64,000 bases of DNA from Sulfurovum sp. (lineage in GTDB: Bacteria > Campylobacterota > Campylobacteria > Campylobacterales > Sulfurovaceae): NCBI GenBank assembly GCA_026990595.1, contig JALXCZ010000011.1:106909-170908 (forward strand), read 5' to 3'. Shown piece by piece: positions 1 through 64,000 of the stretch. A program made the translations under genes and the position numbers. How positions within the stretch are numbered: position 1 is the stretch's first letter; every line of letters starts with the position of its first letter. The notes under the pieces were generated by a model, which worked only from the letters and a program-made list of their open reading frames with translations, was not told the origin of the DNA and did not search any database.

Positions 1-711
1 ATTCTTGATGTAGCCTTTTGCCTGTACCATCCACTCATATCCGTTTTGAATGACGATCCGACCACCGGTATCGTTGTTGTTTTCTTTGAGTGTTCGGCTT
101 ATGTCCTTGATGGAAAGATTGTACTGCACCAGTGCATCGTTGTTCACCGTGATCTGATATGTAGGTACAAAACCGCCGATACTTGCGACCTCACTGACTC
201 CGTCCACACCCATTAGCGCATATTTGTAGTAGTAGTCCTGAATCGTACGCAGTTCATCCAGTGTCTTGGTCTTGGATGTCAATGCATATTCGTAAACCCA
301 ACCTACACCCGAAGCATCATGACCAAGAGACACTTCCATGCTTGAAGGGAGTTGGCTTTGTATGGAAGAGAGTTGTTCAAGTACACGGGAACGTGCCCAG
401 TACAGGTCTGTACCTTCTTTAAAGATGATGTAGATCAGTGCATTCTCATAAGTAGAAAAACCGCGAACCGTCTCGATGTTGGAAATGGCAAGAAATTGTG
501 ATACTAGAGGATAGGTTCCCTGGTCTTCAATGATCTCGGGACTCTGCCCCTTCCATGTTACCTGTACGATGACCTGGGGAGGGGAAAGGTCAGGCAGAGC
601 ATCCAGAGGTGTGTTCCTCATAGACCAGACAGACCCTAAAATGATGAAAAGAGTAGCCATAAGGACAAGAAAACGGTTTTTAACGCTAAAAGCAATCAAT
701 TTTTCAATCAT
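1..711 (-). CDS. cusA: CusA/CzcA-family heavy-metal efflux RND transporter, N-terminal part (truncated by window edge)
   Basis: Reverse complement from ATG at 711 reads MIEKLIAFSVKNRFLVLMATLFIILGSVWSMRNTPLDALPDLSPPQVIVQVTWKGQSPEIIEDQGTYPL..., typical CusA N-terminus; not in ORF track because it is open at the window edge. Confidence 0.93.
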   Translation of the reverse strand, partial: MIEKLIAFSVKNRFLVLMATLFIILGSVWSMRNTPLDALPDLSPPQVIVQVTWKGQSPEIIEDQGTYPLVSQFLAISNIETVRGFSTYENALIYIIFKEGTDLYWARSRVLEQLSSIQSQLPSSMEVSLGHDASGVGWVYEYALTSKTKTLDELRTIQDYYYKYALMGVDGVSEVASIGGFVPTYQITVNNDALVQYNLSIKDISRTLKENNNDTGGRIVIQNGYEWMVQAKGYIKN

Positions 712-1829
712 CAGTAGATCCCGTTGATCTGTGCATCTGAATCCATCATAAAGAGTGCATTGTTCACAACAGTGTCACCCTCGTTAAGTCCTGATAAGAG
801 TTCGAAATAACTGTTGTCAAGCGGTTTGAGTTTAATTTTTACAGGTTCATATTCTCCTTTAAACTCTGTAGAAAGAAAGGCATACCAATTGCCGTTCTTA
901 CGTATGGCAGCTGTGCGTGGAATGACAAGGTGTGCGTTATCGTCTGTTGAAGCAGAGACTTTTACATACATCCCCGGTTTAAGAAGTTTATCACTGTTAT
1001 CTATGGTTAAACGTAAAGTAGCCGTAGCTTCTTTGGGATCAAGCATTGGGTAGAGAAGGGACTTTTTTGCTTTGTATATTTTGTTGATACCTTTGACCTT
1101 GACACTGAAATCATCAAGTGTTTGGATCTTTTCCAACTCATTTTGATAAAGTTTTACCTCAACCCACAGTTTTTTAAGACTGACAATTTCAAACAGTTTC
1201 TTTCCTGTTTTAAAAGCAGAACCTTGGTTGATATCTTTCTCAAATATCCATCCCGATGCAGGAGCAAAAATGGTAGTAAACCTCTTAACTTTGTTGGTTT
1301 GTCTGATATGTTCTATCTCTTTACGGCTTACCCCTAAAAGTTCAAGTTTAATTTTAGCACTCTTCAGCATGGCAGAAGAGGGGTATTTAAAATTGAATTT
1401 AATGGAGTTCAGGTAGTCTTGTTTTGCTTTATAAACTTCAGGAGAATAGACTTTTACAAGAGCATCGCCTTTATGTACGATGGTGTATAGTCTGTCAATA
1501 TAAAGTTTCTCAACAAATCCGGAATACCAAGCTGTTACATCTGTTTTAAGTGATTCATCTTCTACAATGTAACCGTAATTTGTCTGTTTATGTGAACTCA
1601 CAGTTTTTTTAACAGTGACTGTTCTTACATTAAAAAGCTGTTCAATCGTCAGTTTGTGTTCTCTTTTTTGTTTTTCTGCTGTTGTGGTAACGGATTCATC
1701 TTTAGCAGGCACTTTTACACTCATCTCTTTGCCTGTACTGCATTTTCCAGCTTCACATTTCATTTGCGCATGAAGTGTTGAAACAGAAATTAAACATAAA
1801 ATAATGATCTGCCTGCGAAGATGTAACAT
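711..1829 (-). CDS. cusB: Efflux RND transporter periplasmic adaptor (CusB-like)
   Basis: ORF 372 aa, signal peptide, membrane-fusion protein pattern, between CusA and TolC-like genes. Confidence 0.88.
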   Translation of the reverse strand: MLHLRRQIIILCLISVSTLHAQMKCEAGKCSTGKEMSVKVPAKDESVTTTAEKQKREHKLTIEQLFNVRTVTVKKTVSSHKQTNYGYIVEDESLKTDVTAWYSGFVEKLYIDRLYTIVHKGDALVKVYSPEVYKAKQDYLNSIKFNFKYPSSAMLKSAKIKLELLGVSRKEIEHIRQTNKVKRFTTIFAPASGWIFEKDINQGSAFKTGKKLFEIVSLKKLWVEVKLYQNELEKIQTLDDFSVKVKGINKIYKAKKSLLYPMLDPKEATATLRLTIDNSDKLLKPGMYVKVSASTDDNAHLVIPRTAAIRKNGNWYAFLSTEFKGEYEPVKIKLKPLDNSYFELLSGLNEGDTVVNNALFMMDSDAQINGIY

Positions 1830-3022
1830 TATAGTCCCCCTATCAGTGCTTTGAGTTTGGCTTTGGTACGTAGGTACTCGGCTTTCATGGAGATACTCTC
1901 CTCTTCAAGTGCCAGTTTCTGTTCGAGTATGTTGGTATAGGTAAAAAGATCAGCCCCTTCCTCTATGGAAGAAGCACTGAGTTCAAGCATATGCCTCAGC
2001 TGGGGAAGGCTTTTCCTCTGTATGATGTTGTAGATCCGCCAGGCTTCTTTGAGTTTGGCATAGTTTGTGCGTATCTCACTTTTTAGGAATGCTTTATAGT
2101 CCAAAGAGGCACTGACACTTGAGAGAGCCTCTTTTCTGGCTATTTCAGAATTGAGTTTCTCTGTACCGTAGAGCGGCAGGGACATTCCTATGGTAACAGA
2201 AGCATAATCCGGGAAATCAGGACGGTTGAAATAGCCTACTTTGACATAAGGATCAGGATGGGTTTCCATATCTACAAGTACTTTGTTGGCGTTTGCTGCC
2301 GCATTTTGTGCCAGTTTTATATGGTAGGTAGGGTTATGTGTGAGTCTGTTAAGGTAATACTGCAGAGATCTTGGTCGCTTTATGTGCAGTGCATTGTTGA
2401 TCCTGGTTACGGGACTTTGTATCAGATAGGCAAGTTTCTCTTTTTGTGCTTGCAGTAATGATCTGTAACGTTCCTGACGTATCTCTATTCTTGAGAATGA
2501 GAGCTCTGCTGATATACTGTCGGCATGGCTCATGTTGTCTGTTGAAATCATATCGGTATAGAGTTTGATATTCTGCTTTGCCAGTCGTCTGTAGCGGCTC
2601 AGTACCCCAATGCGTGCTTGAAGTTCTTTGATGCTATAGGCAGTGGTTCTTACCTGTAGTGCAAGTGCAGTACGGGCAGCTTTATAGCTATGCAGTACCA
2701 CATGCTTTTGTTCCCTGGCATAGGTTTTTCTTGCATCCAGTTTCCCAAACCACGGGAATATCTGTTTAAAGTTCAGCGCATGGTACTGCATTCTCTCCTG
2801 GGAGCGTCCCAAAGGCTTTCTGAACTGTATATCGTTGATCGTAAGAGAAAGATCGGGATTTGCCCATTTTTGGGATTTGGCTATACGTTCATCCATCGCA
2901 GAGAGACGATGCTGTATGGTTTTAAGTGAAGGGTGTTTTTTAAGTGCCACTTTGACCAGTTTATCAATACTTTGTGCATGAAGCAAACCTAAAGTCAATA
3001 AAATCGTGAAGATGATGCGCAT
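1829..3022 (-). CDS. TolC-family outer membrane efflux protein (CusC-like)
   Basis: ORF 397 aa, signal peptide, TolC-like coiled coil; operon with cusBA. Confidence 0.85.
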   Translation of the reverse strand: MRIIFTILLTLGLLHAQSIDKLVKVALKKHPSLKTIQHRLSAMDERIAKSQKWANPDLSLTINDIQFRKPLGRSQERMQYHALNFKQIFPWFGKLDARKTYAREQKHVVLHSYKAARTALALQVRTTAYSIKELQARIGVLSRYRRLAKQNIKLYTDMISTDNMSHADSISAELSFSRIEIRQERYRSLLQAQKEKLAYLIQSPVTRINNALHIKRPRSLQYYLNRLTHNPTYHIKLAQNAAANANKVLVDMETHPDPYVKVGYFNRPDFPDYASVTIGMSLPLYGTEKLNSEIARKEALSSVSASLDYKAFLKSEIRTNYAKLKEAWRIYNIIQRKSLPQLRHMLELSASSIEEGADLFTYTNILEQKLALEEESISMKAEYLRTKAKLKALIGGL

Positions 3023-3065
3023 ATTCTTGTCCTACGGTGATAAATTACTTTTAGTTTATCTTAAG

Positions 3066-3112
3066 TTTGTGCACGGAGTGTGCACAAACCTTGCACATGC
3101 TTTTATTATACT
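3066..3112. promoter_or_regulatory. Divergent copper-responsive operator/promoter between cusCBA and dsbD-like gene
   Basis: TTTGTGCACGGAGTGTGCACAAACCTTGCACATGCTTTTATTATACT: TGCACA-type half sites at 11-bp spacing on both strands, each followed 15 nt from the second half-site start by a -10-like hexamer (TATACT on +, TAAACT on -). Confidence 0.6.
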
Positions 3113-3145
3113 GATACAACTTATATCCATATAGAGGTAATATAA

Positions 3146-4516
3146 ATGAAAAATAATACATTGATGATCAGCTTTATACTGCTGATTGGATGGAGTACGT
3201 TACTCTTTTCGGCAACAAACGGTGAGAATATTTTAGCAAATGAGGGAATAGCAAGCCTGGTATTTGGTTCTTTTGTAGCAGGTCTGCTGCTTACATTTAC
3301 TCCTTGTGTGCTTCCTATGGTTCCTATATTGTCCAGTATCATTGTAGGACAGGGAAAAGATATTTCAAAAGCAAAAGCTTTCTACCTTTCTCTTTCCTAT
3401 GTATTGGGAACCATGCTCGTATATACTATTATGGGTGCACTGGCAGGTGCGACAGGTGAACAACTGCAAGCTTATTTCCAAAATGTATGGGCTATAGGGA
3501 TCGCTTCTTTTATCTTTGTTGCAATGGCGCTTTCAATGTTCGGATTTTATGAGATACAGCTTCCTTCCTTTATCCAGTCCAGACTGAATGCAAGTTCCCA
3601 AAATATTAAAGGTGGCAGTGGACCTATGGTTTTTTTGCTGGGTGCGATCTCAGCGTTGATCCTTGGAGCCTGCGTCTCTCCTATACTTATCTCGTTCCTT
3701 GGTGTTGCTATTGCAAAAGCAGATCCGATGCTCGGTGCGGTGACCATGTTCTTTATGGCATTGGGTATGGGTATCCCTCTGTTACTTTTGGGACTTGGTG
3801 CGGGGCATCTGCTGCCAAAAGCAGGAGAATGGATGAACAAGGTTAAATATACCTTTGGTGTATTGCTACTGGCAACAGCTATTTACCTCTTTAATGAACT
3901 TGATATTTTCCCGCCGCTTTTATTGTGGGGTATGTTATTTATTATCGTGAGTATCTACCTTGGTGCATTACAGCCTTTATCTGAAACTGTAAATGGTTGG
4001 TATAAATTTCTTAAAGGCATTGGTATTATACTGCTTCTATGGGGAATGTTGCTGCTTGTAGGTGCTGCGTATGGTGAGAGAAATATCATGCATCCTCTAC
4101 CGAAGATATCTATGAAAACAGCTTCGTTGGTGAGTGAAGAGAACTACATTCCTTTTACATTGATTCAGAATATGGATGAACTTGAAGCAAAGAAAAAAGA
4201 GGCTGTAAAAGCAGACAAACTTCTTATTATCTATTTTTACAAAGATACCTGTCCAGTCTGTAAGAAGCTGAATGCAACCACTTTTCAGGATTTGAAAGTA
4301 AGGGCTGAACTGAAACAGGACTATATCGCTGTTAAAGTGAATATCACTGATACTTCCGATAAAAAAAGTCAAGCATTGCGTAAAAATTTTAAAGTTTTTG
4401 GATCTCCTTCTTTTGTTTTCTTTGATAGTGACGGAGAAGAGCTTACAGAAGAGTTGTTTTACGGTTATCAAGGTCCGGAAGATTTTTATGATACACTCGA
4501 TCTGATTGCAAGTTGA
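3146..4516 (+). CDS. DsbD-like cytochrome c biogenesis/thiol:disulfide interchange protein with C-terminal thioredoxin domain
   Basis: 456 aa; TPCVLPMVPIL motif, multiple TM segments, C-terminal DTCPVCKKL thioredoxin motif. Confidence 0.88.
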   Translation: MKNNTLMISFILLIGWSTLLFSATNGENILANEGIASLVFGSFVAGLLLTFTPCVLPMVPILSSIIVGQGKDISKAKAFYLSLSYVLGTMLVYTIMGALAGATGEQLQAYFQNVWAIGIASFIFVAMALSMFGFYEIQLPSFIQSRLNASSQNIKGGSGPMVFLLGAISALILGACVSPILISFLGVAIAKADPMLGAVTMFFMALGMGIPLLLLGLGAGHLLPKAGEWMNKVKYTFGVLLLATAIYLFNELDIFPPLLLWGMLFIIVSIYLGALQPLSETVNGWYKFLKGIGIILLLWGMLLLVGAAYGERNIMHPLPKISMKTASLVSEENYIPFTLIQNMDELEAKKKEAVKADKLLIIYFYKDTCPVCKKLNATTFQDLKVRAELKQDYIAVKVNITDTSDKKSQALRKNFKVFGSPSFVFFDSDGEELTEELFYGYQGPEDFYDTLDLIAS

Positions 4517-4597
4517 TTAAAGCAGTCAAGAAATAAAACCATTATTTGACATGTTTCAAATGCTCCCTATGGGGGGGGGAATAGGGGGTGATATCCC

Positions 4598-5284
4598 CTA
4601 AAACCAAAAACGCACACCTACTAGAAAATTTGTTTCATCTATAGGGTTAAAGTCTCGTGTATTACCAAATGTTTTTTCCCATGTGATACCAATGTAGGGA
4701 GCAAACTCTCTTCGTATTTCATAGCGTAGCCGTAAACCTGCTTCTATGTTGGAGAGCCCTGAACCAAGACTCATCTTTGGATCATCTTTGGTATAAAAGT
4801 CTGCTTCAAGTGAGGGGGTAAGAATGAGTTTTTGCGTAAAGAGTATCTCATACTCCGCATCCAGACGCAATCCGATATTCCCTTCAGCATTGAAAAGCAA
4901 TGCAACTCTTGTCTCAAAATAGTAGGGTGCCAATCCGGAAATGGCAACTTCTCCCCATGTTCTGGAAGCATCGGCATTTTTATCATAAACAAGACCTATC
5001 TGTGCATCCCAAAATGGAGCTATGGCACGAGAATAGACGAGTTCATTTTGACTCGTTTCCAAGCCATCAGCAGTAGCTTCACCATCACTGTAGAGATAGA
5101 GTTTGTTTAGGTCATAGCCTATCCAGAAGCTTCCTTCCCAGACTCTGGTATTTTCACTGTTATCGAGTACTTCAAATCTATCCATTACAAACATTGTCAA
5201 AAGAGGATCATCTTCCATGTCTGCATGTACTGTCTGTGTTAGACCCATTCCTAGTAATATACTTAATAATAATTTTTGCATCAT
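4598..5284 (-). CDS. copB: Copper resistance protein B (CopB-type outer membrane protein)
   Basis: 228 aa, signal peptide, CopB-like beta-barrel sequence, next to multicopper oxidase. Confidence 0.82.
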   Translation of the reverse strand: MMQKLLLSILLGMGLTQTVHADMEDDPLLTMFVMDRFEVLDNSENTRVWEGSFWIGYDLNKLYLYSDGEATADGLETSQNELVYSRAIAPFWDAQIGLVYDKNADASRTWGEVAISGLAPYYFETRVALLFNAEGNIGLRLDAEYEILFTQKLILTPSLEADFYTKDDPKMSLGSGLSNIEAGLRLRYEIRREFAPYIGITWEKTFGNTRDFNPIDETNFLVGVRFWF

Positions 5285-5291
5285 ATCCTCC

Positions 5292-7031
5292 TTAGGCTAC
5301 TACGACTTTTCTAAACATACCGGCCATGTGGTAGAGCAGATGACAGTGGTACGCCCATGCCCCTTTGGCATCAACAGTTACTCTGTAACTTATTTTTGAA
5401 CCTGGTTGTACGATAATAGTATGCTTACGTACCAGATGGTTATCATCACCAGTCTCAAGGTCACTCCACATACCGTGCAGGTGCATGGGGTGGTTCATCA
5501 TCGTATCATTGATAAAAGTAATACGCAGACGTTCGCCATAGTGGAACTGTAACGGTTTGGCATCAGCATATTTAATACCGTTAATAGACCACATATAACG
5601 TTCCATATTGCCTGTAAGATGTAAAACTATCTCTCTGTCGGGTTTTCTGTGTCTACGTGTAGAGTATCTGTTTTTTAAGTCTGCATAGGTAAGTATTTTT
5701 CTGGAACTATTGCGCAGACCAACACCTGGGTCATCCAGTCTATACTTTGGAGACATAGCCATCATGGTTGTCTGTACACCTCTTGCCATAGGAAGTTTGG
5801 TAATAGGGTACTTCTGGTTTTCCATGGCTTGGAATTTGTATTTTTTCATTGTTTTTTTGTTAGGCATTTTCATGCCACTTGAACATTTCATAGCTGAGTC
5901 ACCTTTTTTACTCATAGCTCCCATATCCATACCCATATCCACCATAGTGAGTTTCGGTATCGGATCCATACGAGGTGCTTTGGCTAACGCATGTCCATCA
6001 GGAGTAAGTGAACCCAGAGCATAGCCTGAACGGTCTATACTTTGTGCAAAGATGGCATAGGCTCTGTTGCTTCTTGGTTGGACGATAACATCATAGGTTT
6101 CCGCCACACCTATGCGAAATTCTTCGATACTTACTGGTTTGACATGGTTTCCATCGGCTGCGACCACTGTCATTTTAAGTCCAGGGATACGTACATCAAA
6201 AAAGGTCATTGCAGCAGCATTGACAAAACGCAAACGGATTTTCTCACCTTTTTTGAAGAGGGCTTTAAATTGTGCAGCAGGGGCCTGACCATTCATTAAA
6301 AAGGTGTAGGTGTATCCTGTAATATCAGAGATATCACCATCATTCATACGCATTTGGTTCCACATTTTCCTGTCATTAAAAGCTTTACCCAAACCTTTTT
6401 TCTTTACTTCATCTATAAAGGTACCTATGGTACGTTGTGAGAAGTTATAGTAGTCGCTCATCTGTTTGAGTTTTTTGTAAATAGCAGTAGGCTTTTCATC
6501 TGACCAGTCTGAGAGGAGCACCACATAGTCTTTGTCAAATCTAAAAGGCTCGCTTTTTTTGGGTTTGATGACTATGGCACCATAGACCCCTGTCTGCTCT
6601 TGAAAGCCGGAGTGACTGTGGTACCAGTATGTTCCATGCTGATGCACTTTAAATCTATAGGTAAATGTCTCTCCCGGAGCAATACCATCAAAGCTTATTC
6701 CCGGTACCCCATCCATAGCAGGGGGTAAAATAATCCCATGCCAGTGAATAGAAGATGATTTTTTTAATCTATTGGTGACATGCAGTGTGACTGTTTCACC
6801 TTCTTGCCATACCAGTGTAGGACCTGCAATTTGACCATTGACTGTGGTAGCCACAGCATTTGACCCTGTAAGGTTTACTGGTGTATATCCTATCTCAAGA
6901 AAAAACTCATTCCCTGTTAAGATATTACTGTTATTGATGTTTCTGCGTGTTGATCTGGCTTCACTGTCTGTACCGGCAAGTGCAAATAGTGATGTAGCAG
7001 CCAAACCTTTGACAAATGTTCTTCTTTTCAT
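5292..7031 (-). CDS. copA: Multicopper oxidase CopA (periplasmic copper resistance), Tat signal
   Basis: 579 aa; HWHGIILP, YWYHSHSGFQ, HPMHLHGMW and HCHLLYHMAGM copper ligands; N-terminal KRRTFVKGLAA. Confidence 0.93.
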   Translation of the reverse strand: MKRRTFVKGLAATSLFALAGTDSEARSTRRNINNSNILTGNEFFLEIGYTPVNLTGSNAVATTVNGQIAGPTLVWQEGETVTLHVTNRLKKSSSIHWHGIILPPAMDGVPGISFDGIAPGETFTYRFKVHQHGTYWYHSHSGFQEQTGVYGAIVIKPKKSEPFRFDKDYVVLLSDWSDEKPTAIYKKLKQMSDYYNFSQRTIGTFIDEVKKKGLGKAFNDRKMWNQMRMNDGDISDITGYTYTFLMNGQAPAAQFKALFKKGEKIRLRFVNAAAMTFFDVRIPGLKMTVVAADGNHVKPVSIEEFRIGVAETYDVIVQPRSNRAYAIFAQSIDRSGYALGSLTPDGHALAKAPRMDPIPKLTMVDMGMDMGAMSKKGDSAMKCSSGMKMPNKKTMKKYKFQAMENQKYPITKLPMARGVQTTMMAMSPKYRLDDPGVGLRNSSRKILTYADLKNRYSTRRHRKPDREIVLHLTGNMERYMWSINGIKYADAKPLQFHYGERLRITFINDTMMNHPMHLHGMWSDLETGDDNHLVRKHTIIVQPGSKISYRVTVDAKGAWAYHCHLLYHMAGMFRKVVVA

Positions 7032-7040
7032 TGTGTATCC

Positions 7041-7247
7041 TTATGATTCTTGTGCTTTGAGTGCGCTTGATTTTTCTTCATACTCTTCTTTTGAAATACC
7101 GCCATTTGCGTAACGTTTATCTAAAATATCCTGAGCAGAGGATTTCTCTTTTTTCTTATCTTGGAGTATATAAAAGAGTATAGCTGCCAGAAGTAGTGGG
7201 ATAAGCCATCCAAAACCCATTCCCCAACCATGATTAAAAGTGTTCAT
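7041..7247 (-). CDS. SHOCT domain-containing small membrane protein
   Basis: 68 aa; one TM, C-terminal LDKRYANGGISKEEYEEKSSAL. Confidence 0.75.
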   Translation of the reverse strand: MNTFNHGWGMGFGWLIPLLLAAILFYILQDKKKEKSSAQDILDKRYANGGISKEEYEEKSSALKAQES

Positions 7248-7297
7248 AATGCATCCTTTCTAGTTGTTTATTATAAATTATTAGTGTGTATGTAATG

Positions 7298-7332
7298 TGC
7301 ACATAAGGGACACATGCTTTACACACTATCTA
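7298..7332. promoter_or_regulatory. Copper-island operator (TGCACA-N5-GACACA)
   Basis: TGCACATAAGGGACACATGCTTT, same 11-bp half-site spacing as at 3066 and 7810. Confidence 0.5.
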
Positions 7333-7393
7333 AGTATCATTCAATTGTACCAAGGGCAAAGACCCTTAAAATTCAGTACGAAAAGGAAACATT

Positions 7394-7732
7394 ATGAAAA
7401 AGTTAGTTTTAGCAAGTATTCTTGCACTAGGTCTAGGATTGGGATTTGCATACGCAGATGGAGAAAAGGCTGCACAAATTCTTGAACATGAGAACAAAAC
7501 AGCAACCGGTGTTGATGGATATGCAGGTGATATGTCAGCAATGAAAGCTGCTGGTAAATGTAACGCTGATCAAACAGGAAAAGTAAAAACAAAAGCCAAA
7601 AAACCGGTAAGAAAACCAACAAAAGCAGAGTTGGAACTTGAACATGCCAATAAACTTTCTACCGGTGATGAGAGCGTAGATGGTGATATGGGTAATATGA
7701 AAGCACAGGGTAAATGTAATACTGGCAAATAG
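7394..7732 (+). CDS. Secreted small protein with duplicated 28-aa Cys/Met/His motif, putative copper-binding
   Basis: 112 aa, signal peptide; LEHENKTATGVDGYAGDMSAMKAAGKCN and LEHANKLSTGDESVDGDMGNMKAQGKCN. Confidence 0.75.
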   Translation: MKKLVLASILALGLGLGFAYADGEKAAQILEHENKTATGVDGYAGDMSAMKAAGKCNADQTGKVKTKAKKPVRKPTKAELELEHANKLSTGDESVDGDMGNMKAQGKCNTGK

Positions 7733-7809
7733 ACTTCCTTGATTAATTATTCACTTCTTCCCAGGTAGTCTATGTCTCTATAGGCTACCTTTCTTTTATA
7801 TCATACATA

Positions 7810-7841
7810 TGCACACTCTATGCACACTTTCTCCCTATAAT
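7810..7841 (+). promoter_or_regulatory. Promoter of P-type ATPase gene with TGCACA-N5-TGCACA operator
   Basis: TGCACACTCTATGCACACTTTCTCCCTATAAT; -10 TATAAT starts 15 nt from second half-site start. Confidence 0.6.
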
Positions 7842-7869
7842 AAGTTTCAGATCAATAAAAGGATCCATC

Positions 7870-10221
7870 ATGAGTAAAACAGTTAAAGATGTCATCTGTG
7901 GCATGGATGTCACTTCTGACAGTAACTTTCATACAGAATATGAAAATAAAGAATATTACTTTTGTTCAATAGATTGTCAAGGAAAATTTATAGATAATCC
8001 TGAGGCATATATAGAGCATGGAGATGATGAGAATTGTTCTTCCTGTTCAGCACTTGACTATGCTACTGTCTCCCCAGTTGGGATGAAAAGTGAGCAAGAG
8101 GGTGATACAATGTATACCTGTCCTATGCATCCGGAAATTCAGCAAAAGGGTCCTGGAAGTTGTCCTAAATGTGGAATGGCATTAGAGCCTATGGTGGTAC
8201 AGGCAGGTGAAGAAGACAGCTCAGAACTTGATGACATGACACGTCGCTTTAAAGTGAGTATGGTACTTGCCATTCCAGTTTTTATATTGGCGATGATCGC
8301 AGACCTTGCCCCACAGTGGCTACCCGAATTTCTTTCTATGAAAATGGTACAGTGGATAGAATTTTTCTTGGCGACACCTGTTGTGTTGTGGGGAGGATGG
8401 CCATTTTTTGTAAGAGGATACAACTCTTTTAAAACATGGAATCTCAATATGTTCACTCTTATATCCCTTGGTGTGGGGGCAGCATATCTTTATAGTCTTG
8501 TAGCACTTTTTATGCCTCAACTATTTCCTCCTAAAATGCAGTTTGAGGGTGGACTGGTACATGTGTACTTTGAAGCAGCAGCAGTTATTGTGGCACTGGT
8601 ACTTTTGGGACAGGTGCTGGAACTGCGTGCACGCTCTCAAACCAACACCGCTATACAAACACTTTTAGGGCTTGCACCCAATACTGCCCGTATCGTAAGA
8701 GTGGATGGCAGGGAAGAGGATATTGCTTTAGAGGATGTACAAGTAGGTGACATTTTACGCATACGTCCCGGAGATAAAATACCTGTAGATGGTGTGGTCA
8801 CAGATGGAGAGAGTAATATTGATGAGTCCATGGTTACAGGTGAACCTGTAGCCATTGCCAAGAAAGAGGGTGACAAAGTCATAGGAGCAACCGTCAATGC
8901 CACAGGGTCACTTCTTATAAAAGCCCAAAAAGTGGGGGCAGATACTTTGCTTTCACAAATCGTAGAGATGGTAGCCCATGCGCAACGCTCACGTGCACCC
9001 ATACAAAAACTTGCTGATGTTGTTTCCGGGTATTTTGTACCTATGGTAGTAATTGTTGCATTATTTGCTTTTGTTGCGTGGTATATATGGGGACCTGAGC
9101 CTCGATTAGCCTATGCGATAGTGAGTGCTGTGGCAGTACTTATCATTGCTTGTCCTTGTGCACTGGGGTTAGCAACACCTGTGTCTATTATGGTTGGTAC
9201 GGGAAAAGGTGCTTCTACAGGGGTACTTATTAAAGATGCTGAGGCATTGGAGAGACTTGAAAAAATAGATACTTTAGTGGTTGATAAAACAGGAACTCTC
9301 ACAGAAGGTAAACCTAGGCTTGTAACGGTAGATGTCGAAGAAGGTGTGGATGAAGATCTACTTTTAAAAGCAGTGGCAACTCTGGAGCAGTCAAGTGAAC
9401 ACCCTTTGGCAGAAGCCATTGTAGAAGGTGTCAAAGAAAAAGGTATCAGCCTAAGTAAAACAGAGAATTTCAAGTCTGTTACGGGGCAAGGTGTGACTGG
9501 AAATGTGGATGGAGTGAAAGTAGCCATAGGAAATGCTAAACTTTTAGAAAGTTTAGATATAGAAGCAGGTACCTTACCAAATAAGTCTGAAGCTTATAGA
9601 AAAGAAGGACAAACAGTGATGCTCATAGCTTTTGATGGTAAAGCTGCTGGTATTATAGGCGTGATGGATCCCATCAAAGAGAGTACTCCCGAAGCTATCG
9701 CCGCTCTCCATGCACAAGGGTTAGAAGTCGTGATGCTCACTGGTGACAACAGAACCACAGCTGAAGCTGTAGCAAGCAAATTAAATATAGACAGAGTAGA
9801 AGCAGAAGTTTCTCCCCAGGAGAAATCCAATATTGTTACAGAACTTCAAAATGAAGGTAAAATAGTCGCCATGGCAGGAGACGGGGTCAATGATGCACCT
9901 GCATTGGCAAAGTCACATGTGGGTATAGCCATGGGAACGGGAACAGATGTAGCCATGGAAAGTGCCGGTGTTACCTTGGTAAAAGGTGATCTGAGAGGAA
10001 TAGTTAGAGCCATTAAATTGAGCAAAGGTACGATGTCCAACATTCGTCAAAACCTCTTTTTTGCTTTTATTTATAATTCTTTAGGTGTGCCAGTGGCTGC
10101 GGGAGTATTATATCCGGTCTTTGGTATACTGCTTTCACCGGTGATTGCAGCAGCAGCTATGAGCTTTTCATCTGTTTCAGTCATAGCTAATGCATTGAGA
10201 TTAAGAAATTTAAAGTTATAA
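7870..10221 (+). CDS. Copper-translocating P-type ATPase with N-terminal YHS and heavy-metal-binding domains
   Basis: 783 aa; [57 protein letters not shown]. Confidence 0.95.
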
Positions 10222-10234
10222 AGGACATAGAACA

Positions 10235-10888
10235 ATGAAAATATTATTGATGGAAGATGACCCTGTTCTTGGAGATATTATTACCGATTATCTACAGCAG
10301 TTCTATATCACAGACAGGGCATTTGATTCTGCCCAGGCACAGGAATACATAGATGAAGCATCTTATGATCTTTTTATTTTCGATATCAATGTACCAGGGA
10401 AAAGTGGGATTGAGCTGCTTGAAGAATTACGCAGTTTTAATGATACGACACCGGCTCTCATTATTACAGCCTATGATGATACAAGACATCTCAAGCAGAG
10501 CTTTGATGCCGGTGCGCATGATTACATCAAAAAACCGTTTGAACTGGAGGAGTTAAAACTTCGTATAGAAAAGAGTAAAATTCTTTTCCATATTGAACAG
10601 GATGAACCTGTCAAACTGAGTAATACACTGACTTACTATCCACGAAAATCTATCGTGAGTGATGGTACAGATAAAATAACCCTTCGTCCTAAAGAAACAG
10701 AGATCCTTGATTATTTCATTGCGCATCCGCAAAGGCTCATTTCCCAAGAAGAGCTGGTTCAAAATATTTGGGAGTATGATGCATTGCCCAGTGATGCCAC
10801 ACTGCGCTCTTACATCAGAAAACTCAGAGAAGTGATCGGTAGTGAGAAGATCATTACCCAAAGAGGTATGGGATACCGCTATGAATGA
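10235..10888 (+). CDS. OmpR-family response regulator
   Basis: 217 aa; receiver domain plus winged helix (LRSYIRKLREVIGSEKIITQRGMGYRYE). Confidence 0.9.
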   Translation: MKILLMEDDPVLGDIITDYLQQFYITDRAFDSAQAQEYIDEASYDLFIFDINVPGKSGIELLEELRSFNDTTPALIITAYDDTRHLKQSFDAGAHDYIKKPFELEELKLRIEKSKILFHIEQDEPVKLSNTLTYYPRKSIVSDGTDKITLRPKETEILDYFIAHPQRLISQEELVQNIWEYDALPSDATLRSYIRKLREVIGSEKIITQRGMGYRYE

Positions 10889-12059
10889 TCTGGAAAAAAA
10901 ATCGTTTTACTCTTTTTTGGGTCTCTATATTGTCTCTTCTCTGATATTTATAGCTTTTGTATCATTCTGGTACTATACAGCACAGAAACATGCACTGGAG
11001 AGTGAAACTTACTATAAACTGGAACACATAGCAGACAGGAAAGCAAGTGATATAGTCATGTCACATATGAACAATACGCCAATGAGAAGTATGACTATTC
11101 CCAAGGATGTTGAACTTGCACTTATAAATACCAAAGGTATGGTACAGGAAGGTAGGCTTGTAGATCCTCATATAGATATCAAGCCGGGGTATTTTACTGT
11201 GGGTGACTACACAATGCTGATTTCCAATGCACCGCATGAACACTTAAATATATCCTATGTGGTTGTACAATCCAAAAGTTTAAAAGAAAAATTTAATAGC
11301 TTAAAAAAAATGATATGGACAGTCATGGGAGTATCATTTTTGGCTATGGTGATCATTGCCTGGGTACTTTCCAAACTTTTTATGAAACCTGTGCATGAAC
11401 GTATTCTTCAGATAGAACGTTTCGTCAATGATATCACCCATGAACTCAATACGCCTATTACCTCACTCAGTATGTCTACTGATCAGGCATTGGAAGCAGG
11501 GAACTGTACAGAAAAAACATTGAAGAATATCTCCATCAGTACGAAACAGCTTTACGATATTTACAGCTCTTTGACTTATTTGAATTTTAATCATAAAGAG
11601 GAAATATCTGAACCGCTTGATCTTAAAGATGTATTGGAAAAGAGTATTGCCTATTACAAACCTTTGGCAGAGATCAAACGAATAGAGTTTGAAGTAACGT
11701 TAGAAAACAGTAACTGTGTGATACCAAAATCCAGTTTAATCCTGCTTTTTGGTAATCTTATAGGCAATGCGATCAAATACTCTTCTCCTGGATCGACCAT
11801 TACTATTTCACTGAAAAACAGAATTCTGAAGATCATAGATGAAGGCATTGGTATTGATCAGAAAAATAAAAAAATAATCTTTGAAAAATTTAAGCGGGGT
11901 ACAGAATATTCCGGAGGTTTTGGCGTAGGTTTAAGTATTGTCAAGAGTATTTGTGATGAATACGGAATAGATATTGAAATTGACTCTGTTGTTAATAAGG
12001 GCACAGAATTCAGATTAAACTTTACAACACATGATAAAAAATTTAGAGGTTCCCTATAG
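10881..12059 (+). CDS. Sensor histidine kinase (start corrected to 10881 within ORF 10842..12059)
   Basis: ITHELNTPITSL H-box, GNLIGNAIKYS N-box, GFGVGLSIVKSI G-box; overlaps response regulator stop. Confidence 0.88.
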   Translation: MNDLEKKSFYSFLGLYIVSSLIFIAFVSFWYYTAQKHALESETYYKLEHIADRKASDIVMSHMNNTPMRSMTIPKDVELALINTKGMVQEGRLVDPHIDIKPGYFTVGDYTMLISNAPHEHLNISYVVVQSKSLKEKFNSLKKMIWTVMGVSFLAMVIIAWVLSKLFMKPVHERILQIERFVNDITHELNTPITSLSMSTDQALEAGNCTEKTLKNISISTKQLYDIYSSLTYLNFNHKEEISEPLDLKDVLEKSIAYYKPLAEIKRIEFEVTLENSNCVIPKSSLILLFGNLIGNAIKYSSPGSTITISLKNRILKIIDEGIGIDQKNKKIIFEKFKRGTEYSGGFGVGLSIVKSICDEYGIDIEIDSVVNKGTEFRLNFTTHDKKFRGSL

Positions 12060-12146
12060 TATAGAATATTTAATTATAATAAAATCTATTGATTTACTTG
12101 ACTTTAAAATATTTTTTAGCTAAACTTCACTTATAAATAATAAAAG

Positions 12147-12283
12147 GCATCTCTGAAAACCCTAGATTTCACAGCGGACAAGGGCATATTTGTTTTTCGG
12201 GAAAGTTGTTCTTCTCCCCTTTACATTGTTGAAATTGACTTGGAAAACAGAAATGTTGTAAAATCTAGGGTTTTCAGAGGTGC
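12147..12283. mobile_element. MITE-like element with 27-bp imperfect terminal inverted repeats
   Basis: gcatctctgaaaaccctagatttcaca (12147-12173) versus the complement of tgtaaaatctagggttttcagaggtgc (12257-12283), 2 mismatches; no ORF inside. Confidence 0.6.
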
Positions 12284-12317
12284 TGGAATTATATTTAGAA
12301 TCTAACTAAGGAAACCA

Positions 12318-12776
12318 ATGTCACCTTCATGTCCTATCTCAATGCATAGAATCGATACAAATATAGTCAGAGCCATCTCTTTTCAGATAGTATTGTTTAC
12401 ACTGACACTGATTATTACACAAGAGAAATTTTTTGCATTGCTGATCTTGTTTGATTTCTCGGTGAGGGCAGTACGCATAATGATACTTAGCCCTTTTTAT
12501 ATGATAGGTAAATTTATGTTGGAGGGATGGGGAGCAGAGCCTAAGATGTGTGATGAATCACCTAAGCGTTTTGCACTCTATTTAGGCTTGTTTGTTTCAT
12601 TGGGTATAACATTATTTCTACTTGGTGGGGAAGTACAGGCTGCTATATTCACAGCATCTATCTTATTGGCTTGTGCACTATTGGAAACACTATTCGACTT
12701 TTGTATCGGATGTAAGATATACTATGTAATTCAATTGATAAAAGGTACATACAAAAATGACAGGAATCTCAACTAA
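12318..12776 (+). CDS. DUF4395-like membrane protein
   Basis: 152 aa; CPIS.HRID.N..R, conserved KFMLEGWGAEPKMCDESPKRFA. Confidence 0.7.
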   Translation: MSPSCPISMHRIDTNIVRAISFQIVLFTLTLIITQEKFFALLILFDFSVRAVRIMILSPFYMIGKFMLEGWGAEPKMCDESPKRFALYLGLFVSLGITLFLLGGEVQAAIFTASILLACALLETLFDFCIGCKIYYVIQLIKGTYKNDRNLN

Positions 12777-13170
12777 GACCATCTATGCTGTTGCAGCACT
12801 TCATGAACTTGCTTCCATACAAGGAGATGAGGTATTGAAGATCAAAGAGATCGCAGCACGTGCATCTGTCCCTCAGAACTTTTTGGAGCAGATACTTTTA
12901 GAGCTTAGAAAACAGGGGATTCTGACAAGTATTAAAGGGGCACGAGGCGGCTACAAACTTGCCAAGAATCTGAAAGATGTTATGTTGAAAGACATCATTA
13001 TGATTCTTGAGACTGATGCACTCTCTGATATTTGCAAGACAGACAATCCTGCCTTGAAACTCTTTTGGGAAGATATAAAAGAGGGAGTATCCCATGTCTT
13101 TGATGTTCCCCTTTCCGAACTTAGGAATTATCAGCAAAAAGCCAATCATACACTGAATTATTCAATTTAG
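12757..13170 (+). CDS. Rrf2-family transcriptional regulator
   Basis: 137 aa; ALHELASIQGDEVLKIKEIAARASVPQNFLEQILLELRKQGILTSIKGARGGYKLAK. Confidence 0.9.
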   Translation: MTGISTKTIYAVAALHELASIQGDEVLKIKEIAARASVPQNFLEQILLELRKQGILTSIKGARGGYKLAKNLKDVMLKDIIMILETDALSDICKTDNPALKLFWEDIKEGVSHVFDVPLSELRNYQQKANHTLNYSI

Positions 13171-13178
13171 GAAAACCC

Positions 13179-14429
13179 ATGAAAGATTTTAATTACTACA
13201 ATACCCTTTTAGTGCAAAACATAGGCTCCAAAGTAGGACCTGTTGCACCAAACATCGTTCCCTCTGCTGCATTCGGATATGAAGATGCCCAGCAGGCAGA
13301 AGGTATTTTTGCAGGAGAGGTGAACAGTCCTCTCTATGCCAGAGTAGGGAACCCGACCAATGCCAAGCTTGAATCTGTCGTTGCCAACATGGAAGGGGGC
13401 TTTGGTGCCATTGCCACCTCTTCAGGCATGGGAGCTATTTCCATGGTGACCACAGCCTTTTTGGAAGCCGGGGATGAGGTACTCTGTATCGGTGGTTTTT
13501 TCGGCGGTACCTATACTCTTATTACGGAGACCATGAAACGTTTTGGGGTGTCGAACAGTTTTTGTGAAGTCGATGATTTCTCACATATCGAAGCTAAGCT
13601 TAAATCAGGCGTGAAGATGGTACTTATGGAGAGTGTAGGGAATCCGAGTCTTAGACTTCCGGATATTAAGACCATAGCAGAGATGTGTCATGTCTATGAA
13701 ACACTTTTGCTCATGGATAATACGGCTACGCCGCTGATTGTCAGACCGTTGGAGTTGGGTGTAGATATTGTTGTGCATTCGAGTACCAAAAATATGAGCG
13801 GACACTCTGCTGCACTTGGCGGTGTGGCAGTTTTTAGAGCCGTAAAAGAAGAGGGTGACAAACTTCTGAATGAGAAGTATGCCGACCTGCATAAGATCGT
13901 TAGGAAAATGGGTAAAAAAGCGTTTATCCCTATTTGCAAGAAACGAGCCATAAGAGATATGGGTATGACCGCCAATGCATTTGGTTCATTCCTGACCATG
14001 CTTGGTCTGGAAACACTTGCACTCAGAGTAGAACGGGTCAATGCCAGTGTAGAAGAGGTAGCAAAACTGCTTTATGAAAAGTTACCCGATGGTGTACGGG
14101 TCAATCATCCTTCTCTTCCTTCCAGCCCAGACCATGCACGATACAAGTTAGATTTCAAACAGGGGTGCGGACCGCTTTTGAGTTTGAACTGTGGAACCAA
14201 AGAGAGGGCTTTTACATTGCTTAACAAGCTTAAGCTTGTCACTCAGACAGCGAACATAGGTGACAACAGAACACTTGCCCTGCATATGACCAGTACGATC
14301 TACAGTGATTTTGATGTGCAGACACGCCATTTTCTGGGTGTAGATGAAGGCTTTATCCGTGTCTCCATAGGCTTGGAAGACCCTGAAATGATAGCAAATG
14401 ACTTTTTACAAGCAGCCAATGAACTCTAA
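13179..14429 (+). CDS. Cys/Met metabolism PLP-dependent enzyme (O-acyl-homoserine sulfhydrylase type)
   Basis: 416 aa; SSTKNMSGHSAALGG lysine region, family pattern; downstream of Rrf2. Confidence 0.88.
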   Translation: MKDFNYYNTLLVQNIGSKVGPVAPNIVPSAAFGYEDAQQAEGIFAGEVNSPLYARVGNPTNAKLESVVANMEGGFGAIATSSGMGAISMVTTAFLEAGDEVLCIGGFFGGTYTLITETMKRFGVSNSFCEVDDFSHIEAKLKSGVKMVLMESVGNPSLRLPDIKTIAEMCHVYETLLLMDNTATPLIVRPLELGVDIVVHSSTKNMSGHSAALGGVAVFRAVKEEGDKLLNEKYADLHKIVRKMGKKAFIPICKKRAIRDMGMTANAFGSFLTMLGLETLALRVERVNASVEEVAKLLYEKLPDGVRVNHPSLPSSPDHARYKLDFKQGCGPLLSLNCGTKERAFTLLNKLKLVTQTANIGDNRTLALHMTSTIYSDFDVQTRHFLGVDEGFIRVSIGLEDPEMIANDFLQAANEL

Positions 14430-15633
14430 ATTGTTATTTCGTTTTTCTCTTCTTTTTTTCTTTGCATCCCTCTCTCTTGTAGCCAATGAGAGACAGAGTG
14501 CTTTGGTGTACCTCAATGTGTTACGTCAAAAGAGCGGGCTTATTGCACTTAGGTCCAATGCACAACTCTCCAAAGCAGCCAAAGCACATGCCAGATATCT
14601 TGTTAGACATCAAAAGAACGGACATTATGAACAAAGAGGGAAGGTTGGGTATACCGGAAGGGTACCAAGTGACAGAGTCCTAAGAGCAGGGTATGCTTCC
14701 AGGGCGGTCATGGAAAATCTTTCAGTCAATGCACAAACTCCCAAACACTCGATAGATACACTGTTTGCAGCTATTTATCACCGTTTTGTTTTTTTGGATT
14801 TTTCCAATGATGAAATAGGTGTAGGTAGCACTGTTGCCAAAAAGTATCGAAAGATACGTTCTTCATTTGTGTATGAATTGGGTTCATCAACGATCAACCG
14901 ATTATGTAAAAGAACTTTTCCCAAAGAGAACGGGTTTTTTTATATGCAAAATCTGTGTAGAAACAGTACCCACGTTATCCCTCGTACACTTTTTCTGCAA
15001 AAGCAGGATGAAATACGGAAGAAGAACCGTCCGATCGTATTCTATCCTTACCCTGATGCAGTAAATGTCCCTCCGGTCTTTTACACCGAACATCCACAGC
15101 CCTTACCCGGTTCAAAAGTAAGCGGTTATCCTGTCTCAGTACAGTTTAATCCTGCTTTTTACAAAAAAGTAAAGTTGAACAAATTCCACCTTTTTGACGG
15201 TAGTGGTAAAGAGATAAAACAGAAGAAGATCCTCACTTATGCAAATGACAGGAACCACCGTTTCTCAAAGCTTGAATTTGCATTTATGCCTTTAAGACGG
15301 CTGAAATACGGGATGACCTACAGTGTATCATTTGAGGCAGTAGCTGATGGAAACAAGGTAAAGAAAAGTTGGGAATTCACAACAAAAAAGCCTAAAGCCA
15401 GACTTTATAAGATCACTAAAAAACGAACAAAGCTGCATATAGAGAAAAATGAGAAGATAGTACTCTATTTTGTACCACGGAACAGAAAAGATGTGCTTGG
15501 AAGGGTCACACTTTCAAAACCTCTGCATGTACGTTATTTGGATCAAAATACACTCGAAGTAATTTTGCCTCATAAACGCTCAATAAGAGGATATAGTTTA
15601 AAAGTAGCAGGAAGAGAAGTCATCTTAAAGTGA
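14419..15633 (+). CDS. CAP/SCP domain-containing secreted protein (start within ORF 14398..15633)
   Basis: Signal peptide MNSKLLFRFSLLFFFASLSLVA; LNVLRQKSGLIALRSNAQLSKAAKAHARYLV. Confidence 0.75.
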   Translation: MNSKLLFRFSLLFFFASLSLVANERQSALVYLNVLRQKSGLIALRSNAQLSKAAKAHARYLVRHQKNGHYEQRGKVGYTGRVPSDRVLRAGYASRAVMENLSVNAQTPKHSIDTLFAAIYHRFVFLDFSNDEIGVGSTVAKKYRKIRSSFVYELGSSTINRLCKRTFPKENGFFYMQNLCRNSTHVIPRTLFLQKQDEIRKKNRPIVFYPYPDAVNVPPVFYTEHPQPLPGSKVSGYPVSVQFNPAFYKKVKLNKFHLFDGSGKEIKQKKILTYANDRNHRFSKLEFAFMPLRRLKYGMTYSVSFEAVADGNKVKKSWEFTTKKPKARLYKITKKRTKLHIEKNEKIVLYFVPRNRKDVLGRVTLSKPLHVRYLDQNTLEVILPHKRSIRGYSLKVAGREVILK

Positions 15634-16479
15634 TGCCTTCAATCCGTAAAAATAGCTTTGTATTTTTAAAATACTCTGTGTTTCAAGTCTCTCAAGGAAT
15701 GCTTCGAGTTTATCTTTCTCTTTCCAGATAGGCTTTACAACGTTTGCTGCCTTGGCAAGTTGGCTTTTAGCTTGACTCTTAATACCTATCTCATCAATGA
15801 GCCCTGCTTTTTTGGCTCTTTGTGAAGAGAAGATATGGGCATCGGCATAGCTTTTTGAAGCATTGATATCGAGTCCTCTTGCAGCGGCTACATCATGTAC
15901 GAAAAGTTTATAGGTGTCTTTTGTGAGAGTTTCAAGTTCTGTTCTCTCCTGCGGTGTCCACTCTCTCATTGGTGTCCCTGCTTCCTTGTAGGTACCCTGC
16001 TTCACCACTTGTGGTTTAACTCCTATCTTATCAAGCAGCTCTTTAATATTGGCACTCTCCATGATCACCCCGATGGAACCTACGATTGCTCCGGGATTGG
16101 CGATGATCTTCTGTGCATAGATGGAACTGTAGTAGCTTCCGCTTGCCATGATACCGCTGGCATAGGCTATGACCGGTTTATGTTTTTGAAGTGCTTTGAT
16201 AGCATAAGAGATCTCAATGGAGGGAGGTACTGCCCCACCGGGAGAGTTTACATTTAGAAGCACACCTTTGATGGCGTTGTTTGTCTGTGCCTCTTCTATC
16301 TCTTTTACAATTTTGTCTGCATCCATAATGGGACCAAAAAGTTGGATCTCCTGTAGATTGGGTTGCTTAAGCGGTGCAGCGGATTTTGGTATGAGCACGA
16401 CCAGAACTATGAGTAGAAAAAGCATTCCCATAAAGTGTTGACCGATCCATTTGATGATCTTAGATATTGTATCAAGCAA
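15625..16479 (-). CDS. sppA: Signal peptide peptidase SppA (S49)
   Basis: 284 aa; LLNVNSPGGAVPPSIEISYAI, ASGIMASGSYYSSIYAQKIIANPGAIVGSIGVI. Confidence 0.92.
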   Translation of the reverse strand: MLDTISKIIKWIGQHFMGMLFLLIVLVVLIPKSAAPLKQPNLQEIQLFGPIMDADKIVKEIEEAQTNNAIKGVLLNVNSPGGAVPPSIEISYAIKALQKHKPVIAYASGIMASGSYYSSIYAQKIIANPGAIVGSIGVIMESANIKELLDKIGVKPQVVKQGTYKEAGTPMREWTPQERTELETLTKDTYKLFVHDVAAARGLDINASKSYADAHIFSSQRAKKAGLIDEIGIKSQAKSQLAKAANVVKPIWKEKDKLEAFLERLETQSILKIQSYFYGLKASL

Positions 16480-17695
16480 TCTGTTCTCCTTCTATATAAA
16501 TATGTGCAACCTCTTTGGTGTGAATGATGCTCCAAAGGGCTATCTCTTCTTTGCTTTGCGGCAGGTCGGGCAGTGTAACTACTACAAGATCTGCCAGTCT
16601 TCCGGCTTCAATTCTACCACAATTCAAGCCAAGTATCTCTGCGGCATCTTGAGTAGAGGCTTTAATGAGTTGTGGGGCAAGTGTGTTGAGGGGTGCCTGA
16701 TGGTGCAGCATGAGTGCTGCTCTGAACTCATCAAAAATGCTGAGAGAGTCGTTGGAACTCAGCCCGTCTGTGGCTACAGAGTAGGGAAGATCCAGCTCTT
16801 TGAGTGTTTCTATAGCTAACCTTCCACAGCCCAGATAACGGTTACTTCGAGGACAGTGGGCAATGGAGTGCCCTTTGCTTTGCAAATAGGCTAACTCTTC
16901 CCGGGTTGCCTGTACGGCATGGGTAAAGTGTGCAGGGTAGGTGTCAAAGGCATGCATGAACTCTTCTATGTTTGTGACAGGGGTAGAGGCATTGAAATAT
17001 TTTTCAAAGAAGGCTTTGAACTCTCCTTCTCCTTTTTCTAGCCATTCATGCTCTGCCTGTGACTCCAGAAAATGGCTGCTCAGCGGCATACTGTGTTGTT
17101 TTGCAAGTGCCACTGCTTTTTGCAAAATGACAGGATGTACCGAGTAGGGCGAGTGTATGGCAACTGCCGCAGTGACTTTGCTCTTTTTGGGGCAACTTTG
17201 TGATGCTTTTACACGCTCCAAAAAGTCACCGTAAAGCATATCGGCATATTGGGCATTGGAGCCTATGAGCTCATTGAAAAAGACTACCCTTTGGGGAGTT
17301 TGTTCACAGACTTCAAGTTCTGTACCGAAACTGGAGATGGCACCAAATGTGGTAATGCCTGAGCGTAACATGTTGTCACACTCCTGTTGCATCATTGTGT
17401 TGTCACAAGATTGCATCAGTTCATCTCTGTTGGCAATGACCGAGTCCAGCCATGGCATAAAAGAGCCGTATTCCAAAGAGGTTCTGTTGGCTGAGAATTC
17501 CAGATGCACATGGGTGTTGATGAACCCGGGGTAGATAACAGAATGGGGAGCTGTTCTCACTACCTCTGCTTCAGGGTAGGTTTGAAGCAGGTTTTCCAGA
17601 GAGTCCACCGTTTTGATCGTCTCATCAAATGCTACTGCCTGGTATTCTACAAAGCCTTCAGGAGTATAGATATAGTCGGCTACAAGTATTTTCAT
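16472..17695 (-). CDS. Amidohydrolase, aminofutalosine deaminase-family
   Basis: 407 aa; GFINTHVHLEFS, IAHCPRSNRYLGCGRLAIE, VATDGLSSNDSLSIFDE; family used in the Campylobacterota futalosine pathway. Confidence 0.8.
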   Translation of the reverse strand: MKILVADYIYTPEGFVEYQAVAFDETIKTVDSLENLLQTYPEAEVVRTAPHSVIYPGFINTHVHLEFSANRTSLEYGSFMPWLDSVIANRDELMQSCDNTMMQQECDNMLRSGITTFGAISSFGTELEVCEQTPQRVVFFNELIGSNAQYADMLYGDFLERVKASQSCPKKSKVTAAVAIHSPYSVHPVILQKAVALAKQHSMPLSSHFLESQAEHEWLEKGEGEFKAFFEKYFNASTPVTNIEEFMHAFDTYPAHFTHAVQATREELAYLQSKGHSIAHCPRSNRYLGCGRLAIETLKELDLPYSVATDGLSSNDSLSIFDEFRAALMLHHQAPLNTLAPQLIKASTQDAAEILGLNCGRIEAGRLADLVVVTLPDLPQSKEEIALWSIIHTKEVAHIYIEGEQIA

Positions 17696-17748
17696 AGAGT
17701 TTTCCTTTGATTGCCCAGATTGAGTGTTGTGGTTACAGTTTGATACAT

Positions 17749-18234
17749 TTATTTAGGGATTCCTATAACATTTTCTTTAAAAATTGTTTTATATAAAATC
17801 GCACCGCCAAATGTTGAATTTGTTAAATTATTGTCATCAAATATTGCTGAGCCTAATGCTGATTCACTAAAATTACAGTTATCGATTATTGCATGGGAAA
17901 AATTGCCTTTCCAAATTCTTGCTTCAGTAAAATTCACATCCCGCAAGATGGCATTAACAAATGTAGCCCCCTTTATATTTGAGTTAACAAATAAGGCATG
18001 ACTTAAATCCGAATTGGAAAAATTTGCTTTATGTGCAATGGTGTTGGTAAAATTGACATGTGTCAAGTTTGCATCATTTAAATTCGACATGCTTAAGTCG
18101 AGACCTTTTAAATCTGCATAACTCAAATCACACATAGGACAGTCTCCGTCCTCCTTGAGTTTCTTTAGATCATTAATATCAAAGGCAAAAAGCAGATTTG
18201 AGCAGATCAGTACTGATAATATTATGTTTTTCAT
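17749..18234 (-). CDS. Pentapeptide-repeat secreted protein
   Basis: 161 aa; signal peptide and A(D/N)LxxxNF repeats. Confidence 0.88.
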   Translation of the reverse strand: MKNIILSVLICSNLLFAFDINDLKKLKEDGDCPMCDLSYADLKGLDLSMSNLNDANLTHVNFTNTIAHKANFSNSDLSHALFVNSNIKGATFVNAILRDVNFTEARIWKGNFSHAIIDNCNFSESALGSAIFDDNNLTNSTFGGAILYKTIFKENVIGIPK

Positions 18235-18611
18235 TTTAAAGCCTTCAGGTTTTGAAGAAAGATATCTGCTTTGCTTCCGCCAATAATTTTATTTTTTTCT
18301 TTTGCATTTTTATCGATAAAGAAAAAGGTAGGAATACCAATATAGTTAAATCCTTCCGGCAGCGTATCTTTTTGAATATCAAGGGTTAAAACAATAAAAT
18401 GTTTTTTTATATAGCTGACAACCTCTTTATTTTTAAAAACAACTTCTTTCATATAATTGCATTCAGGACACCATGTTGCAGAATACATCATCATCACTTC
18501 TTTATTTTGCGTTTTTGCTTTTTGTAATGCTTTGTTAAAATTGTGTTCAAATTGTAATTCACCAGCAAATAATGCTAATGTGCATGCAATGATCAATAGG
18601 AGTGATTTCAT
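18231..18611 (-). CDS. Thioredoxin-family protein
   Basis: 126 aa; YSATWCPECNYMKEVVF; cis-Pro IGIPTFFFID. Confidence 0.88.
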   Translation of the reverse strand: MKSLLLIIACTLALFAGELQFEHNFNKALQKAKTQNKEVMMMYSATWCPECNYMKEVVFKNKEVVSYIKKHFIVLTLDIQKDTLPEGFNYIGIPTFFFIDKNAKEKNKIIGGSKADIFLQNLKALK

Positions 18612-18765
18612 ATTTTACCCTTATGCTTTTTTGTTTTAAACGCTTGATTTTTTATATACCTATTTTATTCAAGGTACATTATAGGCACTATATACTTATA
18701 AATGGAACTTCTAAAGTGAAAAGAGAAAGTCTTATAAAGTGATGAGCAGATATGCGTTTTGTTAT

Positions 18766-19320
18766 CTACCTTATCTTGCTCAATATCTTAGCTGTATTCT
18801 TTGCACTTGTATCAACGCCGCCAAATATATTACATTCGGTAAGTTTCATTCCACAAAATTCTATAATTTGTTCTTTAAACATATTTTTTAACCGTCTATT
18901 TGCTCCTGTGAGCATATAAATAAAATGTGGAGCTCCGGTTGTTGTGAATATTTTTACAGTTTTACCTTGTAATAAACCTTTTGGTCTTGAATTAACATAT
19001 TTAAAGGCAAAGCCTTTAGATAAGTTCCAATCAAAAAAGTTTTTTAATATTGCCGGCATACTACCCCACCAATAGGGGAATACAAAAACTATCTCATCGG
19101 CATTTGAGATGCTGTTTTGATAATATTTCATCTCTTTTGTGACGACTAATTCATTGGCATTTTCATATGTAAAGAAAGGCTGTTGATTTTCATCTCTATA
19201 TAAATCCAGTATCTCAATCTTGAAGTTTTTTTTCTCTGAAATTTCTTTATATTTATTTGCCATTGCAAAAGAAAAACTGTTTTGTTTGGGATGTGCAACG
19301 ATGATTAAAATATTTTTCAT
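18766..19320 (-). CDS. NAD(P)H-dependent flavodoxin-fold oxidoreductase
   Basis: 184 aa; AHPKQNSFSFAMANKY, VFVFPYWWGSMPAILKNFFDWN. Confidence 0.88.
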   Translation of the reverse strand: MKNILIIVAHPKQNSFSFAMANKYKEISEKKNFKIEILDLYRDENQQPFFTYENANELVVTKEMKYYQNSISNADEIVFVFPYWWGSMPAILKNFFDWNLSKGFAFKYVNSRPKGLLQGKTVKIFTTTGAPHFIYMLTGANRRLKNMFKEQIIEFCGMKLTECNIFGGVDTSAKNTAKILSKIR

Positions 19321-19344
19321 TTTTATGTGTCCTTGTATGTTGTT

Positions 19345-19414
19345 AGAAAACGGCTGTCTTGAGAAATAGTTTTCCCGCTAGGGTAAACTATTGGTCTCCT
19401 CGTATTTGTTATAC
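19345..19414 (-). repeat. attC-like site 1
   Basis: Minus strand GTATAAC-AAATACGAGGAGACC-AATAGTTTACCC-TAGC-GGGAAAACTATT-TCTCAAGACAGCC-GTTTTCT; stop codon of ORF 19409 overlaps the TAAC core. Confidence 0.7.
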
Positions 19415-19726
19415 TTTAGTGACACTTTCATAGTAGTTTTGAACGGTAATCAATGGCTTTTCTTCTGATTTTATAGAGTCAATATATTCAAGCATCAATC
19501 GTGCAACATTTTGCACTCTATTTGGATGATAAATTTTCAAGTACTCAATCAAAGCAATGGCTCCATTTGTTCCTGTCATTCCGTAAGGAAATTCATTATT
19601 TAAAATTTTTTCAATATTCTTCTTAGTCCAATTTGCATTACTTGTATCCCCATCAATTTTAGGTTTATGTCCCATTGCAAATTCGTAATGAGATAACCAA
19701 AATTCACTTGTATAACCTCTTGGCAT
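19409..19726 (-). CDS. Hypothetical protein (cassette gene)
   Basis: 105 aa ORF, no family recognised; RBS AGAAGG upstream. Confidence 0.65.
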   Translation of the reverse strand: MPRGYTSEFWLSHYEFAMGHKPKIDGDTSNANWTKKNIEKILNNEFPYGMTGTNGAIALIEYLKIYHPNRVQNVARLMLEYIDSIKSEEKPLITVQNYYESVTKV

Positions 19727-19761
19727 AATTTAAATCCTTCTGTGTAGTATTTGTTAACATT

Positions 19762-21510
19762 TTATTGCAGTTTAGCCTTGAAGACATTTTGAATAAGTTC
19801 TTCTCTCTTTTCAAAGAATTCTTTAAAATTATTAAACTTTAAATCTATATCTTGAGGGATGTAATGTTTGTCACAATAGTCTTTCTGTTCTAATTTAGTT
19901 GCATAGGTATCTTTAAACCATATTTCAAATTCTGTATCTTGTTTTTCAATATTAGGAATAGCTTCTAAAAGCTGTAAATTACCAATATAATTTGTATAGT
20001 CTTGAAAGACTTTTATTTCCTCATCAGTTAGACCTTTTTTCTTAAGAACTGATTTTTTAAATAAGCTTTTTGGAAAAATATGATCAATATGAAACTTATT
20101 TCTAAAATCTAAAGTAGGATAAAGTAGAGATAATACGGAAAATGTAAATCCTTGTCCATATTTATAAAATGTAAGATTTTCTATATCTTCATCAGAAAAT
20201 ATTAATGTTTTATTTGTACCTTTAAATTTATCAATAATTTTAGCTAATGGAAACTCATCATTGATATCTTTTTGAATTAAGTCTCTAATTGGTCTTAATA
20301 CATTATCAGGTTGCCCACTAAAAGCTCTTTTTATCAGTGATAAAACAAGCCATTGTCTAATTTTTTTCTTATCTTCTAAATTTGAATTTGATGTAATAAA
20401 ACTATCTTTTACTTGCTTCTTATACAGATAATAAGCAATTGGTATTAAAGCATTATTTGAACTTAATGTTTCCCTATCATAGCCAAAACTACTCACTAGT
20501 TGGACTGCTAACTTTAATGCCTTAGTGATGCTTTCCCAATTATTTTCTATTGCTAACATATTGCTTTTATTGAAATTATCTACTTTGAAAGCAAAATCTT
20601 TAAAATCACTTAGAATAAGAGATGATTTTAGTATAAAGTCTTTATCAACATCAAAACCATTCCCAATGTTGTTTATTTCATCTACTATAGTTATAATTTC
20701 TTCTCTTGCATCTTTAGTTTCCCATTGTGCTGTTGCAATCGATAATAATAAATCTGAATAACTTAACTTTGTTCCTCCACTATTAATTCTAATAAAGATA
20801 TTTAAAACTTTATCTAATGACTGGCTTGCCTCTTTGTAGTAGCTCAAAATACCTTTTTCAATAATTACATTTCTTAGCTTAAATAATGTATTATTTGCAA
20901 ACTTTGCTTGTTCAGTATTATATTCAGTGAAAATTTCATTTGTTAACAGATAACTATTTACATCGCCTGGTTCTTCAAGTTTTAAAATATCTCCTACATA
21001 AAACCAAAAATGTGTTTCATCTTTTTCAGTAGATTCATTTTCTGTTAAAAAAGAAAAATCATACTCTAAATCATCAGATGATGATTTAGAAATTAAATTT
21101 ATATATAATTTCCTAGATGGGTAAGCATCTGGATTGTCGTATCTTTTTCGAGGTAATTTATATGCAAAACTACCTTTTAATGCTATGTATAATGAGGTTA
21201 ATCTTTGTTGACCATCCAAAATAGCAGTTATTTTATCATCCCCATTGATAGAAGCTTTAGGGTTATGTCTATTATTTCTTTCATTATAATTTCTGATAAA
21301 CTCATAAAATTCATAATTATTAACATTTTCTTTATCCACTTCCCAAAATAAAAATGAACTAATTGGGTAATCCCTCATCAAGCTGTCAAATAGTCTTTCT
21401 ATTTGATAAGTATCCCATACAAATTCCCTTTGAATCGTTGGAAGTAGATACTCTTTCTTATGAATTTTTTCAATAACATTTTTTATAGTTAAAGCTGTTT
21501 CGTATGACAT
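19762..21510 (-). CDS. DUF262 domain protein with C-terminal HNH motif (GmrSD-like, putative restriction/defence)
   Basis: 582 aa; ILDGQQRLTSLYIAL (DUF262), FHIDHIFPKSLF (HNH, DUF1524-like). Confidence 0.85.
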   Translation of the reverse strand: MSYETALTIKNVIEKIHKKEYLLPTIQREFVWDTYQIERLFDSLMRDYPISSFLFWEVDKENVNNYEFYEFIRNYNERNNRHNPKASINGDDKITAILDGQQRLTSLYIALKGSFAYKLPRKRYDNPDAYPSRKLYINLISKSSSDDLEYDFSFLTENESTEKDETHFWFYVGDILKLEEPGDVNSYLLTNEIFTEYNTEQAKFANNTLFKLRNVIIEKGILSYYKEASQSLDKVLNIFIRINSGGTKLSYSDLLLSIATAQWETKDAREEIITIVDEINNIGNGFDVDKDFILKSSLILSDFKDFAFKVDNFNKSNMLAIENNWESITKALKLAVQLVSSFGYDRETLSSNNALIPIAYYLYKKQVKDSFITSNSNLEDKKKIRQWLVLSLIKRAFSGQPDNVLRPIRDLIQKDINDEFPLAKIIDKFKGTNKTLIFSDEDIENLTFYKYGQGFTFSVLSLLYPTLDFRNKFHIDHIFPKSLFKKSVLKKKGLTDEEIKVFQDYTNYIGNLQLLEAIPNIEKQDTEFEIWFKDTYATKLEQKDYCDKHYIPQDIDLKFNNFKEFFEKREELIQNVFKAKLQ

Positions 21511-21524
21511 TTAGTTCCTTTGTA

Positions 21525-21594
21525 TGTTAACGACTGTCGTGAGCAATAATTTTCCCGCTAGGGTAAATTATTGGTCTCCTCGTTTTTGTTAGTG
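21525..21594 (-). repeat. attC-like site 2
   Basis: Minus strand CACTAAC-AAAAACGAGGAGACC-AATAATTTACCC-TAGC-GGGAAAATTATT-GCTCACGACAGTC-GTTAACA. Confidence 0.7.
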
Positions 21595-21628
21595 TTTTTG
21601 AACAATTCTAAGTTGTTTTTTCATTGAA

Positions 21629-21853
21629 CTAACTTATTTTATATAAATTATGATTATCAGTTCTAATAGTTAAATGAGTAATATTAGAAAAAAAGCCTTT
21701 TTCATAATTTTCTTTAAATTGTTTTCCAAAAGTTGTTGGCGTAATTGATTCCCAGATTGAATTAAATAAAATATTTAATTCATATTCCCCAGCGTTTGTA
21801 TTGTCTATAATACTTTGATATTGTTGAATTTGCTCATTAGTAAAATCTTCCAT
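21629..21853 (-). CDS. Hypothetical protein (cassette gene)
   Basis: 74 aa ORF, RBS AAGGA upstream, no family recognised. Confidence 0.5.
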   Translation of the reverse strand: MEDFTNEQIQQYQSIIDNTNAGEYELNILFNSIWESITPTTFGKQFKENYEKGFFSNITHLTIRTDNHNLYKIS

Positions 21854-22103
21854 TTATTTTGTCCTTATTTATTTGTACACTAACTATATTATTTAGAAGA
21901 ACACAATGCCCTGCTATTATGATATTTCAGTATTAAGAGTATATCAAATATGTCTTGATATTGGTGAAACTTGCTCGAATTTGCATGATTTCACATTCTT
22001 ATAGCTGTTTGATATAAGTCTGTAATGGTGGGTTATTGTATTTAGGGTCAGATTAAACCTATTTCGCTAAAATAATAGCCAAATATAACACACAAGGCAG
22101 AAA

Positions 22104-22583
22104 ATGAAAATAGTAGTAATCCAAGGTCCAAATTTGAATATGCTCGGAATTAGAGAGCAGAACATTTACGGACCAATGAAATTAGAAGATATTCACGCAC
22201 AGATGAAAGGTTTTGCAGAGCAAAACAAACTTGATATCGAGTTTTTTCAGAGTAACTTAGAAGGTGAGATTGTAGATCGTATTCAGGAATGTATCGGTGA
22301 TGCGGACGGTATCATCATCAACCCTGCGGCATATACACACACTTCTATTGCCATTAGAGATGCTATCGCAGCAGTACAGATACCTACGCTTGAAGTACAC
22401 CTAAGCAACATCCACCAAAGAGAAGAGTTCAGACACAAGTCACTGACTGCTCCTGTATGTGCAGGTCAGATCTTGGGTATGGGACCATTTGGTTACCACT
22501 TGGCAATGGTTGGTATGACACAGATCCTTTCTGAGATTTCGATGATGAAAGAACAACAGGCTAAAGCACAGCAAAAAGCGTAA
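22104..22583 (+). CDS. aroQ: 3-dehydroquinate dehydratase type II
   Basis: 159 aa; [40 protein letters not shown]. Confidence 0.96.
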
Positions 22584-22586
22584 TAG

Positions 22587-22690
22587 CTTCGGCAGGCTCA
22601 GCTACCGAGTTTCCTCGTTCCCATCCGTCCTCGGTGGGAATACATAAATTAAATCCCATATTTTGGTGTTGTAGGGGTACAACACCCTAC
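22587..22690. repeat. Cluster of three REP-like palindromes
   Basis: CTTCGGCAGGCTCAGCTACCGAG (22587-22609); CTCGTTCCCATCCGTCCTCGGTGGGAATACAT (22614-22645); complement of GTAGGGTGTTGTACCCCTACAACACC (22665-22690). Confidence 0.75.
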
Positions 22691-22705
22691 AAAAAAAGGT
22701 TTCTT

Positions 22706-23725
22706 ATGAACTATATGCTTCTAAATGAAAATGCTATCTATTATGAATGCGGTTACAGTTGTGACAATGCACTCTACCTGCGTTTGGGTTCAGAAGCATA
22801 TTTCATTACTGACGGTCGCTACACTATAGATGCCAAACAACATGTCAAAGGTGCCAAAGTAGTCATAAACGGTGACCTGTACGGTGAAGCGGTCAAACTG
22901 CTTAAAAAGGCTAAGGTTAAAAAGGTTGTGTTCGATCCTAAAGAGTGGAGTGTAGCGGGATTTGAGAAAATAAGCTCTCAGACAAAAGTGACTTTTAAAG
23001 CTAAGCCGGACTTTTCTCATAAAAAGCGCATTATCAAGTCAGATGCAGAGTTGAAGATCATTGCCAAGGCAGCCAAACTTGGTGCAAAAGCCTTTAAAAC
23101 ATTGGCAAAAGAGTTCAGCAGGAACGGCTTTGGTGAAGATGAGTTTACTTTAACACACAGAGCCAGAACGGTTCTGGGTGATTTTGGAAAATTCGATCTG
23201 AGTTTTGAGCCTATTGTAGCTGTGAATGCCAATGCGGCGAAACCGCATGCAACACCGACAAAAACAAAACTGAAAAAAGGTGACCTTTTGCTTGTTGATG
23301 CAGGGCTGAAGTACAAACGCTACTGCTCAGACAGAACACGTACGGTGTTTGCACAAGAGGGCTTTAAGTTCAAGACCAGACAACACTTCTCGCAAAAGAA
23401 GATACAAAAAGCCTACGATACCGTACTCAAAGCCCATGACAACGCCATAGCCAAAGCACGTTCGGGCATGAAAGCCAAAAAGGTAGATGCGCTCACACGT
23501 GACATCATAGAAAAAGCGGGGTTTGGAGAGTATTATGTACACTCCACAGGACATGGGGTAGGGCTTGATATTCACGAGATGCCTTACATCTCTAAAAAGT
23601 CAGACACCATCATAGAAGACGGGATGGTCTATACCATAGAGCCAGGCATCTACATACCCAATGAATTTGGTATACGCATAGAAGATATGGTAGCTATGGT
23701 AGACGGAAAGGTAAAGGTATTGTAG
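22706..23725 (+). CDS. pepQ: M24-family Xaa-Pro aminopeptidase (start within ORF 22634..23725)
   Basis: LLVDAGLKYKRYCSDRTRT, HSTGHGVGLDIHEMPYIS, YTIEPGIYIP. Confidence 0.9.
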   Translation: MNYMLLNENAIYYECGYSCDNALYLRLGSEAYFITDGRYTIDAKQHVKGAKVVINGDLYGEAVKLLKKAKVKKVVFDPKEWSVAGFEKISSQTKVTFKAKPDFSHKKRIIKSDAELKIIAKAAKLGAKAFKTLAKEFSRNGFGEDEFTLTHRARTVLGDFGKFDLSFEPIVAVNANAAKPHATPTKTKLKKGDLLLVDAGLKYKRYCSDRTRTVFAQEGFKFKTRQHFSQKKIQKAYDTVLKAHDNAIAKARSGMKAKKVDALTRDIIEKAGFGEYYVHSTGHGVGLDIHEMPYISKKSDTIIEDGMVYTIEPGIYIPNEFGIRIEDMVAMVDGKVKVL

Positions 23726-23748
23726 GGTTGCTGTACCCTTACAACACC
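23722..23748 (+). repeat. REP-like element (GTAG + hairpin)
   Basis: GTAGGGTTGCTGTACCCTTACAACACC; its TAG is the stop codon of the peptidase gene. Confidence 0.75.
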
Positions 23749-23753
23749 AAAAG

Positions 23754-24248
23754 ATGGACATGGTAAAAAGAAAAAAACTCAATAAAAACCATACATTGAT
23801 TTCTACCCCGCATTTTCCCTATAATACCAAAAGCAAAGGCGGCAACCGTGCACTTCTTGGCATAGGTGGAAACATAGGCGATGTCATACGCCGTTTTGAA
23901 CACCTTTTTTGGTATTTGAAACGTTCACCGTTTGTGCATGTCGTGGAGACAGCACCACTGTTAAAGAACCCGCCGTTTGGCTATACCCGGCAGGATGATT
24001 TTTTCAACTCACTGTTGTTGGTTGAAACCAGGTTGACACCGCAGGCATTATTGCGTTATGTGTTACGTGTCGAGAGACTGTTTGGACGTAAGCGTTCCTT
24101 TCAGGATGCACCGCGTACGCTAGATATAGATATAATATTTTATGAGAATGTGAAGATGGATACCAAAACCCTGACACTTCCGCATCCGGGATGGATGAAG
24201 AGAAGTTCAGTGCTTATCCCGCTCTCACATATGAAAGGTCGTTTATAA
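23754..24248 (+). CDS. folK: 2-amino-4-hydroxy-6-hydroxymethyldihydropteridine pyrophosphokinase
   Basis: 164 aa; LGIGGNIGDV, RKRSFQDAPRTLDIDIIFY, PHPGW. Confidence 0.92.
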   Translation: MDMVKRKKLNKNHTLISTPHFPYNTKSKGGNRALLGIGGNIGDVIRRFEHLFWYLKRSPFVHVVETAPLLKNPPFGYTRQDDFFNSLLLVETRLTPQALLRYVLRVERLFGRKRSFQDAPRTLDIDIIFYENVKMDTKTLTLPHPGWMKRSSVLIPLSHMKGRL

Positions 24249-25327
24249 TGATAAATGAAACATTTGTAGCTTCAGACCCTAAAAGTGCCTATGAACAGGC
24301 AGTGGAAAAATATGGTACGTCCGATCTTTCCATTGTCTCTGCAAAACAGGTGAAGTATGATGACGGAGCACTGCGTTGTGAAGTGATCATAGCCGTACCT
24401 CAAGCACTTTTTATGCAAAGATCATTTGGTGATGAGCCGATCGTGGGAGAGGAAGAAGTCCTGCTTTCAGAAGTAAGTGAACTCAAAGCCCAGCTTGAAG
24501 TGATGAAAGAGGGAATGTATGAGGAGATACAAAAAGAAGACAGCGTGATCTCTGAAGTCAAAGCACTCTTCATGAAAAAAGGTATTTCCGCCCGGTGGCT
24601 TGATGAAATGTTCCATACACTTATAGGTACGGAAGTTGTAGAAGAAAAATCACTTCTGGTCTCTTACCTGCTTGAAGAGATAGACGAGGCACTCAAAGTC
24701 AAAACTGAAGACCTCTCTACACCCAAAGTAATGATGCTTGTAGGTCCTACAGGGGTAGGGAAAACGACAACTATTGCCAAACTTGCAGCACGTTATGCCT
24801 ACTTGCTGGACAGACCTTACAAAGTAGCTCTGCTTAACCTTGACAGTTACAAAGTAGGTGCCATAGAACAGCTTGAACACTATGCAGACATTATGCAGAT
24901 AGAGCATCTCTCCATCTCTTCGGTAGAAGGATTCAAAGAGAAGCTTGAAGTGTTGGCAGAGTATGATGTGGTACTTATAGATACTGCAGGAATGTCTCCG
25001 TATGATACACAGAAGTTCATCCGTACCGTAGAATTCGTCAATACCGAGTCAGAAAGAAAAATAGAGGTTGACCTGGTGCTCTCCGCTACGGTTAAGTATG
25101 AAGATATGGAAGATATTTACAAGAATTTCTCATTTCTTAATTTGGATTCTGTCATCATCAGCAAGTTTGATGAGACAAAACATTTTGGTACACTGCTGAA
25201 TTTTATGTTACTCTATAAACTTCCTATGAGCTACTTCTCTGTAGGGCAGGAGGTACCTGACGATCTGGTTCCTGCGAGTAAAGAGTACCTTTTGGAGCGT
25301 TTTATAGGAGATGTCAATGAAGGGTGA
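24248..25327 (+). CDS. flhF: Flagellar biosynthesis GTPase FlhF (start within ORF 24191..25327)
   Basis: GPTGVGKTTTIAKLAARYA, DTAGMSPYD, SKFDETKHFGT. Confidence 0.93.
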   Translation: MINETFVASDPKSAYEQAVEKYGTSDLSIVSAKQVKYDDGALRCEVIIAVPQALFMQRSFGDEPIVGEEEVLLSEVSELKAQLEVMKEGMYEEIQKEDSVISEVKALFMKKGISARWLDEMFHTLIGTEVVEEKSLLVSYLLEEIDEALKVKTEDLSTPKVMMLVGPTGVGKTTTIAKLAARYAYLLDRPYKVALLNLDSYKVGAIEQLEHYADIMQIEHLSISSVEGFKEKLEVLAEYDVVLIDTAGMSPYDTQKFIRTVEFVNTESERKIEVDLVLSATVKYEDMEDIYKNFSFLNLDSVIISKFDETKHFGTLLNFMLLYKLPMSYFSVGQEVPDDLVPASKEYLLERFIGDVNEG

Positions 25328-25805
25328 AACACAGGCAGTTCACTTAGCCAAAGTCATGCAAAAGCATAAGCTCTACCCTGAATATGAGCTGGCACTTCCT
25401 TTGGTCAAAGTAAAGAAGAGCAGTTTTAAAAAACTTACACAGGGTGATATACTTCTTTTAGGACTTGACGGACTGGAGTTGATACTTTTACTAGAAGAGT
25501 GTGTCTGTGCAAATGCAGAGATAAACGAGGCACAGAACAGTTTTAAAATAAAAATAACAAATATAGTAGAAAAGACGGATATATCGAATCATAGTAAAAA
25601 ATATGAAATTTTAAAATGTTCTTTCGGAATGCTTCAAAGCAGAAAGCTTGAAGTAGGGCATAAAATAGATATTGCCCAACTGAATTTGGAAGATGTTACG
25701 CTTTTTACAGAGGGTAGAAAACAAGCAGAGGGAAAGCTTGTAAAAGTGGATGATGAGATCGCTATACAAATTATAAAAGTGAATAAAAATGAAAAACAGA
25801 GGTAA
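25311..25805 (+). CDS. SpoA/FliN-like domain protein (putative)
   Basis: 164 aa; C-terminal [29 protein letters not shown] resembles the FliM/FliN SpoA domain. Confidence 0.55.
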
Positions 25806-26814
25806 AGTCTTAGTAGGAATGAGTGGTGGTGTTGACTCTACGGTAACAGCTATCCTGCTTCAGAAAGAGGGATATGAGGTTGAAGGTGTCTATATGAAAC
25901 TCCATCATAAGCCCGGCTATCATGAAGAAAATTTTACAAAAGCACAAAGGGTAGGAGACTACTTGGGTATAAAAGTACATTTTCATGATCTTTCCAAATC
26001 ATTTGACGAACAGGTCTACCGATATTTTGTAGAGAGTTACAAAGAGGGGCTTACCCCTAACCCCTGTGTCATCTGTAACCGTACCATCAAGTTTGGGAAG
26101 ATGATAGAATTTGCAGATTCTTTAGGGATTGAAAAAGTGGCTACAGGGCACTACCTTAACTGCGACGGTGAGTATATCTATGCAGCAGAGGATCCAAGCA
26201 AGGATCAAAGTTATTTCCTGTGTGAAGTGCGTAAAGAGGTACTGCCCAGATTACTGTTCCCTTTGGGAAGCTGGATCAAAGAAGATGTCAAAGCATATGC
26301 TGCGAATATTGAAGTGCTTCAAGACTTTGCCACACAAAAAGAAAGCTCAGAGATCTGTTTTGTAGAGAACAGTTATGATGAAGTACTGGCACGTCATATG
26401 GATATAGATATTCCGGGAGAAACAATAGATATAGATGGCAATGTAGTAGGTACACATAAAGGCTATATGCACTACACCATAGGAAAACGCAGGGGATTCT
26501 TTGTCAACGGTGCGCATGATCCGCATTTTGTACTTGCCATTAAACCTGAGCAGAACCAGATTGTAGTCGGTACGAAAGAAAAACTCGAAGAGAATGCCTT
26601 TGAAGTCAAAGAGATCAACCTTTTTGATGACTTGCATGTGTTTAGATGTGATGTTAAAGTCCGTTACCGAACCCACGCGGTACCGTGTCATGTAGTCATA
26701 GAGGGTGAGAGAGCCAAAGTGACACTGGATGAACCTGTATTTGGACTGGCACATGGTCAGATCGCTGCTTTCTACGACAAAGACAGACTGCTTGGCGGTG
26801 GAGTGATCTGTTAA
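25789..26814 (+). CDS. mnmA: tRNA 2-thiouridine synthase MnmA
   Basis: 341 aa; [38 protein letters not shown]. Confidence 0.96.
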
Positions 26815-26913
26815 ATCATACTATCTCGTTTTGCCATGTGAATACTTATATATAACCTGTAAAAATAAAACATGATATAATATACTTATAAATTCTTTGA
26901 AAGGAGAATAAGT

Positions 26914-27327
26914 ATGAAAACAATACTCATGTTTATCTTGATAGTCGGTAATCTGTTGGCGATCACAGCAGAAGATGCAGCATGGCTGCTTGATGCACAG
27001 ACTGATCTGAGCAAAGCATATGAAAAAGCAAAAGCCCAAAAGAAAAAATTAGTACTTTTGGTGGTAGTAAAAGATGGCTGTCACTGGTGTGAAATGATGG
27101 TGCATGAGACACTGCGAGATCCACAGATACAAAAAAACCTTAAAGAGATGGTCACCGTGGTTGTTGATGTGAATGGCAAATTACCAAAGGCATTTCAAAC
27201 CAAATTGACACCCGGGATATTCTTTATTGATGTGAAGCGTAAAAAAAGTGTGTTGGAGAATTTCGGCTACATTAAAAAAGGCGGTTTCCTTATTGATATC
27301 GTTTCTGCAAGTGAGATGGTAGAATAA
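26914..27327 (+). CDS. Secreted thioredoxin-fold protein
   Basis: 137 aa; signal peptide; DGCHWCEMMVHETL, TPGIFFID. Confidence 0.82.
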   Translation: MKTILMFILIVGNLLAITAEDAAWLLDAQTDLSKAYEKAKAQKKKLVLLVVVKDGCHWCEMMVHETLRDPQIQKNLKEMVTVVVDVNGKLPKAFQTKLTPGIFFIDVKRKKSVLENFGYIKKGGFLIDIVSASEMVE

Positions 27328-27346
27328 AAGAAGAAAGTTTTATTTG

Positions 27347-27865
27347 TCAGTTTTCTTTTTCTCTTCTCTCCCGTCGCTCTTTTTCACGCTGGTGTTTTTC
27401 ACTTTTGACTGATTTTATCCATAGCCAGTTGAGTACAAAATAGATCAGTGTTGAGACGACGATAGAGTAAAAAGCTGTACCTACATACAAGGGAACAAAG
27501 ATGTCACCCATGTGTGAGGTGAACCAGTCAAGTGTAAGTTCTATGTTGCTTATCCCTTCGCGACCTAAAATGAAATTGCCTGTAAGGTACTCCATGTAAT
27601 ACATAGGCGGCATAGTAACGGGGTTGCTTAACCAGACCATTGAGATGGCAATGGGTACATTAAAGCGTATAAAAGGGGTGGTTGCCATGACAGCAAGCAT
27701 CTGCATAGGCATAGGGATAAAGCCCCAAAAAAGTCCTATAAGTACCCCTCTGGTTATCATACGTCTGTTCACACTCAGATAGCCTTTTGGCAGATGATAT
27801 TTTTCTAAAAAAGTATCTATTTTGCTTTTTTGGGATGATTTTTTTTTAAAAGCTTTGCGTATCAT
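27347..27865 (-). CDS. DUF2062 membrane protein
   Basis: 172 aa; RGVLIGLFWGFIPMPMQMLAV, WLSNPVTMPPMYY. Confidence 0.88.
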   Translation of the reverse strand: MIRKAFKKKSSQKSKIDTFLEKYHLPKGYLSVNRRMITRGVLIGLFWGFIPMPMQMLAVMATTPFIRFNVPIAISMVWLSNPVTMPPMYYMEYLTGNFILGREGISNIELTLDWFTSHMGDIFVPLYVGTAFYSIVVSTLIYFVLNWLWIKSVKSEKHQREKERRERREKEN

Positions 27866-27983
27866 TTAAATCCATAGTATCATAAAATATTTGTCTTAGT
27901 GTAATACCACGGAGCTTTAAATCCCCTTTTTATCAACATTTGTGTAGAATATGCGTAACAAAATATACGTAAAGGTACAACCA

Positions 27984-28922
27984 ATGAGCGGATATATGCT
28001 TTTTTCCGGAACTTCCAACCCTGAACTTGCGCAAGAGATAGCGACTTACCTTGAAATGCCACTCTCTCAAGCTACGATCAACCGTTTTTCAGATGGTGAG
28101 ATCTCTGTACAGATCGCTGAGTCTGTACGTGGTAAAGATGTTTTTATCATCCAGCCTACCTCTGCACCTGCAAATGCGAACCTGATGGAACTGCTCATCA
28201 TGACAGATGCTTTGAAACGTTCTTCTGCCAAGTCAATTACGGCAGTCGTGCCTTACTACGGCTATGCCAGACAGGACAGAAAAGCAGCACCGAGAGTGCC
28301 TATTACTGCCAAACTCGTTGCCAATCTTATGGAAACATCAGGGATCACACGTATGGTTACGGTTGACCTTCATGCTTCACAGATCCAGGGTTTCTTCGAC
28401 ATCCCTGTCGATAACCTTTATGGTGCTATTTTATTCATGGACTATATTAAAGCCAAGAATTTTAAAAACCCTGTGATCGCTTCTCCTGACATTGGCGGAG
28501 TGGCAAGAGCCAGATATTTTGCAAACAAACTGGGGCTTGATATGGTCATTGTCGATAAACGTCGTGAAAAGGCAAATGTAGCGGAAGTAATGAATGTTAT
28601 TGGCGATGTGGAAGGGAAAGATATTATTCTTATTGATGATATGGTCGATACGGCAGGTACCATGGTCAAAGGTGCTGCAGCACTGAAAAAACTTGGAGCA
28701 AATTCGGTCATGGCATGTTGTACACACCCGGTTCTTTCAGGTCCAGCCTATGAACGCATTGAAGAGGGTGAATTGGATGAATTAGTCGTAGCAAACACTA
28801 TCCCTATGAAGAAGCAGTCCAAAAAGATCAAAATGCTCTCTACCGCCTCTATGCTTGGAGAAGTGATCCGAAGAGTCCATAACAATGAGAGTGTCAACTC
28901 ACTCTTTGAAATGGGCAATTGA
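27984..28922 (+). CDS. prs: Ribose-phosphate pyrophosphokinase (start within ORF 27951..28922)
   Basis: FSGTSNPELAQEIA, YYGYARQDRK, DDMVDTAGTM. Confidence 0.96.
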   Translation: MSGYMLFSGTSNPELAQEIATYLEMPLSQATINRFSDGEISVQIAESVRGKDVFIIQPTSAPANANLMELLIMTDALKRSSAKSITAVVPYYGYARQDRKAAPRVPITAKLVANLMETSGITRMVTVDLHASQIQGFFDIPVDNLYGAILFMDYIKAKNFKNPVIASPDIGGVARARYFANKLGLDMVIVDKRREKANVAEVMNVIGDVEGKDIILIDDMVDTAGTMVKGAAALKKLGANSVMACCTHPVLSGPAYERIEEGELDELVVANTIPMKKQSKKIKMLSTASMLGEVIRRVHNNESVNSLFEMGN

Positions 28923-29000
28923 TCCTGACAGATCAGAATTAAAATGACAGTAACACAGCAGTCTATTATGCTTATACAGTTGTCAAAAAGAGGATAAATC

Positions 29001-30812
29001 TTGGTTAAAACAGTACCACAGAAAAATATACGTAACTTCTCCATCATCGCACACATTGACCATGGAAAGTCTACGCTCGCAGATCGTATCATACAGGAGT
29101 GTGGGGCGGTGAGTGACCGACAGATGTCTGCCCAGGTGATGGACACGATGGACATTGAGAGGGAACGTGGTATTACCATTAAAGCCCAGTCTGTACGTTT
29201 GGACTATGTTAAAGACGGTGAACATTACATCCTTAACCTTATAGACACTCCGGGTCACGTGGATTTCTCTTATGAAGTGAGCCGCTCACTGGCTTCGTGC
29301 GAAGGTGCACTGCTCATTGTTGATGCGGCACAGGGCGTAGAAGCTCAGACCATTGCCAATGTCTATATTGCCATTGAGAATGATCTTGAATTGCTTCCTG
29401 TCGTGAACAAAATAGACTTGCCTGCTGCCGATCCTGACCGTGTTCTAACCGAGCTTGAAGAAGCCATCGGCATCGATGCAACAGAGCACAATCTTGTCTC
29501 TGCCAAAACTGGTGTTGGGGTAGCAGAACTTATTGATGCCATCATTGAGCGTGTGCCTGCACCGCAAGGGGATGAAAATGCTCCGGCTAAAGCCCTTATT
29601 TATGATAGTTGGTTTGACAACTATTTAGGTGCTTTGGCTCTGGTACGTGTCTTTGAAGGAAGCATCAAAAAGCGACAGACCATCAAGATCATGGGAACCA
29701 AAGAGGAGCATCAGGTATTGGATCTAATGTACCCAAATCCCATTGCACCCATCAAAACCGATGAGATACGTACAGGTGAAGTGGGCATTGTCGTCACCGG
29801 ACTAAAAACGGTTGAGGGCTTGCAGGTGGGGGACACGATCACCGATGCCAAAAACCCTACAGCAGAGATCATCGGCGGATTTGAGCCTGCCAAACCGTTT
29901 GTCTTTGCGGGTATCTACCCCATAGAGACAGACCGTTTTGAAGATTTGCGTGATGCACTGAACAGACTCAAACTCAATGACTCCTCACTCAGCTTTGAAC
30001 CGGAGAGTTCTATGGCGCTGGGTTCGGGGTTCAGGACAGGTTTCCTTGGGATGCTGCATATGGAGGTCATCAAAGAGCGTTTGGAACGTGAGTTTAACTT
30101 GGAGCTCATCGCTACTGCACCTACGGTTGTCTACAGGGTAGAGCAGACCAATGGGGAAGAGATAGAGATACAAAACCCTTCTGAACTGCCTGAACCGCAA
30201 AAGATCGCCAAGATCTTTGAACCTTATGTGAAAGCGACTATTTTAACACCTCAAGAGTACTTGGGGAACCTCATTAAACTGCTCAATGACCGCCGTGGTA
30301 TTCAGATCAAGATGGATTACCTGAACGAAACACGTGTCCTTTTGGAATATGATATTCCCATGAATGAGATAGTCATGGACTTTTACGACAAATTGAAGTC
30401 TACCACCAAAGGATATGCAAGTTTTGACTATGAGCCTATAGGGTTTAGAGAGGGTGATCTGGTCAAACTTGACATTCGTGTGGCGGGTGATATCGTCGAT
30501 TCACTCTCTATTATCGTACCACGTGACAAAGCACGTTCACGCGGGCTTGCTTTTGTAGCACAGCTTAAAGAGCTCATCCCAAGACAGCTGTTTGAAGTTG
30601 CCATTCAGGCGAGTATCGGCAATGATATCATTGCCCGTACCAACGTGAAGTCCATGGGCAAGAACGTAACTGCAAAGTGTTACGGTGGAGACATTACCCG
30701 GAAAAGAAAGCTTTTAGAGAAGCAAAAAGCGGGTAAAAAACGTATGAAGTCCATCGGTAAGGTGCAAGTACCGCAAGAGGCATTCATGGCTGTCTTGAAG
30801 TTGGACAGTTAG
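29001..30812 (+). CDS. lepA: Elongation factor 4 LepA (TTG/ATG start region)
   Basis: 603 aa; [40 protein letters not shown]. Confidence 0.97.
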
Positions 30813-30813
30813 T

Positions 30814-31275
30814 ATGTTTGATGTAGTTACAGAGTGGGCATTCCATATTCACCTCATTATGGCGATCTCCTGGATAGGCGGGTCGGTCTTTATGTTTATT
30901 CTCGGTGTCTCTTTGAGAGACAAAAAGGCACAACAGGAGGTTTACCCTCATGTTGGACCGATCTTTGGCTGGTTTGAAGTAGTTGCCCTTATTTCACTGC
31001 TTTCCAGCGGAGCTGTTCTTGGTATGAAGTACAGTCTTTTCCCTCTGCTTTTCAACGACAACGGAACCCCTATCTCCCATGCGCTTAATATGAAGCTGAC
31101 GCTTGTCATCATCTTGACCATTGCTACAGTTGTACATTTTATCATTGCCTACCGAACCAATGGCAAACAGCGTACACGTACAGAACAAATCCTCTCCAGA
31201 GGTTCCTCTATGCTGATATTGCTCTTAAATCTTTTTGTAATGCATTATGCAATCGTTCTGAGGAATATACTTTAG
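30814..31275 (+). CDS. CopD-like/uncharacterised 4-TM membrane protein
   Basis: 153 aa; His-containing TM segments HLIMAISWIGGSVFMFILG. Confidence 0.6.
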   Translation: MFDVVTEWAFHIHLIMAISWIGGSVFMFILGVSLRDKKAQQEVYPHVGPIFGWFEVVALISLLSSGAVLGMKYSLFPLLFNDNGTPISHALNMKLTLVIILTIATVVHFIIAYRTNGKQRTRTEQILSRGSSMLILLLNLFVMHYAIVLRNIL

Positions 31276-31354
31276 AAGTGCCCTTTAACGACTGCCCACT
31301 AAACCTTTAAGATACTTCTGCTATAACCTACCAAAACCAATAAGGAATTAAAAT

Positions 31355-31735
31355 ATGTCTGCAAACACGATCACCAGAGAGAACATAGAAACCATGGTTA
31401 TGAACTTTTATACAAGGGTCATGAAAGATGACATTGTAGGACCTTTTTTCGTCGCCAAGTTGGGTGATGATATGAACAACGAGCACTGGAGACCGCACTT
31501 GAAGCTGCTCATAGACTTTTGGGCTTCTATCGCTCTGGGAGACACCTCCTACAGGGGGAATCCTTTTGCTCCGCATATGTATTTGGGGGAGTTGAAGCGT
31601 GAGACCTTTGCACAGTGGCTCACACTCTTTTATGCCACACTTGATGAAGTCTATGCACCACAGATAGCTGAGCAGTTCAAAGAACGAAGCAGTATCATTG
31701 CCGGGAACTTCATGCGTAACCTGGGGATAGCATAA
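31355..31735 (+). CDS. Group III truncated hemoglobin
   Basis: 126 aa; FYTRVMKDDIVGPFFV...HWRPHLKLLIDFW; HMYLGELKRETFAQWL. Confidence 0.85.
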   Translation: MSANTITRENIETMVMNFYTRVMKDDIVGPFFVAKLGDDMNNEHWRPHLKLLIDFWASIALGDTSYRGNPFAPHMYLGELKRETFAQWLTLFYATLDEVYAPQIAEQFKERSSIIAGNFMRNLGIA

Positions 31736-31764
31736 ACCCGAATAAACTTTGATATAATCAACCC

Positions 31765-33015
31765 ATGACACACCTGGAAAAGATAGAAAAAGCCAAAGCC
31801 AGACTGATGTTGGAACATCCCTATTTTGGAACGGTCGCGGCTGCGTTGAAGTTGCATCCGAGTGACAATATAGAGTCATTTCTCTCTGACGGTGTGCACC
31901 TGCAGTACAACGATGCCTACTTTGACAATGCTTCTGTGGAAGAGGTGGAGTTTGCCCTTGCAAACGGAGCGATGCATACGGTTTTGAAACATCAGAGACG
32001 TATAGGAGAGCGGTACGAGTGGCTTTGGCAGTTGGCAACGGATTACACCATCAATGCCATGCTGCTAAAGAACGGATTTGGGCTGCCTGACCGTGCCAAC
32101 TTTCAGCAGCGTTTTGAAGGGATGTATGCCGAAGAGGTGTATGAGATATTACGTTCTGACATTATAAATGAAGAGCTAAGCAGTGATGAATCACTCCAAG
32201 AGCAGGCGCATGATGAACAGGGAAAGTCAAATAATGACAGAGTCTCACAAGAAGGAGTGGAAGCACCCAGAGACTGGAATGAAAAAGGTGACAGACCAAG
32301 ACAGGGTGCCAAAAGTGATGGTTCAAACTCTGAAAATGCCAACAGAAATGAACTGCAGCATGCCAAAGAGGAAGAACCTTTGGAAGAGATACATGCATTA
32401 CAGGAAGAGCTTAAAGAGCATTTTGAACAGATATTCCAAAAGCTTAACCGGCAAGGTACATTGCCTAAAGACCTGAATTTCGTTGTACCTGAATATTTTT
32501 CCCACAAAGTAGACTGGCGTGAGCTTTTGTACGGGTATATCGCTTCGTATGCCAAAAGTACCTACTCCTTCATACCTCCGAATATGAAGTACCTCTATCG
32601 CGGTATATACCTGCCGTCACTGAACTCCGATCTTTTGCGTATCGTCATTGCGGTAGATACTTCAGGTTCGGTGGATGAAACACTTTTGGGTACTTTCTTG
32701 GGAGAGGTAGGCTCCATTATGCAGCGTTATCCCAATTATGAAATAGACCTTATTATGGCTGATGCCAAGGTACAGTCGCATAAAGTTTTTTTACCCGGCG
32801 AGTCATTGGAGTATGATGTAAGCGGAAGAGGAGGAACGGACTTTAGCGCTGTTTTTGCCTACATAGACCAACAGATAAACTATCCGACACTTCTGCTTTA
32901 CTTTACCGACGGCATGGGTACCTTCCCTGAATTTGAGCCAAGCTATGATGTGATGTGGGTCATACCTGAAGCTAAAGAAGTACCGTTTGGTGAAGTGATG
33001 GTCTTAAATGAATAA
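31765..33015 (+). CDS. VWA-like metallopeptidase-domain protein (DUF2201 type)
   Basis: 416 aa; YTINAMLLKNGFGLPDRA, IVIAVDTSGSVDETLL, DVSGRGGTDFSAVF. Confidence 0.85.
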   Translation: MTHLEKIEKAKARLMLEHPYFGTVAAALKLHPSDNIESFLSDGVHLQYNDAYFDNASVEEVEFALANGAMHTVLKHQRRIGERYEWLWQLATDYTINAMLLKNGFGLPDRANFQQRFEGMYAEEVYEILRSDIINEELSSDESLQEQAHDEQGKSNNDRVSQEGVEAPRDWNEKGDRPRQGAKSDGSNSENANRNELQHAKEEEPLEEIHALQEELKEHFEQIFQKLNRQGTLPKDLNFVVPEYFSHKVDWRELLYGYIASYAKSTYSFIPPNMKYLYRGIYLPSLNSDLLRIVIAVDTSGSVDETLLGTFLGEVGSIMQRYPNYEIDLIMADAKVQSHKVFLPGESLEYDVSGRGGTDFSAVFAYIDQQINYPTLLLYFTDGMGTFPEFEPSYDVMWVIPEAKEVPFGEVMVLNE

Positions 33016-33248
33016 TGCGATCAATCGCATGAGCACTCTGCTGAAGAGAACTCAGTGTTAGCGTAGTATGCAGGGCTTTGCTCCGTATGCGTCCTAAACA
33101 AATGGTACCATTTGGGGACATGTTGGTCTTAAATGAATAATGCGATCAGTCGCATGAGCACTCTGCTGAAGAGAACTCAGTGTTAGCGTAGTATGCAGGG
33201 CTTTGCTCTGCATGCGTCCTAAACAAATAGTACCTTTGGGGACGTTTT
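33000..33248 (+). repeat. Tandem duplication, 125-bp period, two copies, starting in the 3' end of the preceding CDS
   Basis: Near-identical units 33000-33124 and 33125-33248 starting ggtcttaaatgaataatgcgatca. Confidence 0.95.
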
Positions 33249-33330
33249 GGTTTTAGGAAATTAATTGTTGGTTTATACACTTTTGCTATAATCTATACAA
33301 TCGCAAAAATATACCTATGAGGATGCTTCT

Positions 33331-34437
33331 ATGTTACAACTCGATAACCAAAGCTCAAAATCATGTTTTTCACACTCCTTTGTCATTGTACTGCTTCCTT
33401 TACTTTTTCTCGTAGGACTTGTGCTTGGATATTTGGGGCTGCTCCCTCTGAAAGTTGAGTTGCATACACTGCTGATCATTGCATTCATCTTTGTTGTATT
33501 TCTTTTCTTTGTAAGACACAATGCCAACTACGCAGCCTGTCATATGAGAGGTTCCTTTGCAGCTATGGAAGCAAGTCTGCAGAGTGAACTCAGAGACAAT
33601 GCACTGACTATCATGGGCAGGACAAAGTCTACACTGCATGTCAAAGATTTTATGGCTGAGTATTACAAAGATATACGCAATGATAATTTTGCCCGTGTAG
33701 CACCTTCTGTATTCCCTATGCTCGGTATTTTGGGAACATTCATTGCTATTGCCATTTCTATGCCTGACTTTACAGCCAAGGACCTTGGTGCACTCGATCA
33801 GGAGATATCGGTACTGCTTGCAGGTGTAGGAACGGCATTCTATGCTTCGATCTACGGGATCATGCTCTCTCTGATCTGGACCTATTTTGAAAAAAGAGGA
33901 AGCACAAAGGTAGACAAGAATCTCTACGATCTGGAGAAACTTTATGAATCACGTGTATGGAAGAAGTCCGAACTCATCAAACATGAGCATATGCAGAGTG
34001 AACTTAAAGATCAGGAGATCGTCCAGACACTAAAAGAGACGTTCAATATGGATTTTATACGTGAACTCAATGAGCAGTACCTCAAAAACTTTACAGCGAT
34101 CATGAATGAGACAAGTAAAAGCTTTACAGTACTCACAAAGCAGATGCAGGATGCTTCCCATGAGTTAAGGGTAACCTTGGACAAGATACATGACAGACAG
34201 GAGAGTATCAATGCTGTCTCTACCATAAAAGAGAACATAGAAGGGTTCAATGCCAATGCCAAAAGCTTACAGAGATCCATGGAACGCTTTGATGGAACAG
34301 TCGATCATACCTTTGACAAGATAGACTCTGAAGTAGGACAGATCGTAGAGAAGCTGGGTTCTTTTTCACGTATCATTGCCGAGCAGAACCAGATGATACT
34401 CAGCAATCTGGCAACACTCAAAGAGGATAAGAAGTAA
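33331..34437 (+). CDS. MotA/TolQ/ExbB proton-channel family protein
   Basis: 368 aa; VFPMLGILGTFIAIAISMPDF, LLAGVGTAFYASIYGIMLSL plus coiled-coil tail. Confidence 0.82.
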   Translation: MLQLDNQSSKSCFSHSFVIVLLPLLFLVGLVLGYLGLLPLKVELHTLLIIAFIFVVFLFFVRHNANYAACHMRGSFAAMEASLQSELRDNALTIMGRTKSTLHVKDFMAEYYKDIRNDNFARVAPSVFPMLGILGTFIAIAISMPDFTAKDLGALDQEISVLLAGVGTAFYASIYGIMLSLIWTYFEKRGSTKVDKNLYDLEKLYESRVWKKSELIKHEHMQSELKDQEIVQTLKETFNMDFIRELNEQYLKNFTAIMNETSKSFTVLTKQMQDASHELRVTLDKIHDRQESINAVSTIKENIEGFNANAKSLQRSMERFDGTVDHTFDKIDSEVGQIVEKLGSFSRIIAEQNQMILSNLATLKEDKK

Positions 34438-34441
34438 CCCT

Positions 34442-35596
34442 ATGTTCAGAAAAAAAAGTACCGATGAGGGCAGTAACTTCTGGATATCGTATGCAGACTT
34501 GATGGCAGGGCTGCTTTTTGTTTTTATTCTGCTCATAGGAGCGATCGTCTCCAAGTCTATCATCCTTAAAAGTCATTTGCATGAAAAAGAAGACCGGCTG
34601 GCGTTGATCTCCCAGACACTTAAAACCAAAGAATCCAAATTGGATGACCTGAATGCTTCTTTGGTTAAGAGTAAAAAAGTGATCCATACCAATAAAAAAC
34701 TCATAGCAAAAAAAGACAAGCATATTAAAGAGGATTTGCATACGCTTAAACTAAGAGAAGATGAGATCAAAAAACTTAACCAAATGCTTCTTAAGACAAA
34801 TACCCAAAAAGACCTCCTCAGCAAAAAGATAGTGATTGTACAGAATCTTCTGAATGATACAAACCAAACACTGAAGAAAACAGAGCTCTCTTTGGCAGAG
34901 CGTAATAAAATGCTTAAAGCATACAAAGGAAAAGTGATCGTACTTTCAGATCAGCTGACTGAAGCGAACAGAACAGTAGAGAACAAAGACAAGAAACTTC
35001 TTGAACTGCTGAATGCTCTTGATGAGAAGGCGACAAAGTATGACAAGCTGGTAGAGAACCTTCAAAAACAAAAGGCCAAGATCAAGTCACTTACAGGTAT
35101 CAAACTCAAGGTCATTGCTGCGCTCAAGGATGCGTTGGGAAACAAGATCAATATAGACAAGAACAGTGGTTCGCTCAGGCTTGCATCGAATATACTGTTT
35201 GATAAGGGAAGTGCAACACTCAAAGAGGGAGCGAAAAAAGAGCTTAAGAAAGCATTTGAAGAGTATGTAGGTACACTGGTCAGCAACCCCAAGATAAAAC
35301 CGCATCTGGACAAGATCATTATAGAAGGACATACAGACAGTGATGGTGGCTACCTGTATAATCTGGATCTTTCGCAAAAACGTGCATTTGCCGTGATGAA
35401 CTACCTGCTTACGCTGGATTTTGCAAAAGAGTATAATCTGAAACCCCTACTGGTTGCTTCAGGTCGTGCCTATCTGGATGCTATCAAAGTAAATGGCATA
35501 GAAGACAAGGATGCTTCAAGACGTATTGAGATCAAATTCAGACTAAAGAATGAAGATGCAATGCATGAGATAGAGAAGGTGCTGGATGCCGAATAA
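34442..35596 (+). CDS. MotB-like/OmpA-domain protein with coiled coil
   Basis: 384 aa; NFWISYADLMAGLLFVFILLIGAIV; IIEGHTDSDGGYLYNLDLSQKRAFAVMNYL. Confidence 0.88.
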   Translation: MFRKKSTDEGSNFWISYADLMAGLLFVFILLIGAIVSKSIILKSHLHEKEDRLALISQTLKTKESKLDDLNASLVKSKKVIHTNKKLIAKKDKHIKEDLHTLKLREDEIKKLNQMLLKTNTQKDLLSKKIVIVQNLLNDTNQTLKKTELSLAERNKMLKAYKGKVIVLSDQLTEANRTVENKDKKLLELLNALDEKATKYDKLVENLQKQKAKIKSLTGIKLKVIAALKDALGNKINIDKNSGSLRLASNILFDKGSATLKEGAKKELKKAFEEYVGTLVSNPKIKPHLDKIIIEGHTDSDGGYLYNLDLSQKRAFAVMNYLLTLDFAKEYNLKPLLVASGRAYLDAIKVNGIEDKDASRRIEIKFRLKNEDAMHEIEKVLDAE

Positions 35597-35765
35597 ATTT
35601 AAAACAGAGCATTTTGAACCGGTAAATATTAAAAGTGCCAAAGATGTTTTGCAGAAGCATCTTGAGGCATTGGAGATACAGAAGGAGGGTAGCAGTATGG
35701 CAAAAAAAGAACCACAAAAGTACTCACTTTTGCAGAGGTTTCTGCATTTTATAAAGCTGGGTTAG
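35586..35765 (+). CDS. Small conserved-position ORF (59 aa) overlapping the OmpA-domain gene
   Basis: MPNKFKTEHFEPVNIKSAKDVLQKHLEALEIQKEGSSMAKKEPQKYSLLQRFLHFIKLG*; below ORF-track cut-off, 11-bp overlap with upstream stop. Confidence 0.5.
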   Translation: MPNKFKTEHFEPVNIKSAKDVLQKHLEALEIQKEGSSMAKKEPQKYSLLQRFLHFIKLG

Positions 35766-35775
35766 CACTTCCCTC

Positions 35776-36858
35776 TTAATATTTTGCCGGTATGTAAGAG
35801 ACAGAAGTAAGATTTGTTTCTTTCGCATGTTTCCCTTTTGATTTGGAAGTGTTGACTTTTACAGTCTCTTTTTTCTTTGATTTGCTTTTCTTCTTTCGTG
35901 ATGTTTTAAATGCTTTGATATTTTTGAGATGTTCTTCATAACTTGCTGTAAAATCATGTTCTCCGTTTTGGTTCAGCATGAAAAAGAGATAGTTACTTTT
36001 TTTCGGGTGTATTGCAGCATAAAGTGCATCTTCTGTGACGGTTCCCAAAGGGTAGGGAGGCAGTCCTTTGTGTTTGTAAGTATTGTAGTAGCTTGTATCA
36101 CTTTTGATACGTTCGGGAGTGATAACCGTATGAGAATGCTCCCCATAGTTCAGAGTACTGTCCATTTGCAGTTTCATCCCTTTGTTGAGACGATTGTAGA
36201 TTACTGAAGCAATAGAGGGCATCTCTTTTTTGGAGTTGCTCTCTTTTTGGATGATAGAAGCAATGGTGAGCAATACTTTTAATTCCGAAGTATCGGGTTT
36301 TTTATGAAAATATTTTTTCTCGAAGCCATTGATTACTTTAGTGGAAAGATCAAAAAGATAAGAGATCGTCGTATTCTCATCTGCTTTTCTGGCTATTTCA
36401 TAGCGTTTGGCAAAGATATCTGCTTCCTCGAAGCGTGTATGCTTCTGGTAAAACCGGTAAAGCTTTTCTCTGTTGAGTTTCATATCTTTTGCTAGACGTG
36501 TGGTAAGTTCCTTTGACGTCTCACCGGCATAGATGACAATATCCATGGTCTGAGCTCTTTTTCTATGAAGATACTCAAAAAAGAAAAGTCTGCCGGACTC
36601 CTTGGGATCAACCGTGTACCACCCCTCTTTGGGTGTGCGTATAAGCTGCAGCATCATTTTGTCTATCCAGGTAACGGTATAGCCGTTCTTCTCCAGGGTC
36701 TGAGTCACTTCCTCCACATCGGATGAGGGGATATAGAAGGTAGTGACCCCTTGATTGACAGGAACAAAATTGTAGAGTACCGGAAGCAGCAGGATCACCA
36801 TAAAGATCTCTACATAGAGTACAAAACGTCTGTATTTAGCTGAGATTATCTGTTTCAT
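35776..36858 (-). CDS. mltG: Endolytic transglycosylase MltG
   Basis: 360 aa; LLTIASIIQKESNSKKEMPSIASVIYNRLNKGMKLQMDSTLNYG. Confidence 0.95.
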   Translation of the reverse strand: MKQIISAKYRRFVLYVEIFMVILLLPVLYNFVPVNQGVTTFYIPSSDVEEVTQTLEKNGYTVTWIDKMMLQLIRTPKEGWYTVDPKESGRLFFFEYLHRKRAQTMDIVIYAGETSKELTTRLAKDMKLNREKLYRFYQKHTRFEEADIFAKRYEIARKADENTTISYLFDLSTKVINGFEKKYFHKKPDTSELKVLLTIASIIQKESNSKKEMPSIASVIYNRLNKGMKLQMDSTLNYGEHSHTVITPERIKSDTSYYNTYKHKGLPPYPLGTVTEDALYAAIHPKKSNYLFFMLNQNGEHDFTASYEEHLKNIKAFKTSRKKKSKSKKKETVKVNTSKSKGKHAKETNLTSVSYIPAKY

Positions 36859-36925
36859 TGGGAGTGATTATAGCATAGTTGTGTTACCGGCAGTAAAAAA
36901 TATGAAAAAAATATATAATCTCCGT

Positions 36926-37369
36926 TCAATATTTGGCTAAAAACGCATTGAACTGATTGGCAAAGGCATGGGCATCTTTCTGTCCGAACGGCTTTGGCCC
37001 TCCGGTTATTTCTCCGCTTTCTCTAATACTCTCCATTAAGTTACGCATAGCAAGATACTGTTTAATGTTCTCTATGCTGTAGAGTTCACCTCTGTGGTCT
37101 ATGGCATGGGCATTTTTGGAGATGATCCTGTCTGCCAAAGGTATGTCTGCAGTGATGACCAGATCATTTTCTTTACAGAGTTCAACAATATGATGATCTG
37201 CCTCATCTGCACCTTGTGCAACAACAATATACTCAATATGTTTTGAGTTACCGATATTTATCTTTTTATTGGCGATGACTTTCGTAGGTATGCCCAGACG
37301 CTCTATGCTTCTGAGTACAATAGGTTTAAGAAGATTGGGAAAAGCATCACCGTCTATATAGAGGATCAC
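36926..37369 (-). CDS. YaiI/YqxD family (DUF188) protein
   Basis: 147 aa; YIDGDAFPNLLKPIVLR, ITADIPLADRIISKNA. Confidence 0.9.
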   Translation of the reverse strand: MILYIDGDAFPNLLKPIVLRSIERLGIPTKVIANKKINIGNSKHIEYIVVAQGADEADHHIVELCKENDLVITADIPLADRIISKNAHAIDHRGELYSIENIKQYLAMRNLMESIRESGEITGGPKPFGQKDAHAFANQFNAFLAKY

Positions 37370-37560
37370 AGTATCTCTTTGACACGACCTACTTCACCGG
37401 TATTTAGACGCACTTTTATACCGTGAGGGTGGGTAGGGGAGTTGGTGAGGATCTTTTGTACTTTACCGTAAGTCAGTCTGCCTGTAGCCTGATCCTCTTT
37501 GAGTACGACAGCAACATCCCGTCCATATCTGATATCTGCTCTTTTCTGTCCGCTTGCCAT
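37366..37560 (-). CDS. YwbE family protein
   Basis: 64 aa; GRDVAVVLKEDQATGRLTYGKVQKILTNSPTHPHGIKVRL. Confidence 0.9.
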   Translation of the reverse strand: MASGQKRADIRYGRDVAVVLKEDQATGRLTYGKVQKILTNSPTHPHGIKVRLNTGEVGRVKEIL

Positions 37561-37561
37561 A

Positions 37562-38059
37562 TTATGTCTTTGGTGCGTAGTTCAAGACTTTTTTAACGGT
37601 GGCTACCGAACAGAAGAAAAGTGCATCAAATACAGGGTTGAGTTTTGTTGTATTTTCATCTATTACGTCAAAGGGCTGAAAGAAGAATCCCGGTCCATCC
37701 TCTTTAACAGTGGGTTTGACATGAAATACAACGGGTTTGAGTGTACGCACAACATTGAGAATTTTTTTATAGTTCTTTGCCTCTTTTTCAGGAAGAAGGT
37801 TATCCTGCTTGCTTTCGTTGACACGGGCTTTAAGCAAAAGCTGGAGTTTATCGTTGAAAATTACTTTGTTCCATTTGACCGTACCGAGTTCTATATTGAA
37901 TTCTCGGTTTGCAGAGACAAGAGGATGAGGTTTTGTCTCTCTAATGGCTTCAAGAAGCTGCAAAAAGAAGTTTATTCCGCCAAAATTATTGGCACACTGA
38001 AGGAGTTTTTCATGATGAAGTTTTTTCTCTTCTTCCGTGAGGGTATTGAAGTCGCACAT
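37562..38059 (-). CDS. Conserved hypothetical protein
   Basis: 165 aa ORF in operon with ywbE/yaiI homologs. Confidence 0.6.
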   Translation of the reverse strand: MCDFNTLTEEEKKLHHEKLLQCANNFGGINFFLQLLEAIRETKPHPLVSANREFNIELGTVKWNKVIFNDKLQLLLKARVNESKQDNLLPEKEAKNYKKILNVVRTLKPVVFHVKPTVKEDGPGFFFQPFDVIDENTTKLNPVFDALFFCSVATVKKVLNYAPKT

Positions 38060-38169
38060 TTGACTTCCTTTATCATAGATTTTTGCAATTATACCCGAAT
38101 TTAGACCAAGAAACTCAAATTAATTAACTTAGTATATAATTATAACCATTATAAGTAAAAGGGTAGACT

Positions 38170-39381
38170 ATGGGGAAGCAGCCACAAGAGGTTGAAGCAC
38201 TGCCAATAGCAGACAAAGAACATCAATATGCACGCTATGAGGATGTAGACAAAGCACAGCTGGAAAAAGATATTAACGCCATAAAAGAGACGATGGGTGC
38301 TGTTTGTGAAAAGGATTTTCAGCACCTTTTGAAACTTGAAAAATGGGGAAGGATGTTTACTTTCTCCGGATACGGGCTTATTTTATTTTTAAGCATTATG
38401 GGATTGGGTGGAGGATTAACTGCATTGGTGTTTTGGCCATTGGCGATCATTGCGGCATTGTTGATAAGTACAGGAAATGTTGCCAGATGGGCAGATGTGA
38501 CACATCCCATTTTACATGGTGCCTACGACAAAGTACCCAATATCCCGGAGCGTTATACCAAAAAGTATTTTGCCAAAGGTGCAAGACGTTATGTTGACTG
38601 GCTGGACTGGATCAAACCGCAGGCCTGGGAGTATGAACACAATATTATGCACCATTATCATTTGGGAGAGACAGAAGATCCGGACAATGTAGAGAAAAAT
38701 CTTCAATGGCTTATTCAGTCCAAAGTACCGATGTGGCTTCGCTATATTATCATTTATGGATTTGCAGGGATGTGGAAATTCCTCTATTATGCACCCAATA
38801 CACTGAGGATTCTTGAAAATAAAAAAAATAGGGATCAGCAAAAGCTGGAAGTGACTGACTATCAACTTGATCCCCGTACCAAAAATGGGTTGGAGCTATG
38901 GATGGAGTACTACCTTCCCTATATTGTAATTAAATTTATTGTATTCCCAATGCTCTTTTTACCATTTGGTGCACAAGCTTCAATCAATGCATTGATTATC
39001 ATTTTGATGGCGGAGTTCTTTGCTAATCTGCACTCATTTTTAGTCATTGTACCAAACCACTCAGCAGAAGATATTTATATGTTCAATGAACCGCATAAAA
39101 GTACCGGAGAATTTTACCTTAGACAGATCATGGGGTCGGTGAACTATAATACGGGTACGGATTTTCTGGATTTTATTCATGGTTTCCTCAACTACCAGAT
39201 AGAACATCACCTTTTTCCCAATATGCCGCACAGCTATTACCAGAAAATGCAGCCTGTGGTGAAAGATATTTGTAAAAAACATAATCTTGAGTACAGACAG
39301 GAGTCTGTATGGAAACGTATAAAGATGAGTATTGACCTGATGGTCGGGAAAACAAAACTGCTTAGAGTAGATGGGATCTGA
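38170..39381 (+). CDS. Fatty acid desaturase
   Basis: 403 aa; HNIMHHYHLGETEDPDN, QIEHHLFPNMPHSYY histidine boxes. Confidence 0.9.
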   Translation: MGKQPQEVEALPIADKEHQYARYEDVDKAQLEKDINAIKETMGAVCEKDFQHLLKLEKWGRMFTFSGYGLILFLSIMGLGGGLTALVFWPLAIIAALLISTGNVARWADVTHPILHGAYDKVPNIPERYTKKYFAKGARRYVDWLDWIKPQAWEYEHNIMHHYHLGETEDPDNVEKNLQWLIQSKVPMWLRYIIIYGFAGMWKFLYYAPNTLRILENKKNRDQQKLEVTDYQLDPRTKNGLELWMEYYLPYIVIKFIVFPMLFLPFGAQASINALIIILMAEFFANLHSFLVIVPNHSAEDIYMFNEPHKSTGEFYLRQIMGSVNYNTGTDFLDFIHGFLNYQIEHHLFPNMPHSYYQKMQPVVKDICKKHNLEYRQESVWKRIKMSIDLMVGKTKLLRVDGI

Positions 39382-40008
39382 TCATAGAGACACGAAGAGA
39401 ACGTATAGAAGAGATACTGCTGCGTAAACAACCGACACTGCAAGTGATGCTTGATAGTGTTCACAGTTCCCAAAATCTTTCAGCTATTCTAAGAAGCTGT
39501 GACGGGGTGGGAATTTTGCACCTTTACTACAATACCAAAGAGAATCATGACCTTCGCATACAATAAGACCATTACTCAGGGGGCACACCGTTGGGTTGAA
39601 CGTATTCGCATAGAGAATGAAGAGAAAATCAATTTTTTAAAGCAGAAACAGAAAGAAGGTTTTCAGGTAGTTGTGACCCATTTGGCACAAAGTGCCGTCT
39701 CTTTCAGAAAGGTTGACTATACCAAACCGACTTTGCTTGTCATGGGAAATGAGAAAGATGGTGTGAGTAAAGAGGTTATTGCTCTAGCGGATAAGGTGAT
39801 CATCATCCCTATGCAGGGTATGGTGCAGAGTTTGAATGTCTCAGTGGCAACCGCACTCATACTCTATGAAGCAGAATATCAGCTTGAAAATGCCCGAAGG
39901 TATGCTCTGCCGCAACTCACAGAAGAGCAAAGAGGAAAGATACGGGATGAATGGCTCTATAGAGATGTGATCGCCCGCAGAAGCAAGGGGAAGATACCTT
40001 TAACATAA
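39378..40008 (+). pseudogene. trmH: SpoU/TrmH-family tRNA (guanosine-2'-O-)methyltransferase, frameshifted
   Basis: Frame A 39378-39566 encodes IIETRRERIEEILLRKQPTLQVMLDSVHSSQNLSAILRSCDGVGILHLYYNTKENHDLRIQ*; the rest (MGNEKDGVSKEV, IIPMQGMVQSLNVSVATALILYEAE) is in the next frame (ORF 39499..40008). Confidence 0.75.
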
Positions 40009-40043
40009 AATAATCTTTATTGCTACTGGTTTAGTAATTTTTA

Positions 40044-40283
40044 TTATGTTTCTTGCGATATAGATGTCCAGTCAGAAAGACTTTTTGGGACATTTTCTGC
40101 TTTGTTTTCTAATGTGTCCCACTCTACATAATCAGTATTGAATTGAGCAACATCCTGTGCAGCTTTTTGGGCACTTTCATATTCACCAAGCATCTCATCA
40201 TTTATCCAAAGTTGGTACAGGTAACGACCTAACTGTCTAATAGTAAAGGTTCCAATATCAGCATTATAAATATACTTCTTCAT
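40044..40283 (-). CDS. Hypothetical protein
   Basis: 79 aa ORF, no family recognised. Confidence 0.45.
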   Translation of the reverse strand: MKKYIYNADIGTFTIRQLGRYLYQLWINDEMLGEYESAQKAAQDVAQFNTDYVEWDTLENKAENVPKSLSDWTSISQET

Positions 40284-40417
40284 CTATTTTCTCCATTATA
40301 TCTAGTCTAAAGTACAGTTTCTGTGATCCAGAAATGTCTTATGATTATTGTAACATAAATTCATATGTTATGCTAAAGGGAACCTCTAATAAGAATAGAT
40401 ACAGGGTTGTAAGTTCT

Positions 40418-40789
40418 CTATGCGCTTTTAACTGCTTTGACAACATTCTGATAAAAAGTGCCAAAATCAGGCAGATTGAGTTTTGCTTCTCTTTGTTTTT
40501 TACCCCACATAGGTTCAGGAAAAAAACTGTCTTCTTCAAAACGTGCCATAATATGCCAGTGTACGTGCGGCAGGTAATTACCAAAAGAGGCAATGTTGAT
40601 CTTTTTTGGTCTGTAATACGCCAACATCTCTTTTTCAATGACATCAAGCAGATAGTAAATATCAAATTTGATATCGGCAGGTACCTCACTCATCTCTCTG
40701 TAAGGGTGCTGTGTAAAGATCTTCAGCCAGGGGATCTCACTCTCTTCACTCTCTATCTTAATTGCTTCATTTTCATAGATCACTGACAT
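40418..40789 (-). CDS. HIT-family protein
   Basis: 123 aa; NYLPHVHWHIMARFEED. Confidence 0.82.
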   Translation of the reverse strand: MSVIYENEAIKIESEESEIPWLKIFTQHPYREMSEVPADIKFDIYYLLDVIEKEMLAYYRPKKINIASFGNYLPHVHWHIMARFEEDSFFPEPMWGKKQREAKLNLPDFGTFYQNVVKAVKSA

Positions 40790-41244
40790 TAACGTATCCT
40801 TTTTATGGTGTAATTTCCAAGTTTGTAAATGCTGGAAGCTTGATTGCTCTGTTTTAGTGGTGTAACGATGACATCTGCTGCCTCTTTGGCAAAGTGCTCG
40901 TTGTAAGGTTGATTACTGAGGTTTGCAGAGGTCGTATATGCCCATTTAAGACGGTTTAAGAGCAGAAGATGATGTTTGTCCTTCACAACACGGTAAGAGT
41001 AACTGTTTGGCATGATAAAGGTTGTTTTAGCAGAACGTCTGACTCTGTTCTTATGAAAAGAAGGTACACGGGTAAAGGTTTTCAGCGTTTGAAGGCTGTC
41101 GAGAGCTTTAATGTAATGCTTATGAGGAGGACGCTGTTTAATAGCTGTAAGTCTGTCTGAATTTTGTGAAACAAAACCGATAGTTGTATCGGTTTGAGTC
41201 AGAAAAACCAAATTTTTAAACTCTTTGCTGCTCACTGCTTTCAC
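40789..41244 (-). CDS. Sua5/YciO/YrdC/YwlC-family protein
   Basis: 151 aa; TDTTIGFVSQNSDRLTAIKQRPPHKHYI, YTTSANLSNQPYN. Confidence 0.8.
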   Translation of the reverse strand: MKAVSSKEFKNLVFLTQTDTTIGFVSQNSDRLTAIKQRPPHKHYIKALDSLQTLKTFTRVPSFHKNRVRRSAKTTFIMPNSYSYRVVKDKHHLLLLNRLKWAYTTSANLSNQPYNEHFAKEAADVIVTPLKQSNQASSIYKLGNYTIKRIR

Positions 41245-41251
41245 GGCTCAC

Positions 41252-44200
41252 CTAACTAAGATAGTCCTGCAATGCTTTAGGTGCTAAACATCCGTTTGCA
41301 GCTTTAAGTTCTTTAATTGCCATAGCAGTTGCTTTTGCAGCCGCTAAGGTGGTGAAATAGGCTACATGGTTTGCAAGTACTGATTGTCTGATGGTCTTTG
41401 CATCACTTTTACTTGATGAATTGTCTGAAGTATTGATGGCGATGGCTATTTCTTCATTTCTTATCATATCGTCAATATTCGGACGACCCTCGCTGATCTT
41501 GAGTACTTTTGTAGATACCACACCTGCATCTTGAAGTGCAGTATGTGTCCCTGAAGTTGCGACGATCTCAAAACCGAGATCCGTGAACATTTTACCGACT
41601 TCACCTGCATTCGGTTTGTCTGTCTGCGTAAGTGAAAGGAATACTTTTCCTTCAAGCGGAATATTGTTCTTGGAGGCGAACTGTGACTTGGCAAAACTCA
41701 TACCGAAGTTCTCAGAAATACCCATGACTTCACCTGTAGATTTCATTTCAGGTCCCAAGATAAGGTCAGAACCCGGTAACTTGTTGAATGGGAAGACTGC
41801 TTCTTTGACAGCTACATGGTTTTTGAGTGTCGGCTCCATGATCTTTTTGTCGAAGTTTACGACATGAAAGGTGTCGTAGAATTTCAATGCCTCTTTAAGA
41901 TCACCCTGTATCATAACCCTCGTTGCCACTTTGGCAAGCGGTACACCGGTTGCTTTGGAGACGAACGGGACAGTGCGCGATGCTCTTGGGTTGACTTCAA
42001 TGAGGTAGATCTCACCTTTATGGATGGCATACTGAATATTCATAAGGCCCACAACACCGAGATTAAGAGCAATCTTCGCAGTCTGCTCTTTGACTTCTTC
42101 CTGAAGTTCAGCAGAGATGCTTACCGGAGGTAGTGAACATGCAGAGTCACCGGAGTGGATACCTGCTTCTTCGATGTGCTGCATGACTGAACCGATGTAG
42201 ACATCTTTACCGTCACAGATGGCATCAACATCCAGTTCTATGGCATTGTCAAGGAATTTGTCGATAAGTACCGGTGCATCATGAGAGACAGAGACTGCTT
42301 CATCCATATACTGCTTGAGTTCCTCATCTGAATAAACGGTTTTCATACCACGTCCGCCAAGCACGAATGAAGGACGTACCAGTACAGGGTAGCTAATACG
42401 GTTTGCTACAATGATGGCTTCTTCTTTGGCAAATACTGTACCGTTATCCGGTTGTTTAAGACCAAGATCATTGATAAATGTAGAGAAGAGTTCTCTGTCT
42501 TCAGCAAGATCGATGACCTTTGCAGTAGTTCCTGAGATCTTAGCCCCGATAGCGGTAAGATTTTTAGCCAGCTTCAATGGTGTCTGCCCACCAAAGTGTA
42601 CGATAACCCCGTCCGGGTTTTCAAGTTCAATGACACTTCTCACATGCTCAAAGTCAATTGGTTCAAAGTAGAGAATATCAGATGTATCGTAGTCTGTAGA
42701 GACTGTTTCAGGGTTACAGTTGTACATGATAGACTTAATTCCCATATCTTCAAGAGCAAATGCTGCATGGACACAACAATAGTCAAACTCTATCCCTTGC
42801 CCGATACGGTTAGGTCCACCACCGATAACAAGTACTTTTTTACCTTCGGTAGGCTTAGGTACCATTTGCTCACTGAGCTTGTCGAAGTGGGTGATATTGG
42901 TTGTAGAATAGAGGTAAGGGGTGAGTGCTTTGAACTCTGCTGCACAGGTATCTACTTCGTTGTATTCCAGTGTAATGCCAAGTTTTTCTCTTGCAGTATA
43001 GATATCATTCTCTGTAAGGTTTAGACCCTCTTTGGCATTGATAACTTCAGCGATCATAGGATCAGAGAAACCTTCAGATTTGACTTGACGCAATCTTGTA
43101 GCATCTGAAAGCAGGGCAATGTCCATCTCTTTTTCTCTATAAGCCAACTCTTCGAGTTGATAGAGGAACCATCTGTCGATCTTGCAGAGATCAAAGATCG
43201 CATCGACACTCATACCGCGTCTTAATCCTTCAAATACATAAAGCATACGACTCTCATTTGGACGACGGATCTCTCTTACAAGCTCTTCACCGTCACATTG
43301 GATAGGGTTAAACCCTGTAAGTCCGGTCTCCAGTGAACAAAGTGCTTTTTGGAAAGACTCTTTGAATGTACGACCGATACTCATAGCTTCACCTACGGAC
43401 TTCATAGCAGTAGTCAGTGTAGAGTTTGCAAGAGGGAACTTTTCAAAGGTGAATCTAGGGAGCTTTGTCACAATGTAGTCAATGACCGGCTCAAACGATG
43501 CAGGTGTACCTGTAATGTCGTTAGTGATCTCATCAAGGGTGAATCCAACAGCCAGAAGAGTAGCTACTTTTGCAATGGGGTAACCTGTTGCTTTGGACGC
43601 CAATGCAGAAGAACGGCTGACTCTCGGGTTCATTTCGATGACGATCATACGACCGGTATCGGGGTTAATAGAGAATTGAACGTTTGATCCACCTGTATCG
43701 ACACCTACTTCACGCAGGATCTTGAAGGAAGCATCTCTCATGTTCTGGTACTCTTTGTCAGTAAGTGTCAAAGCAGGAGCGATGGTAATGGAGTCCCCTG
43801 TATGTACACCCATAGGGTCAAAGTTTTCGATGGAACAGACAATGATACAGTTGTCTGCTCTGTCACGGATGACTTCCATCTCATACTCTTTCCAGCCAAG
43901 CAAAGACTCTTCAATGAGAATCTCGGAGATAGGAGAAGCTTCAAGTCCGCCTCTAACGATCTCTTTGTACTCATCCATATTGTATGCAACACCTGAACCG
44001 CCGCCTGCCATGGTAAATGAAGCACGGATGATAAGCGGAAAACCGATCTTTTTGGCAGCATCAAGTGCTTCGTCCATATTGTAGGCATATTGGGAGATGG
44101 GAAGATCCATGCCGATCTTGATCATTGCTTCTTTGAATTCTTGTCTGTCTTCACCTTTTTTAATGGCTGCCGGGTTGGCTCCAAGGAACTTTACTTCTTT

Positions 44201-44524
44201 AAGCATACCTGCATCATGCATATCCATTGCAACATTCAGTGCAGTCTGACCACCCATTGTGGGTAAGATAGCATCTACATTCTCTTTTTCAATGATCTTG
44301 GAGATCACTTCCGGAGTGATAGGTTCAACATAGGTTCTGTCTGCAAACTCAGGGTCTGTCATGATCGTTGCAGGATTGGAGTTTATCAGTATGACTTTAT
44401 AGCCTAGCTCTTTAAGTGTTTTAGCCGCCTGTGTTCCGGAGTAGTCAAATTCACAAGCTTGACCGATAACGATCGGGCCTGAACCGATAAGTAAAATAGT
44501 GTTGATGTCTTCGCGTTTTGGCAT
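41252..44524 (-). CDS. carB: Carbamoyl-phosphate synthase large subunit
   Basis: 1090 aa; [26 protein letters not shown]-grasp motifs. Confidence 0.98.
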
Positions 44525-44573
44525 GGAGATATACCCTTGATTTTTAGTTCGATATTATACGTTAAAGAGGCTC

Positions 44574-44613
44574 AAAAAGCCCTTAAGAGAGTCCTTTCCT
44601 AAGGGCTTTTTTT
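44574..44613 (-). terminator. Rho-independent terminator after mreC
   Basis: AAAAAGCCCTTAAGAGAGTCCTTTCCTAAGGGCTTTTTTT perfect stem with T-run; overlaps mreC stop. Confidence 0.8.
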
Positions 44614-45724
44614 AGAAGAGATCCAAACTACTTGGTTTAGACTTGGTTTTAGGCTTGGATTTGTGTTTTTTACGTATTCTTCTCTTTTTTACTTTCTTGA
44701 CCGGTGCAGGTGGTGTGATTTGCTCTACAGGTGCTTCAGGTTCTATGGTATCTTCTTGCGTCTGATCGATTCGGCTTGGGATACTGGAGATGATAGGCAG
44801 TGTCTGATTGTGCTCGGGTACTATGATGCCACTTTGATTCATATCATTACCTGAAATAACGGAACGATTCATATCTGTAATGGATCCAGAAATACATTGT
44901 GCAACAGCAGGTTTTGGCAGATGCGTGGTGTTGCTGTCAAAGTTCTCTGCAAGGGTGGCTTTTGCATTATTGATGAGGAAAAAAGTTTTAGGATGGAAAA
45001 TATCACTATAGGTTTTAATATGGGCCACTTTATAGGAGCTTTGTACCTCTACTTTTTTCACTACTCCTACAGGAATACCGGCAAAGAAAATATCATCCAG
45101 ACCTGAAGTGACCACCCTGTCTCCTACAGCAATTTTATGCCATTTGGGAATGAATTTGATGATCATTTCATTTTTCTCTACTCCCATTGCGATACCGGGT
45201 GCCTGTTCTTTTCCGATAAAGACAGAAAAACGGCATTTATCATCAGAAGTGAGATATCCGTAGAGTTGATTGTTATGTACTTTTGCAGTACCAGCTACCA
45301 CAGTACCCTGGATAAGTCCGTAAAGTTTATCTTCCATGAGTGCTTTGGGTTTAGTGAGAATAATTTGTGAAAAACTGTTAAGTTTTACATAAGATATCGT
45401 CTCTGCAATAGAAATATTATGTACAGGAAGTTTAGAGAGTTTTGGAAGTATCTCGTAAATATTTTTGATCTGTTTGATGTAGTGTGTCTGCTCAAGCAGG
45501 AGTTTACGTAAAATACGATTCTCTTTGCTCAGTTTTTCTATAGACTCTTTTTGGAAGATATAGGAGTGGCTTTTATCTTCTATATTTTGTGTAAAATTCT
45601 TATAGTTTTGCTTGATAGGGTTGATAATACCCAGCAGCGTATCGGCAATACGCTCATCATTTCTTGTCAGGAGTACTGTTAATACCAATAACAGTATAAC
45701 AATAATAACCAGTCTAGTCTTCAT
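44612..45724 (-). CDS. mreC: Rod shape-determining protein MreC
   Basis: 370 aa; KENRILRKLLLEQ coiled coil, GDRVVTSGLDDIFFAGIPVGVV. Confidence 0.93.
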   Translation of the reverse strand: MKTRLVIIVILLLVLTVLLTRNDERIADTLLGIINPIKQNYKNFTQNIEDKSHSYIFQKESIEKLSKENRILRKLLLEQTHYIKQIKNIYEILPKLSKLPVHNISIAETISYVKLNSFSQIILTKPKALMEDKLYGLIQGTVVAGTAKVHNNQLYGYLTSDDKCRFSVFIGKEQAPGIAMGVEKNEMIIKFIPKWHKIAVGDRVVTSGLDDIFFAGIPVGVVKKVEVQSSYKVAHIKTYSDIFHPKTFFLINNAKATLAENFDSNTTHLPKPAVAQCISGSITDMNRSVISGNDMNQSGIIVPEHNQTLPIISSIPSRIDQTQEDTIEPEAPVEQITPPAPVKKVKKRRIRKKHKSKPKTKSKPSSLDLF

Positions 45725-46748
45725 ATGCCATTTGCTGGAGAATATCTATTTCATCAAGTGCTTTACCTGTACCTTTAGCTACTGCAAGAAGAGGATCTTC
45801 AGCAATATAGACCGGAAGCTTTACTGCATCCGAGAGGTATTTATCCAAACCTCTGATAAGGGCTCCACCTCCTGTAAGAACGATACCGTTCTCTACAATG
45901 TCGCCTGCAAGTTCCGGTGGTGTCTGCTCCAGTACATCTTTGAGCGCATCAGCGATCTCTTCAAGAGAATCTTTCATTGCAGCTCGAAGGTGTTCAGAAG
46001 TAATATCGATAGAAGCAAGACTACCTTCTACCTGGTCTCTACCCCGAACAGCAGTACTAAGTTCTTCTTCCAAAGGTACTGCTGTACCGATCTTGATCTT
46101 GAGTTCTTCTGCCACACGATCACCGATAAGAAGGTTGAAGTTCTTTTTGATGTAGTCAACGATCGCCTGGTCAATATGGTCTCCTGCGATACGGATGGAT
46201 TTACTGATCACAAGTCCACCAAGAGAAGTCACACCTATCTCAGTAGTTCCCCCGCCAATATCCACAACAAGGTTACCGTTTGGATCTTTTACCGGGATAC
46301 CGGCACCAATAGCAGCTGCCATAGGTTCTTCAATGAGATAGACATATCTTGCTCCTGCATTTTCAGCAGAATCTTTTACAGCACGTCTCTCAACCTGTGT
46401 CAATCCGTAGGGTACGCAGATAATGATACGGGGAGAGAAGAACCCTTTTCTTTTATGTGCTTTTTCAATAAAATAACGGATCATCATCTCTGTGACTTCA
46501 AAGTCAGCGATAACACCATCTTTCATAGGACGGATCGCTTTAATGTTCCCTGGTGTTTTCCCTACCATATCTTTTGCTTCCTGACCTACTGCCAAAATAC
46601 GCTGCTGACCATGCTTGTCATATTGTATAGCAACTACTGAGGGTTCATTAATACTGATTCCCTGACCTTTAACAAGTACAAGTGTATTTGCTGTCCCCAG
46701 ATCAATAGCAAGATCGTTGGAAAACATTCCCAATAATTTTTTAAACAT
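45714..46748 (-). CDS. mreB: Rod shape-determining protein MreB
   Basis: 344 aa; NDLAIDLGTANTLVLVKGQGI, VVDIGGGTTEIGV. Confidence 0.97.
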   Translation of the reverse strand: MFKKLLGMFSNDLAIDLGTANTLVLVKGQGISINEPSVVAIQYDKHGQQRILAVGQEAKDMVGKTPGNIKAIRPMKDGVIADFEVTEMMIRYFIEKAHKRKGFFSPRIIICVPYGLTQVERRAVKDSAENAGARYVYLIEEPMAAAIGAGIPVKDPNGNLVVDIGGGTTEIGVTSLGGLVISKSIRIAGDHIDQAIVDYIKKNFNLLIGDRVAEELKIKIGTAVPLEEELSTAVRGRDQVEGSLASIDITSEHLRAAMKDSLEEIADALKDVLEQTPPELAGDIVENGIVLTGGGALIRGLDKYLSDAVKLPVYIAEDPLLAVAKGTGKALDEIDILQQMAYED

Positions 46749-46775
46749 CTATTTTATCCTTTTATAATGGCGTCT

Positions 46776-47999
46776 TTACGCAGTTTTTTTATTTTTTATA
46801 TACAGAGGTTTGGAGCCTGTTTCTACTACATCTTCAGTAATGATGACTTCATAGCCTTCAAGTTCGGGAAGTTCATACATGATGTCAAGCAGTACATCTT
46901 CAAGAATGGAACGCAGTCCTCTTGCTCCAGTTTTTCTGTCTATAGCTTTTTGTGCAATAAGATTCAATGCCTCTTCTTCAAAACTGAGTTTGACATTGTC
47001 GATTTCAAAAAGTTTCTGATACTGTTTGACCAAAGCATTTTTAGGCTCTACCAAAATACGTACCATATCTTCTTTACTGATCTCACCCAGGGTTGCCAGT
47101 ACGTGAAGACGTCCGATCAGTTCCGGTATAAGACCGAAAGAGACAAGATCTTCCGACTCCACAAGATGAAGGAGATTTTCTTCTTCTTTTTTGGAGCGTT
47201 TAGTCTGACCAAATCCTAAAGTATTTGAACCTAGTCTTCTTTTGAGTATGTCATTCAGTCCGTCAAATGCACCACCGCAGATAAAAAGAATATTGGAAGT
47301 GTCTATCTGAATGAAATCCTGATTAGGATGCTTACGTCCGCCTTTTGGCGGAATATTTACAACAGAGCCCTCAATAAGTTTGAGAAGTGCCTGCTGTACC
47401 CCCTCGCCAGATACATCACGGGTAATGGAACGGTTTTCCCCCATTCTTGCTATTTTGTCTACTTCATCGATAAATACGATCCCCTGTTCTGCCAGTTTAG
47501 GATCACCATCCGCTGCCATCAGCAATTTTGTAAGGATGTTTTCTACATCTTCACCGACATATCCTGCTTCTGTAAGGTTCGTTGCATCTGCAATAGCAAT
47601 AGGGACATTTAAAAATCTGGCAATGGTCTGAGCCAGAAGTGTTTTCCCTGAACCTGTAGGACCTATGAGAAGTACGTTTGATTTTGCAATCTGTGTATCA
47701 TTGTCTTCAACAGTATCTCTAAAAATACGTTTATAGTGGTTATAGACAGCTACAGAGAGTGTCTTTTTCGCATTCTCCTGACCGATAATATAGTCATCTA
47801 AGAGGGCATTGATCTCTTTAGGTGTATAGAGCGTATGTACCCCCATATCTGTCTCTTTCTCTTCGGGTTCTTCTTCTCCAAAAAGGATCTTGTAGGCAGA
47901 GATCACACAGTTTGAACAGATATAGGCACTCTCTCCGGCAATGAGCGGATTCTCTTCACTCTCATTGGCAGAACAGAAACTACATTCTTTAATTGGCAT
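46776..47999 (-). CDS. clpX: ATP-dependent Clp protease ATP-binding subunit ClpX
   Basis: 407 aa; N-terminal zinc-binding C4, [28 protein letters not shown]. Confidence 0.97.
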
Positions 48000-48018
48000 A
48001 TTTTATCCTCATATCTTT

Positions 48019-48798
48019 TTATTTTCTTGTAAAAGGGATACCTCTTTTAGAGGTTTTGATAAATTTACAAAGTGTTTTTACTTTCTCGGAGTCACTTGTC
48101 TCAAAGAGTCTTTGGGCTGCTTCCTGTAAAGGGTTACCTTGTTCAAAAAGTTCTCTATAAGCGACTTTGAGTGCATTGATCTCTTCTCTTTCCATCTCTC
48201 TTCTCAGTCCGGTAAGATTCAGACCGCGCAGACTTGCACGGTTACCTTCTGCCAGGCAGTAGGGTGGAATATCCTGTGCCAAAGCACTTGCCCCGCCTAT
48301 CATGGCATAGTCACCGATGTGTACAAATTGATGTATGGGTGTGAGACCGCCAATGACGACATGGTTACCCAGTTCTACATGTCCTGCAAGTGTTGCACCG
48401 TTTGCTAAGATACAGTGATCACCCAGAATTACATCATGACCTAAATGCACATATCCCATTAAAAGGTTTCCGTTACCTATTTTGGTCACAGAACCACCGC
48501 CTTTTGTCCCGGGGTTGAGAAGAGTAAACTCTCTGATGGTATTATTGTCGCCAATAATGAGCTGTACGGGCTCTCCGTCATATTTAAGATCCTGAGGGAT
48601 CGTCCCCACTGCAGCATGAGAGAAGATACAGTTATTCTTACCGATTGTTGTATCTCCTTCTATTACAGCATGGGATGCTACGGTCGTGTTGTCCCCGATC
48701 CTTACTTTTGGACCGATGTATACAAAAGGACCGACAGAAACATTGTTACCTAGGACGGCACCTTCTTCTATGACGGCGCTGGGATGGATTAAAGACAT
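48019..48798 (-). CDS. lpxA: UDP-N-acetylglucosamine acyltransferase
   Basis: 259 aa; hexapeptide repeats, IHPSAVIEEGAVLG; next to fabZ. Confidence 0.96.
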   Translation of the reverse strand: MSLIHPSAVIEEGAVLGNNVSVGPFVYIGPKVRIGDNTTVASHAVIEGDTTIGKNNCIFSHAAVGTIPQDLKYDGEPVQLIIGDNNTIREFTLLNPGTKGGGSVTKIGNGNLLMGYVHLGHDVILGDHCILANGATLAGHVELGNHVVIGGLTPIHQFVHIGDYAMIGGASALAQDIPPYCLAEGNRASLRGLNLTGLRREMEREEINALKVAYRELFEQGNPLQEAAQRLFETSDSEKVKTLCKFIKTSKRGIPFTRK

Positions 48799-48811
48799 AG
48801 TGAACCTACTT

Positions 48812-49261
48812 TTATTTATCTACGATCATAGCTTTAAGCTCGGCCTGAGCTACGATTTTATCATCGACATAGGCTTTTGCATCAAGCTGCCATACCGCAC
48901 CTTTGTTTTTGATCACATTGATCTTGTATACAAGCTGATCCCCCGGAGTTACAGGAGCACGGAATTTCGCTTTATCAATACTCATGAAATAAACTACCTT
49001 GTTCTCTATCTCTTCCTGTGAAGTATCATCCATACTTTTGAATGCAAGTACGCCACCGGCCTGTGCCATACCTTCAATGATCATAACACCGGGGTAGATA
49101 GGATGATCCGGGAAATGTCCCTGAAAGACCGGTTCGGAGATAGAGACATTTTTAAAACCTTCAATATATTCACCCTGTTTGAGATCAGTAATTCTGTCTA
49201 CAAGCAGAAATGGATATCTGTGAGGTAATATTTTTTGAATTTCAATAACATTATAAAGCAC
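48812..49261 (-). CDS. fabZ: 3-hydroxyacyl-ACP dehydratase FabZ
   Basis: 149 aa; [37 protein letters not shown]. Confidence 0.97.
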
Positions 49262-49339
49262 TGGAAAACCTTTAGGTAAAAATTTGGTATATTTTACCTA
49301 AGTGTTGGTAAAAAAGTGATAAAAATCATCAGGCAATGA

Positions 49340-50419
49340 TCAGAGCTCTATCAGTGTCTCTTTTACATCGCTGTAAGTCCTGCTTTGCAGCAGTATCTCT
49401 ATTTTATTTGAGGGTATCTCTTCTACGACAAGAATGGCTGAGAGATCGTAAGCTGACATGCACAATTTGCTGCGTAGTGCTATTTCTGTTTCAAATGCCG
49501 GTGGGTTGAAAATGAGTGTGGTCACTGTTGGGTATTGAGTTTGACAGAGGATGTTGTATGTTTCAAGTGTCATGAATTTTACTTCATCACGGTTCATATA
49601 GTGCAGATCATTTACAGCGCACTCAATTTTTCCTCTGGTATACTCTCCTTTGAGTGTAGAGTAAGGCAGAAAGTGTGCAGGTGTGATTTCTTTTCTAACC
49701 TTCAACAGACCCATCTGCAAACGCCAGTTCAAGAAACGCTGTTTAACGATTTTGTAGGGTTTGTTTTCTTCTTCCAAAGACCATCGCTTCTCATACATCT
49801 CTACACGTGCTTCTATGGATTCGGGCTGTATCTGTTGTGAGATGGGGACAAAGAGTTCATCTGCAAGTTTTTTCTGTTGGTCGCGCTGTATGTTCAGTCC
49901 GAACATACAGCCGCAGTAGTCCTGACGGTAGAGGGCATCCTCTTTTGCCAAAATGTTCTGTTCCTGTGTACCGGAAGCTTTACGGTAATCGGGGGCTACA
50001 AAAGCTATACCGTATTTCTGGGCCAATGCATCACCTGCTGTCTGCAGCTGTTTGAGGGATTTTTTGGGAGAGGTGAGCAGGGTGGAGGTAAATATTTTCT
50101 CTCCAAGTTCGGCTGCTTTTTTTGCACTCACTTCAAAGCGTCTGTCAAAGCAGACAGAACAGCGTGCTCCCTTTTCAGGTTCATGCTCAAGTCCACGTAC
50201 CGCTTCAAGCCAGTTCTCTACGTCATATTCACCCTCTATAAGGTCAATTCCCAGTATCTTGCAGCTTCGTTTGACATCGAGTAAACGCAAATAGTACTCA
50301 GAGTAGGGGTGTATATTTGGATCGTAGAAAAACCCTGTGAGTTTTTCCTGGGGGTATTCTGCTTGGAGTTTTTGGAGGAAATAGTGACTGTCAACACTGC
50401 AACATATATGTACTAACAT
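49340..50419 (-). CDS. queH: Epoxyqueuosine reductase QueH (start corrected from 50488)
   Basis: MLVHICCSVDSHYFLQKL, FFYDPNIHPYSEYYLR, CSVCFDRRFE; upstream part of ORF overlaps a palindromic repeat. Confidence 0.88.
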   Translation of the reverse strand: MLVHICCSVDSHYFLQKLQAEYPQEKLTGFFYDPNIHPYSEYYLRLLDVKRSCKILGIDLIEGEYDVENWLEAVRGLEHEPEKGARCSVCFDRRFEVSAKKAAELGEKIFTSTLLTSPKKSLKQLQTAGDALAQKYGIAFVAPDYRKASGTQEQNILAKEDALYRQDYCGCMFGLNIQRDQQKKLADELFVPISQQIQPESIEARVEMYEKRWSLEEENKPYKIVKQRFLNWRLQMGLLKVRKEITPAHFLPYSTLKGEYTRGKIECAVNDLHYMNRDEVKFMTLETYNILCQTQYPTVTTLIFNPPAFETEIALRSKLCMSAYDLSAILVVEEIPSNKIEILLQSRTYSDVKETLIEL

Positions 50420-50432
50420 ATTACCATGCACT

Positions 50433-50502
50433 CTCGTTCCCACGTTGTACGTGGGAATGTAAATTTTGTAAGATGCATTCCCACGCAAAGCATGGGAACG
50501 AG
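50433..50502. repeat. REPIN-like inverted pair of CTCGTTCCCA palindromes
   Basis: CTCGTTCCCACGTTGTACGTGGGAATGTA (50433-50461) and complement of CTCGTTCCCATGCTTTGCGTGGGAATGCAT (50473-50502). Confidence 0.8.
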
Positions 50503-50520
50503 AATTTTATATATCATTAT

Positions 50521-51555
50521 TTATTTGTCCATTATTAGTTTTGCAACATTTTCAGAACTTCCATGTCCCAGGTATGCGCGTAACTCTTCTGCCTTTTTGG
50601 CAAAGATCTCTCGGTCGGTATTGTAGTACTCTTTTAGCAAGTTGTCAACGGTTACCTGCTCTTGAAGTATTTCGTTATGCAAGGTAGTGTTGTTGTAATG
50701 TGTCAATATAATATTGGCAAGTCCTACTTGTTTGATGCCCAGTAGTTTCGTACCTATAAAGAAGTCTATTTTTTTTGCGATGTAGCTGAGGGTAAAAGGT
50801 GTACCTATAAGGGCAGCTTCGAGGGTGGCTGTACCCGAACAGATGAAAGCAAATTCTGACTGAGCCAGAGCACTGTGGGTATTTCTGCTTATTTCAAACA
50901 TGGAGATATCACCATACCATGAAGTGATCTTTTCGTTTGAAAAGCCAGCAGGGATGATGAGCAGGGCTTTTTTTTCAGAGAACTTCTTGCGTACTTCTTT
51001 AAAGATGGGCAGAAGTCTGCTGATCTCACTCTTTCTGCTTCCGGGCATAAAAGCAATGGTGTCGGCATCAACCTCATGCGTGACCTCTATCTCGTCAAGC
51101 AGAGGATGCCCGATATACTCTGCTTTTCTTTGCGGATAGTATGCCACCTCAAAAGGAAGTATGCCAAGCAGTCTGTCACAGTACTGCTCCAGCTTCTTTG
51201 CACGTTTGGGACGGCTTGCCCAGATCTGTGGCAGAATGTAGTAGATGATCTCTTTTTGAGGATATTTTGCTTTGAGTTTTTTGGCTAAAGGCAAATTAAA
51301 ACCTGAACTGTCCATAAGCAGTACTTTGTCGGCATCTTTTGCCAGCTCTACCATTTCATCTGCTACTTTAAAGAACCAGCGCAGTTTCTTTATGGCATCT
51401 ACCACACCCATAATAGCCATCTCTGAGATGTCATAAAGCGGTTCACCCAGTGACTTGTCAAATATACCCATGAGTTCAACATCATGTGTATGTCTGAGTA
51501 CCTCTTTTAGGTGGAGGTTGGAGGAGGGCTCTAAAGCTGAGATGAGGAGTTTCAT
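50521..51555 (-). CDS. lpxB: Lipid-A-disaccharide synthase
   Basis: 344 aa; SALEPSSNLHLKEVL, LPGSRKSEISRLLPI type motif, SGTATLEAAL. Confidence 0.94.
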   Translation of the reverse strand: MKLLISALEPSSNLHLKEVLRHTHDVELMGIFDKSLGEPLYDISEMAIMGVVDAIKKLRWFFKVADEMVELAKDADKVLLMDSSGFNLPLAKKLKAKYPQKEIIYYILPQIWASRPKRAKKLEQYCDRLLGILPFEVAYYPQRKAEYIGHPLLDEIEVTHEVDADTIAFMPGSRKSEISRLLPIFKEVRKKFSEKKALLIIPAGFSNEKITSWYGDISMFEISRNTHSALAQSEFAFICSGTATLEAALIGTPFTLSYIAKKIDFFIGTKLLGIKQVGLANIILTHYNNTTLHNEILQEQVTVDNLLKEYYNTDREIFAKKAEELRAYLGHGSSENVAKLIMDK

Positions 51556-51600
51556 AAGTGTATAGTTCCAATAGTGTATTTTGTTAGTATTTTAGCATAA

Positions 51601-52083
51601 TTACTGTTGGTATTTTTTAGGATACTCAAAAAAGAGCTGTTTGCCTTTGTGCGGTGCTGCTTCTTCTTTAAAAATGATGCCGACCACTCCCGCAGTAGGG
51701 ATGTTGTAGATGGATTTGTTGGAGAGCGTATCATTGAGTGCCGTTAATCCCGGGTTGTGTCCGACAAGCATAAGTGTATCAACCTTTTCAAATGTCTCTT
51801 GTATAAGATACAAAAGGCTCATGGCTGAAGCTTCATAGATACGTTCATCAAAACGCAGTTCTCCGCCTAATGCTTCATGGTAATATTTTGCTGTTGTTTT
51901 AGCCCGTCTGGCAGGGCTTGAGAGGATGAGGTCTGGTTTGATGCCTTTGTCTTTAAGCAGTGCTGCCATAAAAGGAGCGTCTCTTTTGCCGCGTTTGTTG
52001 AGAGGTCGTTCAAAGTCAGAAAGACTCATATCATCCCAGCTTGACTTGGCATGTCTGGCGATGTAGAGGGTTTTTTCAGGCAT
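51601..52083 (-). CDS. SixA-like phosphohistidine phosphatase (start within ORF 51601..52197)
   Basis: MPEKTLYIARHAKSSWDDMSLSDFERPLNKRG. Confidence 0.9.
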   Translation of the reverse strand: MPEKTLYIARHAKSSWDDMSLSDFERPLNKRGKRDAPFMAALLKDKGIKPDLILSSPARRAKTTAKYYHEALGGELRFDERIYEASAMSLLYLIQETFEKVDTLMLVGHNPGLTALNDTLSNKSIYNIPTAGVVGIIFKEEAAPHKGKQLFFEYPKKYQQ

Positions 52084-52618
52084 CTTTCTTCTCCAGCTTT
52101 TTGGGCTTGTTTTCAATCGCTTTGACCTCAATGGCCGGAAGTTCCCGGTATCTGTCACGTTTGCTTCGCAGGTAGTAGCCGCCCATGGCACCGGCACTTG
52201 CCGAGATCACAAGTAGACCTGCCGTGACCATCTGTGCCATTACAAAGAGTGCACCCACACCGATGAGTCCTGCAAATGACGCACCCACTTTAAAGTTGGC
52301 TTTGGCATGGGCACGGGAGGTCTCTTTAATGATCTTTTTTTCTGCTTCTTTGTGTACACGCATTTTGGCACGTTCTGCATTGATCTTGATCTTCTCCCGC
52401 TCAGAGGCGAACTCCTCTTTTACGGCAGAGACAACATCTTTGCTGTGATGTTTGGCAATAGAGTTGAACCAAAAGGCAATCACAAGGGCAATGAACAGAG
52501 CAGGGACTCCAATGCGTAACAGACTCTCTGTAGTGAGTGTACCTGCGTTAAGCAGTACCAGACTGAACAGAGCCAGCTGAGCGATGACAATACCGAAGAA
52601 GTATTGAAGGAGTTTCAC
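52076..52618 (-). CDS. Hypothetical membrane protein
   Basis: 180 aa, multiple TM segments and charged coiled coil. Confidence 0.7.
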   Translation of the reverse strand: MKLLQYFFGIVIAQLALFSLVLLNAGTLTTESLLRIGVPALFIALVIAFWFNSIAKHHSKDVVSAVKEEFASEREKIKINAERAKMRVHKEAEKKIIKETSRAHAKANFKVGASFAGLIGVGALFVMAQMVTAGLLVISASAGAMGGYYLRSKRDRYRELPAIEVKAIENKPKKLEKKDA

Positions 52619-52663
52619 GTGTTTGCCTTTAATTGTTTTTGATTATTTTAGCATAATATTGCC

Positions 52664-52800
52664 GTAGGGTGTTGTACCCTTACAACACCACTCTCGTTCC
52701 CATGCTTCGCGTGGGAATGCATATATGAATTATTTTTAGAATATTTAATTGATGATGAAGAAATCAAAGTATTTGTTCCCACGAGAATCGTGGGAACAAG
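52664..52800. repeat. Cluster of REP-like palindromes
   Basis: GTAGGGTGTTGTACCCTTACAACACC (52664-52689), CTCGTTCCCATGCTTCGCGTGGGAATGCAT (52693-52722), inverted TTGTTCCCACGAGAATCGTGGGAACAAG (52773-52800). Confidence 0.8.
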
Positions 52801-52960
52801 ATAAATTGATAGTAACGAATTTAATTCATTCTCTTTTTAATTTAGATGAAATTTTAAAAAAGAGTAAACCCATCAAAAAGAAAATTAAAAAGTCACCTAT
52901 GACATATCCTGTTAAATAATATACTGATTCATCAGATGGAATGGTACTTTTTTTATTTTT

Positions 52961-53320
52961 CTATGAATAATAATATTCATTCCATTCTCCTCTCCATAAA
53001 GACAGAAGATATTCATTTTTAGGTATTTTCGTAGTAGATGAAAAATTATCATTACTAATTTCATATTGAAGATAATTAAAAGCAATACTAGTATCATTTT
53101 GATCATTAATCCAATTTTGCAATTCTTGATGTGTTGGTAATTTTTCTAAAGAATTGATATATTTAGCAGTCTTATCAAAAATTTTTTGAATTTTTTGATT
53201 GTGTTTTAGTGTACTTCGTAGAGCTATTTTTTGTGAAAGTGCTAATAGGGAAATTAAAATAAATATTACACCTATAAAAAATGATATATATCTTACAATT
53301 TTTTTCACACCATCACCCAC
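52961..53320 (-). CDS. Hypothetical single-TM protein
   Basis: 119 aa ORF with N-terminal TM; AT-rich. Confidence 0.5.
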   Translation of the reverse strand: MGDGVKKIVRYISFFIGVIFILISLLALSQKIALRSTLKHNQKIQKIFDKTAKYINSLEKLPTHQELQNWINDQNDTSIAFNYLQYEISNDNFSSTTKIPKNEYLLSLWRGEWNEYYYS

Positions 53321-54684
53321 CCAGCCACTAAAAACGCAACCCCAGCCAATACTCCACCGATCAAAGCATAAGGCAACTGTGTCCTTACATGCTCCACATG
53401 GTCACAGCCTGCTGCCATGGAGGAGATGATGGTAGTGTCGGAGATAGGGGAGGCATGGTCTCCGAAGATGCCTCCGCTGATAACCGCACCGATGACCAGA
53501 GGAATATCCAAGCCCATGCTTGCTCCCAATGCAAGCCCTATAGGCATCATGATGGAGAAAGTTCCCCAACTGGTACCTGTAGAAAATGCAGTGATACCGG
53601 CCACCAAAAAGATGAGCATAGGCATGAGGACAGGGGAGATGTTCCCGCTAAGCAGGTGGGAGAGGTATTTGGCTGTACCAAGGTCACCGATGACCTTACC
53701 GATGAAGATGGCGAACATCAAAATGAGCATAATGGGGATCATCTCCCCAAGACCCTCATAAAAACTTTTGAAGTATGCTTTGTGAGAGAGCATTTTGGTA
53801 CTTACATAGTACACATACATAAAGAGCAGGGTGATAATGATGGCATAGTAGACAGAGGTAGAACCTGAACCTTTGAAGATGTCACCTTTGCCTGTGAGAT
53901 AAAGCCCAAAAGGGACGGCAACCACCATCACAATGAGAGGCAGCAGCATAGGGAACGGTGTACTCTTTCCTTCATGATGCAGATGCTCTGCTCGGTAAGG
54001 CTGAGAGGACGCATACTTCATGGAACCAATATTAATATTTAAAAATATAACTCCTAGGACTATCACCAAAGTAAAGAGTGAATAGAAGTTGTAGGGAATG
54101 GAAGCAATCAGTAGAGAAACGCCGTCTCCCTGAATAACATTTCCATCTATGGCAGTGACAATGAGCCCAAGCAGTAATGCGCCCCATGCATTTAAAGGAA
54201 TCAGTGAGCAGATTGGGGCAGAAGTGGAGTCACAGATGTAGGCGAGTTTTGCTCTGCTTACACCGTTTTTGTCACACAGAGGCTTCGCTACCGTTCCTGC
54301 TACCAGTGAAGTGATGCTTGACTCTATGAAGATGACCACTCCAATGACATAGGCCAAAAGCATGGCACCCTTGGGAGAGTCTATTTTTTCTGCCCTGTTA
54401 CTGAGCCAGGTAACAAAACGGTTCACTGAGCCAGAGTCGTTTAAAAGGCGTATGACTGCACCGATCATAAGAGAAAAGAGCAGCGTCTTGGCTATCCATC
54501 CTTCACCAAGAAGGTTGATGATGCCGTCAAAAAGAGCCGTGAAAGCAAGGAAAGGGTTGTAGCCGTTCGTAACCAAAAGACCGGCAAATATACCGCCTAT
54601 GAGAGAGACAATGACATCTTTTGTTATAATAGCCAAAAAGATCGTGAGTAGCGGTATCGCTATTGAGATGATTCCATATTCCAT
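53305..54684 (-). CDS. NhaC-family Na+/H+ antiporter
   Basis: 459 aa; many TM segments; STGTSWGTFSIMMPIGLALG, GGIFGDHASPISDTTIISSMAAGCDHVEHV. Confidence 0.88.
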   Translation of the reverse strand: MEYGIISIAIPLLTIFLAIITKDVIVSLIGGIFAGLLVTNGYNPFLAFTALFDGIINLLGEGWIAKTLLFSLMIGAVIRLLNDSGSVNRFVTWLSNRAEKIDSPKGAMLLAYVIGVVIFIESSITSLVAGTVAKPLCDKNGVSRAKLAYICDSTSAPICSLIPLNAWGALLLGLIVTAIDGNVIQGDGVSLLIASIPYNFYSLFTLVIVLGVIFLNINIGSMKYASSQPYRAEHLHHEGKSTPFPMLLPLIVMVVAVPFGLYLTGKGDIFKGSGSTSVYYAIIITLLFMYVYYVSTKMLSHKAYFKSFYEGLGEMIPIMLILMFAIFIGKVIGDLGTAKYLSHLLSGNISPVLMPMLIFLVAGITAFSTGTSWGTFSIMMPIGLALGASMGLDIPLVIGAVISGGIFGDHASPISDTTIISSMAAGCDHVEHVRTQLPYALIGGVLAGVAFLVAGWVMV

Positions 54685-54702
54685 GAGGAGATTATACCAA
54701 AG

Positions 54703-55422
54703 ATGAGAAAGATTTTACTTGTATTGCTGTTTACTTTTATTCAGGCTCAAAACATTTCCGATACCAAACAGCTGTTGGTTGTAACTACTAAAAACTGGTC
54801 TGCACCAGGCGGTACGATGCAACGCTATGAAAAAGAGGGTAAAGCATGGCATAAAGTGGGAGAACCCATCAACATTAAACTCGGACGTAACGGTCTGGGC
54901 TGGGGGAGAGGACTGCATACTATTCCTAAAGATGCCAGCTTCATTAAAAAAGAGGGTGACGGTAAAGCACCTGCAGGTATCTTTACCCTTAAACAGGCTT
55001 TTGGGTATCAGCCGTTTGTGGTGGACTACCCCTATGAGGTCTACAGAGCAACTGACCACTGTGTAGATGATAGCAAGTCGAAGTTTTACAACAAGATCGT
55101 AGACAGCACCAAAGTCAAAGCCGACTACAAAAGTTTTGAACATATGAAATTCCCTAAAAACTACTACAAATACGGGATCGTGGTGAACCATAACCACATA
55201 GACGAAGCAGGAGCGATCCCTGGTGCCGGCTCATGCATTTTCATTCATATCAAGAAGATCCCTACTGCCGGATGTACTGTCGTCTCAGATGAAACACAGA
55301 TGCAAAAACTCATTGGGTGGCTGGATGCAGACAAAGAGCCTTTACTGGTGCAGGGAACAGAGGAAGTAGTCCAAAAATTAATGAAAGAGATCAATAGAGC
55401 CTATATCTCACATAAAAAGTGA
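54703..55422 (+). CDS. L,D-transpeptidase (YkuD)-family protein
   Basis: 239 aa; signal peptide; GSCIFIHIKKIPTAGCTVVSDE. Confidence 0.82.
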   Translation: MRKILLVLLFTFIQAQNISDTKQLLVVTTKNWSAPGGTMQRYEKEGKAWHKVGEPINIKLGRNGLGWGRGLHTIPKDASFIKKEGDGKAPAGIFTLKQAFGYQPFVVDYPYEVYRATDHCVDDSKSKFYNKIVDSTKVKADYKSFEHMKFPKNYYKYGIVVNHNHIDEAGAIPGAGSCIFIHIKKIPTAGCTVVSDETQMQKLIGWLDADKEPLLVQGTEEVVQKLMKEINRAYISHKK

Positions 55423-56347
55423 TCTTCGTTTTGCTCTTAGGTCGTGGATAATCTTTGTAGGCTATACGTATTACATCCAAGGTATTTTGGTCTAAAGCAG
55501 TATAACCCATGCGCCTTTTAAGTCTGAGTCCTGTAATGTCACCGTTTGGGTGCAGATAAAAGGTTACAACATTGGTTCCCTGCTGTTGTGTACGCAGGGC
55601 AATATCCGGGTAGCCGTTTCTTGTGAGTGTACGTTGGGTAATACGGTGAATGGAGCCTAAGTTCTCTTTAATGAACTGCTTTTGGGCAGGACTGAAGGTA
55701 TTGAACTCCCTGCCGTAAAGTTGTTTGATCATCCGGTTGACATAGCTCCCTGAAGTGCTTGTTTGTCTTGTCGGATACATAGAAGTACCTGAACCCATAA
55801 GTGCATTGGCAAGCGGATCTTTTGATCTTTTTTGTTTTTTTCTGCTCTTTGTATGTTTGACGATCCTTTTTTGAATTTTTTTCTTTCTGCTCTTTTTCTT
55901 CACTCTCTTTTTCACTGTTCTTTGGAATTGCTTTTTTACAATTTTTTTTCTGGGAGTTACTTTTGTAACATTATTTTCTTCTCTCTCTTTTTTTTCTACA
56001 AAAAGACGTTTTTTGTCATTGAGCAGTTTTTTCTTGACTGTCTGTACCGGGGTAATGATTTTCTTAACAGGCTTTTTTACGATGGGTTGAGGTACAGGGG
56101 GTTTCGAAGGGAGAGGGCTTGGTAAGGGAGGTGTAACCACAGGCTTGGCTGCAGGCATGGGCGGTACGAACCGGGAAAGGTTGAGTGTGATCTTCTGTTC
56201 TTTACTTGAGGGTGGGGCAAATACTACTTTCTTAAAGGTGAGTATAAAAAGCAGGATTATGAGAAGATGTAACAATAAAGAGAGAAGGGCAGCTTTAAAT
56301 ATTCTGATAATCCTCTCCTTAGTACCTATGGTGTATAATCCATACAA
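55391..56347 (-). CDS. tonB: TonB-family energy transducer
   Basis: 318 aa; N-terminal TM, Pro/Lys-rich linker, [51 protein letters not shown]. Confidence 0.87.
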
Positions 56348-56371
56348 TTATACATAACAAGGATTAACCAC

Positions 56372-57664
56372 ATGGCATATGACAAAAGTATAGCAGCATT
56401 CGAAGAAGCATACAAAGTAATTCCGGGAGGGGTGGACTCACCTGTACGTGCATTTTCGGGAGTAGAAGGAACGCCGCCGTTCATTGAAAAGGGAGAGGGT
56501 GGTTATCTTTTTGATATTGACGGGAACAGGTATATTGACTTTGTTCAAAGCTGGGGACCGCTGATCTTTGGTCACTGTGATGCAGATATAGAGTCTTCAG
56601 TCATGGAAGCAGTCAAACGTGGGCTCAGTTTTGGAGCACCAACTACGGTAGAGACAGCGTTGGCAGAAGAGATCGTAAGTATGTTTGAGAGCATTGACAA
56701 GGTACGTTTTGTAAGTTCGGGAACGGAAGCTGTGATGTCGGCTATCCGTCTTGCACGCGGTGTAACCGGCAGAGACAACATTTTGAAATTTACAGGGTGT
56801 TACCATGGTCACTCTGACTCACTGCTTGTTCAGGCAGGTTCAGGTTTGGCAACCTTTGGTAGTCCGAGCAGTCCCGGAGTACCGGCTGACCTTACGAAAC
56901 ATACACTGCTTGCTACCTATAACGATATGGCTTCAGTGGAGAAGTGTTTTGAAGATGCAAATGGGGATATAGCCTGTGTGATCATTGAGCCGATCGCGGG
57001 GAATATGGGACTTGTTCCAGCAGATGAGTCTTTTCTTGAAGGGCTGAGAGTTCTGTGTGATAGACATGGTGCACTACTTATTTTTGATGAGGTAATGAGT
57101 GGATTTAGAGCTTCACTCAAGGGTGCTCAGGGGATCTCAACTGTAAAACCGGACATGGTAACGCTTGGTAAAGTAATCGGTGCGGGGATGCCTGTAGGTG
57201 CCTTTGGTGCAAGTGCTGAAATCATGGCACATCTCTCTCCGGAAGGTCCGGTCTATCAGGCAGGAACACTTTCAGGAAACCCGGTAGCTATGGCAGCAGG
57301 GCTTACCAGTCTTCGGAAACTCAAAACCAATCCAAGTATCTATGTAGAGTTTGGAAATAAAGCCAAAAGGCTGACAGAGGGCTTCAGAAAAGCGGCAGAT
57401 GCCGTGGGTGTACCGATGGTGACAGAAGTAAGAGGTTCAATGTTTGGTTTTTTCTTCTCAGACAAACCGGTAAAGAACTTTGCAGATGCCTGTGAAAATG
57501 ACACGGAAATGTTCGCCAAATTCCATAAAGGAATGCTTGATCGCGGTGTGTATCTTGCCTGTTCATCGTACGAGACAGGGTTCATTTGTACTGCTACGAC
57601 CGATGAAATGATAGATACAGCGATCAAAGCTGCCTATGAGACACTTAAAGAGATAAAAAGCTAG
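56372..57664 (+). CDS. hemL: Glutamate-1-semialdehyde 2,1-aminomutase
   Basis: 430 aa; [47 protein letters not shown]. Confidence 0.97.
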
Positions 57665-57674
57665 AAGAAAAGAT

Positions 57675-58064
57675 TTGAAATTTTTAAACAAAAGCATATA
57701 TAAGGTTATATTTTTTATTATTGCTACGGCATTAATGCTGTATCCTGTGATGCCCAATGACTATATCTCTTCTTTATATCCGGTAAATCTTAATGATAAA
57801 GTTGAACATGCAGGAGTTTTTTTTATATTGTCATTGCTTTTGAACAGAGCATCAGCTACGAGAGGGCATCGTCTGCGCAATGTGGTTGTCCTCTCTCTTT
57901 TTGGTGTCGTCATAGAGCTTATACAACATTTTATTCCACATCGCAGTACAAGTTTAAATGATGCTTTGGCGAATATTGCCGGAATATTGATCTTTCAGCT
58001 TTTATTTAGTATCTATTTATTTAGTATAAAAAGCAAACAGATAAGATCAAAGAAAATAGAATAG
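57675..58064 (+). CDS. VanZ-like membrane protein
   Basis: 129 aa; NDKVEHAGVFFILSLLLN, GVVIELIQHFIPHRSTSLNDALANIAGI. Confidence 0.85.
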   Translation: MKFLNKSIYKVIFFIIATALMLYPVMPNDYISSLYPVNLNDKVEHAGVFFILSLLLNRASATRGHRLRNVVVLSLFGVVIELIQHFIPHRSTSLNDALANIAGILIFQLLFSIYLFSIKSKQIRSKKIE

Positions 58065-58073
58065 GAGAATAGA

Positions 58074-58379
58074 ATGCATAAGAAACAAGAAGAACCTAAA
58101 TTAAAAAAAATAGTTGATGCAGCCGATGGGTTAAGCCTTGGTATCTCTATCGTAGTGGCAGTACTCATTGGAGTAGCTATCGGGATAGGGCTGCAAAAGT
58201 TGACAGGTAGCGTATGGACACTTTGGATCGGTGTATTCATCGGTGTAGGAGCAGCCATTTTGAATGTCTATAAAGCCTATGCAAAGCAGAAAAAGTCTTT
58301 GGATGAACTGGCAAATGACCCACGTTACAACTACAAGAACAGACATCAGGACGATGAGGATGAGGATGACAAGTATTAA
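58074..58379 (+). CDS. AtpZ/AtpI-family protein
   Basis: 101 aa; two TM; GLSLGISIVVAVLIGVAIGIGL, GVFIGVGAAILNVYK. Confidence 0.8.
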   Translation: MHKKQEEPKLKKIVDAADGLSLGISIVVAVLIGVAIGIGLQKLTGSVWTLWIGVFIGVGAAILNVYKAYAKQKKSLDELANDPRYNYKNRHQDDEDEDDKY

Positions 58380-58908
58380 CAGTAAAATACTTAGAACTCT
58401 TGTTATAGTCGACGTGATCATTATTCTGCTCTCTATAATATTTTTTGATATTAAAGTACTTTGGAATACACAAATAGGCTTCATCTCAGCCTCTTTGGTC
58501 ATGTTGGCTTCTATGAAAAGTTACCGTCGAATGGTTAATGCCAGAGTAGAGCATGGCATTATTACGACTGATGACAGTAAAGATGTCATAGACAAACTTG
58601 AAGATCCGCATGATCTTTACAGTGAAGAGATCGTAGAAGACGAAACAGTGGATCTGCGTGATGCCATTAAAGAAGAGAAGGCTCGGATGAAGGAAAACCG
58701 ACGTTCTCTCGGGCAGACACTTAAAGATACCAAAGCGGCTCTTTCTGTGTACCGTTTGGGTGCTTACGCAGTGTTGATTCTGGGGTTTATGTATCTTAAT
58801 CGTCACGGACTGCTTCATATCCCAAGTTATATATTGTCACTGAGTGTGCCTATGCTGGTGGTTGTTTATATCCTTTTGGGAAACAAAGAAAACCAAATCC
58901 AAGATTAG
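58360..58908 (+). CDS. Hypothetical membrane protein (start within ORF 58264..58908)
   Basis: About 182 aa, TM segments at both ends, overlaps upstream stop. Confidence 0.65.
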   Translation: MRMTSINSKILRTLVIVDVIIILLSIIFFDIKVLWNTQIGFISASLVMLASMKSYRRMVNARVEHGIITTDDSKDVIDKLEDPHDLYSEEIVEDETVDLRDAIKEEKARMKENRRSLGQTLKDTKAALSVYRLGAYAVLILGFMYLNRHGLLHIPSYILSLSVPMLVVVYILLGNKENQIQD

Positions 58909-58935
58909 ATAGAATAAGTCCTATAAGGATTTAGA

Positions 58936-59649
58936 ATGACAAAAACGTTACTGCTTTCACTTACTCTCCTAACGCTTACTGCCTGTGCCAAGGAGCCTCA
59001 GGCTCTCAAGTGCAGTACAAACCCTATACAACCGCTGCTTCATATCGTAGATAAACCTATAGATTTTGGAAAAGAGCGCATAGCCATGACCAAAGCTTAT
59101 ATTAAACAGCACTACGGCAAAAAGGTCAATACTGTTACCATTACCCCTAGGATCATTGTGCTTCACTGGACAGCCGAGATGGGTTTTGATGCTTCATTTA
59201 ACCGTTTGAAGCCGCAAAGACTGCTCGGTGACAGAAAAGACATTGCCAATGCTTCGCTGCTCAATGTCTCGGCACAGTTTCTGGTGGCACGTGACGGGAC
59301 GATCTACCGACTCATGCCTGAGAATTGGATGGCACGGCATGTGATTGGGCTGAATTACTCCAGTATCGGGGTGGAAAATGTGGGAGGTAAAGGGAATAAG
59401 GCCGAAGATCTTACCCCTGCACAACTTAAATCCAATATCGCCTTGGTACGCTATCTTAAAGCAAAATACCCAACTATCAAGTATCTCATAGGGCATTATG
59501 AATATACACAAATGGAATCAACTTCTTTGTGGCTCGAACGTGACAAAGGGTACAGAACCGTCAAGGCTGACCCTGGTCCAAAATTCATGTCTAATGTGCG
59601 TAAAGCAGTAGCTGATCTAAAATTAAAAATGCCTCCAAAAGGGAAGTAA
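58936..59649 (+). CDS. N-acetylmuramoyl-L-alanine amidase (Amidase_2), lipoprotein
   Basis: 237 aa; lipobox LLTLTACAKE; IIVLHWTAEMGFDASFN, ENWMARHVIGLNYSSIGVENVG. Confidence 0.88.
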   Translation: MTKTLLLSLTLLTLTACAKEPQALKCSTNPIQPLLHIVDKPIDFGKERIAMTKAYIKQHYGKKVNTVTITPRIIVLHWTAEMGFDASFNRLKPQRLLGDRKDIANASLLNVSAQFLVARDGTIYRLMPENWMARHVIGLNYSSIGVENVGGKGNKAEDLTPAQLKSNIALVRYLKAKYPTIKYLIGHYEYTQMESTSLWLERDKGYRTVKADPGPKFMSNVRKAVADLKLKMPPKGK

Positions 59650-61178
59650 TGCATTCTGCCTTTACAATTTTGGATTGGAGTGTATTTTCTGCATATTTTT
59701 TAGTATTAACCCTTACCAGCGTCATATTGAGCCGGACAAAGATCAAAAGCACACGCGACTATTTCGTAGGCGGTAACACTGTTCCTATGTTTGCCGTTGC
59801 TATTTCTGTCTTGGCTACGTCACAGTCAGCTGCAACTTTCTTGGGAGGACCGGAGTACTCGTACGGAAAAGACCTGACTTTCCTTGGATTTTATTTCTCA
59901 GCTTTTTTAGCTGTTGTTTTTGTGGCCAAGGTACTTATTCCAAGATTTTATGCTATCAACGCTGTGACTGTTTATGAGCTTTTAGAAAAACGCTATGGAA
60001 CCAAAGCTAAAAAACAAGCTGGAGTGATGTTCCTCATCGGTCGTCTATTTGCTTCGGGTGCACGGCTCTACATAGGGGCATTGGCGATCTCGATGATCCT
60101 TTTCTTGGATATCAGCCCGCTGCATGTAGCCATTTCCATAGCTATTTTGATGTTGGGTGCTTTGGCATATGCCTACTATGGCGGGGTGAAGTCGGTCATA
60201 TTTTCTGACATTATTCAGGCAGTGACCTACATAGGTGCAGGTATAGCTGTACTTATTTACCTCTACATGAGCATCGGCGCAGATTTTGAAACCATCTCTG
60301 CTACGCTTCAAACAGATAATAAGCTCAAACTGTTGGACTTCTCTATGACAGGTGGATTCAGTGTATGGGCATTGCTTGGGGGATGGTTACTGCTAAACAT
60401 TGCAGCGTATGGACTGGATCAGGACATGACACAACGTGCTTTAACCTGTAAAAACGCCAAAGAGGCACAAAGCTCCTTGATGATGAGTATTTACCTTACC
60501 ATCCCTGTGGCTATATTGTTTTTGTGCATTGGTCTTCTGCTTTACCTCTTTTACCAACACCCGGAACTCTCACATCTTAACACGGAGGTGGTACAGAAGT
60601 TTGATGGAGAAAAAATCACTATTTTCATGTACTACATCCTCCATGAAATGCCGGAGGGTATGCGAGGCTTGGTTACAGTGGGTGCTGTAGCAGCAGCTCT
60701 GAGCAGTTCCAATTCAGTTCTTGGAGCGATGAGCTCAGTAGCCATAGAAGACCTTTATAAACCATGGAAGATGCAGCAGGGTATAACCGATGAGATGTAT
60801 TTTGTCAAAGCAGGACGTAATGCAGTGCTTCTTTTTGCCGTAGCACTCTCAGCCATGGCAATGCTGAGCTACTACTGGCAACACTACACAGAACTTCCTC
60901 TGCTTAGTTTTGCATTAGGCGTGATGGCATTTGCCTATACAGGATTGCTTGGTGTATTTGGGGCAGCTATATTTACCAAGCGTGGAAATGCTACGACTGT
61001 ACCGTTGGCACTTTTGGGTGGGTTTATGACAGTGTTGTTACTACAACCTTATGTATTGGGTGAACTCATAGATGTAAAACTTGGGTTTGCTTGGCAGATA
61101 TTAGCAGGGACTGTTGTGGCGTTTGGGGTGATGATGATGGGAAAGAGTGAGCAAGTAGCAGTGAGCAGTGAACAGTAA
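59649..61178 (+). CDS. Sodium:solute symporter (SSS) family protein
   Basis: 509 aa; STRDYFVGGNTVPMFAVAISVLATSQSAATFLGGPEYSY; SSSNSVLGAMSSVAIEDLYKP. Confidence 0.9.
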   Translation: MHSAFTILDWSVFSAYFLVLTLTSVILSRTKIKSTRDYFVGGNTVPMFAVAISVLATSQSAATFLGGPEYSYGKDLTFLGFYFSAFLAVVFVAKVLIPRFYAINAVTVYELLEKRYGTKAKKQAGVMFLIGRLFASGARLYIGALAISMILFLDISPLHVAISIAILMLGALAYAYYGGVKSVIFSDIIQAVTYIGAGIAVLIYLYMSIGADFETISATLQTDNKLKLLDFSMTGGFSVWALLGGWLLLNIAAYGLDQDMTQRALTCKNAKEAQSSLMMSIYLTIPVAILFLCIGLLLYLFYQHPELSHLNTEVVQKFDGEKITIFMYYILHEMPEGMRGLVTVGAVAAALSSSNSVLGAMSSVAIEDLYKPWKMQQGITDEMYFVKAGRNAVLLFAVALSAMAMLSYYWQHYTELPLLSFALGVMAFAYTGLLGVFGAAIFTKRGNATTVPLALLGGFMTVLLLQPYVLGELIDVKLGFAWQILAGTVVAFGVMMMGKSEQVAVSSEQ

Positions 61179-62338
61179 TGGGAAGAAAAGAAAAATACAT
61201 CGGCATTATGTCAGGTACATCATTAGATGGTGTAGATGTGGTACTCTGTGAAATAGACTCTCAGAGTTGTACGCTTTTACACTCCCTCGAATACCCCATG
61301 CCACAAGAGCTAAAAAATGATATTTTAACAATAATAGAGGGTAAAAGTACCCTAGAACAGGTAGGAAAGATAGATCATCGTCTGGGACTACTTTTTACTC
61401 AGGCAGTGGGTGCACTGCTTATACGGGAAAATATCGATGCATCAAGCATAATTGCCATAGGATTGCATGGACAGACTTTATGGCATGAGCCCGATGGAGA
61501 ACACCCTTTCTCTATGCAGTTGGGTGATTCCAACATTATGACTGCTAAAACAGGCATTCCTGTGGTTGCAGACTTCAGACGTAAAGATATGGCTTTGGGT
61601 GGGCAGGGTGCACCTTTTGCTCCTGCTTTTCATGAATTTATATTTAAAAATATAAATTCTTCTGTATCTATCGTAAATATTGGTGGCATGGCGAATATTA
61701 CGGTACTAGGTCAGAAGTTGATAGGGTATGACACTGGCTGTGGTAATGTACTACTGGATATGTGGATAAACAAGCATCAAAATGTAACGTATGACAAAGA
61801 TGGTACATGGGCAAAGTCTGGTGAGGTAGATTACACACTTTTAGATGCTATGATGGCAGATGAATATTTTTCACAACCTTACCCTAAGAGTACAGGACGT
61901 GAGAAGTTCAATGAGGCTTGGTTGGAAAATATGCTATGTAGGGGCGAACCCATGTGTTCGCCAAATATGGATGAGAAAAAAAATATTACCTCTGTGGTTG
62001 AAGCAAAGGGCAACCACATGGGGTTGCCCCTACGACGAAATGAAGATGTACAACGTACCTTGGTCGAACTCACAGCACTCAGCATAAGCAATGAAGTGTT
62101 AAAGTTCAACACAGACGTTGCTTTACTTTGCGGTGGTGGAGCTAAAAACAGCTTTTTGGTAGAACGTATCAAAGCACTTATGCCTAACGTAGAAGTAGCC
62201 ATAGCCCAAAATGCAGATGAGATAGAAGCGATGACCTTTGCTTGGCTGGCATATAAACGTATACATAAAGAAAAAGTAAATTTAAAAGATGTCACTGGAG
62301 CGAAGGATAATACTATTTTAGGGGCTATTTATGAATAG
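61178..62338 (+). CDS. anmK: Anhydro-N-acetylmuramic acid kinase, with in-frame palindromic insertion
   Basis: 386 aa; IGIMSGTSLDGVDVVLCEI, GLHGQTLWHEP, NIGGMANIT; TGREKFNEAWL. Confidence 0.93.
   Translation: MGRKEKYIGIMSGTSLDGVDVVLCEIDSQSCTLLHSLEYPMPQELKNDILTIIEGKSTLEQVGKIDHRLGLLFTQAVGALLIRENIDASSIIAIGLHGQTLWHEPDGEHPFSMQLGDSNIMTAKTGIPVVADFRRKDMALGGQGAPFAPAFHEFIFKNINSSVSIVNIGGMANITVLGQKLIGYDTGCGNVLLDMWINKHQNVTYDKDGTWAKSGEVDYTLLDAMMADEYFSQPYPKSTGREKFNEAWLENMLCRGEPMCSPNMDEKKNITSVVEAKGNHMGLPLRRNEDVQRTLVELTALSISNEVLKFNTDVALLCGGGAKNSFLVERIKALMPNVEVAIAQNADEIEAMTFAWLAYKRIHKEKVNLKDVTGAKDNTILGAIYE
61938..62033. repeat. REPIN-like element (96 bp) inside anmK
   Basis: GTAG+GGGCGAACCCATGTGTTCGCC (61938-61962) and inverted GGGCAACCACATGGGGTTGCCC+CTAC (62008-62033). 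Confidence 0.85.
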
Positions 62339-63266
62339 TATTAAACAATGGTTAGAGAGCATAGGTTGGGGTGACTGGAGTATGGCAGTTGCCTCAGCTG
62401 ATGCAAGTTTTAGAAGCTACTACCGACTTACTAAAGAGAGTGAAACCTATGTACTGATGGATAGCTCATTAATGATAGAAAGTCTCCCTCCATTTGTAGA
62501 GATGAATGAACGCTTAAGTAGTGTAGACGTACGTGTACCACATATAATAGTAAAAAATATGAAACTAGGGTATCTGATTCTTGAAGACTTTGGAAATACC
62601 CATTATTTAGATGTTTTAAATACAGAAAACTATCAGGCACTATATAAAAAAGCTATAGATGAAATTATAAAAATGCAACGCTCAGATACAAAAGGGCTTC
62701 CTCTTTATAATAAAGATTTTTTACGTTTTGAGATGGATTTAATGCAGGAGTGGTATTTGGAAAAGTATTTAAATATTACGCTTACCGCTGAAGAGAAAAA
62801 TACCATTGATACAATACTGGAAAGTATAGCCAATGTTGCACTGGAACAACCTCAGGGAGTTTTTGTGCATCGTGATTACCACTCTCGCAATATTATGTTG
62901 ACTCCTAAAGGGGAGATTGGTATCATAGACTTTCAGGATGCCAGAGTAGGGGCTGTTACCTATGATCTGGTTTCACTTCTGAAAGATTGCTATATAGAGT
63001 GGGATAAAGATGAAATAGTGAAACTTGCTTTGTACTACCGTGATGCTGTAGGATTGGATGTGGATAATGCAACATTCATCAAATGGTTTGATTTTATGGG
63101 ATTACAGCGACACATCAAGGTACTTGGGATCTTTGCCAGATTGCATCTTCGTGATGGGAAGAGTGGGTATTTGAAGGATATTCCTTTGACTTTGAAGTAT
63201 GTGCTTGATGTGGCATCGAAGTATCCAGAGTTGTCTGGATTGGTGTCTTTATTAAAATCTGTGTAG
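62331..63266 (+). CDS. amgK: AmgK-like N-acetylmuramate/N-acetylglucosamine anomeric kinase (APH fold)
   Basis: 311 aa; VFVHRDYHSRNIMLTPKGEIGIIDFQDARVGAVTYDLVSLLKDCY. Confidence 0.88.
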   Translation: MNSIKQWLESIGWGDWSMAVASADASFRSYYRLTKESETYVLMDSSLMIESLPPFVEMNERLSSVDVRVPHIIVKNMKLGYLILEDFGNTHYLDVLNTENYQALYKKAIDEIIKMQRSDTKGLPLYNKDFLRFEMDLMQEWYLEKYLNITLTAEEKNTIDTILESIANVALEQPQGVFVHRDYHSRNIMLTPKGEIGIIDFQDARVGAVTYDLVSLLKDCYIEWDKDEIVKLALYYRDAVGLDVDNATFIKWFDFMGLQRHIKVLGIFARLHLRDGKSGYLKDIPLTLKYVLDVASKYPELSGLVSLLKSV

Positions 63267-63288
63267 GGTGTTGTACCCTTACAACACC
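63263..63288 (+). repeat. REP-like element (GTAG + 9-bp hairpin)
   Basis: GTAGGGTGTTGTACCCTTACAACACC; supplies the amgK stop codon. Confidence 0.8.
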
Positions 63289-63456
63289 TTTTATATTTGA
63301 TTTGTTTTAGTTTATTTGGATTGCCCTTTATTTTAACTGTGGCGTTGTTTCTCTCTTCATTTTTTTAGAAAAAACGAAGCAAAAAAGCGTCGTGACTCTC
63401 GAATCGCTTCGCTTTTCTGCCACTAAATGGCGATACCCTCCGTCGCTAAAGCGTAA

Positions 63457-64000
<544 letters not shown>

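Follow-up and report, generated by a model that had tools for sequence, protein, structure and literature searches.

The stretch of DNA analysed here (the window, 64,000 nucleotides of a Sulfurovum sp. genome) carries, between an amidohydrolase gene (start at 17695, minus strand) and aroQ (start at 22104, plus strand), a probable integron-derived insert at approximately 17710-22058 on the minus strand. In the majority of genomes compared, the amidohydrolase gene and aroQ are divergent and adjacent with a short gap between them, and the flanks of the insert align with these empty sites at ...AAATAG on one side and at CAAAGGAAAACTCTATG on the other. The original prediction had placed a gene-cassette cluster at 18746-21884; the cluster does lie there, but these limits were too narrow, and because the two flanking genes adjoin in the empty-site genomes, the insert probably extends to about 17710.

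As predicted, the four open reading frames of the cluster (74, 582, 105 and 184 aa) share one orientation, all on the minus strand, and TAAC-AAA(A/T)ACG stands 3' of every gene, sometimes in a shortened form. Cassette 1 (21531-21883, minus strand), delimited by its start box, cut as G/TTAGTG, and the R'' box of its attC site, encodes a 74-aa protein (21629-21853) with a match to DUF1413 (PF07205, E 1e-4) that lies below the family cut-off. Cassette 2 (19753-21530, minus strand), recognised by its boxes and by the domains of its product, carries a DUF262/GmrSD-HNH gene (19762-21510, 582 aa) and a truncated attC. The third cassette (19351-19745, minus strand) holds ORF105, an orphan frame at 19409-19726 with no match in Pfam, PADLOC or NCBIfam and no relatives in 397 genomes of the class. 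The fourth (18761-19350, minus strand), likewise bounded by boxes, encodes a flavodoxin-fold NAD(P)H oxidoreductase (18766-19320, 184 aa; PF02525, E 2e-37), none of whose relatives in the genus has an attC site nearby. Its end is marked by a truncated attC (AGATAACAAAACG..., 18751-18767, minus strand), and the attC covariance model described below detected no full site for this end in the window. A scan for sigma-70 promoters gave scores no higher than in shuffled sequence, and we therefore claim no promoter.

Beyond the four cassettes, genes for a thioredoxin-fold protein and a pentapeptide-repeat protein occupy 17749-18611 on the minus strand. The pair is missing from the empty site and occupies other genomic places in relatives, and in genome G084 a degenerate attC directly follows it (L113 2366-2434, 38.9 bits); from these three observations, we consider it probably an older cassette, belonging to an earlier platform. 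A reading of the thioredoxin gene as an ancient neighbour of aroQ was rejected, the pair being located elsewhere in relatives.

Along its whole chain, the 582-aa protein is homologous to BrxU (PDB 7p9k, E 5e-145), with the full-length GmrSD/BrxU architecture of GmrSD_N and GmrSD_C domains (PF03235, PF07510), and it matches PADLOC HEC-05 at 778 bits. It shares with BrxU (7p9k, 7p9m) homology along the whole chain and the DGQQR and HNH (HIDHIFPKS...N) motifs; unlike BrxU, it stands alone in a cassette outside any BREX island, and its activity is predicted. Judged by these similarities, the protein would be a type IV restriction enzyme, with a likely anti-phage role. Relatives at 35-51% identity were found in 14 of 299 genomes of the order, its own included, and in none of these 14 were they flanked by attC. 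Elsewhere in the same genome (contig C18, L131 7676-8602), a 308-aa protein beginning MSQAPKCFISYSHDNEAHKAW lies among attC sites and appears SEFIR/TIR-like by eye; it is possibly a further defence cassette.

Two attC sites were located in the window, site 1 (repeat at 19340-19411, attC at 19345-19414; 81.3 bits) and site 2 (repeat at 21520-21591, attC at 21525-21594; 81.0 bits), both on the minus strand. They are direct repeats of 70-72 bp, 86% identical to each other, and the remaining window matches to the same covariance model (R1) reach at most 17 bits. This model was built from 34 aligned sites of the same genome and related Sulfurovum-group genomes, the window pair included; since the two sites belong to its training set, their 81-bit scores are not independent evidence, which comes instead from the junction rule considered below. 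When each strand of each site was folded as single-stranded DNA, it scored better than all 200 shuffles. RNAalifold arranged the 34 aligned sites into two stacked helices, 9 of whose 13 base pairs show compensatory changes; in this alignment, 93.7% of cells were paired (74.0 +/- 1.5 in shuffles, at most 56% for slid structures) and the covariation score was 0.449, against 0.129 in shuffles and at most 0.133 for slid structures. The helices are bordered by terminal TAAC/GTTA boxes and an unpaired spacer, so that the fold contains R''/R' (NNNNAAC/GTTNNNN) and L''/L' boxes, unpaired spacers and a variable terminal loop. The L'' side carries the additional unpaired bases, as is expected for attC sites.

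The model also detected 12 sites in five clusters of the same genome (five on contig C1, two on C11, which is the window contig, two each on C48 and C18, and one on C12) and sites in 50 of 78 Sulfurovum genomes. A sequence search with the 70-bp site itself returned more copies in its own genome and in 14 of 60 relatives. The checks named with the original prediction, in the form applied here, all came out in its favour: an attC model, here one of our own making, matches both sites, and across the 50 of 78 congeners the sites always separate different, unrelated genes lying in one orientation.

An integron cassette opens with a GTT box, which in the array is part of the preceding site, and the R'' box of the same cassette is the reverse complement of this start. 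Scored over the four variable bases in 73 pairs of neighbouring sites separated by less than 3.5 kb, this rule held perfectly in 46, with a mean of 3.01 of 4 compared with 1.92 +/- 0.09 in 10,000 shuffles (maximum 2.26). Within the window, cassette 1 has GTTAGTG and CACTAAC, exact reverse complements (4 of 4), and cassette 2 has GTTAACA and TGTTAAC (4 of 4); in cassette 4 (GTTTTCT and AGATAAC), 3 of the 4 variable bases agree. The TGTTAAC of cassette 2 is preserved inside a scar at 19740-19759 (minus strand), where the R'' box of its attC (TGTTAACAAATAC) is fused to the start of cassette 3. A scar between the DUF262 gene and ORF105 had been noted before and is real; we amend its reading to the R'' end (TGTTAAC AAATAC) of a deleted or truncated attC. 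The R'' box of cassette 3, GTATAAC, predicts a lost start box GTTATAC, ending in the ATAC that is kept at the scar, and the sequence, AACAAATAC joined to TACACAGAAGG, would fit a deletion running from the ATAC in AAATAC to that in GTTATAC.

Several Sulfurovum arrays also contain, right at the GTT core of an attI or attC site, a GC-rich element that opens with a GTTG...CAAC palindrome (for example GTTGCACGCACCCGCGGAACGGGAGCGTGCAAC), as at L123 8395 (plus), L117 98 (minus), L138 4119 (minus) and L146 5200 (plus). It explains many of the exceptions to the junction rule and is perhaps a structured cassette lacking an open reading frame, or an insertion element that targets the core.

The hairpins formed by the 70-bp repeats might also suggest a REP- or MITE-like element, a terminator or a riboswitch. 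An Rfam scan of the window matched no family, and such readings are extremely improbable: obedience to the junction rule already refutes them, and the sites are further linked to IntI and attI and show the R and L boxes, unpaired spacers and covariation described above. On this comparative evidence, we regard the two sites of about 70 bp as genuine attC sites, for which recombination of the folded bottom strand by IntI is predicted.

No tyrosine recombinase is encoded within 18.4-22.4 kb, in keeping with the original prediction, which had seen none in the window, and with at least two attC sites, no integrase nearby and the nearest IntI on another contig, its classification of the locus as an integron-type cassette cluster of the CALIN kind is upheld. 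The genome-wide search for IntI likewise found none at the array, but the genome does encode one, on contig C1. This protein scores 415.8 bits against a curated cut-off of 265, the only one in the genome above it; it is full length, aligns along VchIntIA (2a3v, E 2e-83) and retains the R..HxxR..H..Y residues. Tyrosine recombinases on contigs C47, C30, C26 and C8 were considered as IntI and rejected; they match the integron integrase model weakly, piecemeal and below the cut-off.

The integron on C1 adjoins rpiB, as in genome G065, and runs from intI to five attC sites. It is complete, in that intI stands beside attI and cassettes; the window locus lacks this arrangement. Its cassettes (L028 9547-12056) carry, by eye, mostly toxin-antitoxin-like genes (BrnT/BrnA-like, RelE/ParE-like), with an AAA-type ATPase in first position. 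The same genome has a second integrase-less array (C48, L029 9653-11190), in which a perfect attI core heads two attC sites; a divergent gene lies some 200 bp from the start of this array.

The 220 bp between the window array and aroQ had been described as non-coding. No intI was indeed found there, but the interval is not featureless, as its array-proximal 90 bp are an attI remnant (21882-21969, minus strand) that ends in the GTT core (21884-21882) joined to cassette 1. It was recognised by its similarity to the DNA that separates intI from the first cassette in the rpiB integron on C1 (78% over 90 bp; Smith-Waterman score 73, compared with 36 for the best of 60 shuffles against all regions), and it is nearer to this attI than to that of the integron at the aroQ locus of genome G012. 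Comparison with genomes G012, G099 and G060 indicates that the next 80 bp or so (21970-22051) are the place occupied by intI in these relatives; local alignment of 21970-22048 to seven intI regions was no better than shuffles. A second attI remnant (18664-18703, minus strand) lies between the downstream end of the array and the thioredoxin gene, at 17.1 bits to our attI model R2 (E 4.8e-4 over the window) and a Smith-Waterman score of 47 (best of shuffles 35). Taken from the sequence upstream of intI genes, the attI consensus reads TATAATGTTC(C/G)TTGAATAAATA followed by GTT, and matches to the model occur in 54 of 78 Sulfurovum genomes, exceeding the number with intI. Among 45 attI sites, which were picked by score and array linkage and do not give a frequency estimate, the upstream intI was full at 5, broken at 3, a fragment at 10 (three with less than 1 kb upstream) and absent at 27, with some stretches ending near a contig edge.

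At the window locus, attI is thus present as decayed remnants only. The rpiB-like character of the first, together with the second beyond the array, implies that the history of the locus is composite. The same two features, an rpiB-type attI at the head and an array flanked by two remnants, would be expected if a block of attI and cassettes had been copied or moved from the rpiB integron of this lineage, either through homologous recombination or in a rearrangement, and had come to lie beside an older decayed integron represented by remnant 2. We consider this improbable, as the two loci of the genome share no cassette or flanking DNA beyond attI and attC and the integrase remnants found at aroQ in relatives account for the locus without any transfer.

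These relatives form a graded series. G012 has an intact intI at the aroQ locus, ending 82 bp short of aroQ; with position and orientation unchanged, G099 retains intI codons 20-106 and 306-340, and G060 only codons 312-340, the last 29. The window locus shares a short GTTTAAT flank with G012 and G099, but this flank also occurs in G089, where intI is absent. Of 78 congeners, 23 encode an integron integrase or a substantial part of one, 20 of them above the cut-off. No close strain turned up with an intact integron at exactly the window array. In G036, sppA-amidohydrolase separates intI from aroQ (L120 18-980), so that integrons seem to be drawn to more than one position around aroQ. Bacteroidota MAGs (L219, L228) contain relatives of IntI with 51-53% identity to the Sulfurovum protein, possibly through transfer or a binning error.

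The attI relic within the 220 bp makes the array best seen as an integron that has lost intI and not as randomly dropped cassettes, and this reading is supported by G012, G099 and G060, which have intI, whole or fragmentary, at this locus. Because no intI residue is left in the window, we infer the loss from relatives. It is quite probable, in our judgement, that the locus is the remains of a sedentary chromosomal Sulfurovum integron whose integrase was lost. Alternatively, the rpiB IntI might have acted in trans to place cassettes in a non-attI, attG-type site at which no integrase ever stood. The genome does have an intact IntI, the empty site holds TAAATAGT, which resembles an attI core, and such insertions are documented as far as Loot et al. 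2024 is cited in later papers (PMC11023631, PMC12444791). However, about 90 bp of attI-region sequence at the head of the array would not come with an attG insertion, and intI or its fragments stand at this very locus in the three relatives, so that we give this alternative a low probability.

Under integrase loss, IntI would once have joined circular cassettes at attI by recombination of folded single-stranded attC hairpins, resulting in a row of the 74-aa frame, the BrxU-like restriction gene, ORF105 and the oxidoreductase. The local integrase gene would then have been lost, leaving attI with two intact and two truncated attC sites, that is, a CALIN. The row may now be fixed cargo, expressed from a promoter left in or before attI or within the cassettes, and the complete IntI of the rpiB locus could still act in trans on the two intact attC sites. 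We infer this order of events, as well as the trans activity, cassette expression and phage defence. An extension of the idea, in which Sulfurovum would have a distributed integron of many attI-headed, integrase-less satellite arrays around the chromosome whose cassettes a single surviving IntI inserts and removes in trans, is rather unlikely; if true, loss of local intI copies would be tolerated or favoured.

Following the IntegronFinder work of Cury et al. in 2016, a CALIN is said to be a cluster of attC sites lacking an integron-integrase. The window array resembles one in its two intact attC sites on one strand, its several promoter-poor genes and the absence of a nearby integrase, but differs in having an attI remnant at its head and a second one behind. 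IntegronFinder does not detect attI outside class 1 (PMC9024848), and attI relics in CALINs are therefore normally overlooked. With the sedentary chromosomal integrons of Vibrio and Xanthomonas, those of Sulfurovum share a fixed place in the chromosome at which intI, attI and a cassette array lie together, but they belong to the Campylobacterota and differ in their short arrays at several loci per genome and in their attI and attC sequences. A parallel in decay is offered by Xanthomonas lineages that lost intI, in which integrase inactivation is followed by persisting CALINs (PMC12444791, where attG insertion is also cited).

That integron cassettes might be unrecognised in this lineage, as the original prediction had tentatively raised, does not hold. 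Campylobacterota are among the integron-bearing phyla (PMC8618304), and Table 1 of PMC10295459 has entries for In0 and CALIN elements in Sulfurimonas autotrophica and for CALINs in Sulfurovum NBC37-1. The present locus agrees with these reports in phylum and genera and in the In0 and CALIN elements listed; unlike our series, the table entries come without analysis of attI, attC family or decay. Campylobacterota integrons, CALINs and defence cassettes were thus known before, and what is new is the Sulfurovum attI and the graded decay series. Integron-borne phage defence, in particular, has reportedly already been published.

The origin of CALINs is debated among integrase loss, off-target insertion and rearrangement. 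A single locus that across species is empty, complete, partly decayed, or integrase-free with a recognisable attI gives direct support to the loss route. An attI consensus for the lineage would permit CALINs to be sorted by origin, which current finders do not do. The array also adds solo BrxU-like defence genes to the integron cargo of a non-model phylum. In a vent-type Sulfurovum host, the locus shows the stepwise death of an integron, with its cargo left behind.
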